NCBI GenBank assembly: GCA_013696965.1
Contig: JACCXN010000009.1
Location: 1-64,000 of the forward strand
DNA length: 64,000 bases
Origin: Bacteroidota bacterium
Lineage (GTDB): Bacteria > Bacteroidota > Bacteroidia > JACCXN01
Direction: 5' to 3'
Positions 1 through 64,000 of the stretch are shown piece by piece. Positions within the stretch are counted from its first letter, which is position 1. Every line of letters begins with the position of its first letter. The notes below the pieces were generated by a model. The model was not told where the DNA came from, did not search any database, and saw only the letters and a program-made list of their open reading frames with translations. The position numbers were made by a program, and so were the translations under genes.

Positions 1-901
1 TACCTGTTTGCGGGGCAAAAGAACCGGACTCAGTAACAAACAAATTGTTTTCGAACCCGAATTCAGTACTGGTGGATGGGGCAAAACCAGTTACAGAAAC
101 AGACTGTCCAACTGTAGCAAAAGCATCCTTGACCACAAGGGTATTTGCGAAGCTTTGTGCGAACAAGGGCTCTGCACAATCAGTATCCTCTAAAACTGGC
201 GAATCGCAGAACATGGGATCTGCTACGCTCAAAGGTTCATTGGTTACCGGATCGTGAAAATAATCAGGCCATCCGAAAAACTCCACAACACCACCTACCG
301 TAATCTCAAACATATCGTCTTTGTCATTGAAGAGGGGACGGTTTCCTTGAATTACGTAAGTAGCAGGGTTAAGTGGATCATTAGGATCACCGGCCTGTCC
401 GCGAATATCAGTTCCATTATTAGAAATGAACAATTGACTGGCGTTACTTGCGTCAAATGCTATTCCGAAGGGATTCCTAAGCCCCCAGCATTCGAGTACA
501 AGTGAACCCGCTACATCAGCAGCCGATGGATCGAAAGAATATACTGAACCTACACCAGCGATTATCCAATCCTGAGGATTGTTTGGTGTAGCCGCGGCAA
601 CTACATACTCGCTGGTTTCTTCCCCAGTATCAAATGCACGGTATGCTGCAGTTACTGCGTTTGAATCTGGATCTAAAGGAGTTGGTACGCGGGCAGTAAA
701 GCCATTGGGCGCGAATGTAATGTCCACAGGCGCCATGTCCCTGAAGCCAGGGGCATCTGCTACCCAATTAAATGCATTGTCCGAACCAACTACACCTGAG
801 TTAGTGGCCGTACCAATGCTTATATACCCTCTTCCGTTCGGTGCGAATTCGATGGTATTGAGGGAATTGATTTTTTTTGCAAAAGTTGAAAATACACTCA
901 G
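1..901 (-). pseudogene. 5'-truncated sugar dehydrogenase-like beta-propeller gene (runs off the left edge)
   Basis: A continuous minus-strand frame runs from 901 to the window start. It reads like a PQQ-dependent glucose/sorbosone dehydrogenase-type propeller: GLRNPFGIAFD, then LFISNNGTDIRG, then DDMFEIT and FFGWPDYF, the usual order of blades in that family. The frame is closed upstream by a TAA at 902-904. No signal peptide or ATG precedes the homologous part, and the first in-frame ATG is at 736, inside a repeat motif (FAPNG). The upstream DNA turns AT-rich and non-coding exactly there. The coding stretch uses many more GCC, CGC and GGC codons than the genes to its right. I therefore read it as a gene that lost its 5' end, possibly within acquired DNA. 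The 3' end lies outside the window. A shorter functional protein starting at 736 is possible but less likely. Confidence 0.6.
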
Positions 902-1120
902 TTAATAGATTTTAAGGTTTGATTGAAAATTCCGTTTGGAATAGTAAAAGCCCTACAAAAGGCGCATTTTGCCCATTAATACAGGAAAATAGAGCATCCA
1001 TTCATTCAGACTTGAGAGTATTTCATTCGGCATCTAATTAACCCCACTTACCGAAAAAAGCAACATTAGCAACCGGTTCTTTAATACTATTGTGCTATAA
1101 TTAATTAAACACAAAAAATT

Positions 1121-1549
1121 ATGAAAACTATTGTTATACTATTCCTTGTACTATTTGCTTCAAAAGCAAATTTTGCTCAAGATGCAAAACTTGGAGAAAA
1201 TGCAAAACCAGAATTGAAAAAATTTACGGGTCAATATTACGATTCTAAATTGTATTTTAATTGGTTGGTTACAAATGTTAAGGATAATGGTGTATTTGTA
1301 ATAGAGAAAAAAGCAAATAATTCTTATACTATTGTTGCAATTAAAGAGGCTATAGGTGTAAAGATTAGTTTGCCTATTTTATATTCTCACAATTTGGAGG
1401 ATATCAGTTTTATAGGAGGAGTTTATAGAATAAGATTTATAAGTGATGGATATTCTTTTACAGGAAATGACATTCATGTAAACTGTAAAAATGTAGAAGA
1501 AACATTGTATCAGGCGGAAAAGCTGGGGGGAAGAAACAAAAATCATTAA
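1121..1549 (+). CDS. Small exported protein, tandem paralog 1
   Basis: 142 residues with an N-terminal signal peptide (MKTIVILFLVLFASKANFAQ). The body resembles a single fibronectin-III-like or immunoglobulin-like unit of Bacteroidota surface proteins: the LYFNWLVTNVKDNGVFVIEK segment looks like the usual strand pattern W.....N.GVF.IE. No catalytic motif is visible. The next gene, 11 bases downstream, encodes a clearly related protein (shared W-V-NV--(D/N)GVF-IE, SHN-(E/D)D-SF and G--RIR(F/Y)I), so the two are a tandem duplication and probably co-transcribed. The function is unknown. Export to the periplasm or surface is inferred from the signal peptide only. Confidence 0.7.
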   Translation: MKTIVILFLVLFASKANFAQDAKLGENAKPELKKFTGQYYDSKLYFNWLVTNVKDNGVFVIEKKANNSYTIVAIKEAIGVKISLPILYSHNLEDISFIGGVYRIRFISDGYSFTGNDIHVNCKNVEETLYQAEKLGGRNKNH

Positions 1550-1560
1550 AAGTTTAAATC

Positions 1561-1941
1561 ATGAGCTATACTCTGATTGCGTTGCTAAATATTATTTCAA
1601 TGGCAAACATTGCAATAATGCCTAATTCTGTTCCAGAAAAAAAGGGAGATATGACTGAATTTGTTGTATTATCTGGTGAATATCATTATCCGAACATTCA
1701 ATTGCACTGGGTGGTTAAAAATGTAAATACCGATGGAGTTTTTTTGATTGAAGAAAAAGTGGATGATGTTTATAGTCCTATTGGTTTACAAAAAGTAGAA
1801 TGTATTGAAATTGCAGAACTGCAGCATTTTTCCCATAATATTGATGATACATCTTTTAATAAAGGAATTTTTCGAATACGGTATATTAATAAAACGAATC
1901 ACTGGATTGATGGACCAGATTTTACAGTAATGCTGAAATAA
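1561..1941 (+). CDS. Small exported protein, tandem paralog 2
   Basis: 126 residues, related along its whole length to the product of the preceding gene (LHWVVKNVNTDGVFLIEE, FSHNIDDTSF, GIFRIRYI). Its N-terminus is hydrophobic (IALLNIISMANIAIM) but lacks a charged start, so it is a weaker signal peptide than that of its neighbour. The start at 1561 was chosen because it directly follows the upstream stop and preserves this hydrophobic stretch. No known enzymatic motif is present. The most economical view is an adhesin-like single-domain protein formed by local duplication. Confidence 0.65.
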   Translation: MSYTLIALLNIISMANIAIMPNSVPEKKGDMTEFVVLSGEYHYPNIQLHWVVKNVNTDGVFLIEEKVDDVYSPIGLQKVECIEIAELQHFSHNIDDTSFNKGIFRIRYINKTNHWIDGPDFTVMLK

Positions 1942-2155
1942 ATTTTGAAATTTAATTCAAGAGCTATTCATGAAAAAAAAACAGGATTTTTTTTATTCAT
2001 TTATTTATCAAATGGTTCTATGCCGGGATTAATTAATAAGATTTTTTATTCATTTATTGAGTCATTTATTTTTTTTACTTTTTATAACTTAATGCTTCCT
2101 TTTTTGACAATATTTATCAAACAGAGATCAACAATGAGATCTTAGTAAAGAAATT

Positions 2156-2503
2156 ATGAAACAGAAAATTCTCGTAGTAAATGAAGATTGCACTTTACTG
2201 GCAATAACTAAAATAAGCATAGGGAAATTTGGTTATGATGTAAAAGCAATCTCAGAAAGCCAAAAGATTTATACATCGATAAAAGAATTTGGGCCCCACC
2301 TGATTATTCTTGAAGAAAGGCTCAACGAAAAGGAAGCCATGAAGCTTGACCAAATGATTAAAAGTGACGCTTCTATAAATACCCCATCTGTTATTTTATA
2401 TTCCGGGCTTACTTACCCAGGTGAAGTGCATGTTGAAGATTTCATAGAAATGCCTTATGATATGTATTTTTATAATTGCACCTTGAAGCCTTTCTTACAA
2501 TAA
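2156..2503 (+). CDS. Receiver-like protein with Glu in place of the phospho-acceptor Asp
   Basis: 115 residues covering a CheY-like receiver fold and nothing else. The start QKILVVNED matches strand 1 and the acidic pocket (E10, D11). The predicted strand 3, HLIILEERLN, puts E53 where receivers carry the phosphorylated Asp, as in LILLDVMLP. The TPSVILYSG segment matches strand 4. No clear partner for the conserved Lys of strand 5 is seen; a KPF triplet occurs right at the C-terminus. The protein therefore probably cannot be phosphorylated in the usual way, or it mimics the phosphorylated state. It lies just upstream of a STAS-like remnant and a large hybrid kinase on the same strand, which suggests membership in that signalling group. 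Confidence 0.6.
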   Translation: MKQKILVVNEDCTLLAITKISIGKFGYDVKAISESQKIYTSIKEFGPHLIILEERLNEKEAMKLDQMIKSDASINTPSVILYSGLTYPGEVHVEDFIEMPYDMYFYNCTLKPFLQ

Positions 2504-2574
2504 AAAAACAAAAGTCAATGTTTTCATTTATTGAACGAAGTAAAAAGTAGTATTGATATTTTAGTAGTAAAAAT

Positions 2575-2969
2575 ATGGAACCAGCAAAGAATATAAAAAT
2601 ATTAGAGAATACAAATTCAACCTCCTGGATGGATGAAAAGGGAATAATATATTCAGTTTCCAAAAAAGCTCCACAACCCACTATTGAACAATCAAAAAAA
2701 GACCTCGATGAATTCAGGAAACAATTCGGAGAAGGAAAGTTTTGCTTTCTAATGGATATTTCTGAATCAACACCATCCTCCAGGGAAGCAAGAGATTATG
2801 CCGCAGAAGAATTAAAAAAATGATTAAAGCGATGGATCTAATATCAAATTCAGCTGCTGGGCGTATGATTGCAAATCTTTTTTTTGGTTTAAAGCCTCCT
2901 TCTTTCCCCACTAAAATGTTTAACAACGAAAGTGTTGCAAGAGAATAGTTAAATCAATACTTGGATTAA
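2575..2969 (+). pseudogene. STAS/SEC14-like small protein, frameshifted and with a late nonsense codon
   Basis: The first frame (2575-2823, 82 residues) reads WMDEKGIIYSVSKKAPQPT, then GKFCFLMDISES, then REARDYAAEELKK, and stops at TGA 2821-2823. The continuation of the same protein lies in the next frame, from the ATG at 2820: MIKAMDLISNSAAGRMIANL, then PTKMFNNESVARE, then TAG 2946-2948, followed by LNQYLD and TAA 2967-2969. The break lies at a run of seven A at 2814-2820, and one extra A would restore a single frame. The TAG stands where related proteins usually carry a Trp (EWLNQYL). This family of roughly 125-residue STAS-like proteins (DUF7793 type) is common beside Bacteroidota kinases and SpoIIE phosphatases. 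Family assignment is from memory of the pattern. Two lesions make a pseudogene more likely than programmed slippage. Confidence 0.6.
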
Positions 2970-2984
2970 AATTACAATTAAGAT

Positions 2985-5900
2985 ATGTCTGCATTAAAAA
3001 AATCAAACGAGGAAAAACGGTTAATAAAGGCTCTTAATCAACTATCGGAATTTTCAAAAGGCAATTATTCAGTTCGGGAAAAACCTTCAGGAAAGGGCGA
3101 TGAATGGGATAAATTACTTTCTGGGATAAATGCACTTGGGGATGAATTATCTGCTAAAGTTTTGGCAATAGGGCAGGATGATCGTATGCATGCAATTTTG
3201 GAAGGGGCTCTTCAATTGAATTTAGGGAATTATCATCACACAATTCCCCTTTCTGAAAAAAACGATTCACTTGATGCTTTGTCTATTGCTTTAAATACGC
3301 TTTCTGATGAGTTAATGAATTCCAAAAAGGTAATCGATAGCTTTGAGGAAAGGATCAATGGAATTCTGGAAAGTCTTTTGAAATTCACTTTAATGGATTT
3401 TTCCCAGAAAGTGGAAGTGACAGGTAAAGGAGATGAGTTTGATGCCATTGCCATAGGCGTAAATACTTTAATTGAAGAACTGGAAGCATCATTTAGAGCA
3501 GAGAGGGAGCAGGCAAAAGAATTAGAGACAGCCACCAAAATATTAATGTTAAAAAACCAGGTATTGAAGGGGGTTGAGGAATTGAACGATGCAATTCGTG
3601 GTGAAAAATCAACAGAGGCGCTTGCACAAAGTATAATTAGTTACCTGGCCTCTCACCTTAACGCTCAAATAGGGGCTTTTTATGTTATCGAAAATAAAAA
3701 ACATTTAAAGTTTATAGCTGGCTATGCATACAGTAAAAAACATCATGCTCAGGGAAATTTAATACATTTTGGAGAAGGGCTTGTAGGACAGGTTGCTCTT
3801 GAAAAGAAAAAGCTCGTATTAAGGAACATTCCAAAAGATTATATCAAAGTAAATTCAGCTACAGGAGAAACCTCACCTAATGAAATACTAATTATTCCAT
3901 TCTTTTTTGAAGGGGAATTAATAGGGGTAATCGAACTGGGCACACTTGGTTTATTTAATGAGGAGCATCATGAGTTTTTAGAAATCATTAATCAAAAAAT
4001 TGGTATTGCAATAAATTCTTCTCAGGACCGTGAACAATTGAAGTTGTTGTTAGAAGAAACCCAGGCCCAGGCTGAAGAATTGCAAACCAATCAGGAAGAA
4101 CTAAGACTAACAAACGAGGAGTTGCAGGGAAAAACTTCTCATTTAGAAAATTCAGAAGCAGAGCTTAAATTACAACAAGAGGAGTTACAACAAACCAATG
4201 ATGAGTTGAAAGAAAAAGCCAATCTTTGTGCAGAAGACAAGTTAAAAGAAAATGAAGCTTTTTTGAATTCCGTTTTGGATAACATGTGGGAAGGAGTAAT
4301 AGTGGCAGATAAAGACGGGAGTATGATTTATTTTAATACTGCAGCAAAAAAATTGTTTGTTAAGGAATTTATCGATGATTTGCCTGGAAAAAAGTTAAAG
4401 GAGTTTTTGATTTATTATCCCGATACAATCACCCCCATTCCCAAAGAACAATCGCCTTTGTTTAAAGGGTTAAAAGGGAAAGAATCAATAAATGAAGAAG
4501 TTTTTGTTAAATACAATAGCAAATCTAAAGGTGTATTAGTTAATATTAGTTGCATGCCAATAAAAGGGTCGAATTCAGAAATTACTGGAGCCGTTCTTGT
4601 TTTTAAAGACATTACTAAGTACAAAATAGCGGAGCAGGCATTAATAGAAAGTGAATCAAGATTCAGAAATCTTTTCGAATTTGCTCCAAATCCTATGTGG
4701 GTATTTGATTTGGATACTTTTGAATTTCTGGTAGTAAATAAAGCAGCAGTAAAACATTATGGTTATTCTAAAGAAGAATTTCTAGCTATGAAGGCTACTG
4801 ATTTAAGGCCAGAAGATCAATTCGAGAAGTTTTTTGATGCTTTAATAAGGATGAAAAAAGAAGATAAAAACCTTTGTTCTTCAACCGGGTGGGTTCATAA
4901 ATTAAAAAACGGACAATTAATAGATGTTGATATAACCTCTCAACGTATAGAAATTAATGGAAGAAAAACCTTGTTAACCACAGCCATTGACATTACAAAA
5001 TGGAAAAAAGCGAAGGAAGACTTAAATAAAGCAAAAGAACTGGCTGAAAATTTACTGAAAACACAAGAAATTTTCATTGCCAATTTCAGTCATGAAATAA
5101 GAACCCCAATGAATGCTATTTTAGGGTTTACCTCCCTTTTGAACCGATCGGAATTAAATCCCGAACAAAAAGAACAAATCAGTGCAGTTCAGCAATCAGG
5201 TGAAACACTATTAACTTTAATCAATGATATTTTAGATATGTCAAAAATAGAGTCAGGTTTAATAACCTTTGAAAAGACTCCATTTGACATTAAATTAATT
5301 CTTCAAAATTTAAAAACTATTCTTTATAAAAATGCAAAGGCTAAATCTGTTGTTTTTAAAATAACAGTTCAAAATGAAATTCCTAATTCAGTAATAGGCG
5401 ATCCGGTAAGGTTAACACAGATTTTGTTAAACCTTATACATAATGCACTTAAATTTACAGAACAGGGTGAGGTAACCGTTTCGGTTAAATTAACAGAGGC
5501 CAGCGGTGATGATTTAAAAATACAATTTGAAATAAAGGATACAGGAGTTGGAATTCCTGCTGATAAAATAGACCTGATATTTCAAAGGTTTTTACAGGCA
5601 AATTCGGATACTACTCGAAAATTTGGTGGAACAGGCCTAGGCCTTAACATAGTAAAAAACCTGGTAGAATTACAAAATGGAACAATTCAGGTAAAAAGCA
5701 CTGAAAATATAGGGTCGTTATTTACAGTTAACATGGTTTTTAAAGAGGATAAAAATTTAACATATTTAAAAAATGAAGCACTTGATTATTCTAAAATCAC
5801 CATTAATAAGAGTACAAGAATTTTGTTTGTTGAGGATAATTTTTTCAATCAGAAATTAGCTGTAACTGTACTTAAAAATTTTGGGTTTGATATAGTAATA

Positions 5901-6545
5901 GCCAATAATGGCAAAGAAGCCGTTAGGATGGTAAAAGAAAATGCGTTTGATTTAATATTAATGGATTTGCAGATGCCGGAAATGGACGGGTATACGGCAA
6001 GCAAGGTAATAAGAAATGAGTTGTTATTGGATATTCCTATTATTGCAATGACAGCGCACGCCCTTCTCGGAGAAAAAGAAAGATGTATTAAACTAGGGAT
6101 GAATGATTATATTTCAAAGCCCTTTAACGAACAAGATTTGTTAAAAAAGATTCTTTATTTTCAAAAACCATTTGGGAAAAATGAAGTGGTGAGTGTTAAA
6201 GAAAACCTTATAAACCTTGAATATTTAAAAAACCTTTCTACAAGCAATGAGAATTTTATTAAAGAAATGATACAGGTTTTTATTGATGGAGCACCTCTAT
6301 TGATGATTGAACTAAAAGATGCTGTACAAAAGAATGATCTTACAAGGATTATGGTAAATGCGCATACTTTAAAATCAAATCTTGCATTTTTAGGTGTGAA
6401 TAATTTGAAACATATATTAGAGCAATTGGAAATAAATGCGAAAGGGCTTGTAACAGGTTTTAATTATTCTGCCGAATTCCTCCACATTGAACCAGTTTTT
6501 AATGCTGTTCTTGAAGAAGCCAAAAGTAAAGTGGAAAAATTATAG
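2985..6545 (+). CDS. Large cytoplasmic hybrid sensor histidine kinase (HAMP-like x3, GAF, PAS x2, HisKA, HATPase, REC, Hpt)
   Basis: 1186 residues without any convincing membrane segment, so probably soluble. The order seen is three degenerate HAMP-like units (about 12-52, 66-112 and 122-165, each ending in a GIN-L-EL-like helix), a GAF domain (about 205-345), a Gln/Glu-rich coiled coil (about 350-420), PAS (about 422-545), PAS (about 556-678), HisKA with the phospho-accepting H703 in FSHEIRTPMN, a HATPase domain (N box near LLNLIHNALKF, DTGVGIP and GTGLGLNIV), a receiver with D994 in LILMDLQMPEMDG, and an Hpt domain with H1127 in NAHTLKS. All catalytic residues of a four-step phosphorelay are present. 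The final output protein is not encoded in the same polypeptide. The LytTR regulator at 8187 or the receiver-like protein at 2156 are nearby candidates. Confidence 0.92.
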   Translation: MSALKKSNEEKRLIKALNQLSEFSKGNYSVREKPSGKGDEWDKLLSGINALGDELSAKVLAIGQDDRMHAILEGALQLNLGNYHHTIPLSEKNDSLDALSIALNTLSDELMNSKKVIDSFEERINGILESLLKFTLMDFSQKVEVTGKGDEFDAIAIGVNTLIEELEASFRAEREQAKELETATKILMLKNQVLKGVEELNDAIRGEKSTEALAQSIISYLASHLNAQIGAFYVIENKKHLKFIAGYAYSKKHHAQGNLIHFGEGLVGQVALEKKKLVLRNIPKDYIKVNSATGETSPNEILIIPFFFEGELIGVIELGTLGLFNEEHHEFLEIINQKIGIAINSSQDREQLKLLLEETQAQAEELQTNQEELRLTNEELQGKTSHLENSEAELKLQQEELQQTNDELKEKANLCAEDKLKENEAFLNSVLDNMWEGVIVADKDGSMIYFNTAAKKLFVKEFIDDLPGKKLKEFLIYYPDTITPIPKEQSPLFKGLKGKESINEEVFVKYNSKSKGVLVNISCMPIKGSNSEITGAVLVFKDITKYKIAEQALIESESRFRNLFEFAPNPMWVFDLDTFEFLVVNKAAVKHYGYSKEEFLAMKATDLRPEDQFEKFFDALIRMKKEDKNLCSSTGWVHKLKNGQLIDVDITSQRIEINGRKTLLTTAIDITKWKKAKEDLNKAKELAENLLKTQEIFIANFSHEIRTPMNAILGFTSLLNRSELNPEQKEQISAVQQSGETLLTLINDILDMSKIESGLITFEKTPFDIKLILQNLKTILYKNAKAKSVVFKITVQNEIPNSVIGDPVRLTQILLNLIHNALKFTEQGEVTVSVKLTEASGDDLKIQFEIKDTGVGIPADKIDLIFQRFLQANSDTTRKFGGTGLGLNIVKNLVELQNGTIQVKSTENIGSLFTVNMVFKEDKNLTYLKNEALDYSKITINKSTRILFVEDNFFNQKLAVTVLKNFGFDIVIANNGKEAVRMVKENAFDLILMDLQMPEMDGYTASKVIRNELLLDIPIIAMTAHALLGEKERCIKLGMNDYISKPFNEQDLLKKILYFQKPFGKNEVVSVKENLINLEYLKNLSTSNENFIKEMIQVFIDGAPLLMIELKDAVQKNDLTRIMVNAHTLKSNLAFLGVNNLKHILEQLEINAKGLVTGFNYSAEFLHIEPVFNAVLEEAKSKVEKL

Positions 6546-6906
6546 AAATTATCATTAAAATTTCTCGATCCAATCCATAGCCAATTGGTATTATTCCCGC
6601 TGTTTCTTCTTTGCCTTTAAAGAATAGACGGTTTTAACCTGCTGTTTCAAAAATCATTTTAAATTTTACTATTTCAAGTCGAAATTAGTTTTTTTTTCAA
6701 ATTCAAATGATGTAAATTCAACTTATGCTGCCTGATTATTTCTAGCAATATTGGGTGTTCTATGGTTTTAAATTAAATAAAAAGCACTCAGTCTTAATTT
6801 AGTTTTACTCAGCAGTGAAATTACTTCACTTAACGAAAGCCAAGAGTTATCCGCATTAGGTTTAAATACATTTGCTCCATAAACAAACAAACTTATAACG
6901 GACAAC
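6546..6906. other. Intergenic region with no recognisable feature
   Basis: A 361-base AT-rich gap between the hybrid kinase and the outer-membrane-like gene. I see no conserved ORF, strong hairpin, repeat or RNA. A minus-strand frame overlapping it has no protein-like character. It presumably holds the promoter of the downstream gene. Confidence 0.5.
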
Positions 6907-7539
6907 ATGAAAACTCTAAACAACTCAAAAAAAGATTTGAAAAATTCTTTAAACAGAAAAAAGTCATTCAATTTATTTGGAAATAAAATGGCATTAAATT
7001 GTTTTGGCAGCTTATTTCTTTTCCTATTAACAGGATTAACAATTACAACAAGTGGTCAAAACAATTCAATTAAATACGGGGCCTCAATAAATAAGACTTT
7101 TACAGGCTCTGGAGTTAAAACTTTAATTAGTCCATCAGTATCAGTTCAAAAAGAGCGATTTTCACTTTCTGCCGGACCAAATATAAAAAATGTGAATTTC
7201 GATCTGTCTGGAGGCCATTTGGAAGTAAGGTTTCTCCCACCAATAGAAAATCCGACTGTTTCCCTTTTCTTTCATTATTCTTCAGTGCTAAATGTGCATA
7301 CAACTATGAATTATTCTTGTGAAGTAGAACGCAAGGTTAATTTAAGTGAAAAACTGGACCAAAGGGTAAATGCCTATGAACATTATGTTGGCTTTGGTAT
7401 TGAAAATACACTTACAAATGCAATTTTTCTACAAACTTCGATAGGTGTAGGTGCTATTCATACAACCTTTAGTGACGGAAGCAATCTTACCATGGCTACA
7501 GTAATGTTTAAATTAGGAATAAACATAAGGAGTTTGTAA
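6907..7539 (+). CDS. Putative outer-membrane beta-barrel protein
   Basis: 210 residues. A basic N-terminal segment of about 30 residues precedes a hydrophobic helix (MALNCFGSLFLFLLTGLTIT) and a SGQN cleavage-like site, so the true start may be the Met at residue 28 (6988). The mature part has alternating polar and apolar strands (KYGASINKTF, SVSVQKERFSLSAGP, GGHLEVRFLPP, ISLF-like) and ends in an aromatic/hydrophobic strand, as small Bacteroidota outer-membrane proteins do. No enzymatic motif is seen. It sits between a hybrid kinase and a phosphatase remnant but need not be functionally linked to them. Confidence 0.55.
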   Translation: MKTLNNSKKDLKNSLNRKKSFNLFGNKMALNCFGSLFLFLLTGLTITTSGQNNSIKYGASINKTFTGSGVKTLISPSVSVQKERFSLSAGPNIKNVNFDLSGGHLEVRFLPPIENPTVSLFFHYSSVLNVHTTMNYSCEVERKVNLSEKLDQRVNAYEHYVGFGIENTLTNAIFLQTSIGVGAIHTTFSDGSNLTMATVMFKLGINIRSL

Positions 7540-7645
7540 TAACTAAGCCTGGTATTTATTCTTATTTGTAAAACTACACCCTTTTTATCCTAAATGTTTT
7601 TTAAAAATAAATCAATGGAAAATATAATTGCATCAGAAACTGTAA

Positions 7646-8025
7646 AGCGAAAATTGTTTTCTTTTTGAACGTATTCATAATAGGAAAAAAGAAGAAAATC
7701 TGCTTAATTTGAAACGTATTTTTGATTTGTCACCAGATATAATTTGTATTGCTGGACCTGATGGCAATTTTAAACTTATAAAATATGGTGGACGAAAACC
7801 TTCAAAGTCCTCGTTATGCCAGAAGTTTGCAGGAGGATATTGTGCCTTATCCTAATTCTCTAGTGAACATTTTTCCTGATTCATTTATTTACAATAAACC
7901 AAAACAAATTGTATCGGGAGACTTTTTTTGATTTGATCAAACAGAAAACAATGCTTTTATATCTGTGGGTGACTGTACCGGTCACGGTGTGCCGGGGGCA
8001 ATGCTATCAGTAATGGGTGTAAATG
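7646..8025 (+). pseudogene. Remnant of a PAS-SpoIIE (PP2C-type) phosphatase gene
   Basis: Two short frames carry parts of a known architecture. Frame one, from 7646, reads LKRIFDLSPDIICIAGPDGN, the opening of a PAS domain. A frame change near 7791 leads to YARSLQEDIVPYPN, then FPDSFIYNKPKQIVSGDFF, a TGA at 7929-7931 where family members usually have Trp, and then VGDCTGHGVPGAMLSVMG. The last string is the metal-binding core of SpoIIE-type phosphatases. After about 8025 the similarity ends, so the C-terminal half of the catalytic domain is gone, as is most of the PAS domain. The two intact relatives in this window (27965-29869 and 37021-38172) share the VSGDF and DCTGHGVPGA strings. The gene is dead: internal deletion, frameshift, nonsense codon and 3' truncation. 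Confidence 0.8.
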
Positions 8026-8186
8026 TTTTCTTTTTAACTAATTTTTTTATTTTTATATATCTATTATAATTATATTTGAATAAATATCATTTCCAATAGT
8101 TGTTGTTTTAGCAATAACAAACCGGATTGCAACAGTGAGTTGTAAAAATTTTTACTTCTAAAAATACAACAAAAATTAGTTCAGCT

Positions 8187-8888
8187 ATGACCTGTGTAAT
8201 TCTTGAAGATGATTCAATGGCAAGAAAACTGTTGGAACAAATGGTAAATGACACTGAATCCCTGGAATTAATTAAATCTTTTTCTTCATCTGTTGAATGT
8301 TATAAATTTTTAATGGTCAATAAGGTTGATTTGATTTTTTTAGATGTAGAAATGCCGGAAATGTCTGGATTGGAAATGATATCCAATCTTCCAACTGAAC
8401 CGCTTGTTATATTTACAACAGGGAATAAAGATTATGCCATAAACAGCTTTGATCATAGGGTTGTGGATTATTTGGTGAAACCATTTAGTTATGTAAGAAT
8501 TCTTAAAGCTGTTATGAAAGCAGAGGGTATATTAAACACCGGTACTGCTTCTGTTACTATTGAAAAAAATGAAAAAGATGCAAATCACTTGTTTATCAAA
8601 CAAGCTGGCCAATATATAAAACTTCCTTTTTCAGATATTTTATATATTGAAGCTTTGGGCGATTACATTAACATTCATGTACAGGAAAAGAAATACATAA
8701 TACATGAAACCATGAAAAGTTTTCTTGGCAGGCTTCCTCAAAATTTTCTCCGGGTTCACCGTTCATTTGTAGTAAATACAAATTTAATAACATCCATTGA
8801 GGACAATACAATTTATATTCAAAAAAAGGCAATACCAGTAGGCGTTTCTTATAGGGAAAGTGTATACAAGAGTTTGAAATTAAGTTGA
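8187..8888 (+). CDS. LytTR-family response regulator
   Basis: 233 residues. An N-terminal receiver (1-115) has the acidic pair E7/D8 to D9, phospho-acceptor D53 in LIFLDVEMPEMSG, the T in IFTTG, and K in DYLVKPF. A C-terminal LytTR DNA-binding domain (about 130-232) carries LFIKQAGQYIKL, ILYIEALGDYINIH and FLRVHRSFVVN, all family hallmarks. It should bind direct repeats in promoters as a dimer. No LytS/YehU-type kinase lies beside it, so its kinase may be the hybrid kinase upstream or an unlinked one. It stands alone behind a decayed phosphatase gene. Confidence 0.92.
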   Translation: MTCVILEDDSMARKLLEQMVNDTESLELIKSFSSSVECYKFLMVNKVDLIFLDVEMPEMSGLEMISNLPTEPLVIFTTGNKDYAINSFDHRVVDYLVKPFSYVRILKAVMKAEGILNTGTASVTIEKNEKDANHLFIKQAGQYIKLPFSDILYIEALGDYINIHVQEKKYIIHETMKSFLGRLPQNFLRVHRSFVVNTNLITSIEDNTIYIQKKAIPVGVSYRESVYKSLKLS

Positions 8889-9039
8889 TTTAAACGCCTT
8901 TGTCCTGCAGGATTTTTTTTCGCATGATTACTATGAACGCCATGCTTTGAAATCTTTTCTTATCTCTTCTATTGTTGGGGGATTTGAGTGTGGAGATAAA
9001 AAGTTAGGTATTTGCCCTGGAAAGCCTTTTTTTTGTAAT

Positions 9040-9279
9040 CTAATTTTCTGCTTTTGTTAATTTTATTGATGCAGATTTTTTTCTGTGTATCAATATGTAA
9101 ATTAGTGGTAAAATACCTGCAGTATTAATAAGGGCAATACAAATAAACCAGGCAATATGATTGTTTCGCGCAGCTTTCCACATTGCTATTAATTTCCAAA
9201 TGACTTCCCAAATAATTAGAATAATTATAAGTGGCATAAACCCTTCAAATACTTCCATGAAATAGTGTTTCTTGTCCAT
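9040..9279 (-). CDS. Small two-helix membrane protein (DUF5652-like)
   Basis: 79 residues with two hydrophobic segments (about 13-32 and 43-63) separated by MWKAARNNHIAWFI, and then NTAGILPLIYILIHRKK. This WKAARNN/NT-GILP pattern is typical of the small DUF5652 integral membrane proteins found in many bacteria and archaea. Their function is not known. The gene is monocistronic and stands in a sparse region between the LytTR regulator and the multicopper-oxidase locus. Confidence 0.7.
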   Translation of the reverse strand: MDKKHYFMEVFEGFMPLIIILIIWEVIWKLIAMWKAARNNHIAWFICIALINTAGILPLIYILIHRKKSASIKLTKAEN

Positions 9280-9444
9280 TTATTTTAAGTTTTTATTTTT
9301 AATTTCTATTGTTTAGTTTTTTCAATTTTTGGGGTAATTAAACCCTATAAACAAATATAATGTTTAATTAAACAAAATAGGATTTTTATTAGATGGAAAA
9401 AGTATATGTATTTGAAAGCATAAAAGCGCAATGCCTTAATTTTT

Positions 9445-9580
9445 ATGCTGCACTTGCCCATTGTTAGTGCAGGATCAGCTCAAACCATTTGTGCAGGAGA
9501 TGCAATTACACTTTCTGGTTCAGGAGCAGTATCCTACAATTGGAATAATGGAGTAACCGATATGATTTGCTTTTTAACTG
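9445..9580 (+). pseudogene. Orphan fragment of an Ig/PKD-type adhesin repeat
   Basis: The frame reads AGSAQTICAGDAITLSGSGA and continues SYNWNNGVTD. This is the beginning of the repeat found many times over in Bacteroidota type IX-secreted adhesins (ICAG..VTLSGSGA..Y.W.NGV). There is no signal peptide and only one incomplete repeat. From about 9581 the reading frame passes straight into the palindromic repeat element. It is a leftover of a larger gene rather than a functional small protein. Confidence 0.6.
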
Positions 9581-9584
9581 TCAG

Positions 9585-9648
9585 CCCGATTTATCGGGAT
9601 AGCCCTGTTATATTCATTAGCGTTTGTGAATGGTTCGTGCATGGCTAT
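9585..9648 (+). repeat. Palindromic repeat element, copy A
   Basis: The element starts with the hairpin CCCGATTTATCGGG (9585-9598), overlaps ATAGCCCTG (9599-9607), and ends in CATGGCTAT (9640-9648). The interior, TTATATTCATTAGCGTTTG, is shared with copies B and C at 10908 and 11011. It ends 9 bases from the stop codon of the multicopper oxidase gene and directly follows the adhesin fragment. Confidence 0.8.
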
Positions 9649-9657
9649 TTCTATTTT

Positions 9658-10878
9658 TTATCTCCCAATTATTATTTTTTTATTCAAATTATCATTCCCA
9701 ATAAGAATGTTTAAATAATAGATTCCCGGGTTTAAATCACCGACTTCTAATATAAGACTTTCATGAGTTTTTTCAGAATTTCCTGATTTAACAACTTGAC
9801 CAAGAGCATTTATTAAAGTAAAATTAATTTTATCCTTATCCTTATTTTTGAAGGAAATTTCCAAATAATTATCCGTGGGGTTTGGAAATACATGAACAGG
9901 GTTATCTAAAGTATTTTCATTTAATCCAACATAACCATTAATGGCAACAGGAACATATTGCACATTCCAAACTGAATCAGTATTCATATTTAAATATTTA
10001 ACAATGACATTTCCAGTAAATTGACCAGAAGCATTAAGCATAACTTCAAAACGTTCACCTGGCATTATCTCCAGGGTATCACTTTGAATTGCATTAGGCA
10101 TTGGCCTTCCATCTGAGGAAAGTATTGTAGCATTCAGTATTGAAGGAAAAATAATTCGGTTATTAAAATAGCCAATGTTCGCAAGCCGCATATAAATTTT
10201 TTCACCCTGGGTTCCTGTTATTTTAATGGAATCATCCTGAGCTATTTGTTGTTCAGATTTACCATTAATAAGAAAATAATCAGGCAAATAAGCAGGTACA
10301 AGTATCATATCGCTCACGGTATCATGTTGAGGAGGATTTAAATGCCATTGCGAGTCAATTTCTGTCATTAACCATTTATAATCTTTATCAAATGATGGCC
10401 CACCTGTCCATGCCGATTTAACTCCATTGGCAGCACGAACCACTATTAATCCATACATTCCCATTTGTAAATGCACCACATCTCCAACATGACAATGATA
10501 AATATAGGTGCCTGGATAATCAGCAACAAAAGTGTATGTAGTGTCCTGCATGTGGCTAAGCCAGAATGAAGTAGCAGGGTCTCCATCATTGCGCGTATCC
10601 ACATCCAATCCATGTAAATGAACGGTATGATGCTCTCCCTGTGATACATTTCGGGCAGTAATAATTACAGTATCTCCTTGTTCTGCATAAAGTATTTTTG
10701 CAGGCAAAGTGGGTGGGGTTGATAAAGTAGAGGAAAAACCCCAAATTGCAACACTATTCCCGTCCCACATGCTTGCTGAACCGGTATTGCTACGCAGTAT
10801 AACGGTATATTTAATTGTTTTTTGTGCCATTAACTGGAAAGAAGCTAAAAAAACAATCAGGGTAATTCTATATTTCAT
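9658..10878 (-). CDS. Secreted multicopper oxidase with type IX sorting domain
   Basis: 406 residues from the Met at 10878, chosen because it opens a clean signal peptide (MKYRITLIVFLASFQLMAQ). The frame stays open to 10965, but that part is repeat-element sequence. Copper ligands are visible: HTVHLHG (type 2/3 HxH) and YHCHVGDVVHLQMGM, which supplies an HCH, a further His and an axial Met for type 1 copper. The second cupredoxin domain (residues about 200-310) lacks a clear ligand set. The last 85 residues (VFPNPTDNYLEISF through LNPGIYYLNI to KKIIIGR) are a type A type IX secretion sorting domain. It is therefore exported and probably surface-bound. The substrate is unknown. The upstream region carries duplicated repeat elements, and the neighbour at 11196 is also a cupredoxin protein. 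Confidence 0.88.
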   Translation of the reverse strand: MKYRITLIVFLASFQLMAQKTIKYTVILRSNTGSASMWDGNSVAIWGFSSTLSTPPTLPAKILYAEQGDTVIITARNVSQGEHHTVHLHGLDVDTRNDGDPATSFWLSHMQDTTYTFVADYPGTYIYHCHVGDVVHLQMGMYGLIVVRAANGVKSAWTGGPSFDKDYKWLMTEIDSQWHLNPPQHDTVSDMILVPAYLPDYFLINGKSEQQIAQDDSIKITGTQGEKIYMRLANIGYFNNRIIFPSILNATILSSDGRPMPNAIQSDTLEIMPGERFEVMLNASGQFTGNVIVKYLNMNTDSVWNVQYVPVAINGYVGLNENTLDNPVHVFPNPTDNYLEISFKNKDKDKINFTLINALGQVVKSGNSEKTHESLILEVGDLNPGIYYLNILIGNDNLNKKIIIGR

Positions 10879-10907
10879 ATGTAGATAATTTGTTTTTTTA
10901 AGGTCAT

Positions 10908-10971
10908 CCCGATTTATCGGGATAGCCATGTTATATTCATTAGCGTTTGTGAACGGTTCGTGCATGGCTAT
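10908..10971 (+). repeat. Palindromic repeat element, copy B
   Basis: Hairpin CCCGATTTATCGGG at 10908-10921, then ATAGCCATG (10922-10930), ending in CATGGCTAT (10963-10971). These ends are a perfect 9-base inverted repeat around a 32-base core. It lies in the 5' leader of the multicopper oxidase gene. Confidence 0.8.
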
Positions 10972-11010
10972 TTCATATGTATATAATTTGTTTTTTTAAG
11001 GTCATATGGT

Positions 11011-11060
11011 ATAGCCCTGTTATATTCATTAGCGTTTGTGAACAGTTCGTGCATGGCTAT
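11011..11060 (+). repeat. Palindromic repeat element, copy C
   Basis: ATAGCCCTG (11011-11019) to CATGGCTAT (11052-11060), with the same core as A and B but without the CCCGAT hairpin. It belongs to the second unit of the 98-bp tandem duplication. Confidence 0.8.
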
Positions 11061-11063
11061 TTC

Positions 11064-11132
11064 ATAATTTATTCGTTTTTTAATTATGCTCCAGGGAACT
11101 CATGAATGCTAAAGCATTTGTCTTTTAATTTT
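11064..11132 (-). repeat. Leader repeat, copy 1 (matches 20680-20749 in inverse orientation)
   Basis: Read on the minus strand, this stretch and the leader of the LEA lipoprotein gene at 20755 agree at roughly nine of ten positions by eye, with one single-base gap. They share CATTCATGAGTTCC and AATTAAAAAACGAATAAATT. Both contain a small stem AATGC-(4 nt)-GCATT whose arms are kept while the loop differs. It lies between the cupredoxin gene and the repeated oxidase leader. Confidence 0.75.
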
Positions 11133-11199
11133 CATCCCCATATTCTGTACGCCTGTTAACTTCATCGGTCTGTGTGCGGGATTGCGTAGGGTTTTTCAT
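11125..11199 (-). CDS. Possible 24-residue microprotein overlapping the cupredoxin stop codon
   Basis: An ATG at 11199 overlaps the TGA of the cupredoxin gene (ATGA, 4-base overlap). It opens a 24-codon frame starting MKNPTQSRTQTDEVNRRTEY and ending at TAA 11125-11127. It is very hydrophilic and charged, and its GC content is higher than that of the flanks. The overlap would allow translational coupling. There is no family I recognise, its end runs into the leader repeat, and a frame of this size can arise by chance. Confidence 0.25.
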   Translation of the reverse strand: MKNPTQSRTQTDEVNRRTEYGDEN

Positions 11200-12062
11200 T
11201 GTTCTACTTTCATAATTAAAAACATTCCATTTGGATGAATCCCTCCTCCTGAAACTGCTACTAAATTATGATCATGCACGCTGTATTCTCCAATTTTATC
11301 GGGAACCAGTTCCAGAACCATTGCATCCATCCTCCTAAAAGGAAAAGTATCTTTAGACCATCCTATTTGGTGATTCTGATTGGAATAAATGATGTTGCAA
11401 TGAAAACCATGGAAATGTAAAGAATGGGCTGCCTGGCCTGTATTGGCTATAAAAATATGAATTGTATCTCCTACATTACATTTTACCCTTGCGGTTGTAT
11501 CGTTTTGCAAATCGGGAAAACTCTTACCATTAATAGTAAAATAATCAGGATTGTACTGAGTCCAATCCACTGTATTGTTTTCAGAAATCAGGGTGTTAAA
11601 TTCTGATTGAAAATCTTTTAAATTCCAGTAGTATTTTTTGGAAGTTGAATTGTTTACACAAATCATTCCACCCGCTCCCATGTTTTTGTAATTGGGATAT
11701 TGATATTCATCATAATAAATGTAAAGCCCTTGAGCAGCAAAAGTTAGAGTATCAGTTATGGAATCTGCAGGACTAATTGTGGCATTAACACCTGAAAAGC
11801 CTTTAATATTAAAACCATGAATAATTGTGTCGTTGTTTATTATTTTAATTACAAGTGTATCGCTGGTTGTACAGCTTATCACTGTATTTAATGAAACAAA
11901 TGAACCTGTTTCATTAAATACAAAGCAAGGAAAAGTTGTGTTATTTACAGTTGTAAAAGTTCCTGAATTAATAAACAGTGTCTGATTTTTTATCGCAGCA
12001 CTACTGTTAATTACAAACAGCAATGGCAAACAAGTCAAAAATAATTTTATACTTAATTGCAT
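11196..12062 (-). CDS. Exported cupredoxin / multicopper-oxidase-like protein
   Basis: 288 residues with a signal peptide (MQLSIKLFLTCLPLLFVINSSA). The first half (about 60-140) looks like a cupredoxin domain without a clear metal site. The second half has HSLHFHGFH and, near the end, YSVHDHNLVAVSGGGIHPNG followed by MFLIM. The usual HCH of multicopper oxidases is HDH here, so the type 1 copper cysteine is missing while His ligands for other copper sites remain. Electron transfer in the classical way is therefore doubtful. A copper-binding, nitrite-reductase-like or structural role is possible. Unlike the neighbouring oxidase, it has no type IX sorting domain. The two genes run the same way and may act together. 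Confidence 0.75.
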   Translation of the reverse strand: MQLSIKLFLTCLPLLFVINSSAAIKNQTLFINSGTFTTVNNTTFPCFVFNETGSFVSLNTVISCTTSDTLVIKIINNDTIIHGFNIKGFSGVNATISPADSITDTLTFAAQGLYIYYDEYQYPNYKNMGAGGMICVNNSTSKKYYWNLKDFQSEFNTLISENNTVDWTQYNPDYFTINGKSFPDLQNDTTARVKCNVGDTIHIFIANTGQAAHSLHFHGFHCNIIYSNQNHQIGWSKDTFPFRRMDAMVLELVPDKIGEYSVHDHNLVAVSGGGIHPNGMFLIMKVEQ

Positions 12063-12162
12063 CTTTTTCGTTTAATTGTAAATATATTGTAAATTTATTT
12101 AGCAGAGACTTTTCAAATTTGATTTTTTTAACTGCCTTGATGTAATTATAGTAAAACAAAGA

Positions 12163-12639
12163 ATGGAAACCGCAACCGATCCTAAAAAAAAAGAATTAAA
12201 AAAGCAGCTTAAATCACATTGCATTTACCTTTTAGAGCAAAGAATAACAACCGCAAGAAAAGCCATGGAAATGGCCCAGGAATCGGCAAACAGTGAGGAA
12301 AAAAGCTCAGCTGGAGATAAGCATGAAACTGCCAGGGCTTCAAGCCAACTGGAACGGGATATGAATGCAAGACAACTTGACCAGGCAAAAAAGGAACTGG
12401 AACTTGCAAAAAAAATAGATGTCGAAAAGATTCATTCCTCTGCTTCAATTGGATCAGTTATAGTTACTTCTGAATTTTGGTTTTTTATTTCTATTGGATT
12501 AGGAGGAGTAACAATTGACGGAAAAAAAATTCTTTTCTTGTCTCCTAATGCCCCAGTTGCTGGATTATTGAATCAGAAAAAAACAGGAGAATCATTTATT
12601 TTTAATGGAAAAATTACTCAAATAAAAGAGGTTTTCTAA
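12163..12639 (+). CDS. GreA/GreB-like coiled-coil protein
   Basis: 158 residues. The N-terminal part (about 5-95) is a long antiparallel coiled coil with the pattern SAGDKHETARASSQLERDMN. The C-terminal part (VEKIHSSASIGSVIVTSEFW to GKITQIKEVF) resembles the FKBP-like domain of GreA/GreB. Bacteroidota proteins of this kind are often labelled 3-oxoacyl-ACP synthase in databases, but nothing here resembles a ketosynthase. I infer an RNA-polymerase secondary-channel or related role by fold only. The acidic tip expected of true Gre factors is not clearly present. The gene is preceded by about 100 bases of non-coding DNA and is monocistronic. Confidence 0.65.
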   Translation: METATDPKKKELKKQLKSHCIYLLEQRITTARKAMEMAQESANSEEKSSAGDKHETARASSQLERDMNARQLDQAKKELELAKKIDVEKIHSSASIGSVIVTSEFWFFISIGLGGVTIDGKKILFLSPNAPVAGLLNQKKTGESFIFNGKITQIKEVF

Positions 12640-12791
12640 ATTTAAGCATTTCCTGAAATTTTCTATATTCCTTTCACTCGTTTTCTATTTTAAATGCTGA
12701 ACTATTTATATTGGTGCAAATGATTCTGAAATAGAATAACTTATAAATGTTTAAATTTGCAACAATGAAAAATGCCATGCGTTTCTGATTT

Positions 12792-13235
12792 ATGTATCAA
12801 TTTCTATCTTTATTTTTGCTAGTCCCTGTTTTTGCAATTAGCCAGGGAAATTATGCAGGAACCTATTCAGGTCAAAATTTTGAAAAAGATTCACAGTTAA
12901 AGATCATATCTCAGGTGAATCACAAACTTATTCTAGAAAAAGATTCCAGTTTTACTTATTCCAAAATCAACAGCACCAATCATTGCAATTCTATTTATGC
13001 AGGATATTGGGAAACAAAAAACAGGGAAATTGTATTAAATTTTATTGACGAGGATCCTCAATTTTTATTCGTTAACGAAAAGGCGGGCTTTTGCACTTTA
13101 GAAAGCAGGTCTGAGCAGCTTTCACTTACTAAACAAGGGCATAGGCTCTATGAATCTGAAAAAACAACAACAAAAGCAAATAATTTAAAAAAGAAGAGCA
13201 AAGAGCCGCCATGCCCAACGTTTAAAAAAAGATAA
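12792..13235 (+). CDS. Small exported protein of unknown function
   Basis: 147 residues. MYQFLSLFLLVPVFAISQ is a signal-peptide-like start without the usual positive charges. In the same frame just upstream, ATG at 12765 gives MKNAMRF, then TGA, then FMYQF, so a longer and better signal peptide is interrupted by one stop codon (12786-12788). The mature part (GNYAGTYSGQNFEKDSQLKI, then YAGYWETKNREIVLNF) looks like the small beta-rich proteins that report on lipid or peptide binding, but I do not recognise a family. The C-terminus is Lys-rich and carries a late Cys (KEPPCPTFKKR). It precedes the sensor kinase by 38 bases. Confidence 0.6.
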   Translation: MYQFLSLFLLVPVFAISQGNYAGTYSGQNFEKDSQLKIISQVNHKLILEKDSSFTYSKINSTNHCNSIYAGYWETKNREIVLNFIDEDPQFLFVNEKAGFCTLESRSEQLSLTKQGHRLYESEKTTTKANNLKKKSKEPPCPTFKKR

Positions 13236-13273
13236 GATGAAAGCAATAGCATTGTTATGAATATTAGGCTAAA

Positions 13274-14260
13274 ATGAATAAATCAAAACCTCTTTTTATT
13301 TTTTACCTGCTGGTAGGCTATGTATGCCTTCAGTTTATTTGGTGGGCCTTTATGTTGTTTGAATTAAACAATGAACTTTCTCAAAAGAAAGCTGAGTTAT
13401 TGGTATCAAAACAAGAACAAGGAATCATTCAAAATGAAACACTTCCTGAACTAAAAGGAAAACTGCATAAAAAATGGTTGATGATAGCCGGAGAAGGAAC
13501 GGTTTTTTTAATTCTTCTTATAGTAGGAATAGCTAAAACTCATAGCACATTTAAAAAAGAAATTGCTCTTTCGGACCAACAGAAAAACTTTCTGCTATCA
13601 ATAACACATGAACTAAAATCACCACTTGCCTCAAACAAATTGCATCTGCAAACTCTTTTAAAACATGAGCTCGCAAGGGAAAAACAACAAGCATTATTAC
13701 TTTCTGCCCTTAATGATACAGAGAGATTAATTAGTCTTGCGGATAATTTATTAATGGCTGCAAAAATTGATTCCAATACATTTGATTTACTTCTAGAGTC
13801 TACAGATTTAGCCAAACTTATTGAAAATACAATTTCCAATGCCGAACATTTGAAAAAAAACAAGCATACGATTAAATTAGATCTTCAGGCTGAAATATTT
13901 TTTCCTGTTGACAGGCTGACTTTCCCTTCTATTTTATTAAATTTATATGAAAATGCTGTTAAATATTCACCCAATGAAACTGAAATACATATTTCTCTGA
14001 ATAAAAAAAACAGGCAAATATTTATAAACGTATCCGATGAGGGAAGCGGAATTCCTGAACTGGAAAGAGACAGGGTTTTTCAAAAATTTTACCGTATAGG
14101 AAATGAAGAAACAAGGAAAACAAAAGGTACTGGGCTAGGTTTATTCATAGTTAAGAATCTGGTGGAAAAACACAATGGAGTTATACATGTTAAAAACAAC
14201 AATCCTAAAGGCAGTACAATTGAGATATGTTTTGACAACAATATAGAACAACGTACATGA
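13274..14260 (+). CDS. Membrane sensor histidine kinase
   Basis: 328 residues. There are two membrane helices (about 7-28 and 69-87) flanking a short periplasmic segment of about 40 residues, too small for a typical ligand domain. HisKA follows with H112 in LLSITHELKSPLAS, then a HATPase domain with NLYENAVKYSP, DEGSGIPE and GTGLGLFIV. The last four bases overlap the start of gpmI (ATGA), so the two genes are translationally coupled, an unusual partner for a kinase. No response regulator is adjacent. The architecture resembles small PhoR-like kinases of Bacteroidota. Confidence 0.9.
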   Translation: MNKSKPLFIFYLLVGYVCLQFIWWAFMLFELNNELSQKKAELLVSKQEQGIIQNETLPELKGKLHKKWLMIAGEGTVFLILLIVGIAKTHSTFKKEIALSDQQKNFLLSITHELKSPLASNKLHLQTLLKHELAREKQQALLLSALNDTERLISLADNLLMAAKIDSNTFDLLLESTDLAKLIENTISNAEHLKKNKHTIKLDLQAEIFFPVDRLTFPSILLNLYENAVKYSPNETEIHISLNKKNRQIFINVSDEGSGIPELERDRVFQKFYRIGNEETRKTKGTGLGLFIVKNLVEKHNGVIHVKNNNPKGSTIEICFDNNIEQRT

Positions 14261-15777
14261 ATAATAAAAAAATAGCACTTCTTATACTGGATGGTTGGGG
14301 AAAGGGAAATGGATCAGAATCTGATGCAATTGCAAATGCACAAACCCCATTTATTAATAGTCTTTATAAAAAATATCCCCATTCCCAATTAGTAACTTCA
14401 GGGGAATCTGTTGGGTTGCCTGAGGGGCAAATGGGAAATTCAGAAGTTGGCCATTTGAATTTGGGAGCAGGAAGAATTGTTTACCAGGATTTAGGAAAAA
14501 TAAACATGGCCATCAAGGACAAGAGTATTGAAACAAATGCTGTTCTTAATGATGCTTTTAATTATGCCAAAGAAAACAACAAACCTGTTCATTTTTTAGG
14601 TTTGCTATCTGAAGGGGGTGTTCATTCCTCGCAGGCTCATTTGCATAAATTATGTGATATGGCAAAAGATCATAAAATAGAAAATGTATATATTCATGCC
14701 TTTACAGATGGCAGGGACACGGATCCAAAAAGTGGGTTGAATTATTTATCCCTTTTGCAAAAACATCTTGAAAATTCAGCAGGACAAATAGCTACCGTAA
14801 TAGGACGTTATTTCGCAATGGACAGGGATAAGAGATGGGAAAGAGTTATGATAGCTTATAACGCAGTGGTTAAAGGCCAGGGAAGCAAAACAAAAGATGT
14901 TCTTAATGCTGTAAGAGAATCCTATGAAAATGGTGTAAGCGATGAATTTATTAAACCAATACTCAATACAGATGAAAACGGGACTCCCATAGGGTCAGTA
15001 AAACAGGGAGATGTGGTAATTTGCTTTAATTTTAGAACGGACAGGTGCAGGGAAATAACAATGGCTTTACATCAACAGGATTTTCCGGAATATGAAATGC
15101 ATAAGTTGAACTTGTATTATGTTACAATGACAAATTATGATGATCGTTTTAAAAATGTTAAAATTATTTTTGAAAAGGATAATTTAATCAATACTATAGG
15201 TGAAGTACTTGCCAGGGCTAATAAAAAACAATTAAGAGTAGCGGAAACAGAAAAATACCCTCATGTTACTTTTTTCTTTTCAGGAGGACGCGAAAAAATA
15301 TTTGAAGGCGAAAAAAGAATTTTGGTTGCCTCTCCAAAGGTTCCAACCTATGATTTAAAACCTGAAATGAGTGCACAAGAACTTACATTAGAATTAATTC
15401 AGCAAATAGAAAATTCAGAGGCTGATTTCATTTGTGTTAATTATGCAAATCCTGATATGGTAGGGCATACTGGCGTTTATAAAGCTATTGTAAAAGCAGT
15501 GGAAACGGTTGATAAATGTGCAGAACAGGTAGTTAAAAAAGGATTAGAGAAGGGTTATTCTTTTTTAATACTCTCGGATCATGGCAATGCTGATTATGTA
15601 TTAAATAAAGATGGCTCCCCAAATACAGCCCATACTACCAACCCTGTTCCCTGTATATTGATTGATCGGGATTATAAACAAATAAAAAATGGCAAATTAG
15701 GCGATATTGCTCCAACTATTCTAAAAATGATGGCGGTAGAAATTCCAAAGGAAATGAATGGCGATTGTCTTGTTTGA
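14257..15777 (+). CDS. gpmI: 2,3-bisphosphoglycerate-independent phosphoglycerate mutase
   Basis: 506 residues, the normal length for this metal-dependent enzyme, which interconverts 3- and 2-phosphoglycerate in glycolysis. The start KKIALLILDGWG carries the first metal ligand (D12), and GQMGNSEVGH carries the phosphorylated Ser (S62). HAFTDGRDTDP, GRYFAMDRDKRWER, NFRTDRCREI, NYANPDMVGHTG and LSDHGNADY are all present, giving the two-manganese phosphatase core and the insertion domain. It is encoded 4 bases into the end of the sensor kinase gene and is followed by a convergent gene on the other strand. Confidence 0.97.
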   Translation: MNNKKIALLILDGWGKGNGSESDAIANAQTPFINSLYKKYPHSQLVTSGESVGLPEGQMGNSEVGHLNLGAGRIVYQDLGKINMAIKDKSIETNAVLNDAFNYAKENNKPVHFLGLLSEGGVHSSQAHLHKLCDMAKDHKIENVYIHAFTDGRDTDPKSGLNYLSLLQKHLENSAGQIATVIGRYFAMDRDKRWERVMIAYNAVVKGQGSKTKDVLNAVRESYENGVSDEFIKPILNTDENGTPIGSVKQGDVVICFNFRTDRCREITMALHQQDFPEYEMHKLNLYYVTMTNYDDRFKNVKIIFEKDNLINTIGEVLARANKKQLRVAETEKYPHVTFFFSGGREKIFEGEKRILVASPKVPTYDLKPEMSAQELTLELIQQIENSEADFICVNYANPDMVGHTGVYKAIVKAVETVDKCAEQVVKKGLEKGYSFLILSDHGNADYVLNKDGSPNTAHTTNPVPCILIDRDYKQIKNGKLGDIAPTILKMMAVEIPKEMNGDCLV

Positions 15778-15827
15778 CCTGGTTTTAAAAACTCTTTTGC
15801 CGACTTTTTTAGAAAGTTTAAAGTCTT

Positions 15828-18800
15828 TTATCGGAGCAAGGTAACATGTCCAGAAAAAACAAAAGAACGGTTAAAAACATTAGTAAGTGAAATAATATAA
15901 GAATAAACCTCCTGTTGAGCAGGAAGTTTTCCATTCTTAGCTCTTCCATCCCAACCGATTTCTTTATCTGTTGTTTTAAAAATCATTTCTCCCCACCGGT
16001 TGAAAATCAACATTTCGTACTCCCTTTCACCAATTATTATTGGCTTAAATACATCATTAAGTCCATCTGAGTCAGGTGTAAAGGCATTTGGAACATAAAA
16101 CCGATATTCTGGGTTTACCCTAACAATTCCTGAAGCAGTATCGGGACATTCAAATTGGGAGTAAACTATTTGAGTTATTTGATAATCTCCGGTATCAGCA
16201 TAGAAATATTCAACATCACATTGTGATGAAGTATTTCCATCTCCAAAATAATAAATACACCTTGAATCTCCTTTTGATTCATTGGTTAAAATAAATTTAG
16301 GTTCAAATATGGACGCTTCAAGAGGAAGAATGGTAAAATTTGCTTCAGGGAAAGGATGAACAGTAACTAATCTAGGAATTGAAATTGAGGACGAATCAAT
16401 ACAACCAGTTTCCGTTTTTACAGTAAGGCTAACATCATAAGATCCTGGGTTGAAAAACATGTGTTCAGGACTTTTTTCATCTGATTTGTTTCCGTCTCCA
16501 AAATTCCAGAGATAAGTTAAAGGAGTTGCCGAAGTTGAGGCCTCTTTAAATTCAACTTTCAAAGGCATGCACCCTGATTTTTCAATGAGTTCGAGGGCAG
16601 CAACCGGACTAAGAAGTAATTCAACATTGGCTGATTTAACAGAGGTACAACCATTTTCCTGGATTATTAAATTAACATTAAATATACCCGGGGAATTAAA
16701 GAAAACATTAGGAACCGTTGCATTAGTTGAGCTCTGAATGTTAGCATCAGGGCCAAAGTCCCAGAAAAAGGAAGCCGTTTCACCAAATACTCCACCTGCT
16801 GCAAAGCTTAAATCATGTGCCTTGAAACACAGTACACCCGGATTAACAAAATCAGTCTTTAGAAGCGGATAAATTGAAAAGGTTTGGGAAACTGTACTGG
16901 AACAAAACGGTCCTGTAGCTACAAGTGTAACCGTATACCATCCACTATCGGGATAAGTATAGGATGGTTCAAATTCAGTGGAGTAAGCTCCCGGGTTTGA
17001 TGGATCCCCAAAAGTCCAGTAATAAGTATCGGCATTTTGACTTAAATTTGTAAAATCATAGGTATAGCCTCCACAAAAAACACGCTGCTGGTCAATATCA
17101 GCAACAGCATCGGGCACTACCACAACAGTTGAAGAAACTGTTCTACTGCAGCCATTTTCTATTATTGTTAATGAAACCTGAAATAAGCCAGTATCAGGAA
17201 AGACTATACCTGTGGGATCTTGCTGGTTTGATGCATTCGGATTGCCTTCAGGAAATGACCAGTTAAAATTTGCATTAGCTCCAAAACTTCCTCCGGCATT
17301 AAAACCAAAATAATTCCCTGTAAAACAGGAGGGATTTGGAGCAGAAATAAGAGGCTCAAGCAAGGGATAAACTTCATATGTTGAATAGGCAGTATCAGCA
17401 CAGGAAGTATAAGGATTTGCAACTAGAGTTATGGTATAAATACCGCTTGAGGGGTAAGTAAAAGTTGGTGTGGCAAAACTAGAGGTATCGCTGGTAATTC
17501 CAGGAACCCCAAAATCCCACAAATAAGAATTTGCATTGAAACTGTTATTTGAAAAAGAAACAGTAAAACCATCACAAAATATAGCTTGAGCAGGAAATTC
17601 AGCAATAACATCAGGGATTACATTCACACTGCCAGTAACTGTTTTACTGCAACCATTTTCAGATATTGTTAATGACACTGGAAAAGTACCTATATCAGGA
17701 AAAGTAATTCCTGCAGGATTCTGCTGATTTGAATTAGAGGGAACCCCTGATGAGAATGACCAGCTAAATTCCGCTGATGAACCGAATACCCCTCCAGCAT
17801 TAAAACCAAAACTGTTACCAGTTAAACATAAAGGATCAGAGGTTAACAAAATAGGCGCAAGCAAAGGTTGAACATCGAATGTGGAATAAGAAGTATCAGA
17901 ACAGGATGTATATGGATTTGCAATAAGAGTTACAGTGTAAGTACCACTTGTTGGAAATGTAAAAATTGGTGTGGCAAGAACAGAGGTATCATTTGAAACT
18001 CCTACAACCCCAAAATCCCATAAAAAGGAACTCGCATTGAAACTGTTATTCTGAAAGGCGACATCAAACCCATTACAAAACAAAGTTTGTGAAGGAAATG
18101 CTGAAACTATAAGTCCGGGACAATTTATTACGTTGAACTGAAAATCCCTTATTGTCCTGCTTAATAATACTCCATTTCTATATTCACTTACACAAATTCC
18201 AACAACCCATTGTCCTGTCAAATTTGGTCTTCCTATTAGCACACCTGTCTGGGGATTTATAGAAAGAACAGGGTTTGAACTCATTGGATAGGAGCCATTG
18301 TATGGAGGATTCCAATTCACATAATAATATGGTGGGGGCATTGGAGGATCGGGCATTGGATCCGTATTTGTTGCCCCGGCAAATGGATCACAAATTTCAT
18401 AAACAAGTGAATCACCATCTATGTCAGTTGCAGAATGATCAAATTCAAGGGACATTCCATTGCAAAGAAAAATAGGTGGAAATTCTTTGTAAACAGGATT
18501 GCTGTTACATGTAGTAATAACTTCCGTCCCCGGGATATGAGCGGTAAAAGTAGCTCCGGTTGCACCTGGATCAACTAAATTTAATATAGTATTATTACGG
18601 CAACAGCGTTGATAGGTAATTGTATAACCTCCTGGAATAGGGGGCAAATTATTAACTATTACAGTATAAATTGCTTCTTCTACACAGATATTACTTGGTG
18701 GTGAATAACAGGGGCTGTTAATTGTTGTAGCCAATTGAACAGATCCAGGAAAAGGAATATCAATATCTTTAATAAGTACATTGGCAGAGTTATAAATAGC

Positions 18801-18989
18801 AACATTGGCAGGATTGTCAAATGCAGCAGTTCCGGATTTACAATCCCTGTACATTGCAATAGTAATCCTATAACTGTTGTTTCCCAGGCATTCATAGCTT
18901 ACAACACCTCCAATTATATGTGTGGCTTTAATACTGAAGGAATTACCCAACAATAAAAAAATAATACATATAAAATTCAGTTTCTTCAT
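15828..18989 (-). CDS. Giant secreted PKD-repeat protein with gliding-type C-terminal domain
   Basis: 1053 residues with a signal peptide, then a conserved N-terminal domain (ATHIIGGVVSYECLGNNSY) seen in many Bacteroidota surface proteins. From about residue 295 there are three tandem units of about 165 residues, each made of two PKD-like domains (NSYLWDFG, then GIYTITLVANPYTSC, then NQQDPTGIVFPDTG, then SLTIIENGCS). Units one and two are very similar, and the third has diverged. Two further PKD domains follow. The last 85 residues (VPNAFTPDSDGLNDVFKP, then MLIFNRWGEMIF, then GWDGRAKNG) are the type B type IX secretion sorting domain. The protein is therefore exported across the outer membrane and is probably an adhesin. 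The gene converges with gpmI. Confidence 0.93.
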   Translation of the reverse strand: MKKLNFICIIFLLLGNSFSIKATHIIGGVVSYECLGNNSYRITIAMYRDCKSGTAAFDNPANVAIYNSANVLIKDIDIPFPGSVQLATTINSPCYSPPSNICVEEAIYTVIVNNLPPIPGGYTITYQRCCRNNTILNLVDPGATGATFTAHIPGTEVITTCNSNPVYKEFPPIFLCNGMSLEFDHSATDIDGDSLVYEICDPFAGATNTDPMPDPPMPPPYYYVNWNPPYNGSYPMSSNPVLSINPQTGVLIGRPNLTGQWVVGICVSEYRNGVLLSRTIRDFQFNVINCPGLIVSAFPSQTLFCNGFDVAFQNNSFNASSFLWDFGVVGVSNDTSVLATPIFTFPTSGTYTVTLIANPYTSCSDTSYSTFDVQPLLAPILLTSDPLCLTGNSFGFNAGGVFGSSAEFSWSFSSGVPSNSNQQNPAGITFPDIGTFPVSLTISENGCSKTVTGSVNVIPDVIAEFPAQAIFCDGFTVSFSNNSFNANSYLWDFGVPGITSDTSSFATPTFTYPSSGIYTITLVANPYTSCADTAYSTYEVYPLLEPLISAPNPSCFTGNYFGFNAGGSFGANANFNWSFPEGNPNASNQQDPTGIVFPDTGLFQVSLTIIENGCSRTVSSTVVVVPDAVADIDQQRVFCGGYTYDFTNLSQNADTYYWTFGDPSNPGAYSTEFEPSYTYPDSGWYTVTLVATGPFCSSTVSQTFSIYPLLKTDFVNPGVLCFKAHDLSFAAGGVFGETASFFWDFGPDANIQSSTNATVPNVFFNSPGIFNVNLIIQENGCTSVKSANVELLLSPVAALELIEKSGCMPLKVEFKEASTSATPLTYLWNFGDGNKSDEKSPEHMFFNPGSYDVSLTVKTETGCIDSSSISIPRLVTVHPFPEANFTILPLEASIFEPKFILTNESKGDSRCIYYFGDGNTSSQCDVEYFYADTGDYQITQIVYSQFECPDTASGIVRVNPEYRFYVPNAFTPDSDGLNDVFKPIIIGEREYEMLIFNRWGEMIFKTTDKEIGWDGRAKNGKLPAQQEVYSYIISLTNVFNRSFVFSGHVTLLR

Positions 18990-19161
18990 TTTTCTTGTGC
19001 AATTTACATTAAAAATAAGAAAAAAAAATTAATCCCCTTACAAGAAACAATTGCAAACTTATTGAAAAACAGACAAGAATAAAGGGAACTAAGCCTGAAA
19101 ACCAATGATGACTTAAAAAAAAGAAGGGCTGTTTTTTATCAAAAATTCTTATTATATTTAA

Positions 19162-19169
19162 TACTTTTG
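19162..19169 (+). promoter_or_regulatory. Candidate -7 box of the dipeptidase gene
   Basis: TACTTTTG matches the Bacteroidota -7 consensus TAnnTTTG and stands 20 bases before the ATG at 19190. A good TTG -33 box is not obvious. Confidence 0.35.
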
Positions 19170-19189
19170 CCTGAAAAATAGTTAAAAAA

Positions 19190-20557
19190 ATGATAAAGGC
19201 ATACATTCAGGCAAATAAAGACAGATTTATACAAGAACTTGTTGATTTATTGAAAATTCCCTCTGTTAGTGCTGATTTAAAATACAAAGAACATATTAAT
19301 CAGGCAGCCCTTATGGTTAGCCAAAGGTTAACTGAGGCAGGAGCAGATAATGTGGAAATATGTGAAACCGCTGGCCATCCTGTTGTTTATGGACAAAAAA
19401 TAATTGACCCTGAATTGCCTACTGTTTTAGTGTATGGCCATTATGATGTTCAACCTGCTGATCCAATTGAGTTATGGGATTCTCCTCCATTTGAACCAAT
19501 AATAAAGGATGATAAAATATACGCACGTGGAGCTGCTGATGATAAAGGACAGATTTATATGCATGTTAAGGCTTTTGAATTAATGATGAGAACGAATTCG
19601 CTCCCCTGCAATATTAAATTTATGATTGAGGGGGAAGAAGAAATTGGTTCTCAACATTTAGGTTTATTTATTCAGGCAAATAAAGAAAAACTTAAAGCGG
19701 ATGTCATTCTTATTTCTGATACAAGTATTATAGCAAACGATGTTCCCTCAATTACAGTAGGACTGAGAGGACTAAGTTACTTACAGGTAGAGGTTACGGG
19801 GCCGAATCGCGATTTACATTCGGGCCTTTATGGTGGAGCAGTTGCAAATCCTATTAATATTTTGTGTATAATGATTGCCTCTCTTGTAGATGAAAACAAT
19901 CATATTGCTATACCTGGTTTTTATGATGATGTAATTGAATTATCCTCTGAAGAAAGAATGGAAATGGCCAAGGCACCTTTTGATTTAGAAGAATATAAAA
20001 AGGCCTTGGATCTAAAAGATATTCATGGTGAAAAAGGGTATACAACCAATGAACGAGCATCTATAAGACCTACCATGGATGTAAATGGAATTTGGGGAGG
20101 TTATACTGGTGAGGGGGCAAAAACTGTTATTCCATCAAAAGCACATGCTAAAATATCGATGAGGCTTGTACCTGGTCAGGATCCTGATAAAATCACTCTA
20201 TTGTTCAAAGAATATTTTGAATCCATTGCACCAAAATCAGTAAGGGTGAAAGTAGAGCCACATCATGGAGGAAAACCTTATGTTACTTCAATAGATTCTC
20301 CAGCTTACAAAGCAGCAATCAAGGCAATGGAAGTTACTTTCGGTAAAAAACCAATTCCTGAAAGAAGTGGTGGAAGCATACCAATAGTGGCCCTTTTTAA
20401 AGAAGTTCTTGAGCTTGATTCAATAATGATGGGCTTTGGTCTTCACTCGGATGCTATACATTCTCCAAATGAACATTTTGGTGTTTTCAATTATTTAAAA
20501 GGAATTGAAACTATCCCCTACTTTTTTCACTATTTCTCTGAACTTAACAATAAATAA
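19190..20557 (+). CDS. M20-family dipeptidase
   Basis: 455 residues, typical of the ArgE/DapE/ACY1/CPG2 metallopeptidases annotated as dipeptidases. VYGHYDVQPADP carries the first zinc ligand and the supporting Asp. ARGAADDKGQ carries the bridging Asp, and MIEGEEEIGS the catalytic Glu pair. The lid or dimerisation domain covers about 190-350 (GLRGLSYLQVEVTGPNRDLHSG), and GLHSDAIHSPNEHF near the C-terminus supplies the last His ligand. No signal peptide is present, so it is cytoplasmic and probably cleaves dipeptides for nutrition. It is divergent from the PKD gene, with a 200-base shared intergenic region. Confidence 0.92.
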   Translation: MIKAYIQANKDRFIQELVDLLKIPSVSADLKYKEHINQAALMVSQRLTEAGADNVEICETAGHPVVYGQKIIDPELPTVLVYGHYDVQPADPIELWDSPPFEPIIKDDKIYARGAADDKGQIYMHVKAFELMMRTNSLPCNIKFMIEGEEEIGSQHLGLFIQANKEKLKADVILISDTSIIANDVPSITVGLRGLSYLQVEVTGPNRDLHSGLYGGAVANPINILCIMIASLVDENNHIAIPGFYDDVIELSSEERMEMAKAPFDLEEYKKALDLKDIHGEKGYTTNERASIRPTMDVNGIWGGYTGEGAKTVIPSKAHAKISMRLVPGQDPDKITLLFKEYFESIAPKSVRVKVEPHHGGKPYVTSIDSPAYKAAIKAMEVTFGKKPIPERSGGSIPIVALFKEVLELDSIMMGFGLHSDAIHSPNEHFGVFNYLKGIETIPYFFHYFSELNNK

Positions 20558-20629
20558 AGTTTTTTAAGAGTTATTGCAGCACCAATATTTAATTCTGTAA
20601 TAACCCACTTTTACTTATGAAATTGTAAG

Positions 20630-20671
20630 ATAGCCACCATACACAAACAGGAATAAATTTAACATGGCTAT
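20630..20671 (+). repeat. Palindromic repeat element, copy D (shorter core)
   Basis: It begins ATAGCCA and ends CATGGCTAT, the same ends as copies A to C. The core is shorter and diverged (ACACAAACAGGAATAAATTT, which is partly the inverse of the A-C core TTATATTCATTAGCGTTTGTG). It is followed directly by leader repeat copy 2. Confidence 0.6.
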
Positions 20672-20679
20672 TCAATATC

Positions 20680-20749
20680 AAAATTAAAAAACAAATGCTT
20701 TTGCATTCATGAGTTCCATAGAGGATTAATTAAAAAACGAATAAATTAT
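20680..20749 (+). repeat. Leader repeat, copy 2, ending just before the LEA lipoprotein start codon
   Basis: Matches the minus strand of 11064-11132. It ends AATAAATTAT and is followed within six bases by the ATG at 20755, so it forms the whole immediate 5' leader of that gene. The sequence just before both starts is also alike: AAATTATATACTATGAAA here and AAATTATCTACATATGAAA at the multicopper oxidase. Confidence 0.75.
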
Positions 20750-20754
20750 ATACT

Positions 20755-21219
20755 ATGAAAAAGCCTGTTTTATATTTGTTTATTCTGCTTGCAGTTGTTT
20801 CATTTTCTGCATGCTCATCAATTGAACCTTTGAGTGTAAGTAAAGTTGAGAATATTAAACTTCAAAATTTCAGTAAAAATTCCCTTGCCCTGGAAGTTAC
20901 TTTTATAATAAAAAACCCAAACCGCTACAAATTCAAAATTACAGACAATAATTTCAACGTTTTTTTGAACAATGCAGAGTTAGGAACAGCAAAAATTAAA
21001 AAGAAATTAATCATTCCAAAAAAATCTGAGGATTCCTACACCTTTATTATTGAAACACAATTCTCAAAATTGGCAATGGGAAGTATACCAAGCCTATTGA
21101 ACATGTTCAGGACAAAACAGGTGGAATTTAAACTCATAGGCGAAGTAAAAGTTAAGACATTGGGGGTAGGCAAAAGATTCCCAGTTGAAATTGTTGAAAA
21201 AGTGGCTATTGGAAAATAA
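20755..21219 (+). CDS. LEA type 2 family lipoprotein
   Basis: 154 residues with a lipoprotein signal peptide ending at C20 (LLAVVSFSACSS). The body is one water-stress/LEA-2 fold: VENIKLQNFSKNSLALEVTF, then IKNPNRYKFKI, then NAELGTAKIKKKLIIPKKSE, then a final beta segment. These small immunoglobulin-like lipoproteins are common in Bacteroidota. Their role is unknown, possibly envelope protection or lipid binding. The residue after Cys is Ser, so no outer-membrane retention rule can be read from it. The leader consists of repeat DNA (20630-20749) shared with the multicopper-oxidase locus. Confidence 0.82.
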   Translation: MKKPVLYLFILLAVVSFSACSSIEPLSVSKVENIKLQNFSKNSLALEVTFIIKNPNRYKFKITDNNFNVFLNNAELGTAKIKKKLIIPKKSEDSYTFIIETQFSKLAMGSIPSLLNMFRTKQVEFKLIGEVKVKTLGVGKRFPVEIVEKVAIGK

Positions 21220-21273
21220 ATAACAAAGAATTGTTATTCTCTAATTCGTTTCTAAAAAGGTGGCTTTGAAACA

Positions 21274-22491
21274 ATGAAAAATAAAAGCATTATAATTGTT
21301 GGAGCGGGTGCAGCCGGAATTTTTGCAGCAATAAACGCTGCAAAAAAAAATCCTCAAATAGAGGTTACAGTGCTTGAAAAGTCTTCAAAATTATTGGCTA
21401 AGGTAAAGGTTTCAGGTGGCGGAAGGTGCAATGTTACCAATGCTTGCCAGGAGACAAAGGAACTAGTAAAAAACTACCCCCGGGGAAATAAAGAACTTGC
21501 CTTGTCTTTTTCAAAGTTCAATACAACCGACACTGTTAATTGGTTTTCACAAAGAGGAGTAGAACTTAAAGCAGAAGCTGATGGCAGAATGTTTCCTCTC
21601 ACCAACAGTTCGCAAACAATTATTGATTGCCTGCTTAAAGAATGTAAGGATTTAGGAGTAAAAATATATACTAATTCAGATGTTAAATCGATAGTTAAAA
21701 AAGCAAATAGCTTTGACCTTTCTCTTGCTTCGGGACAAATCCTTGAATGCAATAAATTATTAATTGCAACTGGAGGAAGCAATAAAGCAGAATCTTATAA
21801 ATGGCTTGAAGTTCTTGGGCATAGCATTGAGATTCCCCTCCCCTCTTTGTTCACTTTTAATATAAAGAATAATAGTCTTTCTCAATTAGCAGGTATTTCG
21901 GTTAAACTGGCCACTGTAAAAATTGCAGGAACAAAATTAATTCAAAAAGGCCCTGTACTTATAACCCATTGGGGATTAAGCGGGCCTGCAGTTCTTAAAC
22001 TATCTGCGTGGGGAGCACGCATACTTTATGAAAAAAAATACATCTATACGGTATTAATTAACTGGCTTTTGGAGCAAAACGAAGAACAGGCCAGGGAATT
22101 TCTGGAAGAATACAAAACTGCAAACCCTTTAAAAAAAGTTTCAGGAACATCTCCTGTTAATCTTCCTTTAAGACTATGGCAGTATTTGGTTTCAAAAGCA
22201 GAAATAGATGCAGAAACAAAATGGAACAATCTTTCGGGGAAAAATTTCAATAGGTTAATAAATAATCTTGTTTGTGATGCATATGAAGCTTCAGGAAAAA
22301 CAACATATAAAGAGGAGTTTGTTACCTGCGGAGGAATTAAACTAAATGAAGTAGACATGCAAACTATGGAAAGCCGTTTATGCAAAGGACTATTCTTTGC
22401 AGGTGAGGTAATAAATGTTGATGGAGTAACCGGAGGTTTTAATTTCCAGGCAGCATGGACAACAGGCTGGCTAGCATCCCAGGCAGTGTAA
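21274..22491 (+). CDS. HI0933/YhiN-family FAD-dependent oxidoreductase
   Basis: 405 residues. The Rossmann start IIIVGAGAAGIFAAINAAKK is followed by VLEKSSKLLAKVKVSGGGRC and NVTNAC, the HI0933 signature, then ATGG, HWGLSGPAVLKLSAWGA, VTCGGIKLNEV and GLFFAGEVINVDGVTGGFNF for FAD binding at the C-terminus. The reaction is not established for the family, which is sometimes described as an aminoacetone or NAD(P)/FAD oxidoreductase. The protein is cytoplasmic. The gene is separated by 54 bases from the preceding lipoprotein gene and may be read with it. Confidence 0.9.
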   Translation: MKNKSIIIVGAGAAGIFAAINAAKKNPQIEVTVLEKSSKLLAKVKVSGGGRCNVTNACQETKELVKNYPRGNKELALSFSKFNTTDTVNWFSQRGVELKAEADGRMFPLTNSSQTIIDCLLKECKDLGVKIYTNSDVKSIVKKANSFDLSLASGQILECNKLLIATGGSNKAESYKWLEVLGHSIEIPLPSLFTFNIKNNSLSQLAGISVKLATVKIAGTKLIQKGPVLITHWGLSGPAVLKLSAWGARILYEKKYIYTVLINWLLEQNEEQAREFLEEYKTANPLKKVSGTSPVNLPLRLWQYLVSKAEIDAETKWNNLSGKNFNRLINNLVCDAYEASGKTTYKEEFVTCGGIKLNEVDMQTMESRLCKGLFFAGEVINVDGVTGGFNFQAAWTTGWLASQAV

Positions 22492-22548
22492 GGAACATTG
22501 CATTTTGAACATTGCTGCTTGTTTATTATGACTTGCTGCTAAAAACAC

Positions 22549-23937
22549 CTAGAACAATTGGTTATTCAGGTGTGTTTTATATCCCATTATGCCATTTCCA
22601 AACTTAATTCTAAGTGTTGTATATCCCTTTTCATATATAGTATCTGGAATAGAGGATTTTTTCATTGTTCGAATCAATGGATATTTTCCATAGGAATCAT
22701 TTTCTAATTGAAACACAATTTCTTCACCCCGGTTTATTATGTTAATAATTTTATGATCTTCCACAACAATACCACTACTTACAAGAAAATTTGTTAAAAA
22801 AAACAGGCACAGTACAGCTGGCATAATTCCAAAAAAAGCATAAAGCACAAAGTCCATGGGCTTTAGAATATTGTTATTAATTACCAGATACCGATACTGA
22901 AAAAGTGTGGCCAAGACTGCTCCAATCAATGCAATTTTCACTAAATCTTCAATTGGTATAATGGTAAAAGACGGGAAAAGCATCATGGTAATAATGCCCA
23001 GGAATATGCCAAATAACATTACAGAATAGGTCCAGTGCCAGGTGTGGTATTTGTAATTCTTTTTTATTGTTTTTGGAATTGGAATTAATCGTGCATTCCT
23101 GTTAACACTTTCCAAAAAATTTACATTGAGCATGTAATTGCTGTTATTATTTAGTGGATCCTGATTGAGTAAAAAACATAGGTGATTGTAAATATCCGGT
23201 AGTTCCTCCTTGAAAGAAAGGGGATTTTCAAAAAAATGTTCTATACATACTGCGAAAAATTCATGTCTGTTTGTTCCACCGTATTCCCTTAATAGAGATT
23301 TATTTTTTCTTTGAAGCCTTGCAAATTCTGTTTTGCCAATTTTAAGCCATTCATCCAGATAAAAAGAAAATTTTTCATCAAAATGCTTTCCCTTTAAAAC
23401 GTTAATCTTAAGGACATGGGCCATTTCATGCAAACCCAGGTTATAATTGTCATGCGGGTATTTATAGCCTTTTAAAAAATCTTCCCATGAAATCATTAGA
23501 ACTCCTTTATTTGAAGCACCACCTTTTATCTCCGCCTGCAAAAGTTTTGAATAAAAATAACGTGGGTAAATTTTAATTGTAGTAAAAAAATCCAATAAAA
23601 ATTCATCCAGGCCAAAAGTAAGCTGAATGGCTGAAGCCGAAATTAAAACCTTCATTTCATTTGTAACCTTTAGTTTTTCCATCCCCTGAAATTTCTTTAA
23701 TCTGATAAAATCCACTAACCTGGCCATAAATTTTACTTTTCCTTCCTTATTCAAATTTGTGTAATATTGAAAGTATCGGGATAATATTTCATCGTATTGG
23801 GAATAATCAGAAAAATTAAAGGATGAATACTGGATTGCTTTTTTTTTGACTAAATTCAAAATGCTATCCCTGAACTCTGTAAGTGAGAGCATAATTAGGG
23901 AAATAGCAGCAAAAAAAACCAGGTAGGGTAATATCAT
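22549..23937 (-). CDS. M90 (MtfA-like) zinc peptidase fused to a C-terminal membrane module
   Basis: 462 residues. An N-terminal membrane helix (4-19) precedes an MtfA-like peptidase domain (about 45-280) with the zinc motif HEMAH (H170, E171, H174) and RHEFFAVCIEHFFENP downstream, which supplies the further Glu seen in M90 enzymes. Beyond residue 300 there are three or four more helices (YSVMLFGIFLGIITMMLF, VKIALIGAVLATLF, FVLYAFFGIMPAVLCLFFL) and a beta-rich tail of about 70 residues. MtfA itself is about 265 residues, cytosolic, and acts on the glucose-PTS regulator Mlc in E. coli. The membrane extension is unusual, and the substrate is unknown here. Confidence 0.8.
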   Translation of the reverse strand: MILPYLVFFAAISLIMLSLTEFRDSILNLVKKKAIQYSSFNFSDYSQYDEILSRYFQYYTNLNKEGKVKFMARLVDFIRLKKFQGMEKLKVTNEMKVLISASAIQLTFGLDEFLLDFFTTIKIYPRYFYSKLLQAEIKGGASNKGVLMISWEDFLKGYKYPHDNYNLGLHEMAHVLKINVLKGKHFDEKFSFYLDEWLKIGKTEFARLQRKNKSLLREYGGTNRHEFFAVCIEHFFENPLSFKEELPDIYNHLCFLLNQDPLNNNSNYMLNVNFLESVNRNARLIPIPKTIKKNYKYHTWHWTYSVMLFGIFLGIITMMLFPSFTIIPIEDLVKIALIGAVLATLFQYRYLVINNNILKPMDFVLYAFFGIMPAVLCLFFLTNFLVSSGIVVEDHKIINIINRGEEIVFQLENDSYGKYPLIRTMKKSSIPDTIYEKGYTTLRIKFGNGIMGYKTHLNNQLF

Positions 23938-24078
23938 GCATTGAATATATATAAAAAAAACGAATTGTTAAAAAATTTCAAAAATAATAACAGGAGTTTT
24001 TAACTAGAAATTAATGCGTTTTTTTTATTAAATTTAACTATTGAAATTTCAGAAAAATCAAAATGTAAAACTATTTTT

Positions 24079-26115
24079 ATGGGGAAAGAAACGACATTTA
24101 CAAATAGGCTTGCAGAGGAAACAAGTCCTTATCTTTTACAGCATGCACACAATCCTGTTGATTGGTTTCCCTGGAGTGATGAGGCTTTTGAAAAAGCAAA
24201 GAAAGAGGATAAACTAGTTTTGGTTAGTATAGGATATTCAGCCTGTCATTGGTGCCATGTTATGGAGCGGGAATCTTTTGAGAATCAAGAAACAGCAAGA
24301 TTAATGAATGAAAAGTTTATTTGTATTAAAGTTGACCGTGAAGAAAGACCAGATGTTGATCAGGTATATATGACAGCTGTTCAATTAATGACAGGTACTG
24401 GTGGATGGCCTTTGAATTGTTTTACCCTCCCTGATGGAAGACCAGTTTATGGAGGCACCTATTTCTCACCAGAGGATTGGAAAGCGGTTATCAATGATCT
24501 TTCTGAAGTATATAAAACTCAACCTGAAAAAGTACTTGAATATGCAGAAAAGTTGACGCAAGGGGTTCATTCAAGTGATTTTGTTCAGGTGAATACAAAA
24601 GCTCCTGAATTTACTATAGATACATTAAAAAGTGCAGTAAGAAAATGGTCGAAAAAATTCGACCGAATTGAGGGAGGTACCACACATGCACCAAAATTCC
24701 CTATGCCAAACAACTACTTGTTCCTTCTTCAATATGGGTATTTAAGCAAAGATGAACAAGTAAACAATTATGTAAAAACCTCACTTGAGAAAATGGCAAT
24801 GGGTGGAATTTATGATCAGGTAGGGGGAGGTTTTTCACGGTATTCAACAGATATGCTATGGAAAGTTCCACATTTTGAAAAAATGCTATATGACAACGCT
24901 CAACTTGTAAGTTTGTATTCGGAGGCATATCAGGCTGAAAAAAATCCGTTGTATAAACAAATAGTTTACGAAACAATTGAATTTGTAACCCGGGAATTAA
25001 CAGCGGCAAATGGTGCTTTTTATTCCGCACTCGATGCCGATACTGAGGGTGAAGAAGGCAAGTATTATGTTTGGAAAAAAAACGAATTGGAAAACCTGTT
25101 AGGAACAAATTTTAAAACTGCCGTTGAATATTACAATATCAACAATTATGGAAAATGGGAAGATGGTTTTATTTTGTTAAGAAGGCATAGTGATGAGTAT
25201 GTATCAAAAAAACTCAACATTGGTTTAGATGAGTTACAAAAGCAGGTGAAAGACATTAAATCTGTGCTTTTTCAGGCAAGGGAAAAAAGAACCAAGCCAG
25301 GTCTTGATGACAAATCTTTGACCTCCTGGAATGCTTTAATGCTAAAAGGTTTTACTGATGCATACAAAGTTTTTGGAGAACAGGAGTTTTTATTTGCTGC
25401 ACTTAAAAACGCGAATTTTATTTCCGGTACTCAAAAGACTACTGATGGAGGATTATACCACAATTACAAAGAAAACAAATCAACGATAAACGGATACCTG
25501 GAGGATTATGCATTCACCATTGAAGCTTTTATAAGCCTATATGAAGTAAGCTTTGACATCCAATGGCTGGAAAAAGCAAAAGAGTTGATGGAATATACAA
25601 TTGATAATTTCTATAACACGGAAAATGGGATGTTCTATTTTACTTCAAAAAAAGACAAGCCATTAATTTCCCGTAAAATGGAAATTACTGATAACGTAAC
25701 TCCTGCATCAAATTCAAGCATTGCAAAATCTTTGTTTATGCTGGGGAAATATTACGAAAATGAAAAATATGCATCCATGTCTAGCAAAATGCTTAACAAC
25801 ATAAAGGATGAATTGGTTGAATTTGGAGCTAGTCATAGCAATTGGGCTATTTTGATGCTTTATTATACTATGCCGTTTTTTGAAATTGTAATAATGGGGG
25901 TTGATGCTGAATTTAAAAGACAAGAACTCTCCAATTATTATATCCCTAACAAAATTCTTGCAGGCGGAACACAGGAAAGCCATTTGCCGCTTTTCACAGA
26001 CCGCCATATTCATGATAAAACAACTATTTATGTTTGTGTAAACCAGTTTTGTAATCTTCCGGTTAACGATATTAATGATGCTGTTAAGCAAATAGATGAA
26101 TTGTTGGGTGGATAA
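24079..26115 (+). CDS. DUF255 (YyaL/SSP411-type) thioredoxin-domain protein
   Basis: 678 residues. The N-terminal thioredoxin-like domain carries [38 protein letters not shown] (a CxxC pair within CHWC) and [15 protein letters not shown]. The remaining 500 residues form an alpha/alpha toroid like glycoside-hydrolase or epimerase folds ([58 protein letters not shown]). This is the full length of the family, whose animal member is SPATA20. The biochemical activity is unknown. The gene stands alone. Confidence 0.93.
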
Positions 26116-26251
26116 AAGAGGGTTTTGTTAAATAAATGTATTTAAAAATTATTAAGCCAATTTTTCGAGCTGTGTTGCAGATTGAGGGTGATCATAACCT
26201 TGTTTGGTTGGTTAAGTCTTTTCAAGGGAATAATAAGAGTGATGTTTCCCA

Positions 26252-27736
26252 TTAAAAAAAATCTTCTTTGGGTAAACTAAATGTAATTGTTGTTCCTTTC
26301 TCTTCTTCACTTTCAATGGTAATTTTCCCTTTATGCTTTTCAACAAAGCTTTTTACAAGTGTTAAACCTAATCCGCTGCCAGCTTCATTTTCTGTCCCTA
26401 TTGATGTTGGGAATATATTTTCCCTAAATAAATTATCTCTAATTTGAGCAGTCATTCCAACTCCGGTATCTTTAATTTTTATCTCAACCCTTTCGCCTTT
26501 AACCTGCGCATCTACTGTTATTTTCCCATATTTAGGGGTGAATTTTATGGCATTGGTTATTAAATTTTGAATTATTGAGCGCAGCATATTTATATCGGCT
26601 TTAACTCTAATTTCAGCACTAACATGGTTATTGATTTGAATTTCTTTCTTCTGTGCTAACTCCCTGATTAATTTTATGGAATCTTCAACTGCCCCGTATA
26701 ATTCAATTTTTTTAGGTAAAAAGATTATTTTATTCTGCTGTGATTTAGCCCAATCTACTAATTCATCAAATTGCTTTACTAGTTTATTCGTTGAATTGTT
26801 TATTACCAGGGCCATTTGTTGAATGTCATTTAAGTCCATTTTATAAATATTTTTAGCTAAAATCTCGGAAGAACCTGCCATTGCTGCGAGGGGATTTTTT
26901 AGATCATGAGAAATTACTTGAATGAATTTATCCTTGCCTTTATTGAGTTCCTGCAATTCGAAATTTACATTTTCAAGCTCCAGGGTTCGCGCCTCCACCC
27001 TTTTTTCCAGTTGCTCATTCATTTTTTTTAGTTCTTCCTGTGATATTTTTAAAAGGCGATAATCATTGCTTATTCTTTTGTACATTCTAATAAGGAAAAA
27101 GGTCATAAAAAACACCGTGAGTATTCCAATGGCAATAAGACAATTACTGATTTGTTTAAATCCATTGATTTTAGCAATTGATTTATTGGTTTCATATTCA
27201 GCATCTTTAATCATTAGGTCTGAAAGTTCATCCAGTTCAGTTATATAAATGTCAAAATAAGGCCTTATTTGCTGCTTTTCATAATTTATTGGAATAGAAA
27301 GGGCTTCCCTATTACTCAATGAAATTCCTTCATTCAATTTCTGCAAATATTTATCCCTTGCTCTTTTAGCATCATCAAATTTATTTCTTACTAAAGGATC
27401 TACAATTGAAATAGGGAGATCAACATAAAGTTCAAAACTTTCCTGAAGCATTCCATGCAACTCTTGTTCTAATAAAAACTTTTCCTTTATATCAGTTTCA
27501 TCTAAATGATGTAGCAAATATATTTCCTGTAAGCCTGCATTGAGCTGAATTTTTCCAATTGAAGAAAGTTGTTCCAGTGAGGTTCGCTTTAAAAATTCTA
27601 TTGCTCTTTTATAATTCTGAATACTTAAATAATTATAAATGGCGACTGTAATTAACAGTGTTGTAATTATTATGAAGATAAAAAGAATTTGTTTTCTAAT
27701 TGAAAATCCTCTTGTTTGTATATCCTTAAATATCAT
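26252..27736 (-). CDS. Membrane sensor histidine kinase with a four-helix periplasmic domain
   Basis: 494 residues. There are transmembrane helices at about 17-35 and 197-217, and between them an all-helical sensor of 160 residues similar in layout to the four-helix bundle sensors of chemoreceptors. A signalling coiled coil follows (about 225-265, EELKKMNEQLEKRVEARTLE). HisKA has H277 in QVISHDLKNPLAAMAG, and the HATPase domain has NLITNAIKFTP, DTGVGMTAQ and GSGLGLTLV. No receiver domain is present and no response regulator lies next to it. It is upstream of, and on the same strand as, nothing coupled, so probably a single-gene unit. Confidence 0.9.
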   Translation of the reverse strand: MIFKDIQTRGFSIRKQILFIFIIITTLLITVAIYNYLSIQNYKRAIEFLKRTSLEQLSSIGKIQLNAGLQEIYLLHHLDETDIKEKFLLEQELHGMLQESFELYVDLPISIVDPLVRNKFDDAKRARDKYLQKLNEGISLSNREALSIPINYEKQQIRPYFDIYITELDELSDLMIKDAEYETNKSIAKINGFKQISNCLIAIGILTVFFMTFFLIRMYKRISNDYRLLKISQEELKKMNEQLEKRVEARTLELENVNFELQELNKGKDKFIQVISHDLKNPLAAMAGSSEILAKNIYKMDLNDIQQMALVINNSTNKLVKQFDELVDWAKSQQNKIIFLPKKIELYGAVEDSIKLIRELAQKKEIQINNHVSAEIRVKADINMLRSIIQNLITNAIKFTPKYGKITVDAQVKGERVEIKIKDTGVGMTAQIRDNLFRENIFPTSIGTENEAGSGLGLTLVKSFVEKHKGKITIESEEEKGTTITFSLPKEDFF

Positions 27737-27964
27737 TTTCTATTTCTTTCATTTGTTCCATTTCATTAACAGTTTTGACAAAAATTAGTCCTAAGTTCAG
27801 GGCTAATGAATACAATGCTCTTTGTACCTTTTTTAGATAAATAATCTACTAAAAATTGAGTATAAATTGAAACACCGATAGAGCAGCTTTTCACCATTTT
27901 TACTTTTTTTATGGACTTAATGAAAAGGAATAATAGCAAAATCATAAAAACAATTAAACCAATA

Positions 27965-29869
27965 TTATACCCTCACTCCCATTACACAAACATCATCCAC
28001 TTGTTCGTAATTTCCTTTCCATTTGGTGAACTCAGTGTCTAAAACCTGCATTTGAACACTTGGCAGATCATTCATTATTCGAATAAGGTTTTCTTTAAAT
28101 GCTTTATACTTGTATTTCTTTCCATTAGGGCCACCGAACTGATCGGGAAAACCATCGGAAAATATACAAATGATGTCTCCTTTATGAAGTTGTATGATAT
28201 GATTTGTATAGGCAGTTCTTTCGGAATGAATGCCTATTGGTTGTTTATTTGGTTTAAATTCCACTAACTGTGGCTTGACAGCTAATTTTTCCGGGAAAAA
28301 TACAACTTTTGAGCTTGCCTTAAATCTTTCATTAGCTCTATGGGGAAGTATGTAAAGGGGGTTATTGGCTCCTGCCCACTGCAACTCATGAGTTTGAGGA
28401 TTAAAGGAGCACAAGGAAATATCCATTCCGTCTTTTACTTCCTGCTCACTTTTTTCAAATGCTTCGATTACCAACTCGCGTGTTTTATTTAATATTTGCG
28501 CTGGTTCAGTAAGGAGAAATTCTCTCACACTCCTGTTTAATGCATTCACACAAACAATGCTAACCATAGCTCCGGGCACACCATGACCTGTGCAATCAGC
28601 AACTGCAAACAATATAAGCTTTTCTGCTTTTCTGCCTTTTGGTGTAACTGTTTCTAACCAATAAAAATCGCCACTAACAACATCCTTTGGTTTGTAAAAC
28701 AAAAAACTTTCAGGCAGAACCTGGGTTAACAATTTAGCAGGAGGCAAAATCGCTTGTTGGATTCTGAGTGCATATTTTATGCTGTCCTTAAGTTCTCCGT
28801 GGAACTCTTCTATCAGCTCCTTTTGCTTGGAAATTTCTTCGTTTTTAATTTTAAAGAATTTGGTTTGCTGTTCAGAAAACATATTGGATTTTATTTCCTC
28901 ATATCTTTTAAAATAGTCAAGGGATTGCTTCCAATCGTTTAACTTTTCATAACATTCTGCAAGATATTTATAAATGGATTGCGTTTTAACTATTGCATTG
29001 TATTTAAGGGTAGATACCAAGGCTTCTTTAAAAATGAAAATTGCATGGTTAAGGTCTCCTTTTTTAATGTTAAGACTACCCATTAGAATATACGAGGTTG
29101 TAGCTGCATCCAAAAGATTGGATTCAATCCTGAGTTCATAGCTTTTTCTGCAATATTCTATTGCTTTATCAATCTCTCCAACTAATTCATAATAAACAGC
29201 CATATCATACCAGCTCCTTGCTAGTTGGGAACCCGGACGCGCAGCTTCTATTGCAGCTATAAAATGTTCTTCGGATCTGGCATAATCCTTATTGTTTAGG
29301 TAAAGATTCCCTAAACCACTATAGAGTCTGAATTTTGCTGAATGAATTATATTCTCCTTTCCAAAATTAAGGCCCTGCTTGTAATAACTTTCTGCCGATT
29401 TAAATTCTCCTAATGTAACATGCAATTCGCCAAGGAAATAATATGCCAATAAGGCATAAGTAGCATAGGAGCCCAGAGGGTTTATTAATCTTGGAACTTC
29501 AAGCAGGTGAAACAAGGCTTTATCATATTGGCCAAGACTCCTATAGTTACCACCACAGAACAATCTTGCCATTGCCTCAATCTCTTTGTTTTCCCATAGA
29601 ACATTTGGAGGCAGAACAGCTAAAAAATTTATTTCGGCTTCTGCACAATTACTTTCAAAGAAACCCTCTATTGCGCATACCAGCCTTATATAATCCTCTG
29701 CGTGAGGGCTTAAAGAATAAATTGAACACAGTTCCTTAACGATTACGGACTGCTTTTTCAATTCATTCAAATCGCCATTTGAGGCTACATCCCAAAATGC
29801 TATAATTGCCTCATGTAATTTATCGGGGTTAAACTGAATTTGTGGAATTGTTAGCTTTATAACACTCAT
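27965..29869 (-). CDS. TPR-repeat SpoIIE/PP2C-type serine phosphatase
   Basis: 634 residues from the Met at 29869 (MSVIKLTIPQIQF). The frame is open to 29926, but that extension looks non-coding. About seven tetratricopeptide repeats (residues about 90-330) precede a coiled coil (FKIKNEEISKQKELIEEFHG) and a SpoIIE-type phosphatase domain (about 375-634). That domain has the linker YALRIQQAILPP, the string KPKDVVSGDFYWLE, and the metal-binding VADCTGHGVPGAMVS and ICIFSDGFPDQFGG. These enzymes usually dephosphorylate an anti-sigma-factor antagonist with a STAS fold, or act in other partner switches. The TPR part probably senses a partner. It is a single gene with a promoter region shared with mscL. 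Confidence 0.9.
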   Translation of the reverse strand: MSVIKLTIPQIQFNPDKLHEAIIAFWDVASNGDLNELKKQSVIVKELCSIYSLSPHAEDYIRLVCAIEGFFESNCAEAEINFLAVLPPNVLWENKEIEAMARLFCGGNYRSLGQYDKALFHLLEVPRLINPLGSYATYALLAYYFLGELHVTLGEFKSAESYYKQGLNFGKENIIHSAKFRLYSGLGNLYLNNKDYARSEEHFIAAIEAARPGSQLARSWYDMAVYYELVGEIDKAIEYCRKSYELRIESNLLDAATTSYILMGSLNIKKGDLNHAIFIFKEALVSTLKYNAIVKTQSIYKYLAECYEKLNDWKQSLDYFKRYEEIKSNMFSEQQTKFFKIKNEEISKQKELIEEFHGELKDSIKYALRIQQAILPPAKLLTQVLPESFLFYKPKDVVSGDFYWLETVTPKGRKAEKLILFAVADCTGHGVPGAMVSIVCVNALNRSVREFLLTEPAQILNKTRELVIEAFEKSEQEVKDGMDISLCSFNPQTHELQWAGANNPLYILPHRANERFKASSKVVFFPEKLAVKPQLVEFKPNKQPIGIHSERTAYTNHIIQLHKGDIICIFSDGFPDQFGGPNGKKYKYKAFKENLIRIMNDLPSVQMQVLDTEFTKWKGNYEQVDDVCVMGVRV

Positions 29870-30082
29870 ACTAATAATAATTGCGCCATTGAAAGGAGTT
29901 TGTGTTACTTTGCATCCTGTTTTCAAATATACCCAAAATGTTAACTGTGTGTTTATAATGGAAAAAAAATATTAACATATTGAGAAATAATATATTTTTG
30001 ATTACGAGTAGGAGGGCTTATCAGGGAACAAGAAGGGTTAAAAGTAAATCACAACTTAAGTATAAAATTTAAACTGAAAAAC

Positions 30083-30499
30083 ATGAGCATAATAAAGGAA
30101 TTCAAAGAATTTGCCATGAAAGGCAACTTAATTGACATGGCTGTTGCATTTGTAATGGGAGTGTCCTTTGGAAAAGTAGTAAGTGGATTTATTGATGGTA
30201 TTGTTATGCCGGTTGTGGGTAAAATTATTTCAGGAGTTGATTTTAAATCATTGAAATATATTTTATCAGAGGCACAAATAGACGCCTCAGGTAAAGTAAT
30301 TGCACCGGAAACATCAATTAAATATGGCGAATTTATTACAATTTTAATCGACTTCATTTTAGTTGCTTTTTTTATGTTTATGGTAATTAAAACAATGAAT
30401 AAGTTAAAGAAAAAACAGGAGGTTGCACCCGTAACACCTCATCTTACTACACTGGATCAAAAACTTTTGAAGGAAATACGTGATTTATTGAAAAAATAA
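30083..30499 (+). CDS. mscL: Large-conductance mechanosensitive channel
   Basis: 138 residues, within the usual range for this homopentameric inner-membrane channel, which opens on hypo-osmotic shock. The N-terminal helix and TM1 read KEFAMKGNLIDMAVAFVMGV and SFGKVVSGFIDGIVMPVVG. The periplasmic loop is about 35 residues, TM2 is FITILIDFILVAFFMFMVI, and the charged C-terminal bundle helix ends KEIRDLLKK. These are all family hallmarks. It stands as a single gene, 89 bases before the next gene. Confidence 0.97.
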   Translation: MSIIKEFKEFAMKGNLIDMAVAFVMGVSFGKVVSGFIDGIVMPVVGKIISGVDFKSLKYILSEAQIDASGKVIAPETSIKYGEFITILIDFILVAFFMFMVIKTMNKLKKKQEVAPVTPHLTTLDQKLLKEIRDLLKK

Positions 30500-30588
30500 A
30501 AAGAATAAACTGAAGTGGTAAACCAATTTAGAAAAGTTAATTGGAATCGAAAAATTTTAAAAAATAAATTGAATTAACTCAAAATAGT

Positions 30589-31224
30589 ATGGTAATGAAT
30601 CCTAACATGAGTAGATTGGTTTTAACTACTCATATTACATTTTCAGCAGGCTGGCTTGGTGCAGTGGTGGTTTTCCTTGCCCTTGCCATAACAGGTATAA
30701 CTAGTCAGGACACCCTTCTGGCCCATTCGGCTTATCTTGCAATGGAATTAAGTGCATGGTTTGTTATCATACCATTTTGTTTGGCTTCATTAATTACTGG
30801 AATTGTTCAAGCATTGGGGACTAAATGGGGCTTGTTTAAACGTTATTGGATAATAGTTAAATTATTTCTGACACTTGTTTCCACAGTTGTTTTGTTGCTT
30901 CATATGCAGCCTATTAGTCATCTTGGAGCATTAGCAAGTGATTTATCATCATCAAAAATTTTACAATCAAATTTCCGCATACAAGTAATAGCAGAAGCAG
31001 GTGCCGCTATTTTAGTTTTACTTGCAGCAACAACAATTTCTGTTTATAAACCATGGGGGAAAACAAAGTTTGGCCAGGATGAAAAAATTCAAAAATTAAA
31101 TACGCAAGAAAAGACTGTGCAAACCAAAAAAACATTGAAATTTTATATGATTTTTGGTTTAATAAGTTTAATTCTTATTTTTATTTTAATGCATCTTTTA
31201 GGGGGAGGTATGGGAAGACATTAA
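30589..31224 (+). CDS. DUF2269-like integral membrane protein
   Basis: 211 residues with five hydrophobic helices. It begins LVLTTHITFSAGWLGAVVVF and has HSAYLAMELSAWFVIIP, GIVQALGTKWGLFKRYWIIV and a later LLHMQPISHLGALA. This matches the DUF2269/YqhA-like pattern of conserved membrane His and Gly residues. The function is unknown, and a haem-binding or redox role has been guessed for relatives. Internal Met codons at 30595 and 30607 are alternative starts. It probably shares a transcript with mscL, but the 89-base gap leaves this open. Confidence 0.7.
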   Translation: MVMNPNMSRLVLTTHITFSAGWLGAVVVFLALAITGITSQDTLLAHSAYLAMELSAWFVIIPFCLASLITGIVQALGTKWGLFKRYWIIVKLFLTLVSTVVLLLHMQPISHLGALASDLSSSKILQSNFRIQVIAEAGAAILVLLAATTISVYKPWGKTKFGQDEKIQKLNTQEKTVQTKKTLKFYMIFGLISLILIFILMHLLGGGMGRH

Positions 31225-31269
31225 CTTTTAAATCAAATAGAAAAATTAGTTGAAAAAAAATAACCTTGC

Positions 31270-31818
31270 ATGAAACTCCACGCTAATAAAAAATCCCTTG
31301 TTTTAATATTACTCTTGTTTTGCTTTATAAGTTGTGTTCAAACTAACAAGATGGATGATTACTTGATTTCTTTTTCAGATGAAGAAAACAATGATTATGG
31401 CTATAAAAATAAGATGGGAGATACCATAATTCCACCTGGGAAGTACACAATTTGCTTTACTGATACTTTTAAAACTTATGCTATTGTATTTGAATCAAGC
31501 ATTGGCTTTGTAGCTATCGACAGGCAGGAAAATATATTATATAAAGTTTATCCTTTTGATAATGGCCCTGATTATCAATCTGATGGATGTTTTAGAATAA
31601 CACATGAAAACAAAATCGGGTTTGCTGAAGCTGAAAGCGGAAAAATTATTATTGAGCCCCAGTTCGATTGTGCTTATCCATTTGAAAAAGGCCTTGCCAA
31701 GGTGAGCATAAATTGCCAGGCACAGTCAGAGGGTGAACATGCATTATGGATCAGTGAAAATTGGTTTTACATCGATAAAACAGGAAAAAAGTTTCACAGC
31801 CCGACAAATACTAAATAA
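31270..31818 (+). CDS. WG-repeat lipoprotein
   Basis: 182 residues with a lipoprotein-type signal peptide ending at C22 (LVLILLLFCFISCVQT). The rest consists of WG-like repeat units (YGYKNKMGDTIIPPGKYT, IGFVAIDRQENILYKVYP, IGFAEAESGKIIIEPQFD, WFYIDKTGKKF), a beta-solenoid-like repeat common in Bacteroidota envelope proteins. The enzymatic role is unknown. It follows the preceding membrane protein by 45 bases on the same strand. Confidence 0.8.
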   Translation: MKLHANKKSLVLILLLFCFISCVQTNKMDDYLISFSDEENNDYGYKNKMGDTIIPPGKYTICFTDTFKTYAIVFESSIGFVAIDRQENILYKVYPFDNGPDYQSDGCFRITHENKIGFAEAESGKIIIEPQFDCAYPFEKGLAKVSINCQAQSEGEHALWISENWFYIDKTGKKFHSPTNTK

Positions 31819-32153
31819 TGAACTTAAAGGGTATATAAACAGGAAAAAATTCAATAAAGTCAGCTCCGGACAGCAAACAAATGAAAAAGGAGCAAATTTT
31901 TGGCAAACTATATTCATTCTTTTGTTTATTAATTCCCTTAACATGAAAAGGAAAAACCAATTGGCAGAAAAAATTTATGGTTTTCTATTTCCTAAAATTG
32001 AAACTTCAAAAAAACATTTCAACACAATTCAATAAAAGGTTTTAATTGTTTAAAACCCGAATATTTTTAAATTCTCTTTTTGAACATTGATTGTAATAAC
32101 AAAAACAAATATTACGTTTGTGCAACATAAATCAATTACAGCTTTCGCATTTT
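31819..32153. other. Intergenic region carrying the promoter of the next gene
   Basis: Overlapping plus-strand frames here have no signal peptide, domain or protein-like composition. The only recognisable element is the promoter at 32091-32120. Confidence 0.5.
32091..32120 (+). promoter_or_regulatory. Bacteroidota-type promoter of the exported protein gene
   Basis: TTG (32091-32093), a 19-base spacer and TACGTTTG (32113-32120) fit the sigma-ABfr pattern TTG-N19-TAnnTTTG. The predicted transcription start is about 32127, which places the ATG at 32154 in a short leader and rules out the alternative TTG start at 32118. Confidence 0.6.
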
Positions 32154-33053
32154 ATGATTAAATTTTATTTCAGCCTTTTAATGGTGGTTTTTATTGTATT
32201 AAAATGCGATGCACAAATAATTGATGCCGATAGAAATCCTTATTCAAAAGAGCCTTTTTTTAATCCGGAATTTATTCTGAGTGAAAACATAAAATCAATT
32301 ACAGGCGCATTTCATTACAAAAGAGACAACGAAAAAATGTATGACAAGGGCATTATTGTAAAATATGAATTTGACTGCAATGGAAGGCTCGAAAGACTGT
32401 ATAACACCTTTAAAAAATATGGAGGGGAAACGGATACGCTTTTTGTTTTTTATGAATATGACAGCATTGGTAGATTAAATGTAAAACGAACTACCGACAA
32501 TTTTGGCTTCTATTCAATAAATTACTCCTATAATGAATCCGGGAACATCTTTCAGGAAACCTATTCCAGGGAATTAAATGCAAATTCATATTCTGGACAG
32601 TTTATACTTTCTAAGCAATATGCAATGGGCGTTGAAAAGTTCGAATTTACTTATGTTTCCCCTGTTTATTATACCAAAAAGCTGCTAAATAGCTTGGGTT
32701 TGCCTTTTAAGGAAATTAGTTATTTGATGAATGAAAATGGAAAGTTAATTGAAGAAACAGGAACTTTCCTTTCCATTAGGCATGTTGAACGAAAAAAATA
32801 TATTTATAACGATAATGGAAAGCTTAGTGAAAGCAATGAATCTTCTGATTTGGGGCAAAATAGTACCATACACTATATTTATGCTTATGATCAAAAAGAC
32901 CAATTAATTGAAATAAAAAAACTGAAAAATGAAGAGCCGGTTAAGGTTACTGAATTTATGCTAAATGAGAAAGGTTTTTTAACCAATGCTCTCAGCAGGG
33001 ATATTGCCGGGAAAATTATTGATGTTACTAAATTCAGTTATGAATTTTATTAA
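32154..33053 (+). CDS. Exported YD-repeat-like protein of unknown function
   Basis: 299 residues from the ATG at 32154, which opens a signal peptide (MIKFYFSLLMVVFIVLKCDA). The mature protein has repeated strands of the type YEYDSIGRLNVKRTTDNFG, YSYNESGNIFQETYS, YIYNDNGKLSESNES and YAYDQKDQLIEIKK. These are YD/RHS-like repeats, though without an RHS core or toxin domain. Proteins like this are frequent in Bacteroidota and usually lack a known function. It is a single gene under the promoter at 32091 and converges with tsaB. Confidence 0.75.
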   Translation: MIKFYFSLLMVVFIVLKCDAQIIDADRNPYSKEPFFNPEFILSENIKSITGAFHYKRDNEKMYDKGIIVKYEFDCNGRLERLYNTFKKYGGETDTLFVFYEYDSIGRLNVKRTTDNFGFYSINYSYNESGNIFQETYSRELNANSYSGQFILSKQYAMGVEKFEFTYVSPVYYTKKLLNSLGLPFKEISYLMNENGKLIEETGTFLSIRHVERKKYIYNDNGKLSESNESSDLGQNSTIHYIYAYDQKDQLIEIKKLKNEEPVKVTEFMLNEKGFLTNALSRDIAGKIIDVTKFSYEFY

Positions 33054-33084
33054 GTAAGGACTGGCTTTTTTAAACAGTAGAAAA

Positions 33085-33780
33085 TCAGAATTTTTTTTTG
33101 GGTACTGTGCTTACAAAATCTTTTAAATAATAGGGTTCAAAATAAGCGGTATCTACGAACATCCTTTTATTAAAAGAGTTTTCTGCAAGAGGCGCCATTG
33201 TTGCAGATGATGGATAAACCTCATTCAAAAAAAAAGCATTTGGATTAGCTCCTAACAGATCTTTGCATTTTTGAGAACCATCTCCAAAAAAATATATTTT
33301 GTTCCTAGCCAAAAGATCATTAAAAGAATCATCCTGAATAATTTTAGCCTCAATTTCTTGTATCAGTACATTTTCTTTATTAAAAACAGCACAGTATACC
33401 TCCATTCTCCTTGCATCAATCATTGGGCAAAAAAGAACATCAGGGGAAGTATTTTTTAATTTTAAAGCAGCAGACAGAGCCATTTGTTGCAATGTACTCA
33501 CAGCTATAAGTGGAATATCAAGGGCATAACAAAATCCTTTTGCTGCAGATACCCCTATTCGTAATCCTGTATATGAACCTGGGCCCATGCTTACTGATAT
33601 TGCGTGCAGCCTATCCATTGTAAGGCCAGCTTGTTTTAATACATCAGAAACAAAAACAGTAAGTTTTTCAGCATGTGCATACTCTCCGTGATGTTCCTTT
33701 ATTGCAACTACTTCTCCATTGTTAGATATGGATACAGAACAGACCTGAGTAGCTGATTCCAAATTTAATATTAACGCCAC
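33085..33780 (-). CDS. tsaB: tRNA N6-threonylcarbamoyladenosine biosynthesis protein TsaB
   Basis: 231 residues starting with GTG at 33780. The N-terminal ASKHA fold shows LILNLESATQVCSVSI, then EYAHAEKLTVFV and SMGPGSYTGLRIGVSAAKGF, the signature of TsaB. TsaB is the dimerising partner of TsaD in t6A modification of ANN-decoding tRNAs. The second half (CPMIDARRMEVYCAVFN) is also typical. It lies 5 bases downstream of the hlyD-like adaptor gene on the same strand, so it is probably co-transcribed with the efflux genes. Confidence 0.95.
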   Translation of the reverse strand: MALILNLESATQVCSVSISNNGEVVAIKEHHGEYAHAEKLTVFVSDVLKQAGLTMDRLHAISVSMGPGSYTGLRIGVSAAKGFCYALDIPLIAVSTLQQMALSAALKLKNTSPDVLFCPMIDARRMEVYCAVFNKENVLIQEIEAKIIQDDSFNDLLARNKIYFFGDGSQKCKDLLGANPNAFFLNEVYPSSATMAPLAENSFNKRMFVDTAYFEPYYLKDFVSTVPKKKF

Positions 33781-33785
33781 CTAAT

Positions 33786-35114
33786 CTATTTCCTTTTAAT
33801 TATTTCTTCCTCTTCAATTTTCAATACCACAGGGTCGCCTTCTTTAAGGGTTTTGGAAACCAAAGAATAGGGACCGGTTATTATTTGTTCACCGGCATTG
33901 ATTCCAGAAACAATTTGAATGAATTTATTATCCTGAATACCAATTTTAACTTTTTTCATTACAGCTTTATCATTTTCCATCACAAATACACATTCCTGCA
34001 TTACCGGGTCCACTTTAGCACTGTTGCCTGCTTTTGTTTTTTCTAAACTTGTGGCAGCAGTATCCTCCCTGGTAGTTACCGCCTGTATAGGTACGCTAAT
34101 AACATCATATTCGGTTTTGGTTTGTATTTCAACCGTTGCAGACATTCCTGGTCGAAAAGGAGAAAGATGTGGCTTGTCTTCAAGAATTAAATCTGAATAG
34201 GAAGAGCGTAGGATCCTTATCCTTACTTCAAAATTAGTAACCTGGTCTGCACTTAAACCAAAAGTTTTAGCTGAGTTGGCAATCTGAGTGACTATCCCTT
34301 TAAATTTCCTGTCTTTATACGCATCAACTTCAATAATAGAAGTATCTCCAACCATAATCCTAACAATATCATTCTCGTTAACATCCACCTTCACCTCCAT
34401 TTCTTTCAAATTTGCAATGCGCATCATCTCTGTACCTGCCATTTGTAAAGTTCCTACCACCCTTTCGCCCTGCTCAACATTAAGCATGGAAACGGTACCA
34501 TCCACCGGGGCGAAAATAGTTGTTTTAAGCAAATTGTCACTTGCTTCTTTTACAGAAGCCTCTGCACTTTTCACATTATATTGGGCTGCAATAATACTTT
34601 GGTCAGCAGACTCTACTTCTGCTCTTGCAACCTCATAGGCTGATTTTGCCGCATCAAATTCAGATTCAGAAATTGCCCCGTCCTTAAATAAAGATTGATT
34701 TCTTTTGAAGATGGCCTCAGAATTTAAAAACTGGGCATTTGCCTGTGATAATCTTGCTTTTGAATTTGCAAGATTAGCTTTAGTTGTATTTAAAGCCGCA
34801 ACCATTCTTTCCCGCATGGAGAGATAGATATCAGGATTTATTTTTGCCAAAAGTGTTCCTTGTTTTACTTCCTGGCCTTCCTTTATCAAAAGTTGAACTA
34901 TTTCACCAGAAACATCAGGACTAATTTTTACCTCAACCTCGGGCTGTACCTTTCCATTTGCTGAAACAGTTTCGATAATTATTTTTCGCTCGGATAATTC
35001 CATGACCACTGATTCTGCCTCATTTGTCATTTGTTGATTAACTATAACTCCAACAAATAAAACAACTCCTGCAATAAGAAAATACCAGTAAGTTTTAATT
35101 TTTTTTCCTGCCAT
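33786..35114 (-). CDS. HlyD/MacA-type periplasmic adaptor of an efflux system
   Basis: 442 residues. An N-terminal anchor helix (about 8-25) is followed by a lipoyl half-motif (VEVKISPDVSGEIVQLLIKE), a long coiled-coil hairpin (about 85-190), the second lipoyl half (TTIFAPVDGTVSMLNVEQGE), the beta-barrel domain and a membrane-proximal domain ending at LKIEEEEIIKRK. This is the layout of MacA- or LolC-associated adaptors. The tolC-like gene lies 14 bases upstream. No inner-membrane pump (ABC or RND) is encoded next to them, so the transporter must be elsewhere. Confidence 0.92.
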   Translation of the reverse strand: MAGKKIKTYWYFLIAGVVLFVGVIVNQQMTNEAESVVMELSERKIIIETVSANGKVQPEVEVKISPDVSGEIVQLLIKEGQEVKQGTLLAKINPDIYLSMRERMVAALNTTKANLANSKARLSQANAQFLNSEAIFKRNQSLFKDGAISESEFDAAKSAYEVARAEVESADQSIIAAQYNVKSAEASVKEASDNLLKTTIFAPVDGTVSMLNVEQGERVVGTLQMAGTEMMRIANLKEMEVKVDVNENDIVRIMVGDTSIIEVDAYKDRKFKGIVTQIANSAKTFGLSADQVTNFEVRIRILRSSYSDLILEDKPHLSPFRPGMSATVEIQTKTEYDVISVPIQAVTTREDTAATSLEKTKAGNSAKVDPVMQECVFVMENDKAVMKKVKIGIQDNKFIQIVSGINAGEQIITGPYSLVSKTLKEGDPVVLKIEEEEIIKRK

Positions 35115-35128
35115 AACTCTATTCTTTT

Positions 35129-36565
35129 TTATTCTAATACCAAAGGTTTTCCCTGGTAAAAATCCAGTACTTTCAACTTAAAAATATAATCGTACTTGGC
35201 CTGAAGCAAATTGGATTCAGCATTCACCAAACGATTTTTAGCATTGTTGTATTCAATCGCATTTAACATTCCCACATTAAAACGTTGTTCAGCATATTTA
35301 AAAGATTCCTTAAGTGCTTCCATTGATCGTGCAGTTGCATGGTGTTTTTTCAATGCAGCCACTGCATCGGCATGGGCCTGTGTCACTGTTCTGCTTAGTT
35401 GCAATTCGGCAAGTTCTAAATTATATTGAGCATTGTAACGTGCAATTTTTGCTCTTGAAACAGCCGAGCGAGTTTGAAGTCCGTTAAATATTGGAATAGT
35501 CATGAAAAAACCAATTGATTTGTTGTAATTCTCATTAATTTGATCATTAAAAGGAATTGGCTCAAAAACAGGGTTGAATGCAGGAGTAACAACAAGTTCC
35601 TGGGTGTTTGCCGTATAACCTATGGTTTGAAAACCATCCGGTTCAGCTCCAATCAGCCGCTGTCTTAATCCTGAATAACCTGTTCCTAAAGCTCCATTTA
35701 CAAATATTCTTGGGCTTATTCCACCTTTTGCAATTGCAACTCCCTTATCTGAACTTCTAACTCGGGCTTGTGCACTTTTAATTTCAGGCATTTCCTTTGC
35801 AGCATAGGTAAAAATAGTCTCTGGACTAGCAGTTAATATGTCTCCAACAGGAAGTTGCAGAATAGGTCTTACTATATTTAATTCCTTATCAAGCGGCAAG
35901 GCTAAAAAATGCCTGAGTGACAAGTAGGCCATATCCAATTGATTTTGAGAATTTACAAGGTTCAATTCTTCGGTAGCTAATTGTGCTTCCACTTCCAGAA
36001 GACTTCCCCTGGCAAGAGTTCCGGCCTCAACAAGCCTGGTGGTTCGCTTTACCTGCTGTGTTGTAATGTCAACCTGATTAATTGCAATTTGCATTAATTC
36101 CTCACTAAATAATATCTGCAAATAAGCAGTGGCAATGCTAAGAGAAATATCGTTTTTTATTCTTTCTGAATCATACTTGTTTGCCTGGTATTCAAGCTGT
36201 CCCTGCTTTATGCTATTTACGTTTTGAAAGCCACTAAACAAATTCAATCCTCCGGTTAAGGAAAAATTATTCGAACGAATCATGTCATCCGCAAATTGAT
36301 TTGTAAAGGGATCAATGGTGCGTCCAAAATTATATGAATGTGATGCATTTCCATTTACACTTGGAAGGGAATTAGCTCTGTTTTGCCATGAATTTACATT
36401 GGCCAATTCAATGTTCAAATTAGCCTGCTTTACCTGTATGTTATGTTCAAGAGCATAATCAATGCATTGTTTCAAATTCCATTTCTCCTGTGAAAAAGAA
36501 ATGATTGTTGTAAAGGATAAGAGCAACGAAAGCCAAATAGTGCTGTTTTTCTTAATCAGGTTCAT
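35129..36565 (-). CDS. TolC-family outer-membrane efflux protein
   Basis: 478 residues with a signal peptide (LIKKNSTIWLSLLLSFTTII-like), then two OEP repeats: WNLKQCIDYALEHNIQVKQA and NFSLTGGLNLFSGFQN in the first, and FMTIPIFNGLQTRSAVSRAK and YAEQRFNVGMLNAIEYNNAK in the second. The length fits the family. Trimers form the outer-membrane channel and periplasmic tunnel of tripartite pumps. It is the first gene of a tolC-hlyD-tsaB run and has a candidate promoter at 36600. Confidence 0.93.
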   Translation of the reverse strand: MNLIKKNSTIWLSLLLSFTTIISFSQEKWNLKQCIDYALEHNIQVKQANLNIELANVNSWQNRANSLPSVNGNASHSYNFGRTIDPFTNQFADDMIRSNNFSLTGGLNLFSGFQNVNSIKQGQLEYQANKYDSERIKNDISLSIATAYLQILFSEELMQIAINQVDITTQQVKRTTRLVEAGTLARGSLLEVEAQLATEELNLVNSQNQLDMAYLSLRHFLALPLDKELNIVRPILQLPVGDILTASPETIFTYAAKEMPEIKSAQARVRSSDKGVAIAKGGISPRIFVNGALGTGYSGLRQRLIGAEPDGFQTIGYTANTQELVVTPAFNPVFEPIPFNDQINENYNKSIGFFMTIPIFNGLQTRSAVSRAKIARYNAQYNLELAELQLSRTVTQAHADAVAALKKHHATARSMEALKESFKYAEQRFNVGMLNAIEYNNAKNRLVNAESNLLQAKYDYIFKLKVLDFYQGKPLVLE

Positions 36566-36599
36566 TTATCTTTTGATCTTTTGGAAATAAATAGAATTA

Positions 36600-36628
36600 C
36601 AAATGTAAATATACTTAAAGCAAACAAT
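36600..36628 (-). promoter_or_regulatory. Candidate promoter of the tolC-hlyD-tsaB operon
   Basis: On the minus strand TACATTTG (36607-36600) fits TAnnTTTG, with a TTG at 36627-36625 (17-base spacer, slightly short). The tolC start codon follows 35 bases downstream. Confidence 0.45.
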
Positions 36629-36679
36629 TGTGACCCGGAATACTTAATGAACGGATTTAAATGATTATGAATGGCATTA

Positions 36680-36707
36680 AAAAGCCCCGTTAAATAACGG
36701 GGCTTTT
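36680..36707 (-). terminator. Strong bidirectional rho-independent terminator
   Basis: The arms AAAAGCCCCGTTA and TAACGGGGCTTTT form a 13-bp stem with a very short loop. On the minus strand it ends in CTTTTTAATG. It can end transcripts coming from the PAS-SpoIIE gene at 37021-38172 and insulate the tolC operon. Confidence 0.85.
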
Positions 36708-36741
36708 CATCCTTTTTAACTCTACAAGTAAACAGTAAAGC

Positions 36742-36783
36742 TTCAGTAGTCAAAATGAAAATTAATTCATTTTGACTACTGAA
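36742..36783. repeat. Perfect 18-bp inverted repeat
   Basis: TTCAGTAGTCAAAATGAA (36742-36759) is followed after six bases (AATTAA) by its exact reverse complement (36766-36783). It is GC-poor and has no T-run, so it is not a standard terminator. It stands 35 bases beside the strong terminator. Confidence 0.85.
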
Positions 36784-37020
36784 AGGTTTGAAATCTGTTT
36801 TACTGATAAAGTCTTATCGGAATTAGACATTTGAACCCTCCTTTCTATTTGTTAGACATAAGATTAGAAGCATGGGTAAATATCTTATAACCTGCTTTCA
36901 AACCCTGTAACAACCGTTACTATTATAAAACGCAGTATTTTTATTTTAATTTTCAAAAGATTTCTTTTTTTTGAAACAGATTATTAAACGGTTTTATATA
37001 ACTTCCTTATCTAAAAGTGC

Positions 37021-38172
37021 TCAAATCCCAATTCCAATTATCAAAATATCATCGGTTTGCTCCTCCTCCTGTTTCCAATTTGTAAGGGCATAATCAAGAA
37101 AGCTTTCCTGCTCATCAGCTTCCATTTCATTAATTGTCAAAAGAAGGTCCTTAAATCTTTTCCGGTTGAGTTTTTTTCCCTGTTCACCTCCGAATTGATC
37201 GGCATAACCATCAGAAAAAAAATAAAAGGAATCATCCTGCTGCAATGGAATTTCCACTGACTCAAATGACTTCACAACATCCTGATAAAAACCAATAGGA
37301 TACCGGTTTCCTTTGACCTCAAGAACTTCTTGATTTCTTACATATAGCAAGGTTCTGAATGCACCTGAGTAAGTAAGTACTTTCTTGTCGAAATCAAAAA
37401 CCCCTATTGCTACATCCATCCCATCACTTGTTACAGTTTTACCTGAACGATTAATTGCCGTAAACAATTCCTCATCAAGAAAACGTAAAATTTGGGCAGG
37501 ATCGTTTGTTCCTCTTTTTACTACAATATCCTTTAATAAAGAATTACCAATTACTGACATTAAAGCTCCCGGAACTCCATGGCCAGTACAGTCCACGGCA
37601 GCAACAAACACTCTGTTTCCTGTTTTATAGTGAAAATAAAAATCACCACTTACAATGTCTTTTGGATTATAATAAACAAATGCTTTTTTAAAAGAGGCCT
37701 TAATGGAATCTATATCAGGCAAAATTGCTTCCTGGATTGTTTGTGCGTATTTCAGACTATCCAGTAGTTCAGAGTTTTTCTTTTGCAATTCTCTGTTTTT
37801 TTCCTGTATCCTTTCTTCGGCAATTTTTCTTTCGGTAATATCATAACCAATGCCAATAACGCTATTATCTGGGCCTTTGGATGGGCTCCACAATATCCAG
37901 CGTTTTTCTCCCCTTGCAGTTTTGAATTCTCTTTCAAAAGGAGCAGGTAGAACCTCTGACTGAATCATTAATTTCACCTCCTCCTTTACATGAATCATTT
38001 CAGCCGCATTTTTCCGGGTTAAATTAAACCAACCCTGGCCATTTAAAATTTCAGGAGAAACCCCAAGCGCTTTTGAAACAGAAGGACTAACATAATCAAG
38101 TTTACCTTGATTGTTAATTACAACAAGGAGTGTATTGAGTTTTTCAAGTATTATATCAGATATAACAGTCAT
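37021..38172 (-). CDS. PAS-SpoIIE (PP2C-type) serine phosphatase
   Basis: 383 residues. A PAS domain (about 5-115, LLVVINNQGKLDYVSPSVSK to VIGIGYDITERK) is followed by a coiled linker (about 118-145) and a SpoIIE-type phosphatase domain with YAQTIQEAILPD, YYNPKDIVSGDFYFHY and metal ligand D194 in VDCTGHGVPGA. YFFSDGYADQFGGEQGK lies near the C-terminus. It is soluble. It probably controls a partner-switch protein in response to a PAS ligand or redox signal. It is a single gene followed by the terminator at 36680. Confidence 0.92.
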   Translation of the reverse strand: MTVISDIILEKLNTLLVVINNQGKLDYVSPSVSKALGVSPEILNGQGWFNLTRKNAAEMIHVKEEVKLMIQSEVLPAPFEREFKTARGEKRWILWSPSKGPDNSVIGIGYDITERKIAEERIQEKNRELQKKNSELLDSLKYAQTIQEAILPDIDSIKASFKKAFVYYNPKDIVSGDFYFHYKTGNRVFVAAVDCTGHGVPGALMSVIGNSLLKDIVVKRGTNDPAQILRFLDEELFTAINRSGKTVTSDGMDVAIGVFDFDKKVLTYSGAFRTLLYVRNQEVLEVKGNRYPIGFYQDVVKSFESVEIPLQQDDSFYFFSDGYADQFGGEQGKKLNRKRFKDLLLTINEMEADEQESFLDYALTNWKQEEEQTDDILIIGIGI

Positions 38173-38563
38173 AACAAAAATTATTTAGCCTCTAAAGGCT
38201 TTAAAAAAGAAAAAAAAGAGAAAAAAATCGGGATTGCCTTTTAAAGGCGGTCAATTATTGATGAATGGAACAATAACGCATTCGATTATGCCAGGGGGTT
38301 GGCATCGAATTATAATAAATTGCGGTATTGTTTTTCATTTTCATTACTAAATCAGGGTGCAATGTTAAAAGAAATTAATCGATTATGCAAATTACCAATA
38401 AAGGATTTGTCCTTTAAAATTCCTGGAACTTAATCCCCTAATTATTTATTATCCTGTTGAATTCCCACTACAACAGTACTCCTGGAGTTTTTTAGCAATA
38501 AAAAAAAATGCTGAGTCCATCTATTTTGTCTCAGCTGCTTTCAAAAAAATCATAATGAATGTA
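38173..38563. other. Intergenic region with a possible gene remnant and the metH terminator
   Basis: Between the PAS-SpoIIE gene and metH. The plus-strand frame 38245-38433 is open for 62 codons without an ATG in front and reads like protein (AFDYARGLASNYNKLRYCF, ending LPIKDLSFKIPGT). I do not recognise it. A weak terminator for metH lies at 38510-38535. Confidence 0.4.
38510..38535 (-). terminator. Probable metH terminator
   Basis: The six-base arms GCTGAG and CTCAGC are separated by a 14-base loop. Read on the minus strand they are followed by about nine Ts. It stands 28 bases behind the metH stop. Confidence 0.5.
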
Positions 38564-41500
38564 TCAATAACTAAGATTGCTACTTAGCCATTTTTCAATT
38601 TCAGTTACAGGCATGTTTTTTCTTTTAGAATAATTTTCAACCTGTTCTTTTGTAATTTTTCCAAGGCCGAAATATTGGGATTCAGGATGAGAAAAATACA
38701 AACCAGAAACCGAAGAAACAGGATACATTGCCATGCTTTCTGTAAGATTAATCCCTGTTGTTTTCTCTACTTCAAAAAGTTTGAATTGCAATACTTTTTC
38801 TGTATGGTCAGGACAGGCAGGATAACCTTGTGCTGGCCTAATTCCCCGGTAATTTTCTTTAATAATGCTTTCCTTATCCAGCTCTTCATCCTTTGCATAA
38901 CCCCAAAACTCTTTCCTTACTTTAAGATGCATTAATTCTGCAAAGGCCTCTGCAAGACGATCGGCAAGAGCTTTTAACAGTATTGAATTGTAATCATCAT
39001 GATCTTGTTCAAATTGCTGCACCCATTTTTCCATGCCAATACCAGTAGTTACAGCAAATCCTCCAATATAATCAGTTACACCGGAATCTTTTGGAGCAAT
39101 AAAATCAGACAAAGCAAGATTACTATGGCCCTGAGGTTTCAAAGTCTGCTGCCTAAGGGTATGTAACACTGTTTTAACTTTCCCAGATGGCTCATCATCA
39201 TAAATAATAATATCATCATTTGTGGAATTAGCAGGATAAAAACCTACTACGGCATTGGCTTGTATCCATTTCTCATTAATAATCCTTGAAAGCATCAGCT
39301 TTGCATCATTATACAATTTTGTTGCTTCCATTCCTTTTTCAGGATCGCTTAAAATTTTAGGATAACTTCCCTTCATCTCCCAGGTATGAAAAAATGGAGT
39401 CCAGTCAATAAATTCAGCAATTTGATCTAAGGGAAAAGCTTCGAAAAATTTATTCCCTATAAAAGCAGGTTTTTGTATTTGTGTTTGTTCCCAATTAATT
39501 TTAAGTTTATTTCTGCGTGCCTGATCCAAAGAAATGAATTTAACAGCTGAATGCGCATTCTTGTTTGCTTCCCTTAATCGTTCATATTCAACATTTGTCT
39601 TTTCCAAAAAATCAGCCCTCAAGTGATCAGATAATAAAGTGCTGGCAACAGTAACACTCCTTGATGCATCGTTTACATGAACAACAGGCAAAGAGTAACA
39701 GGGAGCTATTTTAACAGCTGTATGAACCTTTGAAGTAGTTGCCCCGCCAATTAACAAAGGCACCTTGAATCCTTGTCTTTGCATTTCTTTGGCAACATGT
39801 ACCATTTCATCAAGAGATGGAGTAATTAAACCACTCAAACCAATAATATCAACATTTTCTGCCCTTGCAGCCTCCAGAATTTTTTCGGCAGGAACCATTA
39901 CCCCCAAATCAATTATTTCGAAATTATTGCAAGCAAGCACCACCCCTACTATGTTTTTTCCTATATCATGCACATCCCCTTTCACAGTAGCTAAAAGCAC
40001 TTTCCCTGCATTTTTTGAAACATCGCTTGCTGATTTTTCTGCCTCAAGAAAGGGGAGTAAATAAGCCACTGCTTTTTTCATTACCCTGGCGCTTTTTACA
40101 ACCTGTGGTAAAAACATTTTTCCTGATCCAAACAAATCCCCAACCACATTCATTCCCTCCATCAAAGGCCCTTCAATAATATGCAAGGACCTGTCAAATT
40201 TCTTCCTTGCTTCATCTAAATCTTCTTCAATATAATCTACCACGCCCTTTACCAAAGAATGTGTGAACCTTTCTTGCAAATCAAGTTTTCTCCAGGACAA
40301 ATCCTTTTCTATCTTTTTTCCTTCTCCTTTTAGCGTTTCTGCATAGGTAACCAGCGTTTCTGTTGCATCCTCTTTTCGGTTCAATAAAACATCTTCTACT
40401 AGTTCAAGTAATTCTTTTGGAACCTGGTCATAAACCTGCAACATTCCAGGATTTACTATTCCCATATCCATTCCCGCTTTAATTGCATGATAAAGAAAAG
40501 CAGAATGAATGGCCTCTCTCATTAAATCATTGCCACGAAACGAAAAAGAAACATTACTTACTCCCCCACTTACTTTTGCTAATGGAAGATTCTTCTTTAT
40601 CCATTTTGTAGCGTTAAAAAAATCAAGTGCATTTAATTTATGTTCATCCATTCCTGTTGCAACAGGAAAGATGTTTGGATCAAAAATTATATCCTGGGCA
40701 GGAAAGTTAAGTTTATCTACCAAAATAGAATAAGCTCTGCTGCATATTTCTATTCTTCGCTCGTAGGTATCAGCCTGGCCTTTTTCATCGAAGGCCATTA
40801 CGATTACTGCTGCTCCGTATCTTTTTACTTTAAGGGCCTGATCAATAAACACTTTCTCTCCCTCTTTCAAACTTATGGAATTAACAATTCCTTTACCCTG
40901 TACACATTTCAAACCTGCTTCAATCACATTCCATTTTGAAGAATCAATCATAATTGGAAGTTTGGAAATATCAGGTTCTGCAGCAATAAGGTTAAGAAAT
41001 TTTACCATCGCAGCTTCAGAATCAATCATACCTTCATCCATGTTCACATCAATAACCTGTGCGCCACCTTCAACCTGGTCTCTGGCAATGGCAAGGGCAC
41101 CCTCATAATCCCCTGAAGTAATTAATTTAGCGAATTTCCTTGAACCAGTAATATTAGTTCTCTCACCTACGTTCATGAAATTGCTTTCCTTTCGCATTGT
41201 TACGGGCTCTAATCCACTTAACCTTAACAAAGATTCAATAGCAGGTACAATCCGGGGCTTACCTTTAGCAGCAGCTTCAGCAATATGCCTGATGTGATCA
41301 GGAGTTGTTCCGCAGCAGCCTCCCACAATGTTTACAAATCCACTTGAAATAAAATCATGAATATGCCCGCACATATCAGAAGGAGATTGGTCATACTCAC
41401 CAAATTGATTTGGCAATCCGGCATTTGGATATGCACTGATATAAAATGGTGATTTTTGTGAAAGCTCTTCAATATAAGGGCGCATATCAGCTGCTCCAAG

Positions 41501-42229
41501 TGCACAATTCAATCCTATACTAAGCAAACCTAAATGAGATACTGAATTAATAAAAGCCTCAACTGTTTGTCCGGACAATGTTCTTCCACTGGCATCTGTT
41601 ATAGTTCCAGAAACCATTACAGGAAGTCTCTTTCCACAAAATTCGAAATAGCTATCAAGGGCATAAAGGGCTGCTTTGCAATTCAGGGTGTCAAAAACAG
41701 TTTCTATCAAAACTAAATCTACCCCTCCCTCTATTAGTCCTTTGGCTTGAACAGTATATGCATCAACCAATTCATCAAATGTAACTGCACGATATCCCGG
41801 ATCATTTACATCAGGAGACATAGAGGCTGTGCGATTAGTGGGGCCAATAGCCCCAGCTACAAAACGTGGTTTATCTGGATTTAACAGTGTAAATTCTACT
41901 GCTGCCTTTTTTGCTATAACTGCAGAATTAAAATTAAGTTCATAAGCAAGTTCTTGCATATCATAATCTGCAAGGGAAATAACATTGGCATTAAAAGTAT
42001 TGGTTTCAATAATATCTGCCCCGGCATTAAGATATGCTTTGTGGATGGCCTCTATAATTTCGGGTTGGGTGAGTGATAAAAGATCATTATTACCTTTAAT
42101 ATCTTTATGAAAATTTTTAAATCTTTCTCCACGGTAATCTTGTTCTGTTAACCTGTAATCCTGAATCATGGTACCCATTGCACCATCAATTACAAGTATC
42201 CTTTTTTCTAATTCTTTATTTATATTCAC
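38564..42229 (-). CDS. metH: Cobalamin-dependent methionine synthase
   Basis: 1221 residues, the full four-module enzyme that methylates homocysteine with methyltetrahydrofolate. The homocysteine domain (about 1-325) has [12 protein letters not shown] and the zinc cysteines in GLNCALG and GGCCGTT. The folate domain (about 345-610) has [14 protein letters not shown]. The cobalamin domain (about 645-880) has [12 protein letters not shown], where H754 is the lower cobalt ligand. The reactivation domain (about 890-1221) has GFYPANS and [12 protein letters not shown], then [15 protein letters not shown]. The gene is intact. The leader before 42229 is short, and no cobalamin riboswitch is visible. 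It is transcribed alone, downstream of the cytochrome-oxidase operon. Confidence 0.98.
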
Positions 42230-42329
42230 TTTTATACAGTTTTAAAGGTGCAAATAAAATTGCCATGGAATAATTTAAGGGCGGTATTTGAACCTGAAAT
42301 TATAATGCTTGGGGAAGAAACATCTTAAA

Positions 42330-42608
42330 TTAAAAAAGTTTAAATCCTGAAGCCTTAAACTTCATAAACTTCTCATTTATTTTATCCTTAAAAAACAGGT
42401 AAAACATTCCCATTAACAGCAAATACGGAACAGCCATTAAATAAAGTATGCCGGTATTCAAACCTTTTCCCACATTATTGGATTCATTTTCAATATTTGA
42501 GGTTGCTACTGCTTTACACATGGCGCACTGCCCAAAAACTGAATCCTGCTCAAGAACCAGGATCAAAAGCAGGATAAGGGGAAGAAAAAATTTCAATAGC
42601 TTTTGCAT
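42330..42608 (-). CDS. Small CxxC membrane protein of the cytochrome-oxidase operon
   Basis: 92 residues. A signal peptide or first helix (about 4-20) is followed by GQCAMCKAV, with a CxxC pair, a Ser/Asn-rich stretch and a second helix (LNTGILYLMAVPYLLLMGMFYLFF) with a charged tail. Proteins of this shape close the oxidase assembly gene clusters in many Bacteroidota. The CxxC suggests a copper or thiol role, but this is inference only. Confidence 0.7.
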   Translation of the reverse strand: MQKLLKFFLPLILLLILVLEQDSVFGQCAMCKAVATSNIENESNNVGKGLNTGILYLMAVPYLLLMGMFYLFFKDKINEKFMKFKASGFKLF

Positions 42609-42630
42609 AAATCAAAATTAATAAAAGCGA

Positions 42631-43158
42631 TTAATAATAAGGGGCTATCATTAAATAAACAATTACACCTGTAATTGAAACATAAAGCCAAAGGGGCAAT
42701 GTCCAACGGGCAATTTTTTTGTGCTTGTCAAACTTTTCCATTAGAGCCCTTGAATAAGTTAGCAATACCAATGGCACTATTAAGGCGGCAAGTACAATAT
42801 GAGTAAGCAGGAAAAAGTAGTATACATTTCTTATCATTCCAACTCCGCCAAAAATAGCTGGCTCAGCCGTTGCATGATAAGCAATATACAGAAGTAAAAA
42901 TAATACCGAGAGAAAAAAAGCTGCATACATGAGTTTTTTATGACGGTCTATGTTTTTGTTTTTTATAGCCACAAATGCAAGAATCAAAACAAGGGCTGTT
43001 AATGCATTTATAACTGCATTGATTGCTGGAAGAATTGTAATTCTTCCACCTAAATCAGCTTTAGGAGCAAAAAACAAAATTGCTACGGCAAGGGGAATAA
43101 CAATTGAAACTGCAATTATCAAAGGCAACAATGATTTTTCTTTTATGACAATATTCAT
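42631..43158 (-). CDS. DUF420 membrane protein (oxidase assembly-like)
   Basis: 175 residues with five hydrophobic helices. INAVINALTALVLILAFVAI, NIDRHKKLMYAAFFLSVLFL, ILLTHIVLA-type stretches (FFLLTHIVLAALIVPLVLLT) and HKKIARWTLPLWLYVSITGV carry the conserved His residues of DUF420, which includes CtaM, needed for assembly of haem-copper oxidases in Firmicutes. The ATG overlaps the stop of the SCO gene (ATGA), indicating translational coupling within the operon. Confidence 0.88.
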   Translation of the reverse strand: MNIVIKEKSLLPLIIAVSIVIPLAVAILFFAPKADLGGRITILPAINAVINALTALVLILAFVAIKNKNIDRHKKLMYAAFFLSVLFLLLYIAYHATAEPAIFGGVGMIRNVYYFFLLTHIVLAALIVPLVLLTYSRALMEKFDKHKKIARWTLPLWLYVSITGVIVYLMIAPYY

Positions 43159-43862
43159 TTTTCTTTTTTCTTAGATTTTTTTGGAACCATTTCCTCAGCA
43201 ATAAGCACTTTTATGGCATCAATCAATTTGTTTATTTCTGTAAGACTTGTGCCATCATAGAATCCTCTTATTCTTTTTTTCTTATCAATCAAAACAAAAA
43301 GTTCCGAATGCAGAAACCCACCAGGAGCTAGTACATCCTCTTCTGCACTAACTAAATAGCTATAAACTCCTTGCTTGTATATCTCATCTTTATTGCCGGT
43401 TACAAAATGCCAGTTTTCCCCTGCATGTGCTTGTTGAGCATAAGCTGCCAGAGCTTCAACAGTGTCTTTTTCTGGGTCAACTGTATGCGAAAGAAACATT
43501 ACCTGTGGAAAATCTTTTAGCTTTTCCTGAACCCTTAGCATTCCTGCGGTCATTTTAGGACAAATACCTGGGCAAGTGGTGAAAAAGAAATCGGCTACAT
43601 AAATTTTATCTTCGAAATTCTTTTGCGTAACTATATCACCATGCTGATTAACAAAAGCGAAATCCTTAACAGTATGATATATTGTATCAACTACTTGCTT
43701 TCCATCAACCACGCTTATTTCAACATCCTTTTCACCATAAAAAGGAAGGGAAAGCATATTGTGCTTTCCCAAAGTAAGAATAAAGTAAACTGATGCAGGT
43801 AAAAGCAGCAGAACTACTAAAAAAATGGTTTTTAAATACCTGTTCCTTTTATTTTCTGACAT
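43155..43862 (-). CDS. SCO1/SenC-family copper chaperone
   Basis: 235 residues with one N-terminal anchor (about 12-30) and a thioredoxin-like domain. DFFFTTCPGICPKMT contains the copper cysteines C97 and C101, and PGGFLHSE contains the third ligand H185. LSHTVDPEKDTVE is typical. SCO proteins deliver copper to the CuA site of cytochrome oxidase subunit II. It lies 6 bases downstream of the subunit IV gene and overlaps DUF420 by 4 bases. Confidence 0.94.
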   Translation of the reverse strand: MSENKRNRYLKTIFLVVLLLLPASVYFILTLGKHNMLSLPFYGEKDVEISVVDGKQVVDTIYHTVKDFAFVNQHGDIVTQKNFEDKIYVADFFFTTCPGICPKMTAGMLRVQEKLKDFPQVMFLSHTVDPEKDTVEALAAYAQQAHAGENWHFVTGNKDEIYKQGVYSYLVSAEEDVLAPGGFLHSELFVLIDKKKRIRGFYDGTSLTEINKLIDAIKVLIAEEMVPKKSKKKEK

Positions 43863-43868
43863 TTCAAA

Positions 43869-44237
43869 TTACCATCCAAACAATTTGTCGATTTGAAAAA
43901 TATAAGTCGCCTCGATAAGTGAAATAAATATCAGATAAAAGATAAAGAATAAAAATGGTCCCAGGATAGTAATCCGTAGCGATTTAACCTCATCACCAAG
44001 ATGCATGTATGACATTACTATATAACCTGCTTTTACAAGAGTAAGTGTAATAAAGGTAACAAATAGAAATGTTTTCATTCCTGGATCTCTGGAGAACATT
44101 AAACCAAGTGTAACCTCAACAATAGTTACAATTAGCAGTATCCAGAATATCTGCCATATTTTTTTTCTTTTTTTAACACCTTCCTCTTCTGAATGATGTG
44201 CATCCAATGAGTATTCAATTATGTCATCTCTCTTCAT
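43869..44237 (-). CDS. Cytochrome c oxidase subunit IV family protein
   Basis: 122 residues with three hydrophobic helices (about 29-47, 53-72 and 84-110) behind an acidic/His-rich N-terminus (SLDAHHSEEEGVKKRKK). TFITLTLVKAGYIVMSYMHL is the characteristic middle part of prokaryotic COX4/CyoD-like subunits. It follows the subunit III gene by 38 bases in the same operon. Confidence 0.88.
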   Translation of the reverse strand: MKRDDIIEYSLDAHHSEEEGVKKRKKIWQIFWILLIVTIVEVTLGLMFSRDPGMKTFLFVTFITLTLVKAGYIVMSYMHLGDEVKSLRITILGPFLFFIFYLIFISLIEATYIFQIDKLFGW

Positions 44238-44275
44238 TTGACTATTTTATTTGTTAACGTGTGTTTATGTTTTTA

Positions 44276-45073
44276 TTATAGAAGGTAGAAAAAGGTAAAT
44301 ACAAATACCCATACTAAATCCACAAAATGCCAGTAAAGACCAGTTTTTTCAACCATTTCATAATGACCCTTACGTTCGAATTCTCCATCAATTACCTTTG
44401 TAAGAATTAAAATGTTAATTATAACTCCGCTAAAAACGTGGAATCCGTGAAAACCAGTTATAAAAAAGAAAAAATTAGCAAAAAGTGGCACACCATATTC
44501 ATTAACTACCATATTTGCTCCATGAACTACAGTGCCTGCCTCAATCATTGCAGCAGCTTCTGCTCCGGTAACAACAGCACCATTAACACCAGGGAATTTA
44601 AGACCATCCTGGATAAATTGTACAACAGTACCATCAGCAAGCATTAATGCACCTTGCTCAGTTCCATGAATGAAATGATACCACTCCCAAGCCTGGGAGC
44701 CAACGAAGATAAACCCTCCGATAATAGTTAATATCATCCATTTAATTACATTTTTCTTATCCATCCTGTGACCGGCTTCTACAGCAAGAACCATAGTAAC
44801 AGAACTCATAATTAATATAAAAGTCATAAGACCTACATATGCAAGTTCTATATGTCCGGCATAAAACGGGAAATGTGTAAAAACATCTCCTGCTACGGGC
44901 CATACATCTTCAAACCTATGGCGCATAAAGCCATAAGCAGTTAATAATGCGGAAAATGTAAAAGCATCAGAAATGAGGAAAAACCACATCATCATTTTTC
45001 CGTAACTTATCTTAAAGGGAGATTGTCCTCCACCCCAAGGGTTTCCTTCAGCGGTTTGAGCTGCACCAGCCAT
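44276..45073 (-). CDS. Cytochrome c oxidase subunit III (long form)
   Basis: 265 residues. Seven-helix-type layout: MMMWFFLISDAFTFSALLTA, IELAYVGLMTFILIMSSVTM, VIKWMILTIIGGFIFVGSQAWEW, then a hydrophilic insertion of about 60 residues (HGTEQGALMLADGT to VVNEYG), then ANFFFFITGFHGFHVFSGVI and GLYWHFVDLVWVFVFTFFYL. The final WHFVDLVW and FHGFHVFSG are subunit III signatures. It is not catalytic but stabilises COX1 and may bind lipid or oxygen paths. Confidence 0.95.
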   Translation of the reverse strand: MAGAAQTAEGNPWGGGQSPFKISYGKMMMWFFLISDAFTFSALLTAYGFMRHRFEDVWPVAGDVFTHFPFYAGHIELAYVGLMTFILIMSSVTMVLAVEAGHRMDKKNVIKWMILTIIGGFIFVGSQAWEWYHFIHGTEQGALMLADGTVVQFIQDGLKFPGVNGAVVTGAEAAAMIEAGTVVHGANMVVNEYGVPLFANFFFFITGFHGFHVFSGVIINILILTKVIDGEFERKGHYEMVEKTGLYWHFVDLVWVFVFTFFYLL

Positions 45074-45129
45074 ACTTATTCTAGGTTTTAGTTAAAAATG
45101 TAATCTGTTATAAAATATTTTGTGCAAGT

Positions 45130-45711
45130 TTAACGAATTAAAAGCAAAAAGAGGAACAAATATATCCACAAAAAATCTAAAAAATGCCAATAAATAGAAC
45201 ACAACTGCAAACCTAGCAGATTTTTTGAATGATAAATATTATATAATGCCCTTACTCCTGTAATGAGCAAAGCAGCTAATCCGCCCAGTACATGAGCAAG
45301 ATGAAGCCCGGAAAGAACATACAAATAAGAACCAGAGGCATTTCCCCCAGAAAAATAAATATCCTGAGAAATCAAATCTTTCCACCCTGAAAATTGAAAG
45401 CCAACAAAAGCAACTCCTAGAACAAAGGTTAACCATATAAATGATTTTACCCTTGCCATATCATCTCTTTTAGCTGCACTCATGGCCATGTTCATGGTTA
45501 TGCTGCTTAACAAAAGCACGGCTGTACTAAAATAAAACATTTGAGGCAATGCAAAATCCTGCCAGTTTCCTTCGGCCATACGTACTATATACGCACTGGT
45601 AAGACCGGCAAACATCATTATTATACTTACCAACCCTACCCATAGAAGGGTTTTCTTTGCCTTTTTCCTGAGCTCTAACTCTTCCTGAGGACTTCTTAAT
45701 GCCATTTCCAT
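45130..45711 (-). CDS. Cytochrome c oxidase subunit III-like protein (short form)
   Basis: 193 residues with five hydrophobic helices (TLLWVGLVSIIMMFAGLTSA, FSTAVLLLSSITMNMAMSAA, FIWLTFVLGVAFVGFQFSGW, YLYVLSGLHLAHVLGGLAAL and SIYWHFLDFLWIYLFLFLLL). It is a compact relative of the following gene and shares the HLAHVLGG and YWHFLDFLW motifs. Duplicate subunit III genes side by side are normal in Bacteroidota oxidase clusters. It starts 3 bases behind ctaB. Confidence 0.93.
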   Translation of the reverse strand: MEMALRSPQEELELRKKAKKTLLWVGLVSIIMMFAGLTSAYIVRMAEGNWQDFALPQMFYFSTAVLLLSSITMNMAMSAAKRDDMARVKSFIWLTFVLGVAFVGFQFSGWKDLISQDIYFSGGNASGSYLYVLSGLHLAHVLGGLAALLITGVRALYNIYHSKNLLGLQLCSIYWHFLDFLWIYLFLFLLLIR

Positions 45712-45714
45712 TAA

Positions 45715-46608
45715 TTATAATTTATCCATTAATATTAATAACTGCACAATTGGAAGGAAAATAAAAGAAGCGAACATTAAACGCGAAGCATCTTTTGTTG
45801 AACAGTTACTGTAAACTTTATAAGCCATAAATGCAAAAACTGAAGCGCAAATAAATATAATAACTGCCGAAATATTTCCTGACATTTTGAACATTAATGG
45901 TAGTAAACTAATCGGTATAAGTCCGAGTGAATAAATAAAAATTTGAAATCCGCTACTTTTATCTCTTCCTGCTTCAGATGGCAACATTTTGAAGCCTGCT
46001 TTGCGGTAATCCTCATCAATTACCCAGGCAATGGCCCAAAAGTGGGGAAATTGCCAAATAAACTGAATTGCAAAAAGTATTAGTCCCTGCACATCTATTG
46101 CATTGGTTGCTGCTACATACCCCAATAAAGGTGGAATTGCACCTGGAAAAGCTCCTACAAAAACGGCAAATGGGGTTACTTTTTTTAATGGGGTATAAAG
46201 TGTAGTATACAATAACAATGCTAGTAAGCCAAGTATTCCACTTAAGGGATTCATGAAAAACCACAGTATAAAAATACCAATAACACCCATTAAAGATGCA
46301 AGCACCAAAGCCTCTGGTATGCTCATTCGTTCCTGTGGCAGTGGTCTGTTTTTGGTTCTTGTCATTAACTTATCAGTTTCCTTTTCCATAATTTGGTTAA
46401 AACCATTAGAGGAACCAGTAACAAGAAAACCTCCTATTACTAGCCATATCAGCTTTGTCCAGTCAAGATTTGAGGAGCCATAAATAAAGCAAATAACAGC
46501 AGAAAAAACTACAAGTGATGTAAGTCGGAATTTAATAAACTGAAAGTAATCAGATATCTTTGCCGTGATATTGAATTTTTCTTGGGTGTATATTTCTTCA
46601 GCCAGCAA
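45715..46608 (-). CDS. ctaB: Protoheme IX farnesyltransferase (haem O synthase)
   Basis: 297 residues of a UbiA-type integral membrane prenyltransferase with about eight helices. The first Asp-rich region is NGFNQIMEKETDKLMTRTKN, the second is WQFPHFWAIAWVIDEDYRKA. GAFPGAIPPLLGYVA is a family signature. It transfers farnesyl from farnesyl diphosphate to protohaem, giving haem O for the oxidase. It is the first gene of the operon that runs to 42330. The ctaA gene for haem A is not in the window. Confidence 0.95.
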   Translation of the reverse strand: MLAEEIYTQEKFNITAKISDYFQFIKFRLTSLVVFSAVICFIYGSSNLDWTKLIWLVIGGFLVTGSSNGFNQIMEKETDKLMTRTKNRPLPQERMSIPEALVLASLMGVIGIFILWFFMNPLSGILGLLALLLYTTLYTPLKKVTPFAVFVGAFPGAIPPLLGYVAATNAIDVQGLILFAIQFIWQFPHFWAIAWVIDEDYRKAGFKMLPSEAGRDKSSGFQIFIYSLGLIPISLLPLMFKMSGNISAVIIFICASVFAFMAYKVYSNCSTKDASRLMFASFIFLPIVQLLILMDKL

Positions 46609-46734
46609 AATTGCGTATTGTATAAGATTCTTTAGGGTTGCAATTTTACCAAAAAAATGCTAAACCGCCAAGAATTTGCAACTAGAAATTATAAATTATT
46701 TTGCACAAGGGGCAGTTCCATAACTTTTTCCATC

Positions 46735-48366
46735 CTACCTATCATAGTAAGCGTTAAAAAGAGTTGTACGAATTCCGGCATAAATAAAATGTGTTTTTTG
46801 CCTGTTGTCAATAAGCCCCTGCCACATCTCTCTGCCGGTATAGCCAATTTCTGCCTGTATATTACTTTTAGTGTTTATTAAGTAAGAAACTTTAAAATCT
46901 TTTACCAGCAAGTAGGTCTTTATTCCCTGTCCGGTATAATGTCCATGCTCATATGGTCTTTCACGGTAGGAACGGTAAATGTCTCTGCCATAATAAACAT
47001 TATTCAAATCAGAACCAAAATCAGTGTATACAAGTTTTGCCTCTAAGGACAACCTGTTACGGAAATACCTTAAAATAGCCAGGGACTCCTTGAAATTGGC
47101 CCCTAATGGATGGGCTAAAGGTTGATTGAAGTGCCCGTAATTTTGGTAAACGCTTCCATGGGAATACGTGTAAGGCCGGGTAAAATTATACTCTGCTTGT
47201 AGTTGAAGATTTTTAATGGTTAAAAAATCAAACCATTTGTAACCCAGCTGGAATCCATATTTATTTGCCCACCAGCCCCACTTCCTTGTAGAATCTGGAA
47301 GTATTGCCTGGATAACATCTGAACGAATTTCTTTGAGCAAAAACTCATCAATAAAGGCTTGCCCATAAATTAAATGCTTATTAAATAATTTGTATTTAAA
47401 ATTAAGTCCCATTAAAACATTATCTCCTGATCCTACTGAATATTCAACAGGACGGTAAAAAATAACCGGGTTCAGATAATTAATATCATAAGTGAATTTC
47501 TGCCCTAGTGTATCCCTGTTTTCAAAAATAACAGCCTCGAAAACACCAATATTTAAACGCTTTCCAATATTTAAACTTAAGAAATGAAATGTTCCGTATT
47601 TGTTGTAAAAGGAGCTGGAATTGCCTAAAGAACCACTAATGTCACTTAAATTAGTAAAAAGGTTTACGTACTGAAGTTTCCAAATTGTAGTTGTGATTTT
47701 AAAATAGGGATAACTGTATGCATTATCAGAAAGCAACAAGGAACGATAGCCATCGCCAATAAAATTTCTACCAAAGCCGGCCTGCAGGTCAACATACTTA
47801 ATTGGGGAGTAGGACAAATAACCGCTATTGTTTTTATAATTCCAGGAATTGCCTCTTTCATTAGCATAAGCACCTCCTGGAACAACCTTTTCATTGTCAA
47901 CTATGGAATCCAAATAAGAAGGAAAAATAGAATTTCCCTGAGAAAAAACAGTATTGAAATGCAATTTGTTTCCCAATGACACATCAAATGAAGCTCCATA
48001 AGCAGATTCAAAAGGAATTACTGTGTTTGCAGTTTCAAAACCGCTTATCAAATTAATTACAGGATTAACCTTTATTGATAATATTCCTCTTTTGTATGCT
48101 AATAGATTTTCATTAAAAAAGCGATTTGCAAACTTTGATTCGCTTTGCTTTTCCAGGGAATGGTTTATGGAATCAATTGCAAGCAATTCACTTAATTTAG
48201 AAATCTGGTAAGGTTTGCTTGCAGTATGGAAACCAACATCCTTACTATTTAGAAATGCATCGTATCGGCTTAATATATTTTTATTTAGCGATGCGTTTTG
48301 AGCGTGCATCTGAAAAATTTGCATCAGGGCAAATGCGATAAGAAATATTCTTACAAAATTTTTCAA
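46735..48366 (-). CDS. RemB/Wzi-like outer-membrane protein, paralog 1
   Basis: 543 residues with a signal peptide (MKNFVRIFLIAFALMQIFQM). A long stretch of beta strands follows, with hallmarks FGRNFIGDGYRSLLLSDNAY, YPYFKITTTIWKLQYVN, LNIGVFEAVIFE, NPVIFYRPVEYSVGSGDN and NYGHFNQPLAHPLGANFKE. Similar proteins are annotated as capsule assembly Wzi or as RemB, which takes part in gliding of Flavobacterium. The last strand ends in an aromatic residue pattern (GIRTTLFNAYYDR). Its start overlaps the end of the WecA-like gene by 4 bases. The related gene at 49509 lies on the other side of that transferase. Confidence 0.85.
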   Translation of the reverse strand: MKNFVRIFLIAFALMQIFQMHAQNASLNKNILSRYDAFLNSKDVGFHTASKPYQISKLSELLAIDSINHSLEKQSESKFANRFFNENLLAYKRGILSIKVNPVINLISGFETANTVIPFESAYGASFDVSLGNKLHFNTVFSQGNSIFPSYLDSIVDNEKVVPGGAYANERGNSWNYKNNSGYLSYSPIKYVDLQAGFGRNFIGDGYRSLLLSDNAYSYPYFKITTTIWKLQYVNLFTNLSDISGSLGNSSSFYNKYGTFHFLSLNIGKRLNIGVFEAVIFENRDTLGQKFTYDINYLNPVIFYRPVEYSVGSGDNVLMGLNFKYKLFNKHLIYGQAFIDEFLLKEIRSDVIQAILPDSTRKWGWWANKYGFQLGYKWFDFLTIKNLQLQAEYNFTRPYTYSHGSVYQNYGHFNQPLAHPLGANFKESLAILRYFRNRLSLEAKLVYTDFGSDLNNVYYGRDIYRSYRERPYEHGHYTGQGIKTYLLVKDFKVSYLINTKSNIQAEIGYTGREMWQGLIDNRQKTHFIYAGIRTTLFNAYYDR

Positions 48367-49430
48367 GTAGCCAGGACTGCTTTATTTTTAACTTTTTTAA
48401 AGACAAAAGGTATTTGTGCAACCAAAATTGCAAAACCTGCAACAACAACAAAAGCCATTGTAGCTCCCATTTTTTGAGCCATAAAGGCTAATGCAATAGT
48501 AGAAATACTATAAAGGTATATCACAATTACAGTTTGTCTTTGATTGAGACCAATATCTAACAGCCTGTGATGAATGTGATTTTTATCTGCAGAAAAAGGA
48601 GAAACGCCTCTAACGGTCCGGTAAATAAAAATTCTTAGTGTATCTACTAAAGGATAAACAAGAATGGATAATGCCAGGATGGGTTTTGAAACATTTGCTA
48701 ACTCGGCTGGCAGATATGCTACATTAAATTCAATCATTTTTATTGCCAGTAAAGAAAAAATAAAGCCCAGAGTAAGTGATCCGGAATCTCCCATAAAAAT
48801 TTTGGCGGGAGAGAAATTATAAAACATAAATGCCAAGAGTGCTCCACCAAGAGAAATGGCCAAAACAGCCATTTCATTATTACCAGCAGTAAAAAACCAG
48901 AACCCAAAAGCAAACGAGGCAATTACGCCAACTCCCGAGGCCAATCCATCCACTCCATCAATAAGGTTAAATGCATTTACAATTACAATATATGCATACA
49001 AAGAAAGGAAAACGCTTGCCCAATGCGGAATATCCCTTATTCCAAAAAGACCATACAAGCTGGTAATTCTCACATCTGCCATCATTATTAGCATTAAGCC
49101 AACCAAAACGTGAGCTAAAAGTTTTTTAACCGGTGCAGTACCTATTATATCATCTTTAACGCCCACAAAAAACAATAACAGTCCTCCTGCTATTACATAT
49201 TTAAGATTTTCAGGTGATTGTCCTGGGTACCAAAGTGAATATGTAAATAAAGCAGCCGCGAAAATAATAATCCCACCAATAGAAGGAATTCTCCTGGTAT
49301 GGAGCTTTCTATCATCATCCGGGTTATCGGTTAAGCCCTTCATAATTGCAACTTTTATAAGTGCAGGTGTAGAAAGCAACACGATAAAAAAAGAAGTTAA
49401 AAATGTGAGTACAAGCAGTTCCAAGTTCAT
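48363..49430 (-). CDS. WecA/TagO-type polyprenyl-phosphate sugar-1-phosphate transferase
   Basis: 355 residues with about ten membrane helices. DNPDDDRKLHTRRIPSIGGI, FVGVKDDIIG, NAFNLIDGVDGLASG, FMGDSGSLTLGF and DKNHIHHRLLDIG are the diagnostic Asp and His motifs of the MraY/WecA family. It attaches a sugar 1-phosphate (probably N-acetylglucosamine or a relative) to undecaprenyl phosphate and so starts a lipid-linked polysaccharide. It lies between two RemB/Wzi-like genes. Confidence 0.92.
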   Translation of the reverse strand: MNLELLVLTFLTSFFIVLLSTPALIKVAIMKGLTDNPDDDRKLHTRRIPSIGGIIIFAAALFTYSLWYPGQSPENLKYVIAGGLLLFFVGVKDDIIGTAPVKKLLAHVLVGLMLIMMADVRITSLYGLFGIRDIPHWASVFLSLYAYIVIVNAFNLIDGVDGLASGVGVIASFAFGFWFFTAGNNEMAVLAISLGGALLAFMFYNFSPAKIFMGDSGSLTLGFIFSLLAIKMIEFNVAYLPAELANVSKPILALSILVYPLVDTLRIFIYRTVRGVSPFSADKNHIHHRLLDIGLNQRQTVIVIYLYSISTIALAFMAQKMGATMAFVVVAGFAILVAQIPFVFKKVKNKAVLAT

Positions 49431-49508
49431 TTAAGCTAAAGGGTCAACAAAATTGCATATAATTCTTGAATTTTCTATTAGGTAACGCTGTTTTTAAACT
49501 TAATTATA

Positions 49509-51116
49509 TTAAAAGTCATAATACCTGTTGAATAAATCCGTTCGCAATGCAAAAAACAAAATTCGGCTTTCCTGTCTTCTGTTTACATTTGCACTGATTC
49601 TTTCAGAAAAACCAACCATTATTTTCATATTCGTTTTCCGGTTAATAATATACCCAACTGAAATCTCTTTCCAAAACAAGGATGCTTCCAAAGACTTATC
49701 AGGCAATTGGGTTCCGGATAATTCTCCCTGAGCTAAAAAAATATTGCCACCATTATTATAACCGGAAGTATCATAATTCATTGTGGCATAATTAAATTTT
49801 ACACCCAGGAACAAATCCTTTATTCCATAATCAATAAAACCTACAAATTCTTTAAACCCTGCACCAAGTGGATGAGCTAGAGATTGATTATAGTGCCCGT
49901 AATTTTGAATCGGATTTTGAAAAGAATAGGTATAAGGCTCTACAGAATTGAATTCTGACTGAAGGTGTAGGTTTTTAATCGAAAACAAATCAAAAGTTTT
50001 AAAACCAGCCTGCCATCCATAATCATTTGTTTTCAGTCCATTTATTAAAAACTGTCCGTAAAGTGTGGTTTTATTCAGGAGCTTATATTTAATATTTATT
50101 CCTGTAAAAACATTATTTAAAGTATCATTTAGTAATGCCACAGTATTAACAAAAATTACTGGATTGTAAAAAAGCGGGCTTACCTTTTGAGGGTAATTGT
50201 TTTCCGAGGCTTTCCATATAATTCCTTCAAAAACCCCAATCTGCAATCTTTTAGTGGCATTGAAACTCAGGTAGTGGAAAGTGCCTTGTTTTCTTATAAA
50301 TAATTCCTCCCTTTGCGACACAACCTGAGTTTTCATTCGAATCAATGTTTGAAGAGAACTATATATATTGGTGTAATTTAAACGGTTTTTAAAAAATGCG
50401 GTATTGATTTTAAGGTAAGGATAAACAAAAGCATTATCGGAAAGTATTAAGGAACGATAACCTTCTCCTATGAAATGGTTTCCATGGCCAAGTTGAAGGT
50501 TTATGTTTTTAATGGGAGAATAGGATACGTTTCCTGAAGCCCAGGCATAATCATAACCGGATTTTTTAAACTCCTTTACCCTCCCCTGACCAGGCACAAC
50601 ACCCCATTGCTGCACATAATCATCAAGGTAACTTACAAAAAAAGATTGGTTTTCAAGGAAAGTAGTTTCAAAAGAAAACTTAGTAGTAATATCTCCGCTG
50701 GCCCTAAATCCTCTGGAATTTGTATAAAAACTGGAAGTATCAGCCCTTAAAGAAACATCTGCATTATCCTGATGAAATGAAAAATTAAAAAGCGGATCAA
50801 TATGAAGTTTGAAATCTCCAGTATCAACATGAATTAAACTTTCGTATTTTATTTTCCTGGCAAATTTTGATTGAAATTGCCTGTGTTTTTGAATTTCATT
50901 TTCACTATTTGCAATGGAATCGCTATTAATTAATGAGCCAAGATAAGGCTTTACAGCTGTATGAGAGGAATTTCCAGGATGAGCAAGATGCTTTTCAATA
51001 TTTAAAAGATAAGACCTGTTTAAGGGAAGATTTTCCTGCTGCGCATTTCCAACAAGAGGAAAAATCAAAAGAAAAATCAGAATATACTTGAAAAAATTCA
51101 AAAAGGTAGAAATCAT
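49509..51116 (-). CDS. RemB/Wzi-like outer-membrane protein, paralog 2
   Basis: 535 residues with a signal peptide (about 1-25, FFKYILIFLLIFPLVGNAQQ) and a beta-barrel body. It shares GNHFIGEGYRSLILSDNAF, YPYLKINTAFFKNRLNY, RLQIGVFEGIIW, NPVIFVNTVALL and NYGHYNQSLAHPLGAGFKEF with the gene at 46735, so the two are paralogs, clearly diverged but collinear. The C-terminal strand is ALRTDLFNRYYDF. It probably has a role in surface glycan handling or gliding. Its start codon is 21 bases downstream of the fcl stop codon. Confidence 0.85.
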   Translation of the reverse strand: MISTFLNFFKYILIFLLIFPLVGNAQQENLPLNRSYLLNIEKHLAHPGNSSHTAVKPYLGSLINSDSIANSENEIQKHRQFQSKFARKIKYESLIHVDTGDFKLHIDPLFNFSFHQDNADVSLRADTSSFYTNSRGFRASGDITTKFSFETTFLENQSFFVSYLDDYVQQWGVVPGQGRVKEFKKSGYDYAWASGNVSYSPIKNINLQLGHGNHFIGEGYRSLILSDNAFVYPYLKINTAFFKNRLNYTNIYSSLQTLIRMKTQVVSQREELFIRKQGTFHYLSFNATKRLQIGVFEGIIWKASENNYPQKVSPLFYNPVIFVNTVALLNDTLNNVFTGINIKYKLLNKTTLYGQFLINGLKTNDYGWQAGFKTFDLFSIKNLHLQSEFNSVEPYTYSFQNPIQNYGHYNQSLAHPLGAGFKEFVGFIDYGIKDLFLGVKFNYATMNYDTSGYNNGGNIFLAQGELSGTQLPDKSLEASLFWKEISVGYIINRKTNMKIMVGFSERISANVNRRQESRILFFALRTDLFNRYYDF

Positions 51117-51137
51117 TGCATTAGCTCAACTACAAAG

Positions 51138-52073
51138 TTACTCAAAAACTTTTGAAGTTTCAACTTCTTTATATACAGATTTTACACCTTCTTCTAGCCC
51201 TATGAGGTGCTTCCAGCCCATTTTATGGATCTTGGCAACGTCAAGTAATTTTTTAGGCGTGCCATCAGGTTTACTGGTATCAAATTTAATTTCACCTTCA
51301 AATCCGGTTATCTGCTTTACTAGCATGGCGAGCTCTTTAATTGTTAAATCCTTACCAGTGCCAATATTCACAAATTCCGAATCATTGTAGTTTAACATCA
51401 GAAAAAAACAAGCATCTGCAAGGTCATCCACATGAAGAAACTCTCTCATAGGTGCGCCTGTCCCCCATATTTCAACTACTTCCCTGTTCTCGATTTTAGC
51501 TGTATGAAATTTTCTAATCAAGGCAGGCAAAACATGTGAATTCTTAAGGTCGTAATTGTCGTTAGGCCCATACAAATTCGTAGGCATGGCACTTATAAAA
51601 TTACATCCATATTGACTTCTATAAGTTTCACACATTTTTATACCTGCTATTTTAGCAATGGCATAAGGTTCATTGGTTGGTTCAAGAGGGCCGGTTAACA
51701 GATATTCTTCTTTTAAAGGCTGAGGAGCAAGTTTGGGATATATACATGAAGAACCTAAAAACAATAACTTTTTTACTTTATTTAAATAAGAGGCATGAAT
51801 TACATTGTTTTGTATTTGAAGGTTTTCATAAAGAAATTCCCCCCTGTAAATATTATTTGCCAATATTCCGCCTACTTTGGCAGCTGCCAAAAAAACATAA
51901 TCAGGTTTTTCATGGTTAAAAAAATCAAAAACATCTTGCTGGTTTCTTAAATCCAACTCCATAGATGTACGGGTAATAATGTTATTAAACCCTGATGCAT
52001 CTAATTTTCTAACTAATGCGGAACCAACCATGCCACGATGGCCTGCTACATATATCTTTGCTTGTTTTTCCAA
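51138..52073 (-). CDS. fcl: GDP-L-fucose synthase
   Basis: 311 residues of a short-chain dehydrogenase-like epimerase/reductase. The start [20 protein letters not shown] carries the NADPH-binding glycine pattern. [20 protein letters not shown] carries the catalytic Ser, and [15 protein letters not shown] the Tyr/Lys pair. [15 protein letters not shown] is family-specific. It converts GDP-4-keto-6-deoxymannose to GDP-L-fucose. gmd lies 23 bases upstream, giving the complete two-step pathway from GDP-mannose. Confidence 0.96.
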
Positions 52074-52096
52074 TTTAACTTTTCTTTAACTGATTC

Positions 52097-53191
52097 TTAT
52101 TCATAAGAATTTAAAACCTTATGCCCACCTTCCAATAAATATTTATCTCTTTTGAAAAGCTCCAAATCTGAAAGCACCATTTCCTTTACAAGTTGTTCAA
52201 CCGTAATTTCAGGTTCCCAACCCATATTTGCTTTTGCTTTAGAGTAATCTCCAACCAATAAATCTACTTCTGTTGGACGGAAATATTTGGGATCAATTTC
52301 AACTATAACTTTTCCAGTTGCAGCGTTAATTCCCTTTTCATCAACTCCTTTTCCCTTCCATTCAATTTTAATATTCATATGTTCAAAAGCCATTTCAATA
52401 AACCTTCTCACAGAAACTTTTCGTCCAGTTGCAAGAACATAATCGTCTGCTGTTTCCTGTTGTAGCATCAACCACATTCCTTTTACATAATCTCTTGCAT
52501 GACCCCAATCTCTTTCCGAATCAATATTACCCATAAATACCTTTTCTTGCAACCCCAAACTTATACGGGCTGCTGCTCTTGTTATCTTCCTTGTAACAAA
52601 GGTCTCTCCTCTTACCGGGCTCTCATGATTGAACAAAATTCCATTGCAGGCATACATGTTATAAGCCTCCCTGTAGTTCTTTACTATCCAAAAAGCATAC
52701 AATTTGGCCACTCCGTATGGACTACGGGGATAAAATGGAGTAGTTTCCTTTTGAGGCACTTCTTGCACTTTCCCATACAATTCAGAGGTGGAGGCTTGAT
52801 AAAACCTGGTTTTTTCCTCTAACTTCAATATTCTCATTGCCTCAAGTAAACGAAGTGTGCCTAATGCATCTGAATTAGCAGTATACTCAGGAGTTTCAAA
52901 AGAAACCTTAACATGAGACTGGGCGGCAAGATTGTAAATTTCATCCGGTTGTACATCTTGTACAATTCTTATAATATTTGTTGAATCAGTAAGATCCCCA
53001 TAATGCAAAGTAAAATTTACTTTTTCTTCATGTGGATCTTTATATAAATGATCTATTCTATCCGTATTAAAAAGGGAGCTTCTTCTTTTAATTCCGTGAA
53101 CTATATATCCCTTGGAGAGAAGCAGTTCACTTAAATAAGCTCCATCCTGCCCAGTGACTCCTGTAATTAACGCAACTTTTTTCTTTGACAT
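52097..53191 (-). CDS. gmd: GDP-mannose 4,6-dehydratase
   Basis: 364 residues. [20 protein letters not shown] is the NADP motif, then [57 protein letters not shown] and [20 protein letters not shown] with the catalytic Tyr-Lys pair. [19 protein letters not shown] and ARDYVKGMW are also typical. It removes water from GDP-mannose to give the 4-keto-6-deoxy sugar used by fcl. It follows the half aldehyde dehydrogenase gene by 21 bases, but no functional link is evident. Confidence 0.97.
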
Positions 53192-53212
53192 TTTTCTTAC
53201 TTTTATTATTTG

Positions 53213-54097
53213 TTAATATCCTGCTTTTGACGATCCTATGTTTTCAACCGGATGCCAGGTTGTTTTTATTTCAAGGGTATCTAAAATCAGTTCCGGGCCT
53301 TGAGATTCTTGCTTATTCCAATCAATAGTGTCATAAACAAAAACTCTTTTCATATTGTTAACGGCTGTTTGCTGAATTACTTTTATTTCTTCCTTATTGT
53401 CTCTTGCATATACAACCGCATTTACATCCATATGCGATGCAAAATGAGTATGCAATTCCTTACTCTTGCCTGTCAAAATATTTATTACCCCTCCAGGCAC
53501 ATCAGAAGTGACTAAAACCTCAGCAAAAGAAACAGCACATAAAGGTTTATTTTCAGAAGCAAGCACTATGCAAGTATTGCCACCGGCAATCGCAGGTGCT
53601 ACTACTGAAACCAATCCCAGCAAAGAAGTTTTTTCAGATGCAATAATTGCAACCACGCCAGTTGGTTCAGGAACTGAAAAATTAAAATGAGAGGAAGCAA
53701 CAGGATTTACAGAACTGTAAATCTGTGTAAACTTATCGCACCATCCAGCATAATAAACAAGCCTGTCAATGGCAAGATCAACCTCAACTTCTGCAGCTTT
53801 GTTAGTTCCTCCCTGAAAAACGATTTCAGAAATGAATTGCGCTTTCCTTCCTTCCAGCATTTCAGCAATTCTGTATAAAATCTGGCTGCGATTAAAAGCA
53901 GATCTGTTACTCCAATCACCAAAGGCTTTGCGCGCTTCAACTACTGCATTTCTAAAATCCTTTCTTGAAGAAAGACAAATGTTCGCTAAATGCTTCCCCT
54001 GCTTGTTTTCTAAAGGATAAAACCTTCCTGATTCAGTTCTTGGGAATTTTCCTCCAATATATATTTTATATGTTTTTAAGATTTCCAATCGCTTCAT
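53213..54097 (-). CDS. Half-length aldehyde dehydrogenase without catalytic domain
   Basis: 294 residues from the Met at 54097 (MKRLEILKTYKIYIGGKFP); the frame runs to 54169 but the upstream codons look non-coding. The protein shows the aldehyde dehydrogenase N-terminal region (IAEMLEGRKAQFISEIVFQGG, RLVYYAGWCDKF) and part of the NAD-binding domain (PEPTGVVAIIASEKTSL, VVAPAIAGGNTCIVLASE, GVINILTGKSKEL). It stops before the catalytic Cys region. It resembles the second, inactive half of ALDH16, so it may be a binding partner of the full enzyme at 54256. No frameshift is evident, and it appears to be an intact short gene. Confidence 0.75.
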   Translation of the reverse strand: MKRLEILKTYKIYIGGKFPRTESGRFYPLENKQGKHLANICLSSRKDFRNAVVEARKAFGDWSNRSAFNRSQILYRIAEMLEGRKAQFISEIVFQGGTNKAAEVEVDLAIDRLVYYAGWCDKFTQIYSSVNPVASSHFNFSVPEPTGVVAIIASEKTSLLGLVSVVAPAIAGGNTCIVLASENKPLCAVSFAEVLVTSDVPGGVINILTGKSKELHTHFASHMDVNAVVYARDNKEEIKVIQQTAVNNMKRVFVYDTIDWNKQESQGPELILDTLEIKTTWHPVENIGSSKAGY

Positions 54098-54255
54098 CAC
54101 TGAATTTGAGTAAATAGAGAATTTCAAAGATATAATAAATAGGTTATTTCTGCCTAATAAAACCAACAAAAAAACTTCTTGAATTTGGTGTATACCTAAG
54201 CAATATTTAAAAAAGAGGTTAAATTAATTGCCCAAATTCATCACCACAAATAGGA

Positions 54256-55719
54256 TTAAACCTCTAAATAAGCTGCTAAACCATGTAAACCGCCCTCTCT
54301 GCCAAATCCACTTTCTTTGTATCCTCCAAAAGGGGACACAGGATCGAATTTGTTATACGTATTTGCCCAAACAACCCCGGCCCTTAATTTGCTTGTAAGG
54401 TTAAAAACTTTTGATCCTTTATCTGTCCAAACTCCTGCTGAAAGTCCATAAGGAGTATTGTTTGCTTTTTCAATAACTTCTTCAATGGTTCGGAAAGTTT
54501 GAACGGCCAACACAGGGCCAAAAATTTCCTCCTGAACAATTCTGTGTGACTGGCTGGCATTTAAAAAAAGGGTTGGTTTACACCAAAATCCTTTTTTGGG
54601 AACAGAACAGGAGGGTTGATAAAACTCAGCTCCTTCATCCTTACCAATTTTTAAATATTTATTAATGGTGTTGAGTTGTTCTTTAGAATTAATAGCTCCA
54701 ATGTCCGTGTTTTTATCTAGAGGATCACCTACAATCAGGGTATTCATCCTGTCTTTTAGTTTTAAAATAACTTTTTCAGCCACATTTTCCTGCACAAACA
54801 ATCTGGATCCGGCACAACATACATGCCCCTGGTTAAAGAATATTCCATTGATAATCCCTTCAACGGCCTGATCAATAGGAGCGTCTTCAAAAATTATATT
54901 TGCAGCTTTTCCACCAAGTTCCATGGTTGATCTTTTGCCGGTTCCTGCAATGGCTTTTTGTATGCTTTTACCCACATTGGTAGATCCTGTAAAGGCAATT
55001 TTATTAATTCCGGGATGATTAACAAGTGCGGCCCCTGTTTTTCCAGCTCCTGTAATAATATTAACTACTCCATCCGGCAGGCCTGACTCCTGAATAATCT
55101 CTGCCAGTATAAGTGCTGTTAATGGAGTGGTTTCAGCGGGTTTTAAAACAAGTGTATTTCCTGTTGCAAGGGCAGGTGCAATTTTCCAGGCAGCCATTAA
55201 AAGCGGGAAATTCCATGGAATAATTTGTCCTGCAACCCCTATTGATTTAGGATTTTTACCTGGAAAAGCATACTCTAATTTATCTGCCCATCCTGCATAA
55301 TAAAAGAAATGATTTGCCGCCAATGGAATATCAATATCCCTGGATTCGCGAATTGTCTTTCCTGAATCAAGAGTTTCAACTACTGCCAATTCCCTGGCTC
55401 TCTCTTGTATTAATCGCGCAATTCTATATATATATTTACCTCTTTCCTTGGAAGGCATTTTACTCCAAACTTTCTCGTATGCAACACGTGCCGCTTTTAC
55501 TGCTTTGTCCACATCCTCATCAGTAGCCTCTGCTACATCGGCTAGTTTTTCCTCAGTTGCCGGGTTTATAGTTGTGAAATATTTTCCTTTAACCGGATTT
55601 ACAAACTTTCCATTAATGAACAGTTGATATTGTTTTTTTATATTTATATGATCTGTACTTTCCGGGGCTGGCTCGTATGCCCAGGTTGAAGTAAAGTCTA
55701 ATACCGGTTTTTTACTCAT
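54256..55719 (-). CDS. Aldehyde dehydrogenase
   Basis: 487 residues, the normal length. YQLFINGKFVNPVKGKYFTT, VIPWNFPLLMAAWKIAPALA-type (AGQIIPWNFPLLMAAWKIAP), KPAETTPLTALILAEI, AFTGSTNVGKSIQKA, MELGGKAANIIFEDA with the general-base Glu, GHVCCAGSRLFVQE with the catalytic Cys, and EEIFGPVLAVQTFRT are all seen. It oxidises an aldehyde to the acid with NAD(P). Its place between deoC and an inactive half-length relative suggests acetaldehyde from deoxyribose breakdown as substrate, as proposed for ALDH16-type proteins, but this is inference. Confidence 0.93.
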   Translation of the reverse strand: MSKKPVLDFTSTWAYEPAPESTDHINIKKQYQLFINGKFVNPVKGKYFTTINPATEEKLADVAEATDEDVDKAVKAARVAYEKVWSKMPSKERGKYIYRIARLIQERARELAVVETLDSGKTIRESRDIDIPLAANHFFYYAGWADKLEYAFPGKNPKSIGVAGQIIPWNFPLLMAAWKIAPALATGNTLVLKPAETTPLTALILAEIIQESGLPDGVVNIITGAGKTGAALVNHPGINKIAFTGSTNVGKSIQKAIAGTGKRSTMELGGKAANIIFEDAPIDQAVEGIINGIFFNQGHVCCAGSRLFVQENVAEKVILKLKDRMNTLIVGDPLDKNTDIGAINSKEQLNTINKYLKIGKDEGAEFYQPSCSVPKKGFWCKPTLFLNASQSHRIVQEEIFGPVLAVQTFRTIEEVIEKANNTPYGLSAGVWTDKGSKVFNLTSKLRAGVVWANTYNKFDPVSPFGGYKESGFGREGGLHGLAAYLEV

Positions 55720-55822
55720 TTCAATTGTTTTATTTTTTTAAACATTTAAATTGTATGCTTAATTTGATTTTTTTTGAAAAAATGATCCTAATTAAACTAA
55801 TTATAATAAATCTGATAAAATA

Positions 55823-56752
55823 TCAGTCTTTAGAAAAATAATCCCCGCTTTGATAAGCTCCCGTTTCTTCCTTTGCTAATTGCATCAATATATCATTCGC
55901 TAAACTACTGGCGCCAAATCGGAACCATTCATTTGACAGCCAGGCATTGCCAAGAGTTTCCTTAACCATTACCAGATTTTGCAAAGCGGCTTTAGCAGTA
56001 GAAATTCCACCTGCTGGTTTCATTCCAACCATTTTACCTGTTGAATAATAAAAATCGCGAATGGCCTCAAGCATTACTAAAGTAACAGGCATTGTAGCTG
56101 CCGGAGAAATTTTTCCTGTTGAAGTTTTTATAAAATCCGCTCCTGCATACATGGCAATTTCACTCGCTTTTCTTACAGCATCAAGGGAACTTAACTCACC
56201 GGTTTCAAGTATAACCTTAAGTCTTGCATGTGCACATGCTTCTTTAATGGCAATAATTTCATCAAATACAAAATTGTAATTTCCCATTAAAAACGCCCCT
56301 CTTGATATTACCATATCCACTTCATCTGCTCCATTTTCTACAGCATACCTTGTATCCGCTAATTTAATTTCCAGAGTAGATTGTCCTGATGGAAAAGCAG
56401 TGGCAACGGATGCAACCTTTATGGCAGTGCCTTTTAAAGCATCTTTTGCTGTTTTTACAAAAGTTGGATAAACACATACAGCAGCAACACATGGAATTCC
56501 AGTCATGACATCATGCATATGGGCTGCTTTATAGCACATTTGCCTTACTTTCCCCTCTGTATCCTTTCCCTCCAAAGTAGTAAGGTCAATCATATTCATT
56601 GCCATTTTTAAACCTGCAACCTTTGCTGATTTTTTAAGGCTTCGTGTATTAAACCGAGCAACCCTTTCTTCTACACCTACTTGATCTATACTCTGAGACT
56701 TGGTGAAATCAAGCATTTCAACTATCCTGCGCTTATCTGTTTTCATTGTCAT
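55823..56752 (-). CDS. deoC: Deoxyribose-phosphate aldolase
   Basis: 309 residues; bacterial DeoC is about 220-260, so this is a longer variant of the eukaryote-like type with an N-terminal extension (VGVEERVARFNTRSLKKSAK). IDLTTLEGKDTEGKVRQMCY, AAVCVYPTFVKTAKDAL, VASVATAFPSGQS, NGADEVDMVISRGAFL, VILETGELSS and GADFIKTSTGKISPAATMPV (with the Schiff-base Lys) identify the enzyme, and GMKPAGGISTAKAAL the phosphate-binding loop. It splits 2-deoxyribose 5-phosphate into glyceraldehyde 3-phosphate and acetaldehyde. It lies upstream of the two aldehyde dehydrogenase genes on the same strand. Confidence 0.96.
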   Translation of the reverse strand: MTMKTDKRRIVEMLDFTKSQSIDQVGVEERVARFNTRSLKKSAKVAGLKMAMNMIDLTTLEGKDTEGKVRQMCYKAAHMHDVMTGIPCVAAVCVYPTFVKTAKDALKGTAIKVASVATAFPSGQSTLEIKLADTRYAVENGADEVDMVISRGAFLMGNYNFVFDEIIAIKEACAHARLKVILETGELSSLDAVRKASEIAMYAGADFIKTSTGKISPAATMPVTLVMLEAIRDFYYSTGKMVGMKPAGGISTAKAALQNLVMVKETLGNAWLSNEWFRFGASSLANDILMQLAKEETGAYQSGDYFSKD

Positions 56753-56961
56753 TGGTTAATCAGCTGGAAAGATAGGAAATTTAGAAATAAATCCATTTAT
56801 AGAAATCAATGAAATACAAAAAAGAGTAAAAGAAATTTTAAAAATTTGCTTGTTCAATTAAATTATTTTCAAAGAATTTAATCTCATTTATAAACAAAAA
56901 CAATTGGCAGGGTCTGATAAACGGGAACAACTACATTTCTTTGTTTTCCAGGTTTTATATT

Positions 56962-56987
56962 AAGCCTGCTCAAAGATGAGCAGGCTT
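56962..56987 (-). terminator. Terminator hairpin behind tonB paralog 1
   Basis: The 11-base arms AAGCCTGCTCA and TGAGCAGGCTT are separated by a 4-base loop. On the minus strand the hairpin follows the gene stop at once, and the flank is only weakly T-rich. Confidence 0.7.
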
Positions 56988-56993
56988 GGAAAA

Positions 56994-57692
56994 TTATCTT
57001 CTGCTAAATTTAAAAGGCAGAGTATATGCAACAGTTACAGGCTTTCCCCTTTGTTTGCCAGGGCTAAAAACCGGGAAAGATTCAATTACCCTTATTGCTT
57101 CATCGTCAAGTCCCTTTACACCCCTTGCAATGGAAATGTTTTTTGTTTTTCCATCAGGACCTATAGTAAAACTAACATATACAGTGCCTGTAATACCTGC
57201 ATCAAAAGACATTTGAGGATATTTTGTGTTTTTGAACAGAAACTGCTGAATCTTTTCATCCGTACACATTTTTCTCTGGTCAAAATCTACAATACTTTCA
57301 CAACCAGGAAAAGAGGGCATTTCTTCAACAATTCGAAAAAATTCCACCTCGTCAATACTTTCCACCTCTGGAATAATTTCAACATATGTTGTTTGATCGG
57401 ATTCTGTGCTATTTATTTCCACTTGCTTTTCAATTGCAATTTCATTATCAACCAATACCAATTCAATTATTACTGGAGGAGCAGGAGGCAATGGGATTTC
57501 AGGAATTGTTATTGGTATCATTTCCTCCTCTGCATGGTTAATAAGTAATTCACCAAGGCCAGAGGAATTTCCTTCATAACTTTTCCATTCTAAGGCCATT
57601 AATACTAATGAAATTGAAATTACAAGACCTATTTTAAGAAACATGGGCTTCTTTTTTTCGAGATCTACCTGAGAATTTTTCTTTAATTCCAT
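56994..57692 (-). CDS. Energy transducer TonB, paralog 1
   Basis: 232 residues from the Met at 57692, chosen because it gives the same start (MELKKN) as the paralog at 58187; the frame runs on to 57749. One anchor helix (about 17-35, FLKIGLVISISLVLMALEW), then a Pro/Val-rich periplasmic linker and a C-terminal TonB domain (KYPQMSFDAGITGTVYVSFT, IGPDGKTKNISIARGVKGL, DDEAIRVIESFPVFSPGKQR). An insertion with two cysteines (FPGCESIVDFDQRKMCTDEK) is absent from the second copy. It transfers proton-motive-force energy to outer-membrane receptors. No ExbB or ExbD gene is adjacent. Confidence 0.9.
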   Translation of the reverse strand: MELKKNSQVDLEKKKPMFLKIGLVISISLVLMALEWKSYEGNSSGLGELLINHAEEEMIPITIPEIPLPPAPPVIIELVLVDNEIAIEKQVEINSTESDQTTYVEIIPEVESIDEVEFFRIVEEMPSFPGCESIVDFDQRKMCTDEKIQQFLFKNTKYPQMSFDAGITGTVYVSFTIGPDGKTKNISIARGVKGLDDEAIRVIESFPVFSPGKQRGKPVTVAYTLPFKFSRR

Positions 57693-58186
57693 ATATGATT
57701 TATTTAGGGGGTTACAAATTAAAGCCGCTCCAAAATTATCCTTGCACATTCAATAACAAATTCAAGAAGAAACAAAAAATGAATCTTTAAATTTTTACTA
57801 TTTTAGTGTGTAAAGATCAAATCATATATTTAGTGTTTTATAGAAAGGTTAAAAAAATAGTAATTGTACTAATTTTAAAATTTCGAGAACCCTAAAAAAA
57901 TCAAGGTTGAATAAATTTCTTTAACTTGTATTACGAAAAACTAAAAGAAACAGTTTCTAAAAAAGGTGTTTTTATATCTAAAGTGAAACTTTTAAGCAAT
58001 TCAAAGTAAAAACACAATTAGGCCTTTGCCAAAAACGATGCGTCTTTTGCGGAAATTCCAATCATTTCTCTTTAAAGAGGCTCATTAAATAAATATATAA
58101 AGCCCAGGAATAAGGTTAAGTTAAACAAAAAAAAGCGTCTGTTCAAAATTGAACAGACGCTTAAAATTTCTATTAAATCTAAAGGC
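57693..58186. other. Intergenic region between the two tonB paralogs
   Basis: 494 bases of very AT-rich DNA with no ORF worth reporting. It contains the terminator of the second tonB gene at 58133-58162 and presumably the promoter of the first. Confidence 0.6.
58133..58162 (-). terminator. Rho-independent terminator of tonB paralog 2
   Basis: The 14-base arms AAGCGTCTGTTCAA and TTGAACAGACGCTT enclose a minimal loop. On the minus strand they are followed by a run of about six further Ts. It stands 24 bases behind the gene stop. Confidence 0.9.
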
Positions 58187-58849
58187 TTATTTTAAAACAA
58201 ATCTTATTGGCAAATTGTATTGAACTGATACTGCCTTTCCTCTTTGTTTACCAGGAGACCATGCAGGCATTTTTTGAACTACGCGTACTGCTTCATCATC
58301 CAATCCTTTCACTCCCCTTAATATTTTAACATCCTTTACTTTACCGTCAGATCCAATAACAAAAGTAACATAAACTGTTCCTTGAATACCTGCATCCTTA
58401 GCCATTTGAGGATATTTCATTTCATTACCCAGAAATTTAAACAATGCTTCTTCACCACCTGGAAAAGAGGGCATATTTTCAACTATCGTAAAAATTTCAT
58501 TTTCAACAATTACCTCATCTTTTTGCACAATATCAACAAATGTTGATTGATCGGCTTCGGATTCCTTTATTTCAACTTCGTTTTTAATTACAACATCATC
58601 TTCCACTACTTGTAATTCTATAACTGCAGGAGGAGGAGGTGGGGGTGGTAACAATTCTGGCTGAGTTATAGGAATCATTTCTTCCTCTGTCTGGTCAATA
58701 ACTAATTGGCCAAGATCCGCCAGGCTACCTTCGTAGCTTTTCCATTCTAAACCTATTAATACTAAACCAAGGGAAACAACAAGACCTATTTGAAGAAACA
58801 GGGATCTCTTTTTTTCAAGATCAGCATTAGGATTTTTCTTTAATTCCAT
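58187..58849 (-). CDS. Energy transducer TonB, paralog 2
   Basis: 220 residues with an N-terminal anchor (about 18-35, LFLQIGLVVSLGLVLIGLEW), a Pro-rich stretch (PELLPPPPPPPAV), and a C-terminal TonB domain (KYPQMAKDAGIQGTVYVTFV, KVKDVKILRGVKGLDDEAV, PAWSPGKQRGKAVSVQYNLP). It aligns with the gene at 56994 over its whole length but lacks the two-cysteine insertion. The pair arose by tandem duplication. It has its own promoter (58878-58885) and terminator, so it is probably expressed separately from its copy. Confidence 0.92.
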   Translation of the reverse strand: MELKKNPNADLEKKRSLFLQIGLVVSLGLVLIGLEWKSYEGSLADLGQLVIDQTEEEMIPITQPELLPPPPPPPAVIELQVVEDDVVIKNEVEIKESEADQSTFVDIVQKDEVIVENEIFTIVENMPSFPGGEEALFKFLGNEMKYPQMAKDAGIQGTVYVTFVIGSDGKVKDVKILRGVKGLDDEAVRVVQKMPAWSPGKQRGKAVSVQYNLPIRFVLK

Positions 58850-59190
58850 TTTGAATTAATTTTAAGTCTTTAATATGCAAATATAAAAATTACGGTTGCT
58901 AAAATTACGGTTTTTATAGAATATTACACTATTTTATTCCACAAATAAATGTTGTTTGTATTATAAACAGTAAAGCTGCATTATTCAACACATTAACTCT
59001 GAATTCGTGATTTTATTTTCTGCCTTAAAAATCGTTTGAATTTACACTTAAATGAATTTTAAAAAAGTTTAGCGTAAATAAAATGCTTGAACATGTATTA
59101 TTTTGCTTCTTATTTGGCTATTTATAACAGCAATTACAGGGTTTATTATAACATCGTTAAAGGTGAAATCCAAGAAACTTAATAAATTAG
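58850..59190. other. Intergenic region with the tonB promoter
   Basis: 341 bases. The only feature recognised is the -7 box at 58878. No ORF, RNA or repeat is evident. Confidence 0.5.
58878..58885 (-). promoter_or_regulatory. Candidate -7 box of tonB paralog 2
   Basis: TATATTTG on the minus strand matches TAnnTTTG. It stands about 28 bases before the start codon at 58849. A canonical TTG at -33 is not obvious. Confidence 0.45.
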
Positions 59191-59613
59191 TTATTCGTTC
59201 GAACTAAACCTAAAGGTATTCTCTTTACCATAAATAACATAAAAAGTAATTAGCCCTAAAATGCTTCCGCTTAAATTGGCTATTACATCATAAACATCAG
59301 CATTGCGCTCGATAAATAACTGATCTTGCAAAACTTCTGTAATTATACTCAAGAAAAAGGCATATCCTAAAGCTAGTTTAATCGAGTTGTACCGGAGAGT
59401 TTTAAATGCAGGCTGAATTTTAAGTCCTTTTATGGAAAGAAGCACTAAAACCAAGAATAAAAAAGCATGTACAAATTTGTCAAAAGACAAGAGTTTCCAT
59501 TTAATTGCATCGGGAAAATCAGAGCCAGGCAATCCGCATAAAACAAGAATGAACAGGGACCAGAAAATAGGGAAAAGATTCCATCGAATAAATACAATAA
59601 AACTACTCTTCAT
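59191..59613 (-). CDS. VanZ-family membrane protein
   Basis: 140 residues with four hydrophobic helices. FDKFVHAFLFLVLVLLSIKG, YAFFLSIITEVLQDQLFIER and the following ADVYDVIANLSGSILGLIT carry the conserved His, Glu and Asp-Asn residues of VanZ-like proteins. These are widely distributed, and the teicoplanin-resistance connection of VanZ does not carry over to this housekeeping-type relative. It is 41 bases behind gcvH on the same strand and may be read with it. Confidence 0.85.
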   Translation of the reverse strand: MKSSFIVFIRWNLFPIFWSLFILVLCGLPGSDFPDAIKWKLLSFDKFVHAFLFLVLVLLSIKGLKIQPAFKTLRYNSIKLALGYAFFLSIITEVLQDQLFIERNADVYDVIANLSGSILGLITFYVIYGKENTFRFSSNE

Positions 59614-59653
59614 AACAAAATGAAAAACATTAACTCAAATAAATTTACAAAAA

Positions 59654-60031
59654 TCAAGCCCCTATAACTTCCTTATATTGTGAAGCAGATAAAAGATCTT
59701 CCACTTCCGAATTATCAGAAAGTTTAATTTTAACCATCCAGCCTTCGCCATAAGGATCGTTATTAACCAGGTCTGGATTTGACTCAAGTGCTTCATTTAC
59801 CTGGGTAATTTCACCGCTCAGGGGCATAAAAAGATCAGAAACTGTTTTTACAGCTTCCACTGAACCAAAAATCTCTTCTTTTTTAAAGGAATCTCCACTG
59901 TTAACCTCTACGTAAACAATGTCACCAAGTTCTTTTTGGGCAAAATCTGTGATGCCAATAGTTGCTGTATCACCTTGTATTTTTACCCATTCGTGATCTT
60001 TGGTGTATTTTAAATCTGCAGGAATATTCAT
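59654..60031 (-). CDS. gcvH: Glycine cleavage system H protein
   Basis: 125 residues, the normal length of this lipoyl carrier, which shuttles the aminomethyl group between the P, T and L proteins. [54 protein letters not shown] (lipoylated K62) and [17 protein letters not shown] are all canonical. The other gcv genes are not in the window. Confidence 0.97.
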
Positions 60032-60108
60032 TATTAAATTTGTTAAATATTTTACTAAGAGTGAATTTTAAAAGTTGTCAAAATTACATTTTTTTTAATT
60101 ATATTCCT

Positions 60109-63100
60109 TTAAGAAAGTGTAAACCTTAAACTAATTCCTGCATTGGTGTTTGATGAAGGAAACGAGTTTGTAATTACTGGTGAGGTAAGTATTTTATCAA
60201 AGAATAAACGAAGATTAACCCTGGAGTTAAGCACATAATCTGCAGCTAATTTAATTGAAATAATTCGCTGGCCTCCGGTTGGTTGATGTAAATTATCATC
60301 TATTGACCTCATCATAATTCTATTGTCCCTTACCGATATATCTGCCCTGCAATTCAAATCACTTTGAACTTTTGTTTTTGTAGGACCTATTTTGAATGGG
60401 AAAGGAACATTTTTAAACCTATATCCAAAACCAACTATAACTTCATTCCCTTTGCTTTCCTGTAATCTGTTATCGGTAAAGTTAAAAGCAAGGTTCCTGT
60501 CACGTTTTAGTTCAATACGAGTAATTAAACTGTTGTGCCAGGTCATGTCCATATTTATTAAAGGACTGAATTGTTCTGTAATTGAAATTTGAGCAATCTG
60601 AAATTGAGGAATGTAATTATCATTGATATCCATTTTATCTGTATAACCTGGTCCTGCATTTTCTACAAAAAGCATATTGGTTGAATAGGAGCCAATATTG
60701 TATGAGGAGCGGTAAGCATGACTTAATGTAAATGACTTGAAATATTTTTTAAACAAGTCCAGTTTAGATAAACCATCATATGTTATCCTCCAGTTAGGCT
60801 TAGGTATTTTAGGCATAAGGCTGGTGGAAGCTGAATTAGCATCAGTGCCGGAATAAGCAGCAAGGAAAGCAGGAATTAATACATCCTGAGAAGTAGCACC
60901 ATAACCTTCCCTGTAACCATCCTGGTTTACACCCACCGGAAGCCCTGTTTCTGCTTCCCTTTCATTTGCTAATTTGTTTGAAATTGCAATTCGGTTATCC
61001 ATGAATTGCTGGAAAACAGGTGATGATCCATCTTCCAGATCCCTTATAAATGAAGTATTCCAACTCACATAAGACATGCTAAAGTTGCCAGTCTCCATGC
61101 GGCTTTCCCTTACAAATTCACCTAAATCATCATTCCACCTTATAAACTCCGAATTACTTTTACCAACGTTCCTTGTAACATTAAGCTCCAGGCGCAAATC
61201 TTTAAGAGGCTCTATATTCGTTCTTGCATTAAAGTTTTTACTGTTTGTTGTTGCATATGGTGTCATAAGCAATGATTCTTCCATAAGCCACCCCTCTCGC
61301 ACAGCTCGCATTGCAAAACTTGTATCCTGGTGACCAGAAATAAAACCCCATCCTGGTGCATTGAAATTATCCATTCCAAGGAGTGTGGTTGGTTTAGAAT
61401 AACCTGGCAAAATTGTTCCTGAATTGTCTGTATAAGTGAAAGATGCATTCTTTACACTCATTATCACTCTTGCTGATTGTTCGTAAATATTAAATTTATT
61501 CGGATCTTTTTCCTTTTCTTTTCCTTTTAAGCTATCTGGAAGGGCGGGCTTTGGAACAGGTGGCTTAGGAGCCTGGCGGGCACCTCCTTTTCCTGAATAC
61601 TTTTGGTTGACTTTCTTTAAATAAGGTACTTTGTTATAAAGTGTTAAAAAATTAAACTGTCCGTTCCATTGTTCTGATCGTGAATTTTTAATTGTATTTC
61701 CAAGTTCATTGGCAGCAAAAGGGGCCCTCATCCAATCATATGTTCCTCCGATACGTGTAGTTAAATTAACCCAATCAGTGAGTGGAAATTTATTTATTGG
61801 CCAGGTATAATTCAAATTCATAGCATGGTTATACAAAACATTGGTTCCTAATTCTTTTAGACTTTGATTTATTGAATCCTTTTTTTCCTGGGTATCTATT
61901 TTACCGTCCGGCTCCATGATCCTTGCATTGTTGGTGGCAGTAAAATCAAATTTCAATGATTTGGTTATATCATGTCTTACTTCATACATCCTTGTCATTG
62001 TGAAGTTTTTATTAAAGGTGGGAGGTATTACATAATCAGCGAATCCACTGTTATTTCTTATCTGTACTTCGTTAAACATCCTGTCTAGGCTAGTAGAGAA
62101 GGACAGCCTGCTTGGCATTAAATTGAAATTAAAATCAGTGATGAGCTTAGCATATTTAGATTTATTAAGCAATTTAGATTTTGAAAAAGGCTTGATGTTT
62201 TTTGGCGAAGTGGAAAAACTATACATTACAGCACCACGATAAAGCTTGGTTTCATTGTATTCTGTATTAATGTCACGCTTAAATATTTCATTGTAAGAGT
62301 AGGTGAAGGATAAATTTTCCACATCATATATCCTGCTTTTAGAGGCTCCCTTGCCTTTTTCTTTTTTTACATTGGCAAAATTGATGCTTCGTCTGCGGGT
62401 GTAGTCCTGTACCGATTCCTTAATTGAATCCCTTACTGATTTATCATCGATTTTCAAAAGATCATCAAATTCAATATCCGGGTCATTTGGATGAAATTGG
62501 GGATTAATAAAACCTTCGGAATAACCAAGGAACATAGGGATACTTAAATTAAAATTCTCAGGTAAAAGTCTGCCCATTCTGAAATTACCAGAAAGATCAT
62601 AGGATCTAATATCTGCCCTTTGTCTTTCACTGATCTTCTTTTCTATTGAACCAAAGCCAGGAGTACTCATATTTCCGGCAACGGTTACATCTCCAAAATC
62701 AGCAAGCTTTGCAGATACTCTTCCTGTAGTTGCCCATCCATTTCTTTTATCAAAATCCGAGAGCCTTAACTCATTCACCCATATTTCAACACACTTAGCA
62801 AAGCCATCATCACTGTCATCTGTTCCTTCTTTTTTAGGATTTCTAACCCCAATCATAATTGAACTGATTTCACTTAACTGAGGATTTCCCACTACAGCTA
62901 ATACATGTTCCCCATTTTTTCGTGTATAAGGAATATTAAAAGGTACCTGGGCTGCATTTCTGTCCAGTTTAAGGGCTGTAAGCAATTCAAAAGGAAGATC
63001 AATTTCATTTATAAGCGGCCAAACTTTAATTCTATCTGCCTCCGAATCACCATTGTATTTACCAGGCGGGGTAACCACCAGGGGTATTTCATATTCGTAA

Positions 63101-64000
63101 TAATTTTCATTGTAGTCTCTTCCCAATCTTACGAACAACCTTAAATCACCATCATTAAGTACTTGATTGTTTAATGCCTCTGCATGAACAAACATTTTTA
63201 GCTTTTTATAGGATCTTACATCAAAATTTGTATTTCTGTAAGCGGCCTTTGCATCTCCATCCTCAAGATCACAGGCTTTTAAAACCATTGATTGTTCATT
63301 TAATCTTCTTAATTGAGGGTTAGCAGCATCAATTACTCGGTCTATTCCAGGAGGCAAAATATAATTTACAGGAGTTTTCACTCCATTTTCTTCAATATTC
63401 ACTGCTCCAACATCAAAAAGGGTGGAACCCGAAGCATCATCCGCAAGGTATTCACCTGGTGATCTAAGATCATAAAGATATTTTCGCCATTCTCCACGAA
63501 CAAGTTCAAGTCTTCCAAAACGACAAATTACTGAATCTGTAAAACCTGTTAAAAACATTCTTACAAACCGTATAGAGGTAAAATCCTGAATCCCTCCAAT
63601 TACTTTTTCCGGGTTACGAACAGGGATTTTAAACTGATACCAGTCCACATCAATTTGCTCTCCGTCTTTTGTTTTGCCTGATCCTGTTACTTTATCCGTT
63701 ATGTAATTCTGTCCAACCACCATATCCTGTGGCCTTAAACTTACCTTGTACTGGTAATAACTTTCATTTGTACTTAATGTATTGTCACGATTTATGTCTT
63801 CAATGTTTGGAGATGGTGATGAAGCAGTTGGAAATGCTTCTGTTTCGTTTTGGCTTGTTTTGGAATTTCCTTCAACCCCATTAAACTCTTTATATCTTTC
63901 AAGAATATTTCTTTGATCATCATCTTGTGCAGTTCCCCTGAAGTATTTAAAATTATCTCCCGAAGGATCCTGTAATGCCTTTTGATAAGCCGGGCTATTA
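60109..64000 (-). CDS. sprA: SprA, type IX secretion outer-membrane translocon (3' part; 5' end beyond the window)
   Basis: The minus-strand frame is open from the right window edge to the stop at 60109, about 1297 codons of a protein that is normally 2300-2500 residues. Diagnostic stretches are SYYQYKVSLRPQDMVVGQNY at the upstream end, VDWYQFKIPVRNPEKVIGGI, IWVNELRLSDFDKRNGWATT, FSTSPKNIKPFSKSKLLNKS-like segments and a C-terminal beta-barrel half ending in GISLRFTLS. SprA forms the very large barrel through which type IX cargo, including the oxidase at 9658 and the PKD protein at 15828, leaves the cell. Gliding also requires it. The sequence is intact as far as visible. Confidence 0.96.
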   Translation of the reverse strand, partial: NSPAYQKALQDPSGDNFKYFRGTAQDDDQRNILERYKEFNGVEGNSKTSQNETEAFPTASSPSPNIEDINRDNTLSTNESYYQYKVSLRPQDMVVGQNYITDKVTGSGKTKDGEQIDVDWYQFKIPVRNPEKVIGGIQDFTSIRFVRMFLTGFTDSVICRFGRLELVRGEWRKYLYDLRSPGEYLADDASGSTLFDVGAVNIEENGVKTPVNYILPPGIDRVIDAANPQLRRLNEQSMVLKACDLEDGDAKAAYRNTNFDVRSYKKLKMFVHAEALNNQVLNDGDLRLFVRLGRDYNENYYEYEIPLVVTPPGKYNGDSEADRIKVWPLINEIDLPFELLTALKLDRNAAQVPFNIPYTRKNGEHVLAVVGNPQLSEISSIMIGVRNPKKEGTDDSDDGFAKCVEIWVNELRLSDFDKRNGWATTGRVSAKLADFGDVTVAGNMSTPGFGSIEKKISERQRADIRSYDLSGNFRMGRLLPENFNLSIPMFLGYSEGFINPQFHPNDPDIEFDDLLKIDDKSVRDSIKESVQDYTRRRSINFANVKKEKGKGASKSRIYDVENLSFTYSYNEIFKRDINTEYNETKLYRGAVMYSFSTSPKNIKPFSKSKLLNKSKYAKLITDFNFNLMPSRLSFSTSLDRMFNEVQIRNNSGFADYVIPPTFNKNFTMTRMYEVRHDITKSLKFDFTATNNARIMEPDGKIDTQEKKDSINQSLKELGTNVLYNHAMNLNYTWPINKFPLTDWVNLTTRIGGTYDWMRAPFAANELGNTIKNSRSEQWNGQFNFLTLYNKVPYLKKVNQKYSGKGGARQAPKPPVPKPALPDSLKGKEKEKDPNKFNIYEQSARVIMSVKNASFTYTDNSGTILPGYSKPTTLLGMDNFNAPGWGFISGHQDTSFAMRAVREGWLMEESLLMTPYATTNSKNFNARTNIEPLKDLRLELNVTRNVGKSNSEFIRWNDDLGEFVRESRMETGNFSMSYVSWNTSFIRDLEDGSSPVFQQFMDNRIAISNKLANEREAETGLPVGVNQDGYREGYGATSQDVLIPAFLAAYSGTDANSASTSLMPKIPKPNWRITYDGLSKLDLFKKYFKSFTLSHAYRSSYNIGSYSTNMLFVENAGPGYTDKMDINDNYIPQFQIAQISITEQFSPLINMDMTWHNSLITRIELKRDRNLAFNFTDNRLQESKGNEVIVGFGYRFKNVPFPFKIGPTKTKVQSDLNCRADISVRDNRIMMRSIDDNLHQPTGGQRIISIKLAADYVLNSRVNLRLFFDKILTSPVITNSFPSSNTNAGISLRFTLS

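Follow-up and report, generated by a model that had tools for sequence, protein, structure and literature searches.

Repeat copies around the multicopper oxidase gene

The window (the whole stretch of 64,000 nucleotides that was analyzed) contains a multicopper oxidase gene on the minus strand, whose ORF of 406 aa begins at ATGAAA (10878) with a signal-peptide N-terminus (MKYRITLIVFLASFQLMAQ) and comprises the Pfam domains Cu-oxidase_3, Cu-oxidase_2, Cu-oxidase, and Por_Secre_tail. The first-pass annotation had reported four copies (A to D) of a short palindromic repeat, three of them next to this gene, and all four are present at the coordinates it gave. Copies A (9585–9648) and B (10908–10971) are 97% identical and have ends and core in common, copy C (11011–11060) matches copy B with an identity of 94% over 53 nt, and copy D (annotated at 20630–20671) matches it with about 81% over 36 nt. 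Also as described, there is a CCCGATTTATCGGG hairpin, and copy B has a perfect inverted repeat of 9 bases. The oxidase stop codon (TAA, 9658–9660) is separated from copy A by 9 bases, and copies B and C lie inside the oxidase leader. The description of the gene as bracketed by repeats is correct as to layout, but the bracketing is incidental: two units stand at the oxidase start because the start codon is their target, and copy A, downstream of the gene, is without its left end.

The annotation had missed that the repeated unit exceeds the palindrome and takes in TTTCATATGTATATAATTTG..., that the left end of the unit coincides with the oxidase start codon, that copy C is followed by a decayed third unit (about 11066–11142), and that copy D belongs to a longer element adjoining another start codon (20755). 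The locus comprises the following features:

9585–9654, plus strand: copy A, right half of an element (hairpin and right-end stem), left end missing or degraded
9658–10878, minus strand: multicopper oxidase gene with a C-terminal sorting tail and the array at its start codon
10873–10878, plus strand: target TTTCAT, complement of the oxidase start ATGAAA and left border of the array, as read in the sequence
10879–10976, plus strand: element unit 1, hairpin type, holding copy B, with its own TTTCAT at 10971–10976
10977–11065, plus strand: element unit 2, holding copy C, with terminal TTTCAT at 11060–11065
11066–11142, plus strand: third unit, long form, decayed (TTATTCG...GAATGCTAAAGCATTTG...TTTTCAT), right hairpin lost
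20617–20760, minus strand: copy D, complete long-form element, decayed, with its left end on ATGAAA (20755–20760)

The core of unit 1 is identical to eight further genomic copies, and the third unit was assigned by its likeness to long-form spacers of other arrays. The gene at copy D, on the plus strand, begins with MKKPVLYLFILLAVVSFSAC and is lipoprotein-like, judging from its sequence. The left flank of copy A (ATGATTTGCTTTTTAACTGTCAG) represents a truncated left end. Further to the left (window 9440–9570), we observed a fragment of a gene, similar to those for repetitive surface/PKD-type proteins (TICAGDAITLSGSGAVSYNWNNGVTD), and given this fragment, copy A may mark the end of a rearrangement or deletion.

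Structure of the unit and formation of arrays

Comparison of 36 loci revealed a longer unit, often in tandem, of which the palindrome makes up only the right half. The full element, with a length of ~90–98 nt or, in another form, ~147 nt, spans TTCAT|NTGTANATWATTTG... to ...CATGGCTATTTCAT and, in element orientation, follows the grammar [TTCAT] NTGTANATWATTTG-TTTTTTAA-N-GTCA-N'-ATGGWAT - right stem - loop - right stem - TTTCAT. In the genome of the window (G000; 3.86 Mb, 106 contigs), complete units are mostly 86–99 nt long, and a long form measures ~133–151 nt. Read in gene sense, 89 of the 100 G000 units begin with ATGAAATAG, so that the displaced start codon directly precedes a stop; the beginning differs in other genomes, e.g., ATGAAATCCCC in G156.

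The 100 G000 units form 57 arrays of 1–5 units each. Tandem units have TTTCAT junctions in common, each unit carrying its own TTTCAT at the right end. Identity between units was 0.845 within the same array and 0.829 between arrays (permutation p = 0.11), and only 5 of 71 units had their best match inside their own array. We therefore rejected tandem duplication as the source of the arrays, as array-mates are no more alike than units of other arrays, and conclude that arrays arise by repeated insertion at the same TTCAT: each unit renews TTTCAT at its right end, and further insertions there build the tandem array.

Both ends form covarying hairpins. On the left, the base after TTCAT covaries with a base ~20–35 nt further on (N:N'), and this pair is of Watson–Crick type in 159 of 201 cases (A:T 77, C:G 36, G:C 35, T:A 11), compared to a mean of 62 and a maximum of 90 after shuffling. 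On the right, the stem varies jointly between genomes (AGCC/GGCT, ACCC/GGGT, GTCC/GGAC, and GCCC/GGGC), with ATGGA and TTTCAT remaining constant. A guide-type copy, taken as single-strand DNA, folds into both hairpins (z −2.9); on folding of a hairpin-type (CCCGATTTATCGGG) copy, the left hairpin is absent.

ATGGA is common to the left 3' arm (CANATGGA) and the right 5' arm (ATGGAAT...), which overlap there, and both TTCATs can pair with this same internal sequence. This overlap suggests that the two TTCAT sites would compete for one guide. In most guide-type copies, ATGGA is complementary to TTCAT with one G.T pair; in 47 of the 100 G000 units, ATGGW is replaced by CCCGATTTATCGGG, and the guide is thus not needed for persistence. 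A G is fixed opposite the second T of TTCAT (158/201 on the left, 64/68 on the right), which gives a wobble on the TTCAT strand. Among other non-canonical pairs (7 G.T vs. 22 A.C), the TTCAT strand was not favored, and as proof of the folding strand the asymmetry between G.T and A.C was equivocal.

Short perfect palindromes (CCCGATTTATCGGG, CCGCCAGCTGGCGG, CCCGCACGTGCGGG, and CCCCGATCCATCGGGG) replace or split the guide region in many units, as seen at L312, L263, L320, L028, and window 10908–10921. Perhaps they represent a second, smaller palindromic element landing in the first.

Insertion 3' of TTCAT

At locus L071, one unit sits within a Y1 transposase gene and disrupts it (...AATAA-ATGAAAT-AGCC...ACAT-ATGAAAT-TATGG...). 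Excising exactly 90 nt converted two broken alignments into a single gapless 533-nt alignment (83%) with the paralogue L069, and thereby supplied an empty site. As this copy is away from any start codon, the target is TTCAT as such. TTCAT borders nearly all copies on the left, i.e., insertion occurs 3' of a fixed pentanucleotide, and each insertion adds one unit of ~90 nt.

The annotation had also suggested looking for target-site duplications. Where the gene begins with ATGAAT or ATGAAC, the left flank is ATTCAT or GTTCAT and the right end is still TTTCAT (e.g., L010 and L054); the flanks are thus no true duplication, although at copies with TTTCAT on both sides a duplication is indistinguishable from insertion without one. 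The same flanks bear on the idea that the family derives from a DDE-type insertion sequence as a double-strand MITE and duplicates a 6-bp target, ATGAAA. Although ATGAAA stands on both sides of many copies and the non-autonomous copies are short, such an element is very improbable: the flanks are unequal at ATGAAT/ATGAAC starts (ATTCAT or GTTCAT on the left, TTTCAT on the right), the two ends are not mutual inverted repeats, and the subterminal hairpins show a covariation for which duplex ends would have no need.

We consider it likely that the family consists of IS200/IS605-like, single-strand transposable elements that are non-autonomous. A Y1 (HUH) transposase acting in trans would fold the TTCAT-bearing strand, ATGGA would serve as guide for cutting after TTCAT at both ends, and the resulting single-strand circle would be inserted 3' of another TTCAT.

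Copy number and distribution

A search with the 64-nt copy B yielded 81 matches at E ≤ 1e-3 in G000, many more than chance would give, nine of them identical, B itself included. The repeats therefore form a dispersed family, and the locus-specific duplication that the annotation had allowed for, with only four copies in the genome, is excluded. Across 149 genomes searched, its own included, the core matched outside G000 only in G048, from a different family within the class. For the left-end motif, we counted 161 occurrences in G000 and 81 in G048, compared to 5 and 10 for the reversed control. With a degenerate left-end pattern, at least 120 stretches were found in 84,980 species genomes. Among the matches listed, these were Bacteroidota throughout, with Sphingobacterium, Parapedobacter, Chitinophaga, Algoriphagus, Prevotella, Marivirga, Prolixibacteraceae, and Dysgonamonadaceae as carriers. 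The viral contigs searched gave no match to the element.

In G250, four copies (L132, L133, L135, and L136) have both flanks in common and lie inside a dispersed repeat of ~300–540 bp; these are the copies at 'MKMALKKS'. A TPP riboswitch above gathering score was found near one array (L028:2028–2125, minus strand).

Start codons as landing sites

On the opposite strand, the left border reads ...ACAT-ATGAA..., with the start codon of the adjacent gene. In most cases, the left TTCAT is the complement of this ATGAA, so that the insertion spares the start codon and puts a new leader before it. An ORF of at least 60 aa starts at the outer left end in 37 of 56 cases in G000, 20 of 31 in G048, 21 of 30 in further genomes, and 89 of 104 in the carriers among the matches listed. 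Other non-genic TTCAT sites, for which crude gene calls with ORFs of at least 80 aa were used, lie at starts in 72/285 and 92/297 cases (25–31%). The excess was significant throughout (Fisher p = 9e-9 for G000, 3e-4 for G048, 5e-6 for the further genomes, and 9e-29 for the 104 cases), and the difference in threshold (60 vs. 80 aa) does not explain an excess of two- to threefold.

The genes behind the elements have unrelated functions and include many exported proteins as well as Maf-, FAH-, NqrC-, and response-regulator-like genes, which we presume to be such from N-termini recognized by eye. The FAH gene (L032) had matches in 57 of 60 genomes, nearly all beginning at the same first residue, and the upstream stretches inspected in relatives contained no element. 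The start codon is therefore native, and the element stands in front of it.

This position could also suggest that the family is mainly a cis-acting 5' leader, regulating translation or transcription and multiplied by recombination instead of its own transposition; in the mRNA, the left stem would occlude the start codon, CAUAUGAA. We regard this as unlikely. It would account for the strong association of units with start codons and for the inclusion of the start codon in the left stem, the covariation fits RNA as well as DNA, and the complementary strand folds nearly equally (−8.9 vs. −9.9 kcal/mol). However, one copy occupies an internal ATGAA of a transposase gene with an exact 90-nt empty site, units of an array are unrelated to one another beyond the family average, and the genes behind the copies differ widely in function. 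Moreover, the distribution is patchy, the strict grammar being found in 7 of 395 genomes of the class with up to 12 occurrences per genome, and an Rfam search revealed nothing within the element.

For a single-strand transposable element, start codons would be enriched because ATGAA matches the guide and the coding frame survives insertion there. The enrichment may reflect selection, by which other insertions were lost, target preference, or both. Start codons thus appear as the target address, with the gene left intact behind a new leader. Bacterial mobile DNA usually lands between genes and so avoids harm; this family appears to land on the commonest start-codon context of Bacteroidota, with the leader replaced and the protein intact. 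Our literature searches found no description of such elements at start codons in Bacteroidota, and to our knowledge, as well as in the papers searched, there is no account of start codons as landing sites, of one guide shared by both ends, or of a target that renews itself and builds arrays. More tentatively, the family could be a phylum-wide DNA parasite whose guide reads the start codon (ATGGA pairing with TTCAT, the complement of ATGAA). Many host genes would thereby have received a common 5' leader with the start codon inside a hairpin, and these leaders were possibly taken over for gene regulation.

Search for the transposase

No transposase gene was found between the ends of the element, and the annotation had likewise seen none in the window. 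The annotation had further pointed to a transposase or TnpA-REP gene with matching ends; at the Y1 loci examined, neither the strict pattern, the covarying left-end pattern, nor the right-hairpin score placed the ends of the family around any Y1 gene. Conversely, no Y1 gene was found near the left ends among the matches listed (at least 120 stretches). At L168 and L169, in two genomes of a single genus, a galE-like gene has the element at its start, a few hundred bases away from an IS200-like Y1 gene. We rejected this proximity as proof of a link, since the element sits at the start of the neighboring gene and both loci belong to the same genus.

Y1 proteins were assigned to subclasses 1.2 and 2.6 by motifs, without a tree. 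According to Quentin et al. (PMC6006769), subclass 1.2 is generally devoid of typical IS200 end structures, and subclass 2.6 has atypical flanking structures with copies elsewhere in the genome. RAYT 2.6-like genes occur in 13 of 15 genomes with at least two left ends, compared to 133 of 380 others (p = 8e-5), and subclass 1.2-like genes in 12 of 15 compared to 179 of 380 (p = 0.01); these co-occurrences are purely statistical and uncorrected for phylogeny and genome size. Due to its weaker association, the 1.2-like Y1 was dismissed as partner.

Dispersal by RAYT (TnpA_REP) of the Bacteroidetes subclass 2.6, which would make the family REP/REPIN-type, overlaps with a single-strand transposable element and differs from it in which Y1 enzyme acts. 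The co-occurrence and the atypical flanks with genomic copies ascribed to this subclass (PMC6006769) are in line with it, but we hold it to be doubtful: beside the 2.6-like genes inspected we found other palindromes instead of the element family, the consensus foot is ATGGA or GTCAT instead of GT[AG]G, and two distinct ends with a fixed target are closer to IS200/IS605 ends. The RAYT-like genes of G000 (L069 and L071 flanks) have palindromic repeats of their own, e.g., AACTTATAGTTAC...CTTAGTGTG, which belong to a different family.

Relation to known elements

The annotation's reading as a miniature, non-autonomous mobile element (MITE/REP type) stands in that the family is dispersed, non-autonomous, and mobile, with many copies and an empty site; it does not hold for a classical MITE or a canonical REP. 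Classical MITEs are likewise short, non-autonomous, and numerous, but here the ATAGCCATG/CATGGCTAT palindrome is the internal right-end hairpin, the true ends (TTCAT|NTGTANAT... and ...GGCTATTTCAT) do not form inverted repeats, and a true target-site duplication is absent. REP/REPIN/BIME sequences with RAYT are also small, palindromic, dispersed, high-copy, and probably processed as single-strand DNA, and RAYT 2.6-like genes co-occur with our family. Unlike them, the element has no GTAG/GGAG foot, no RAYT gene flanking the copies or lying between them, and defined left and right ends, and it lies inside 5' leaders, whereas REPs are extragenic in general.

Similarities to IS608 and ISDra2 (PMC5934647) are insertion 3' of a short fixed sequence that is kept on the left without target duplication, subterminal hairpins, and possibly cleavage sites that pair with a guide sequence of the element. 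IS608 inserts 3' of TTAC, which is picked by a guide in the transposon (PMC5934647), and has separate left and right guides; our element has a single putative guide (ATGGA) overlapping both stems. Further differences from IS608/ISDra2 are the lack of tnpA and tnpB, the target TTCAT, antisense of the start codon, and the identity of the target with the right-end cleavage sequence, which gives rise to tandem arrays. Palindrome-associated transposable elements (PATEs) are short, ends-only IS200/IS605 derivatives that are thought to be moved in trans (PMC7290912). Our family resembles them in being short, ends-only, and IS200/IS605-like, but it spreads across the Bacteroidota phylum and clusters at start codons. 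Its membership in this PATE-like group is incomplete, since no IS was found that has these ends and could be the parent, and half of the G000 copies lack the guide.

The family offers a direct test of DNA-guide control over target choice and a candidate substrate for the orphan Y1/RAYT enzymes of Bacteroidota. It may also lead to misplaced start calls and to breaks in the assembly of Bacteroidota genomes. With respect to G000, many contigs end within element arrays (L009, L010, L015, L023, L026, L031, L036, L038, L039, and L040), and the element therefore breaks assemblies.
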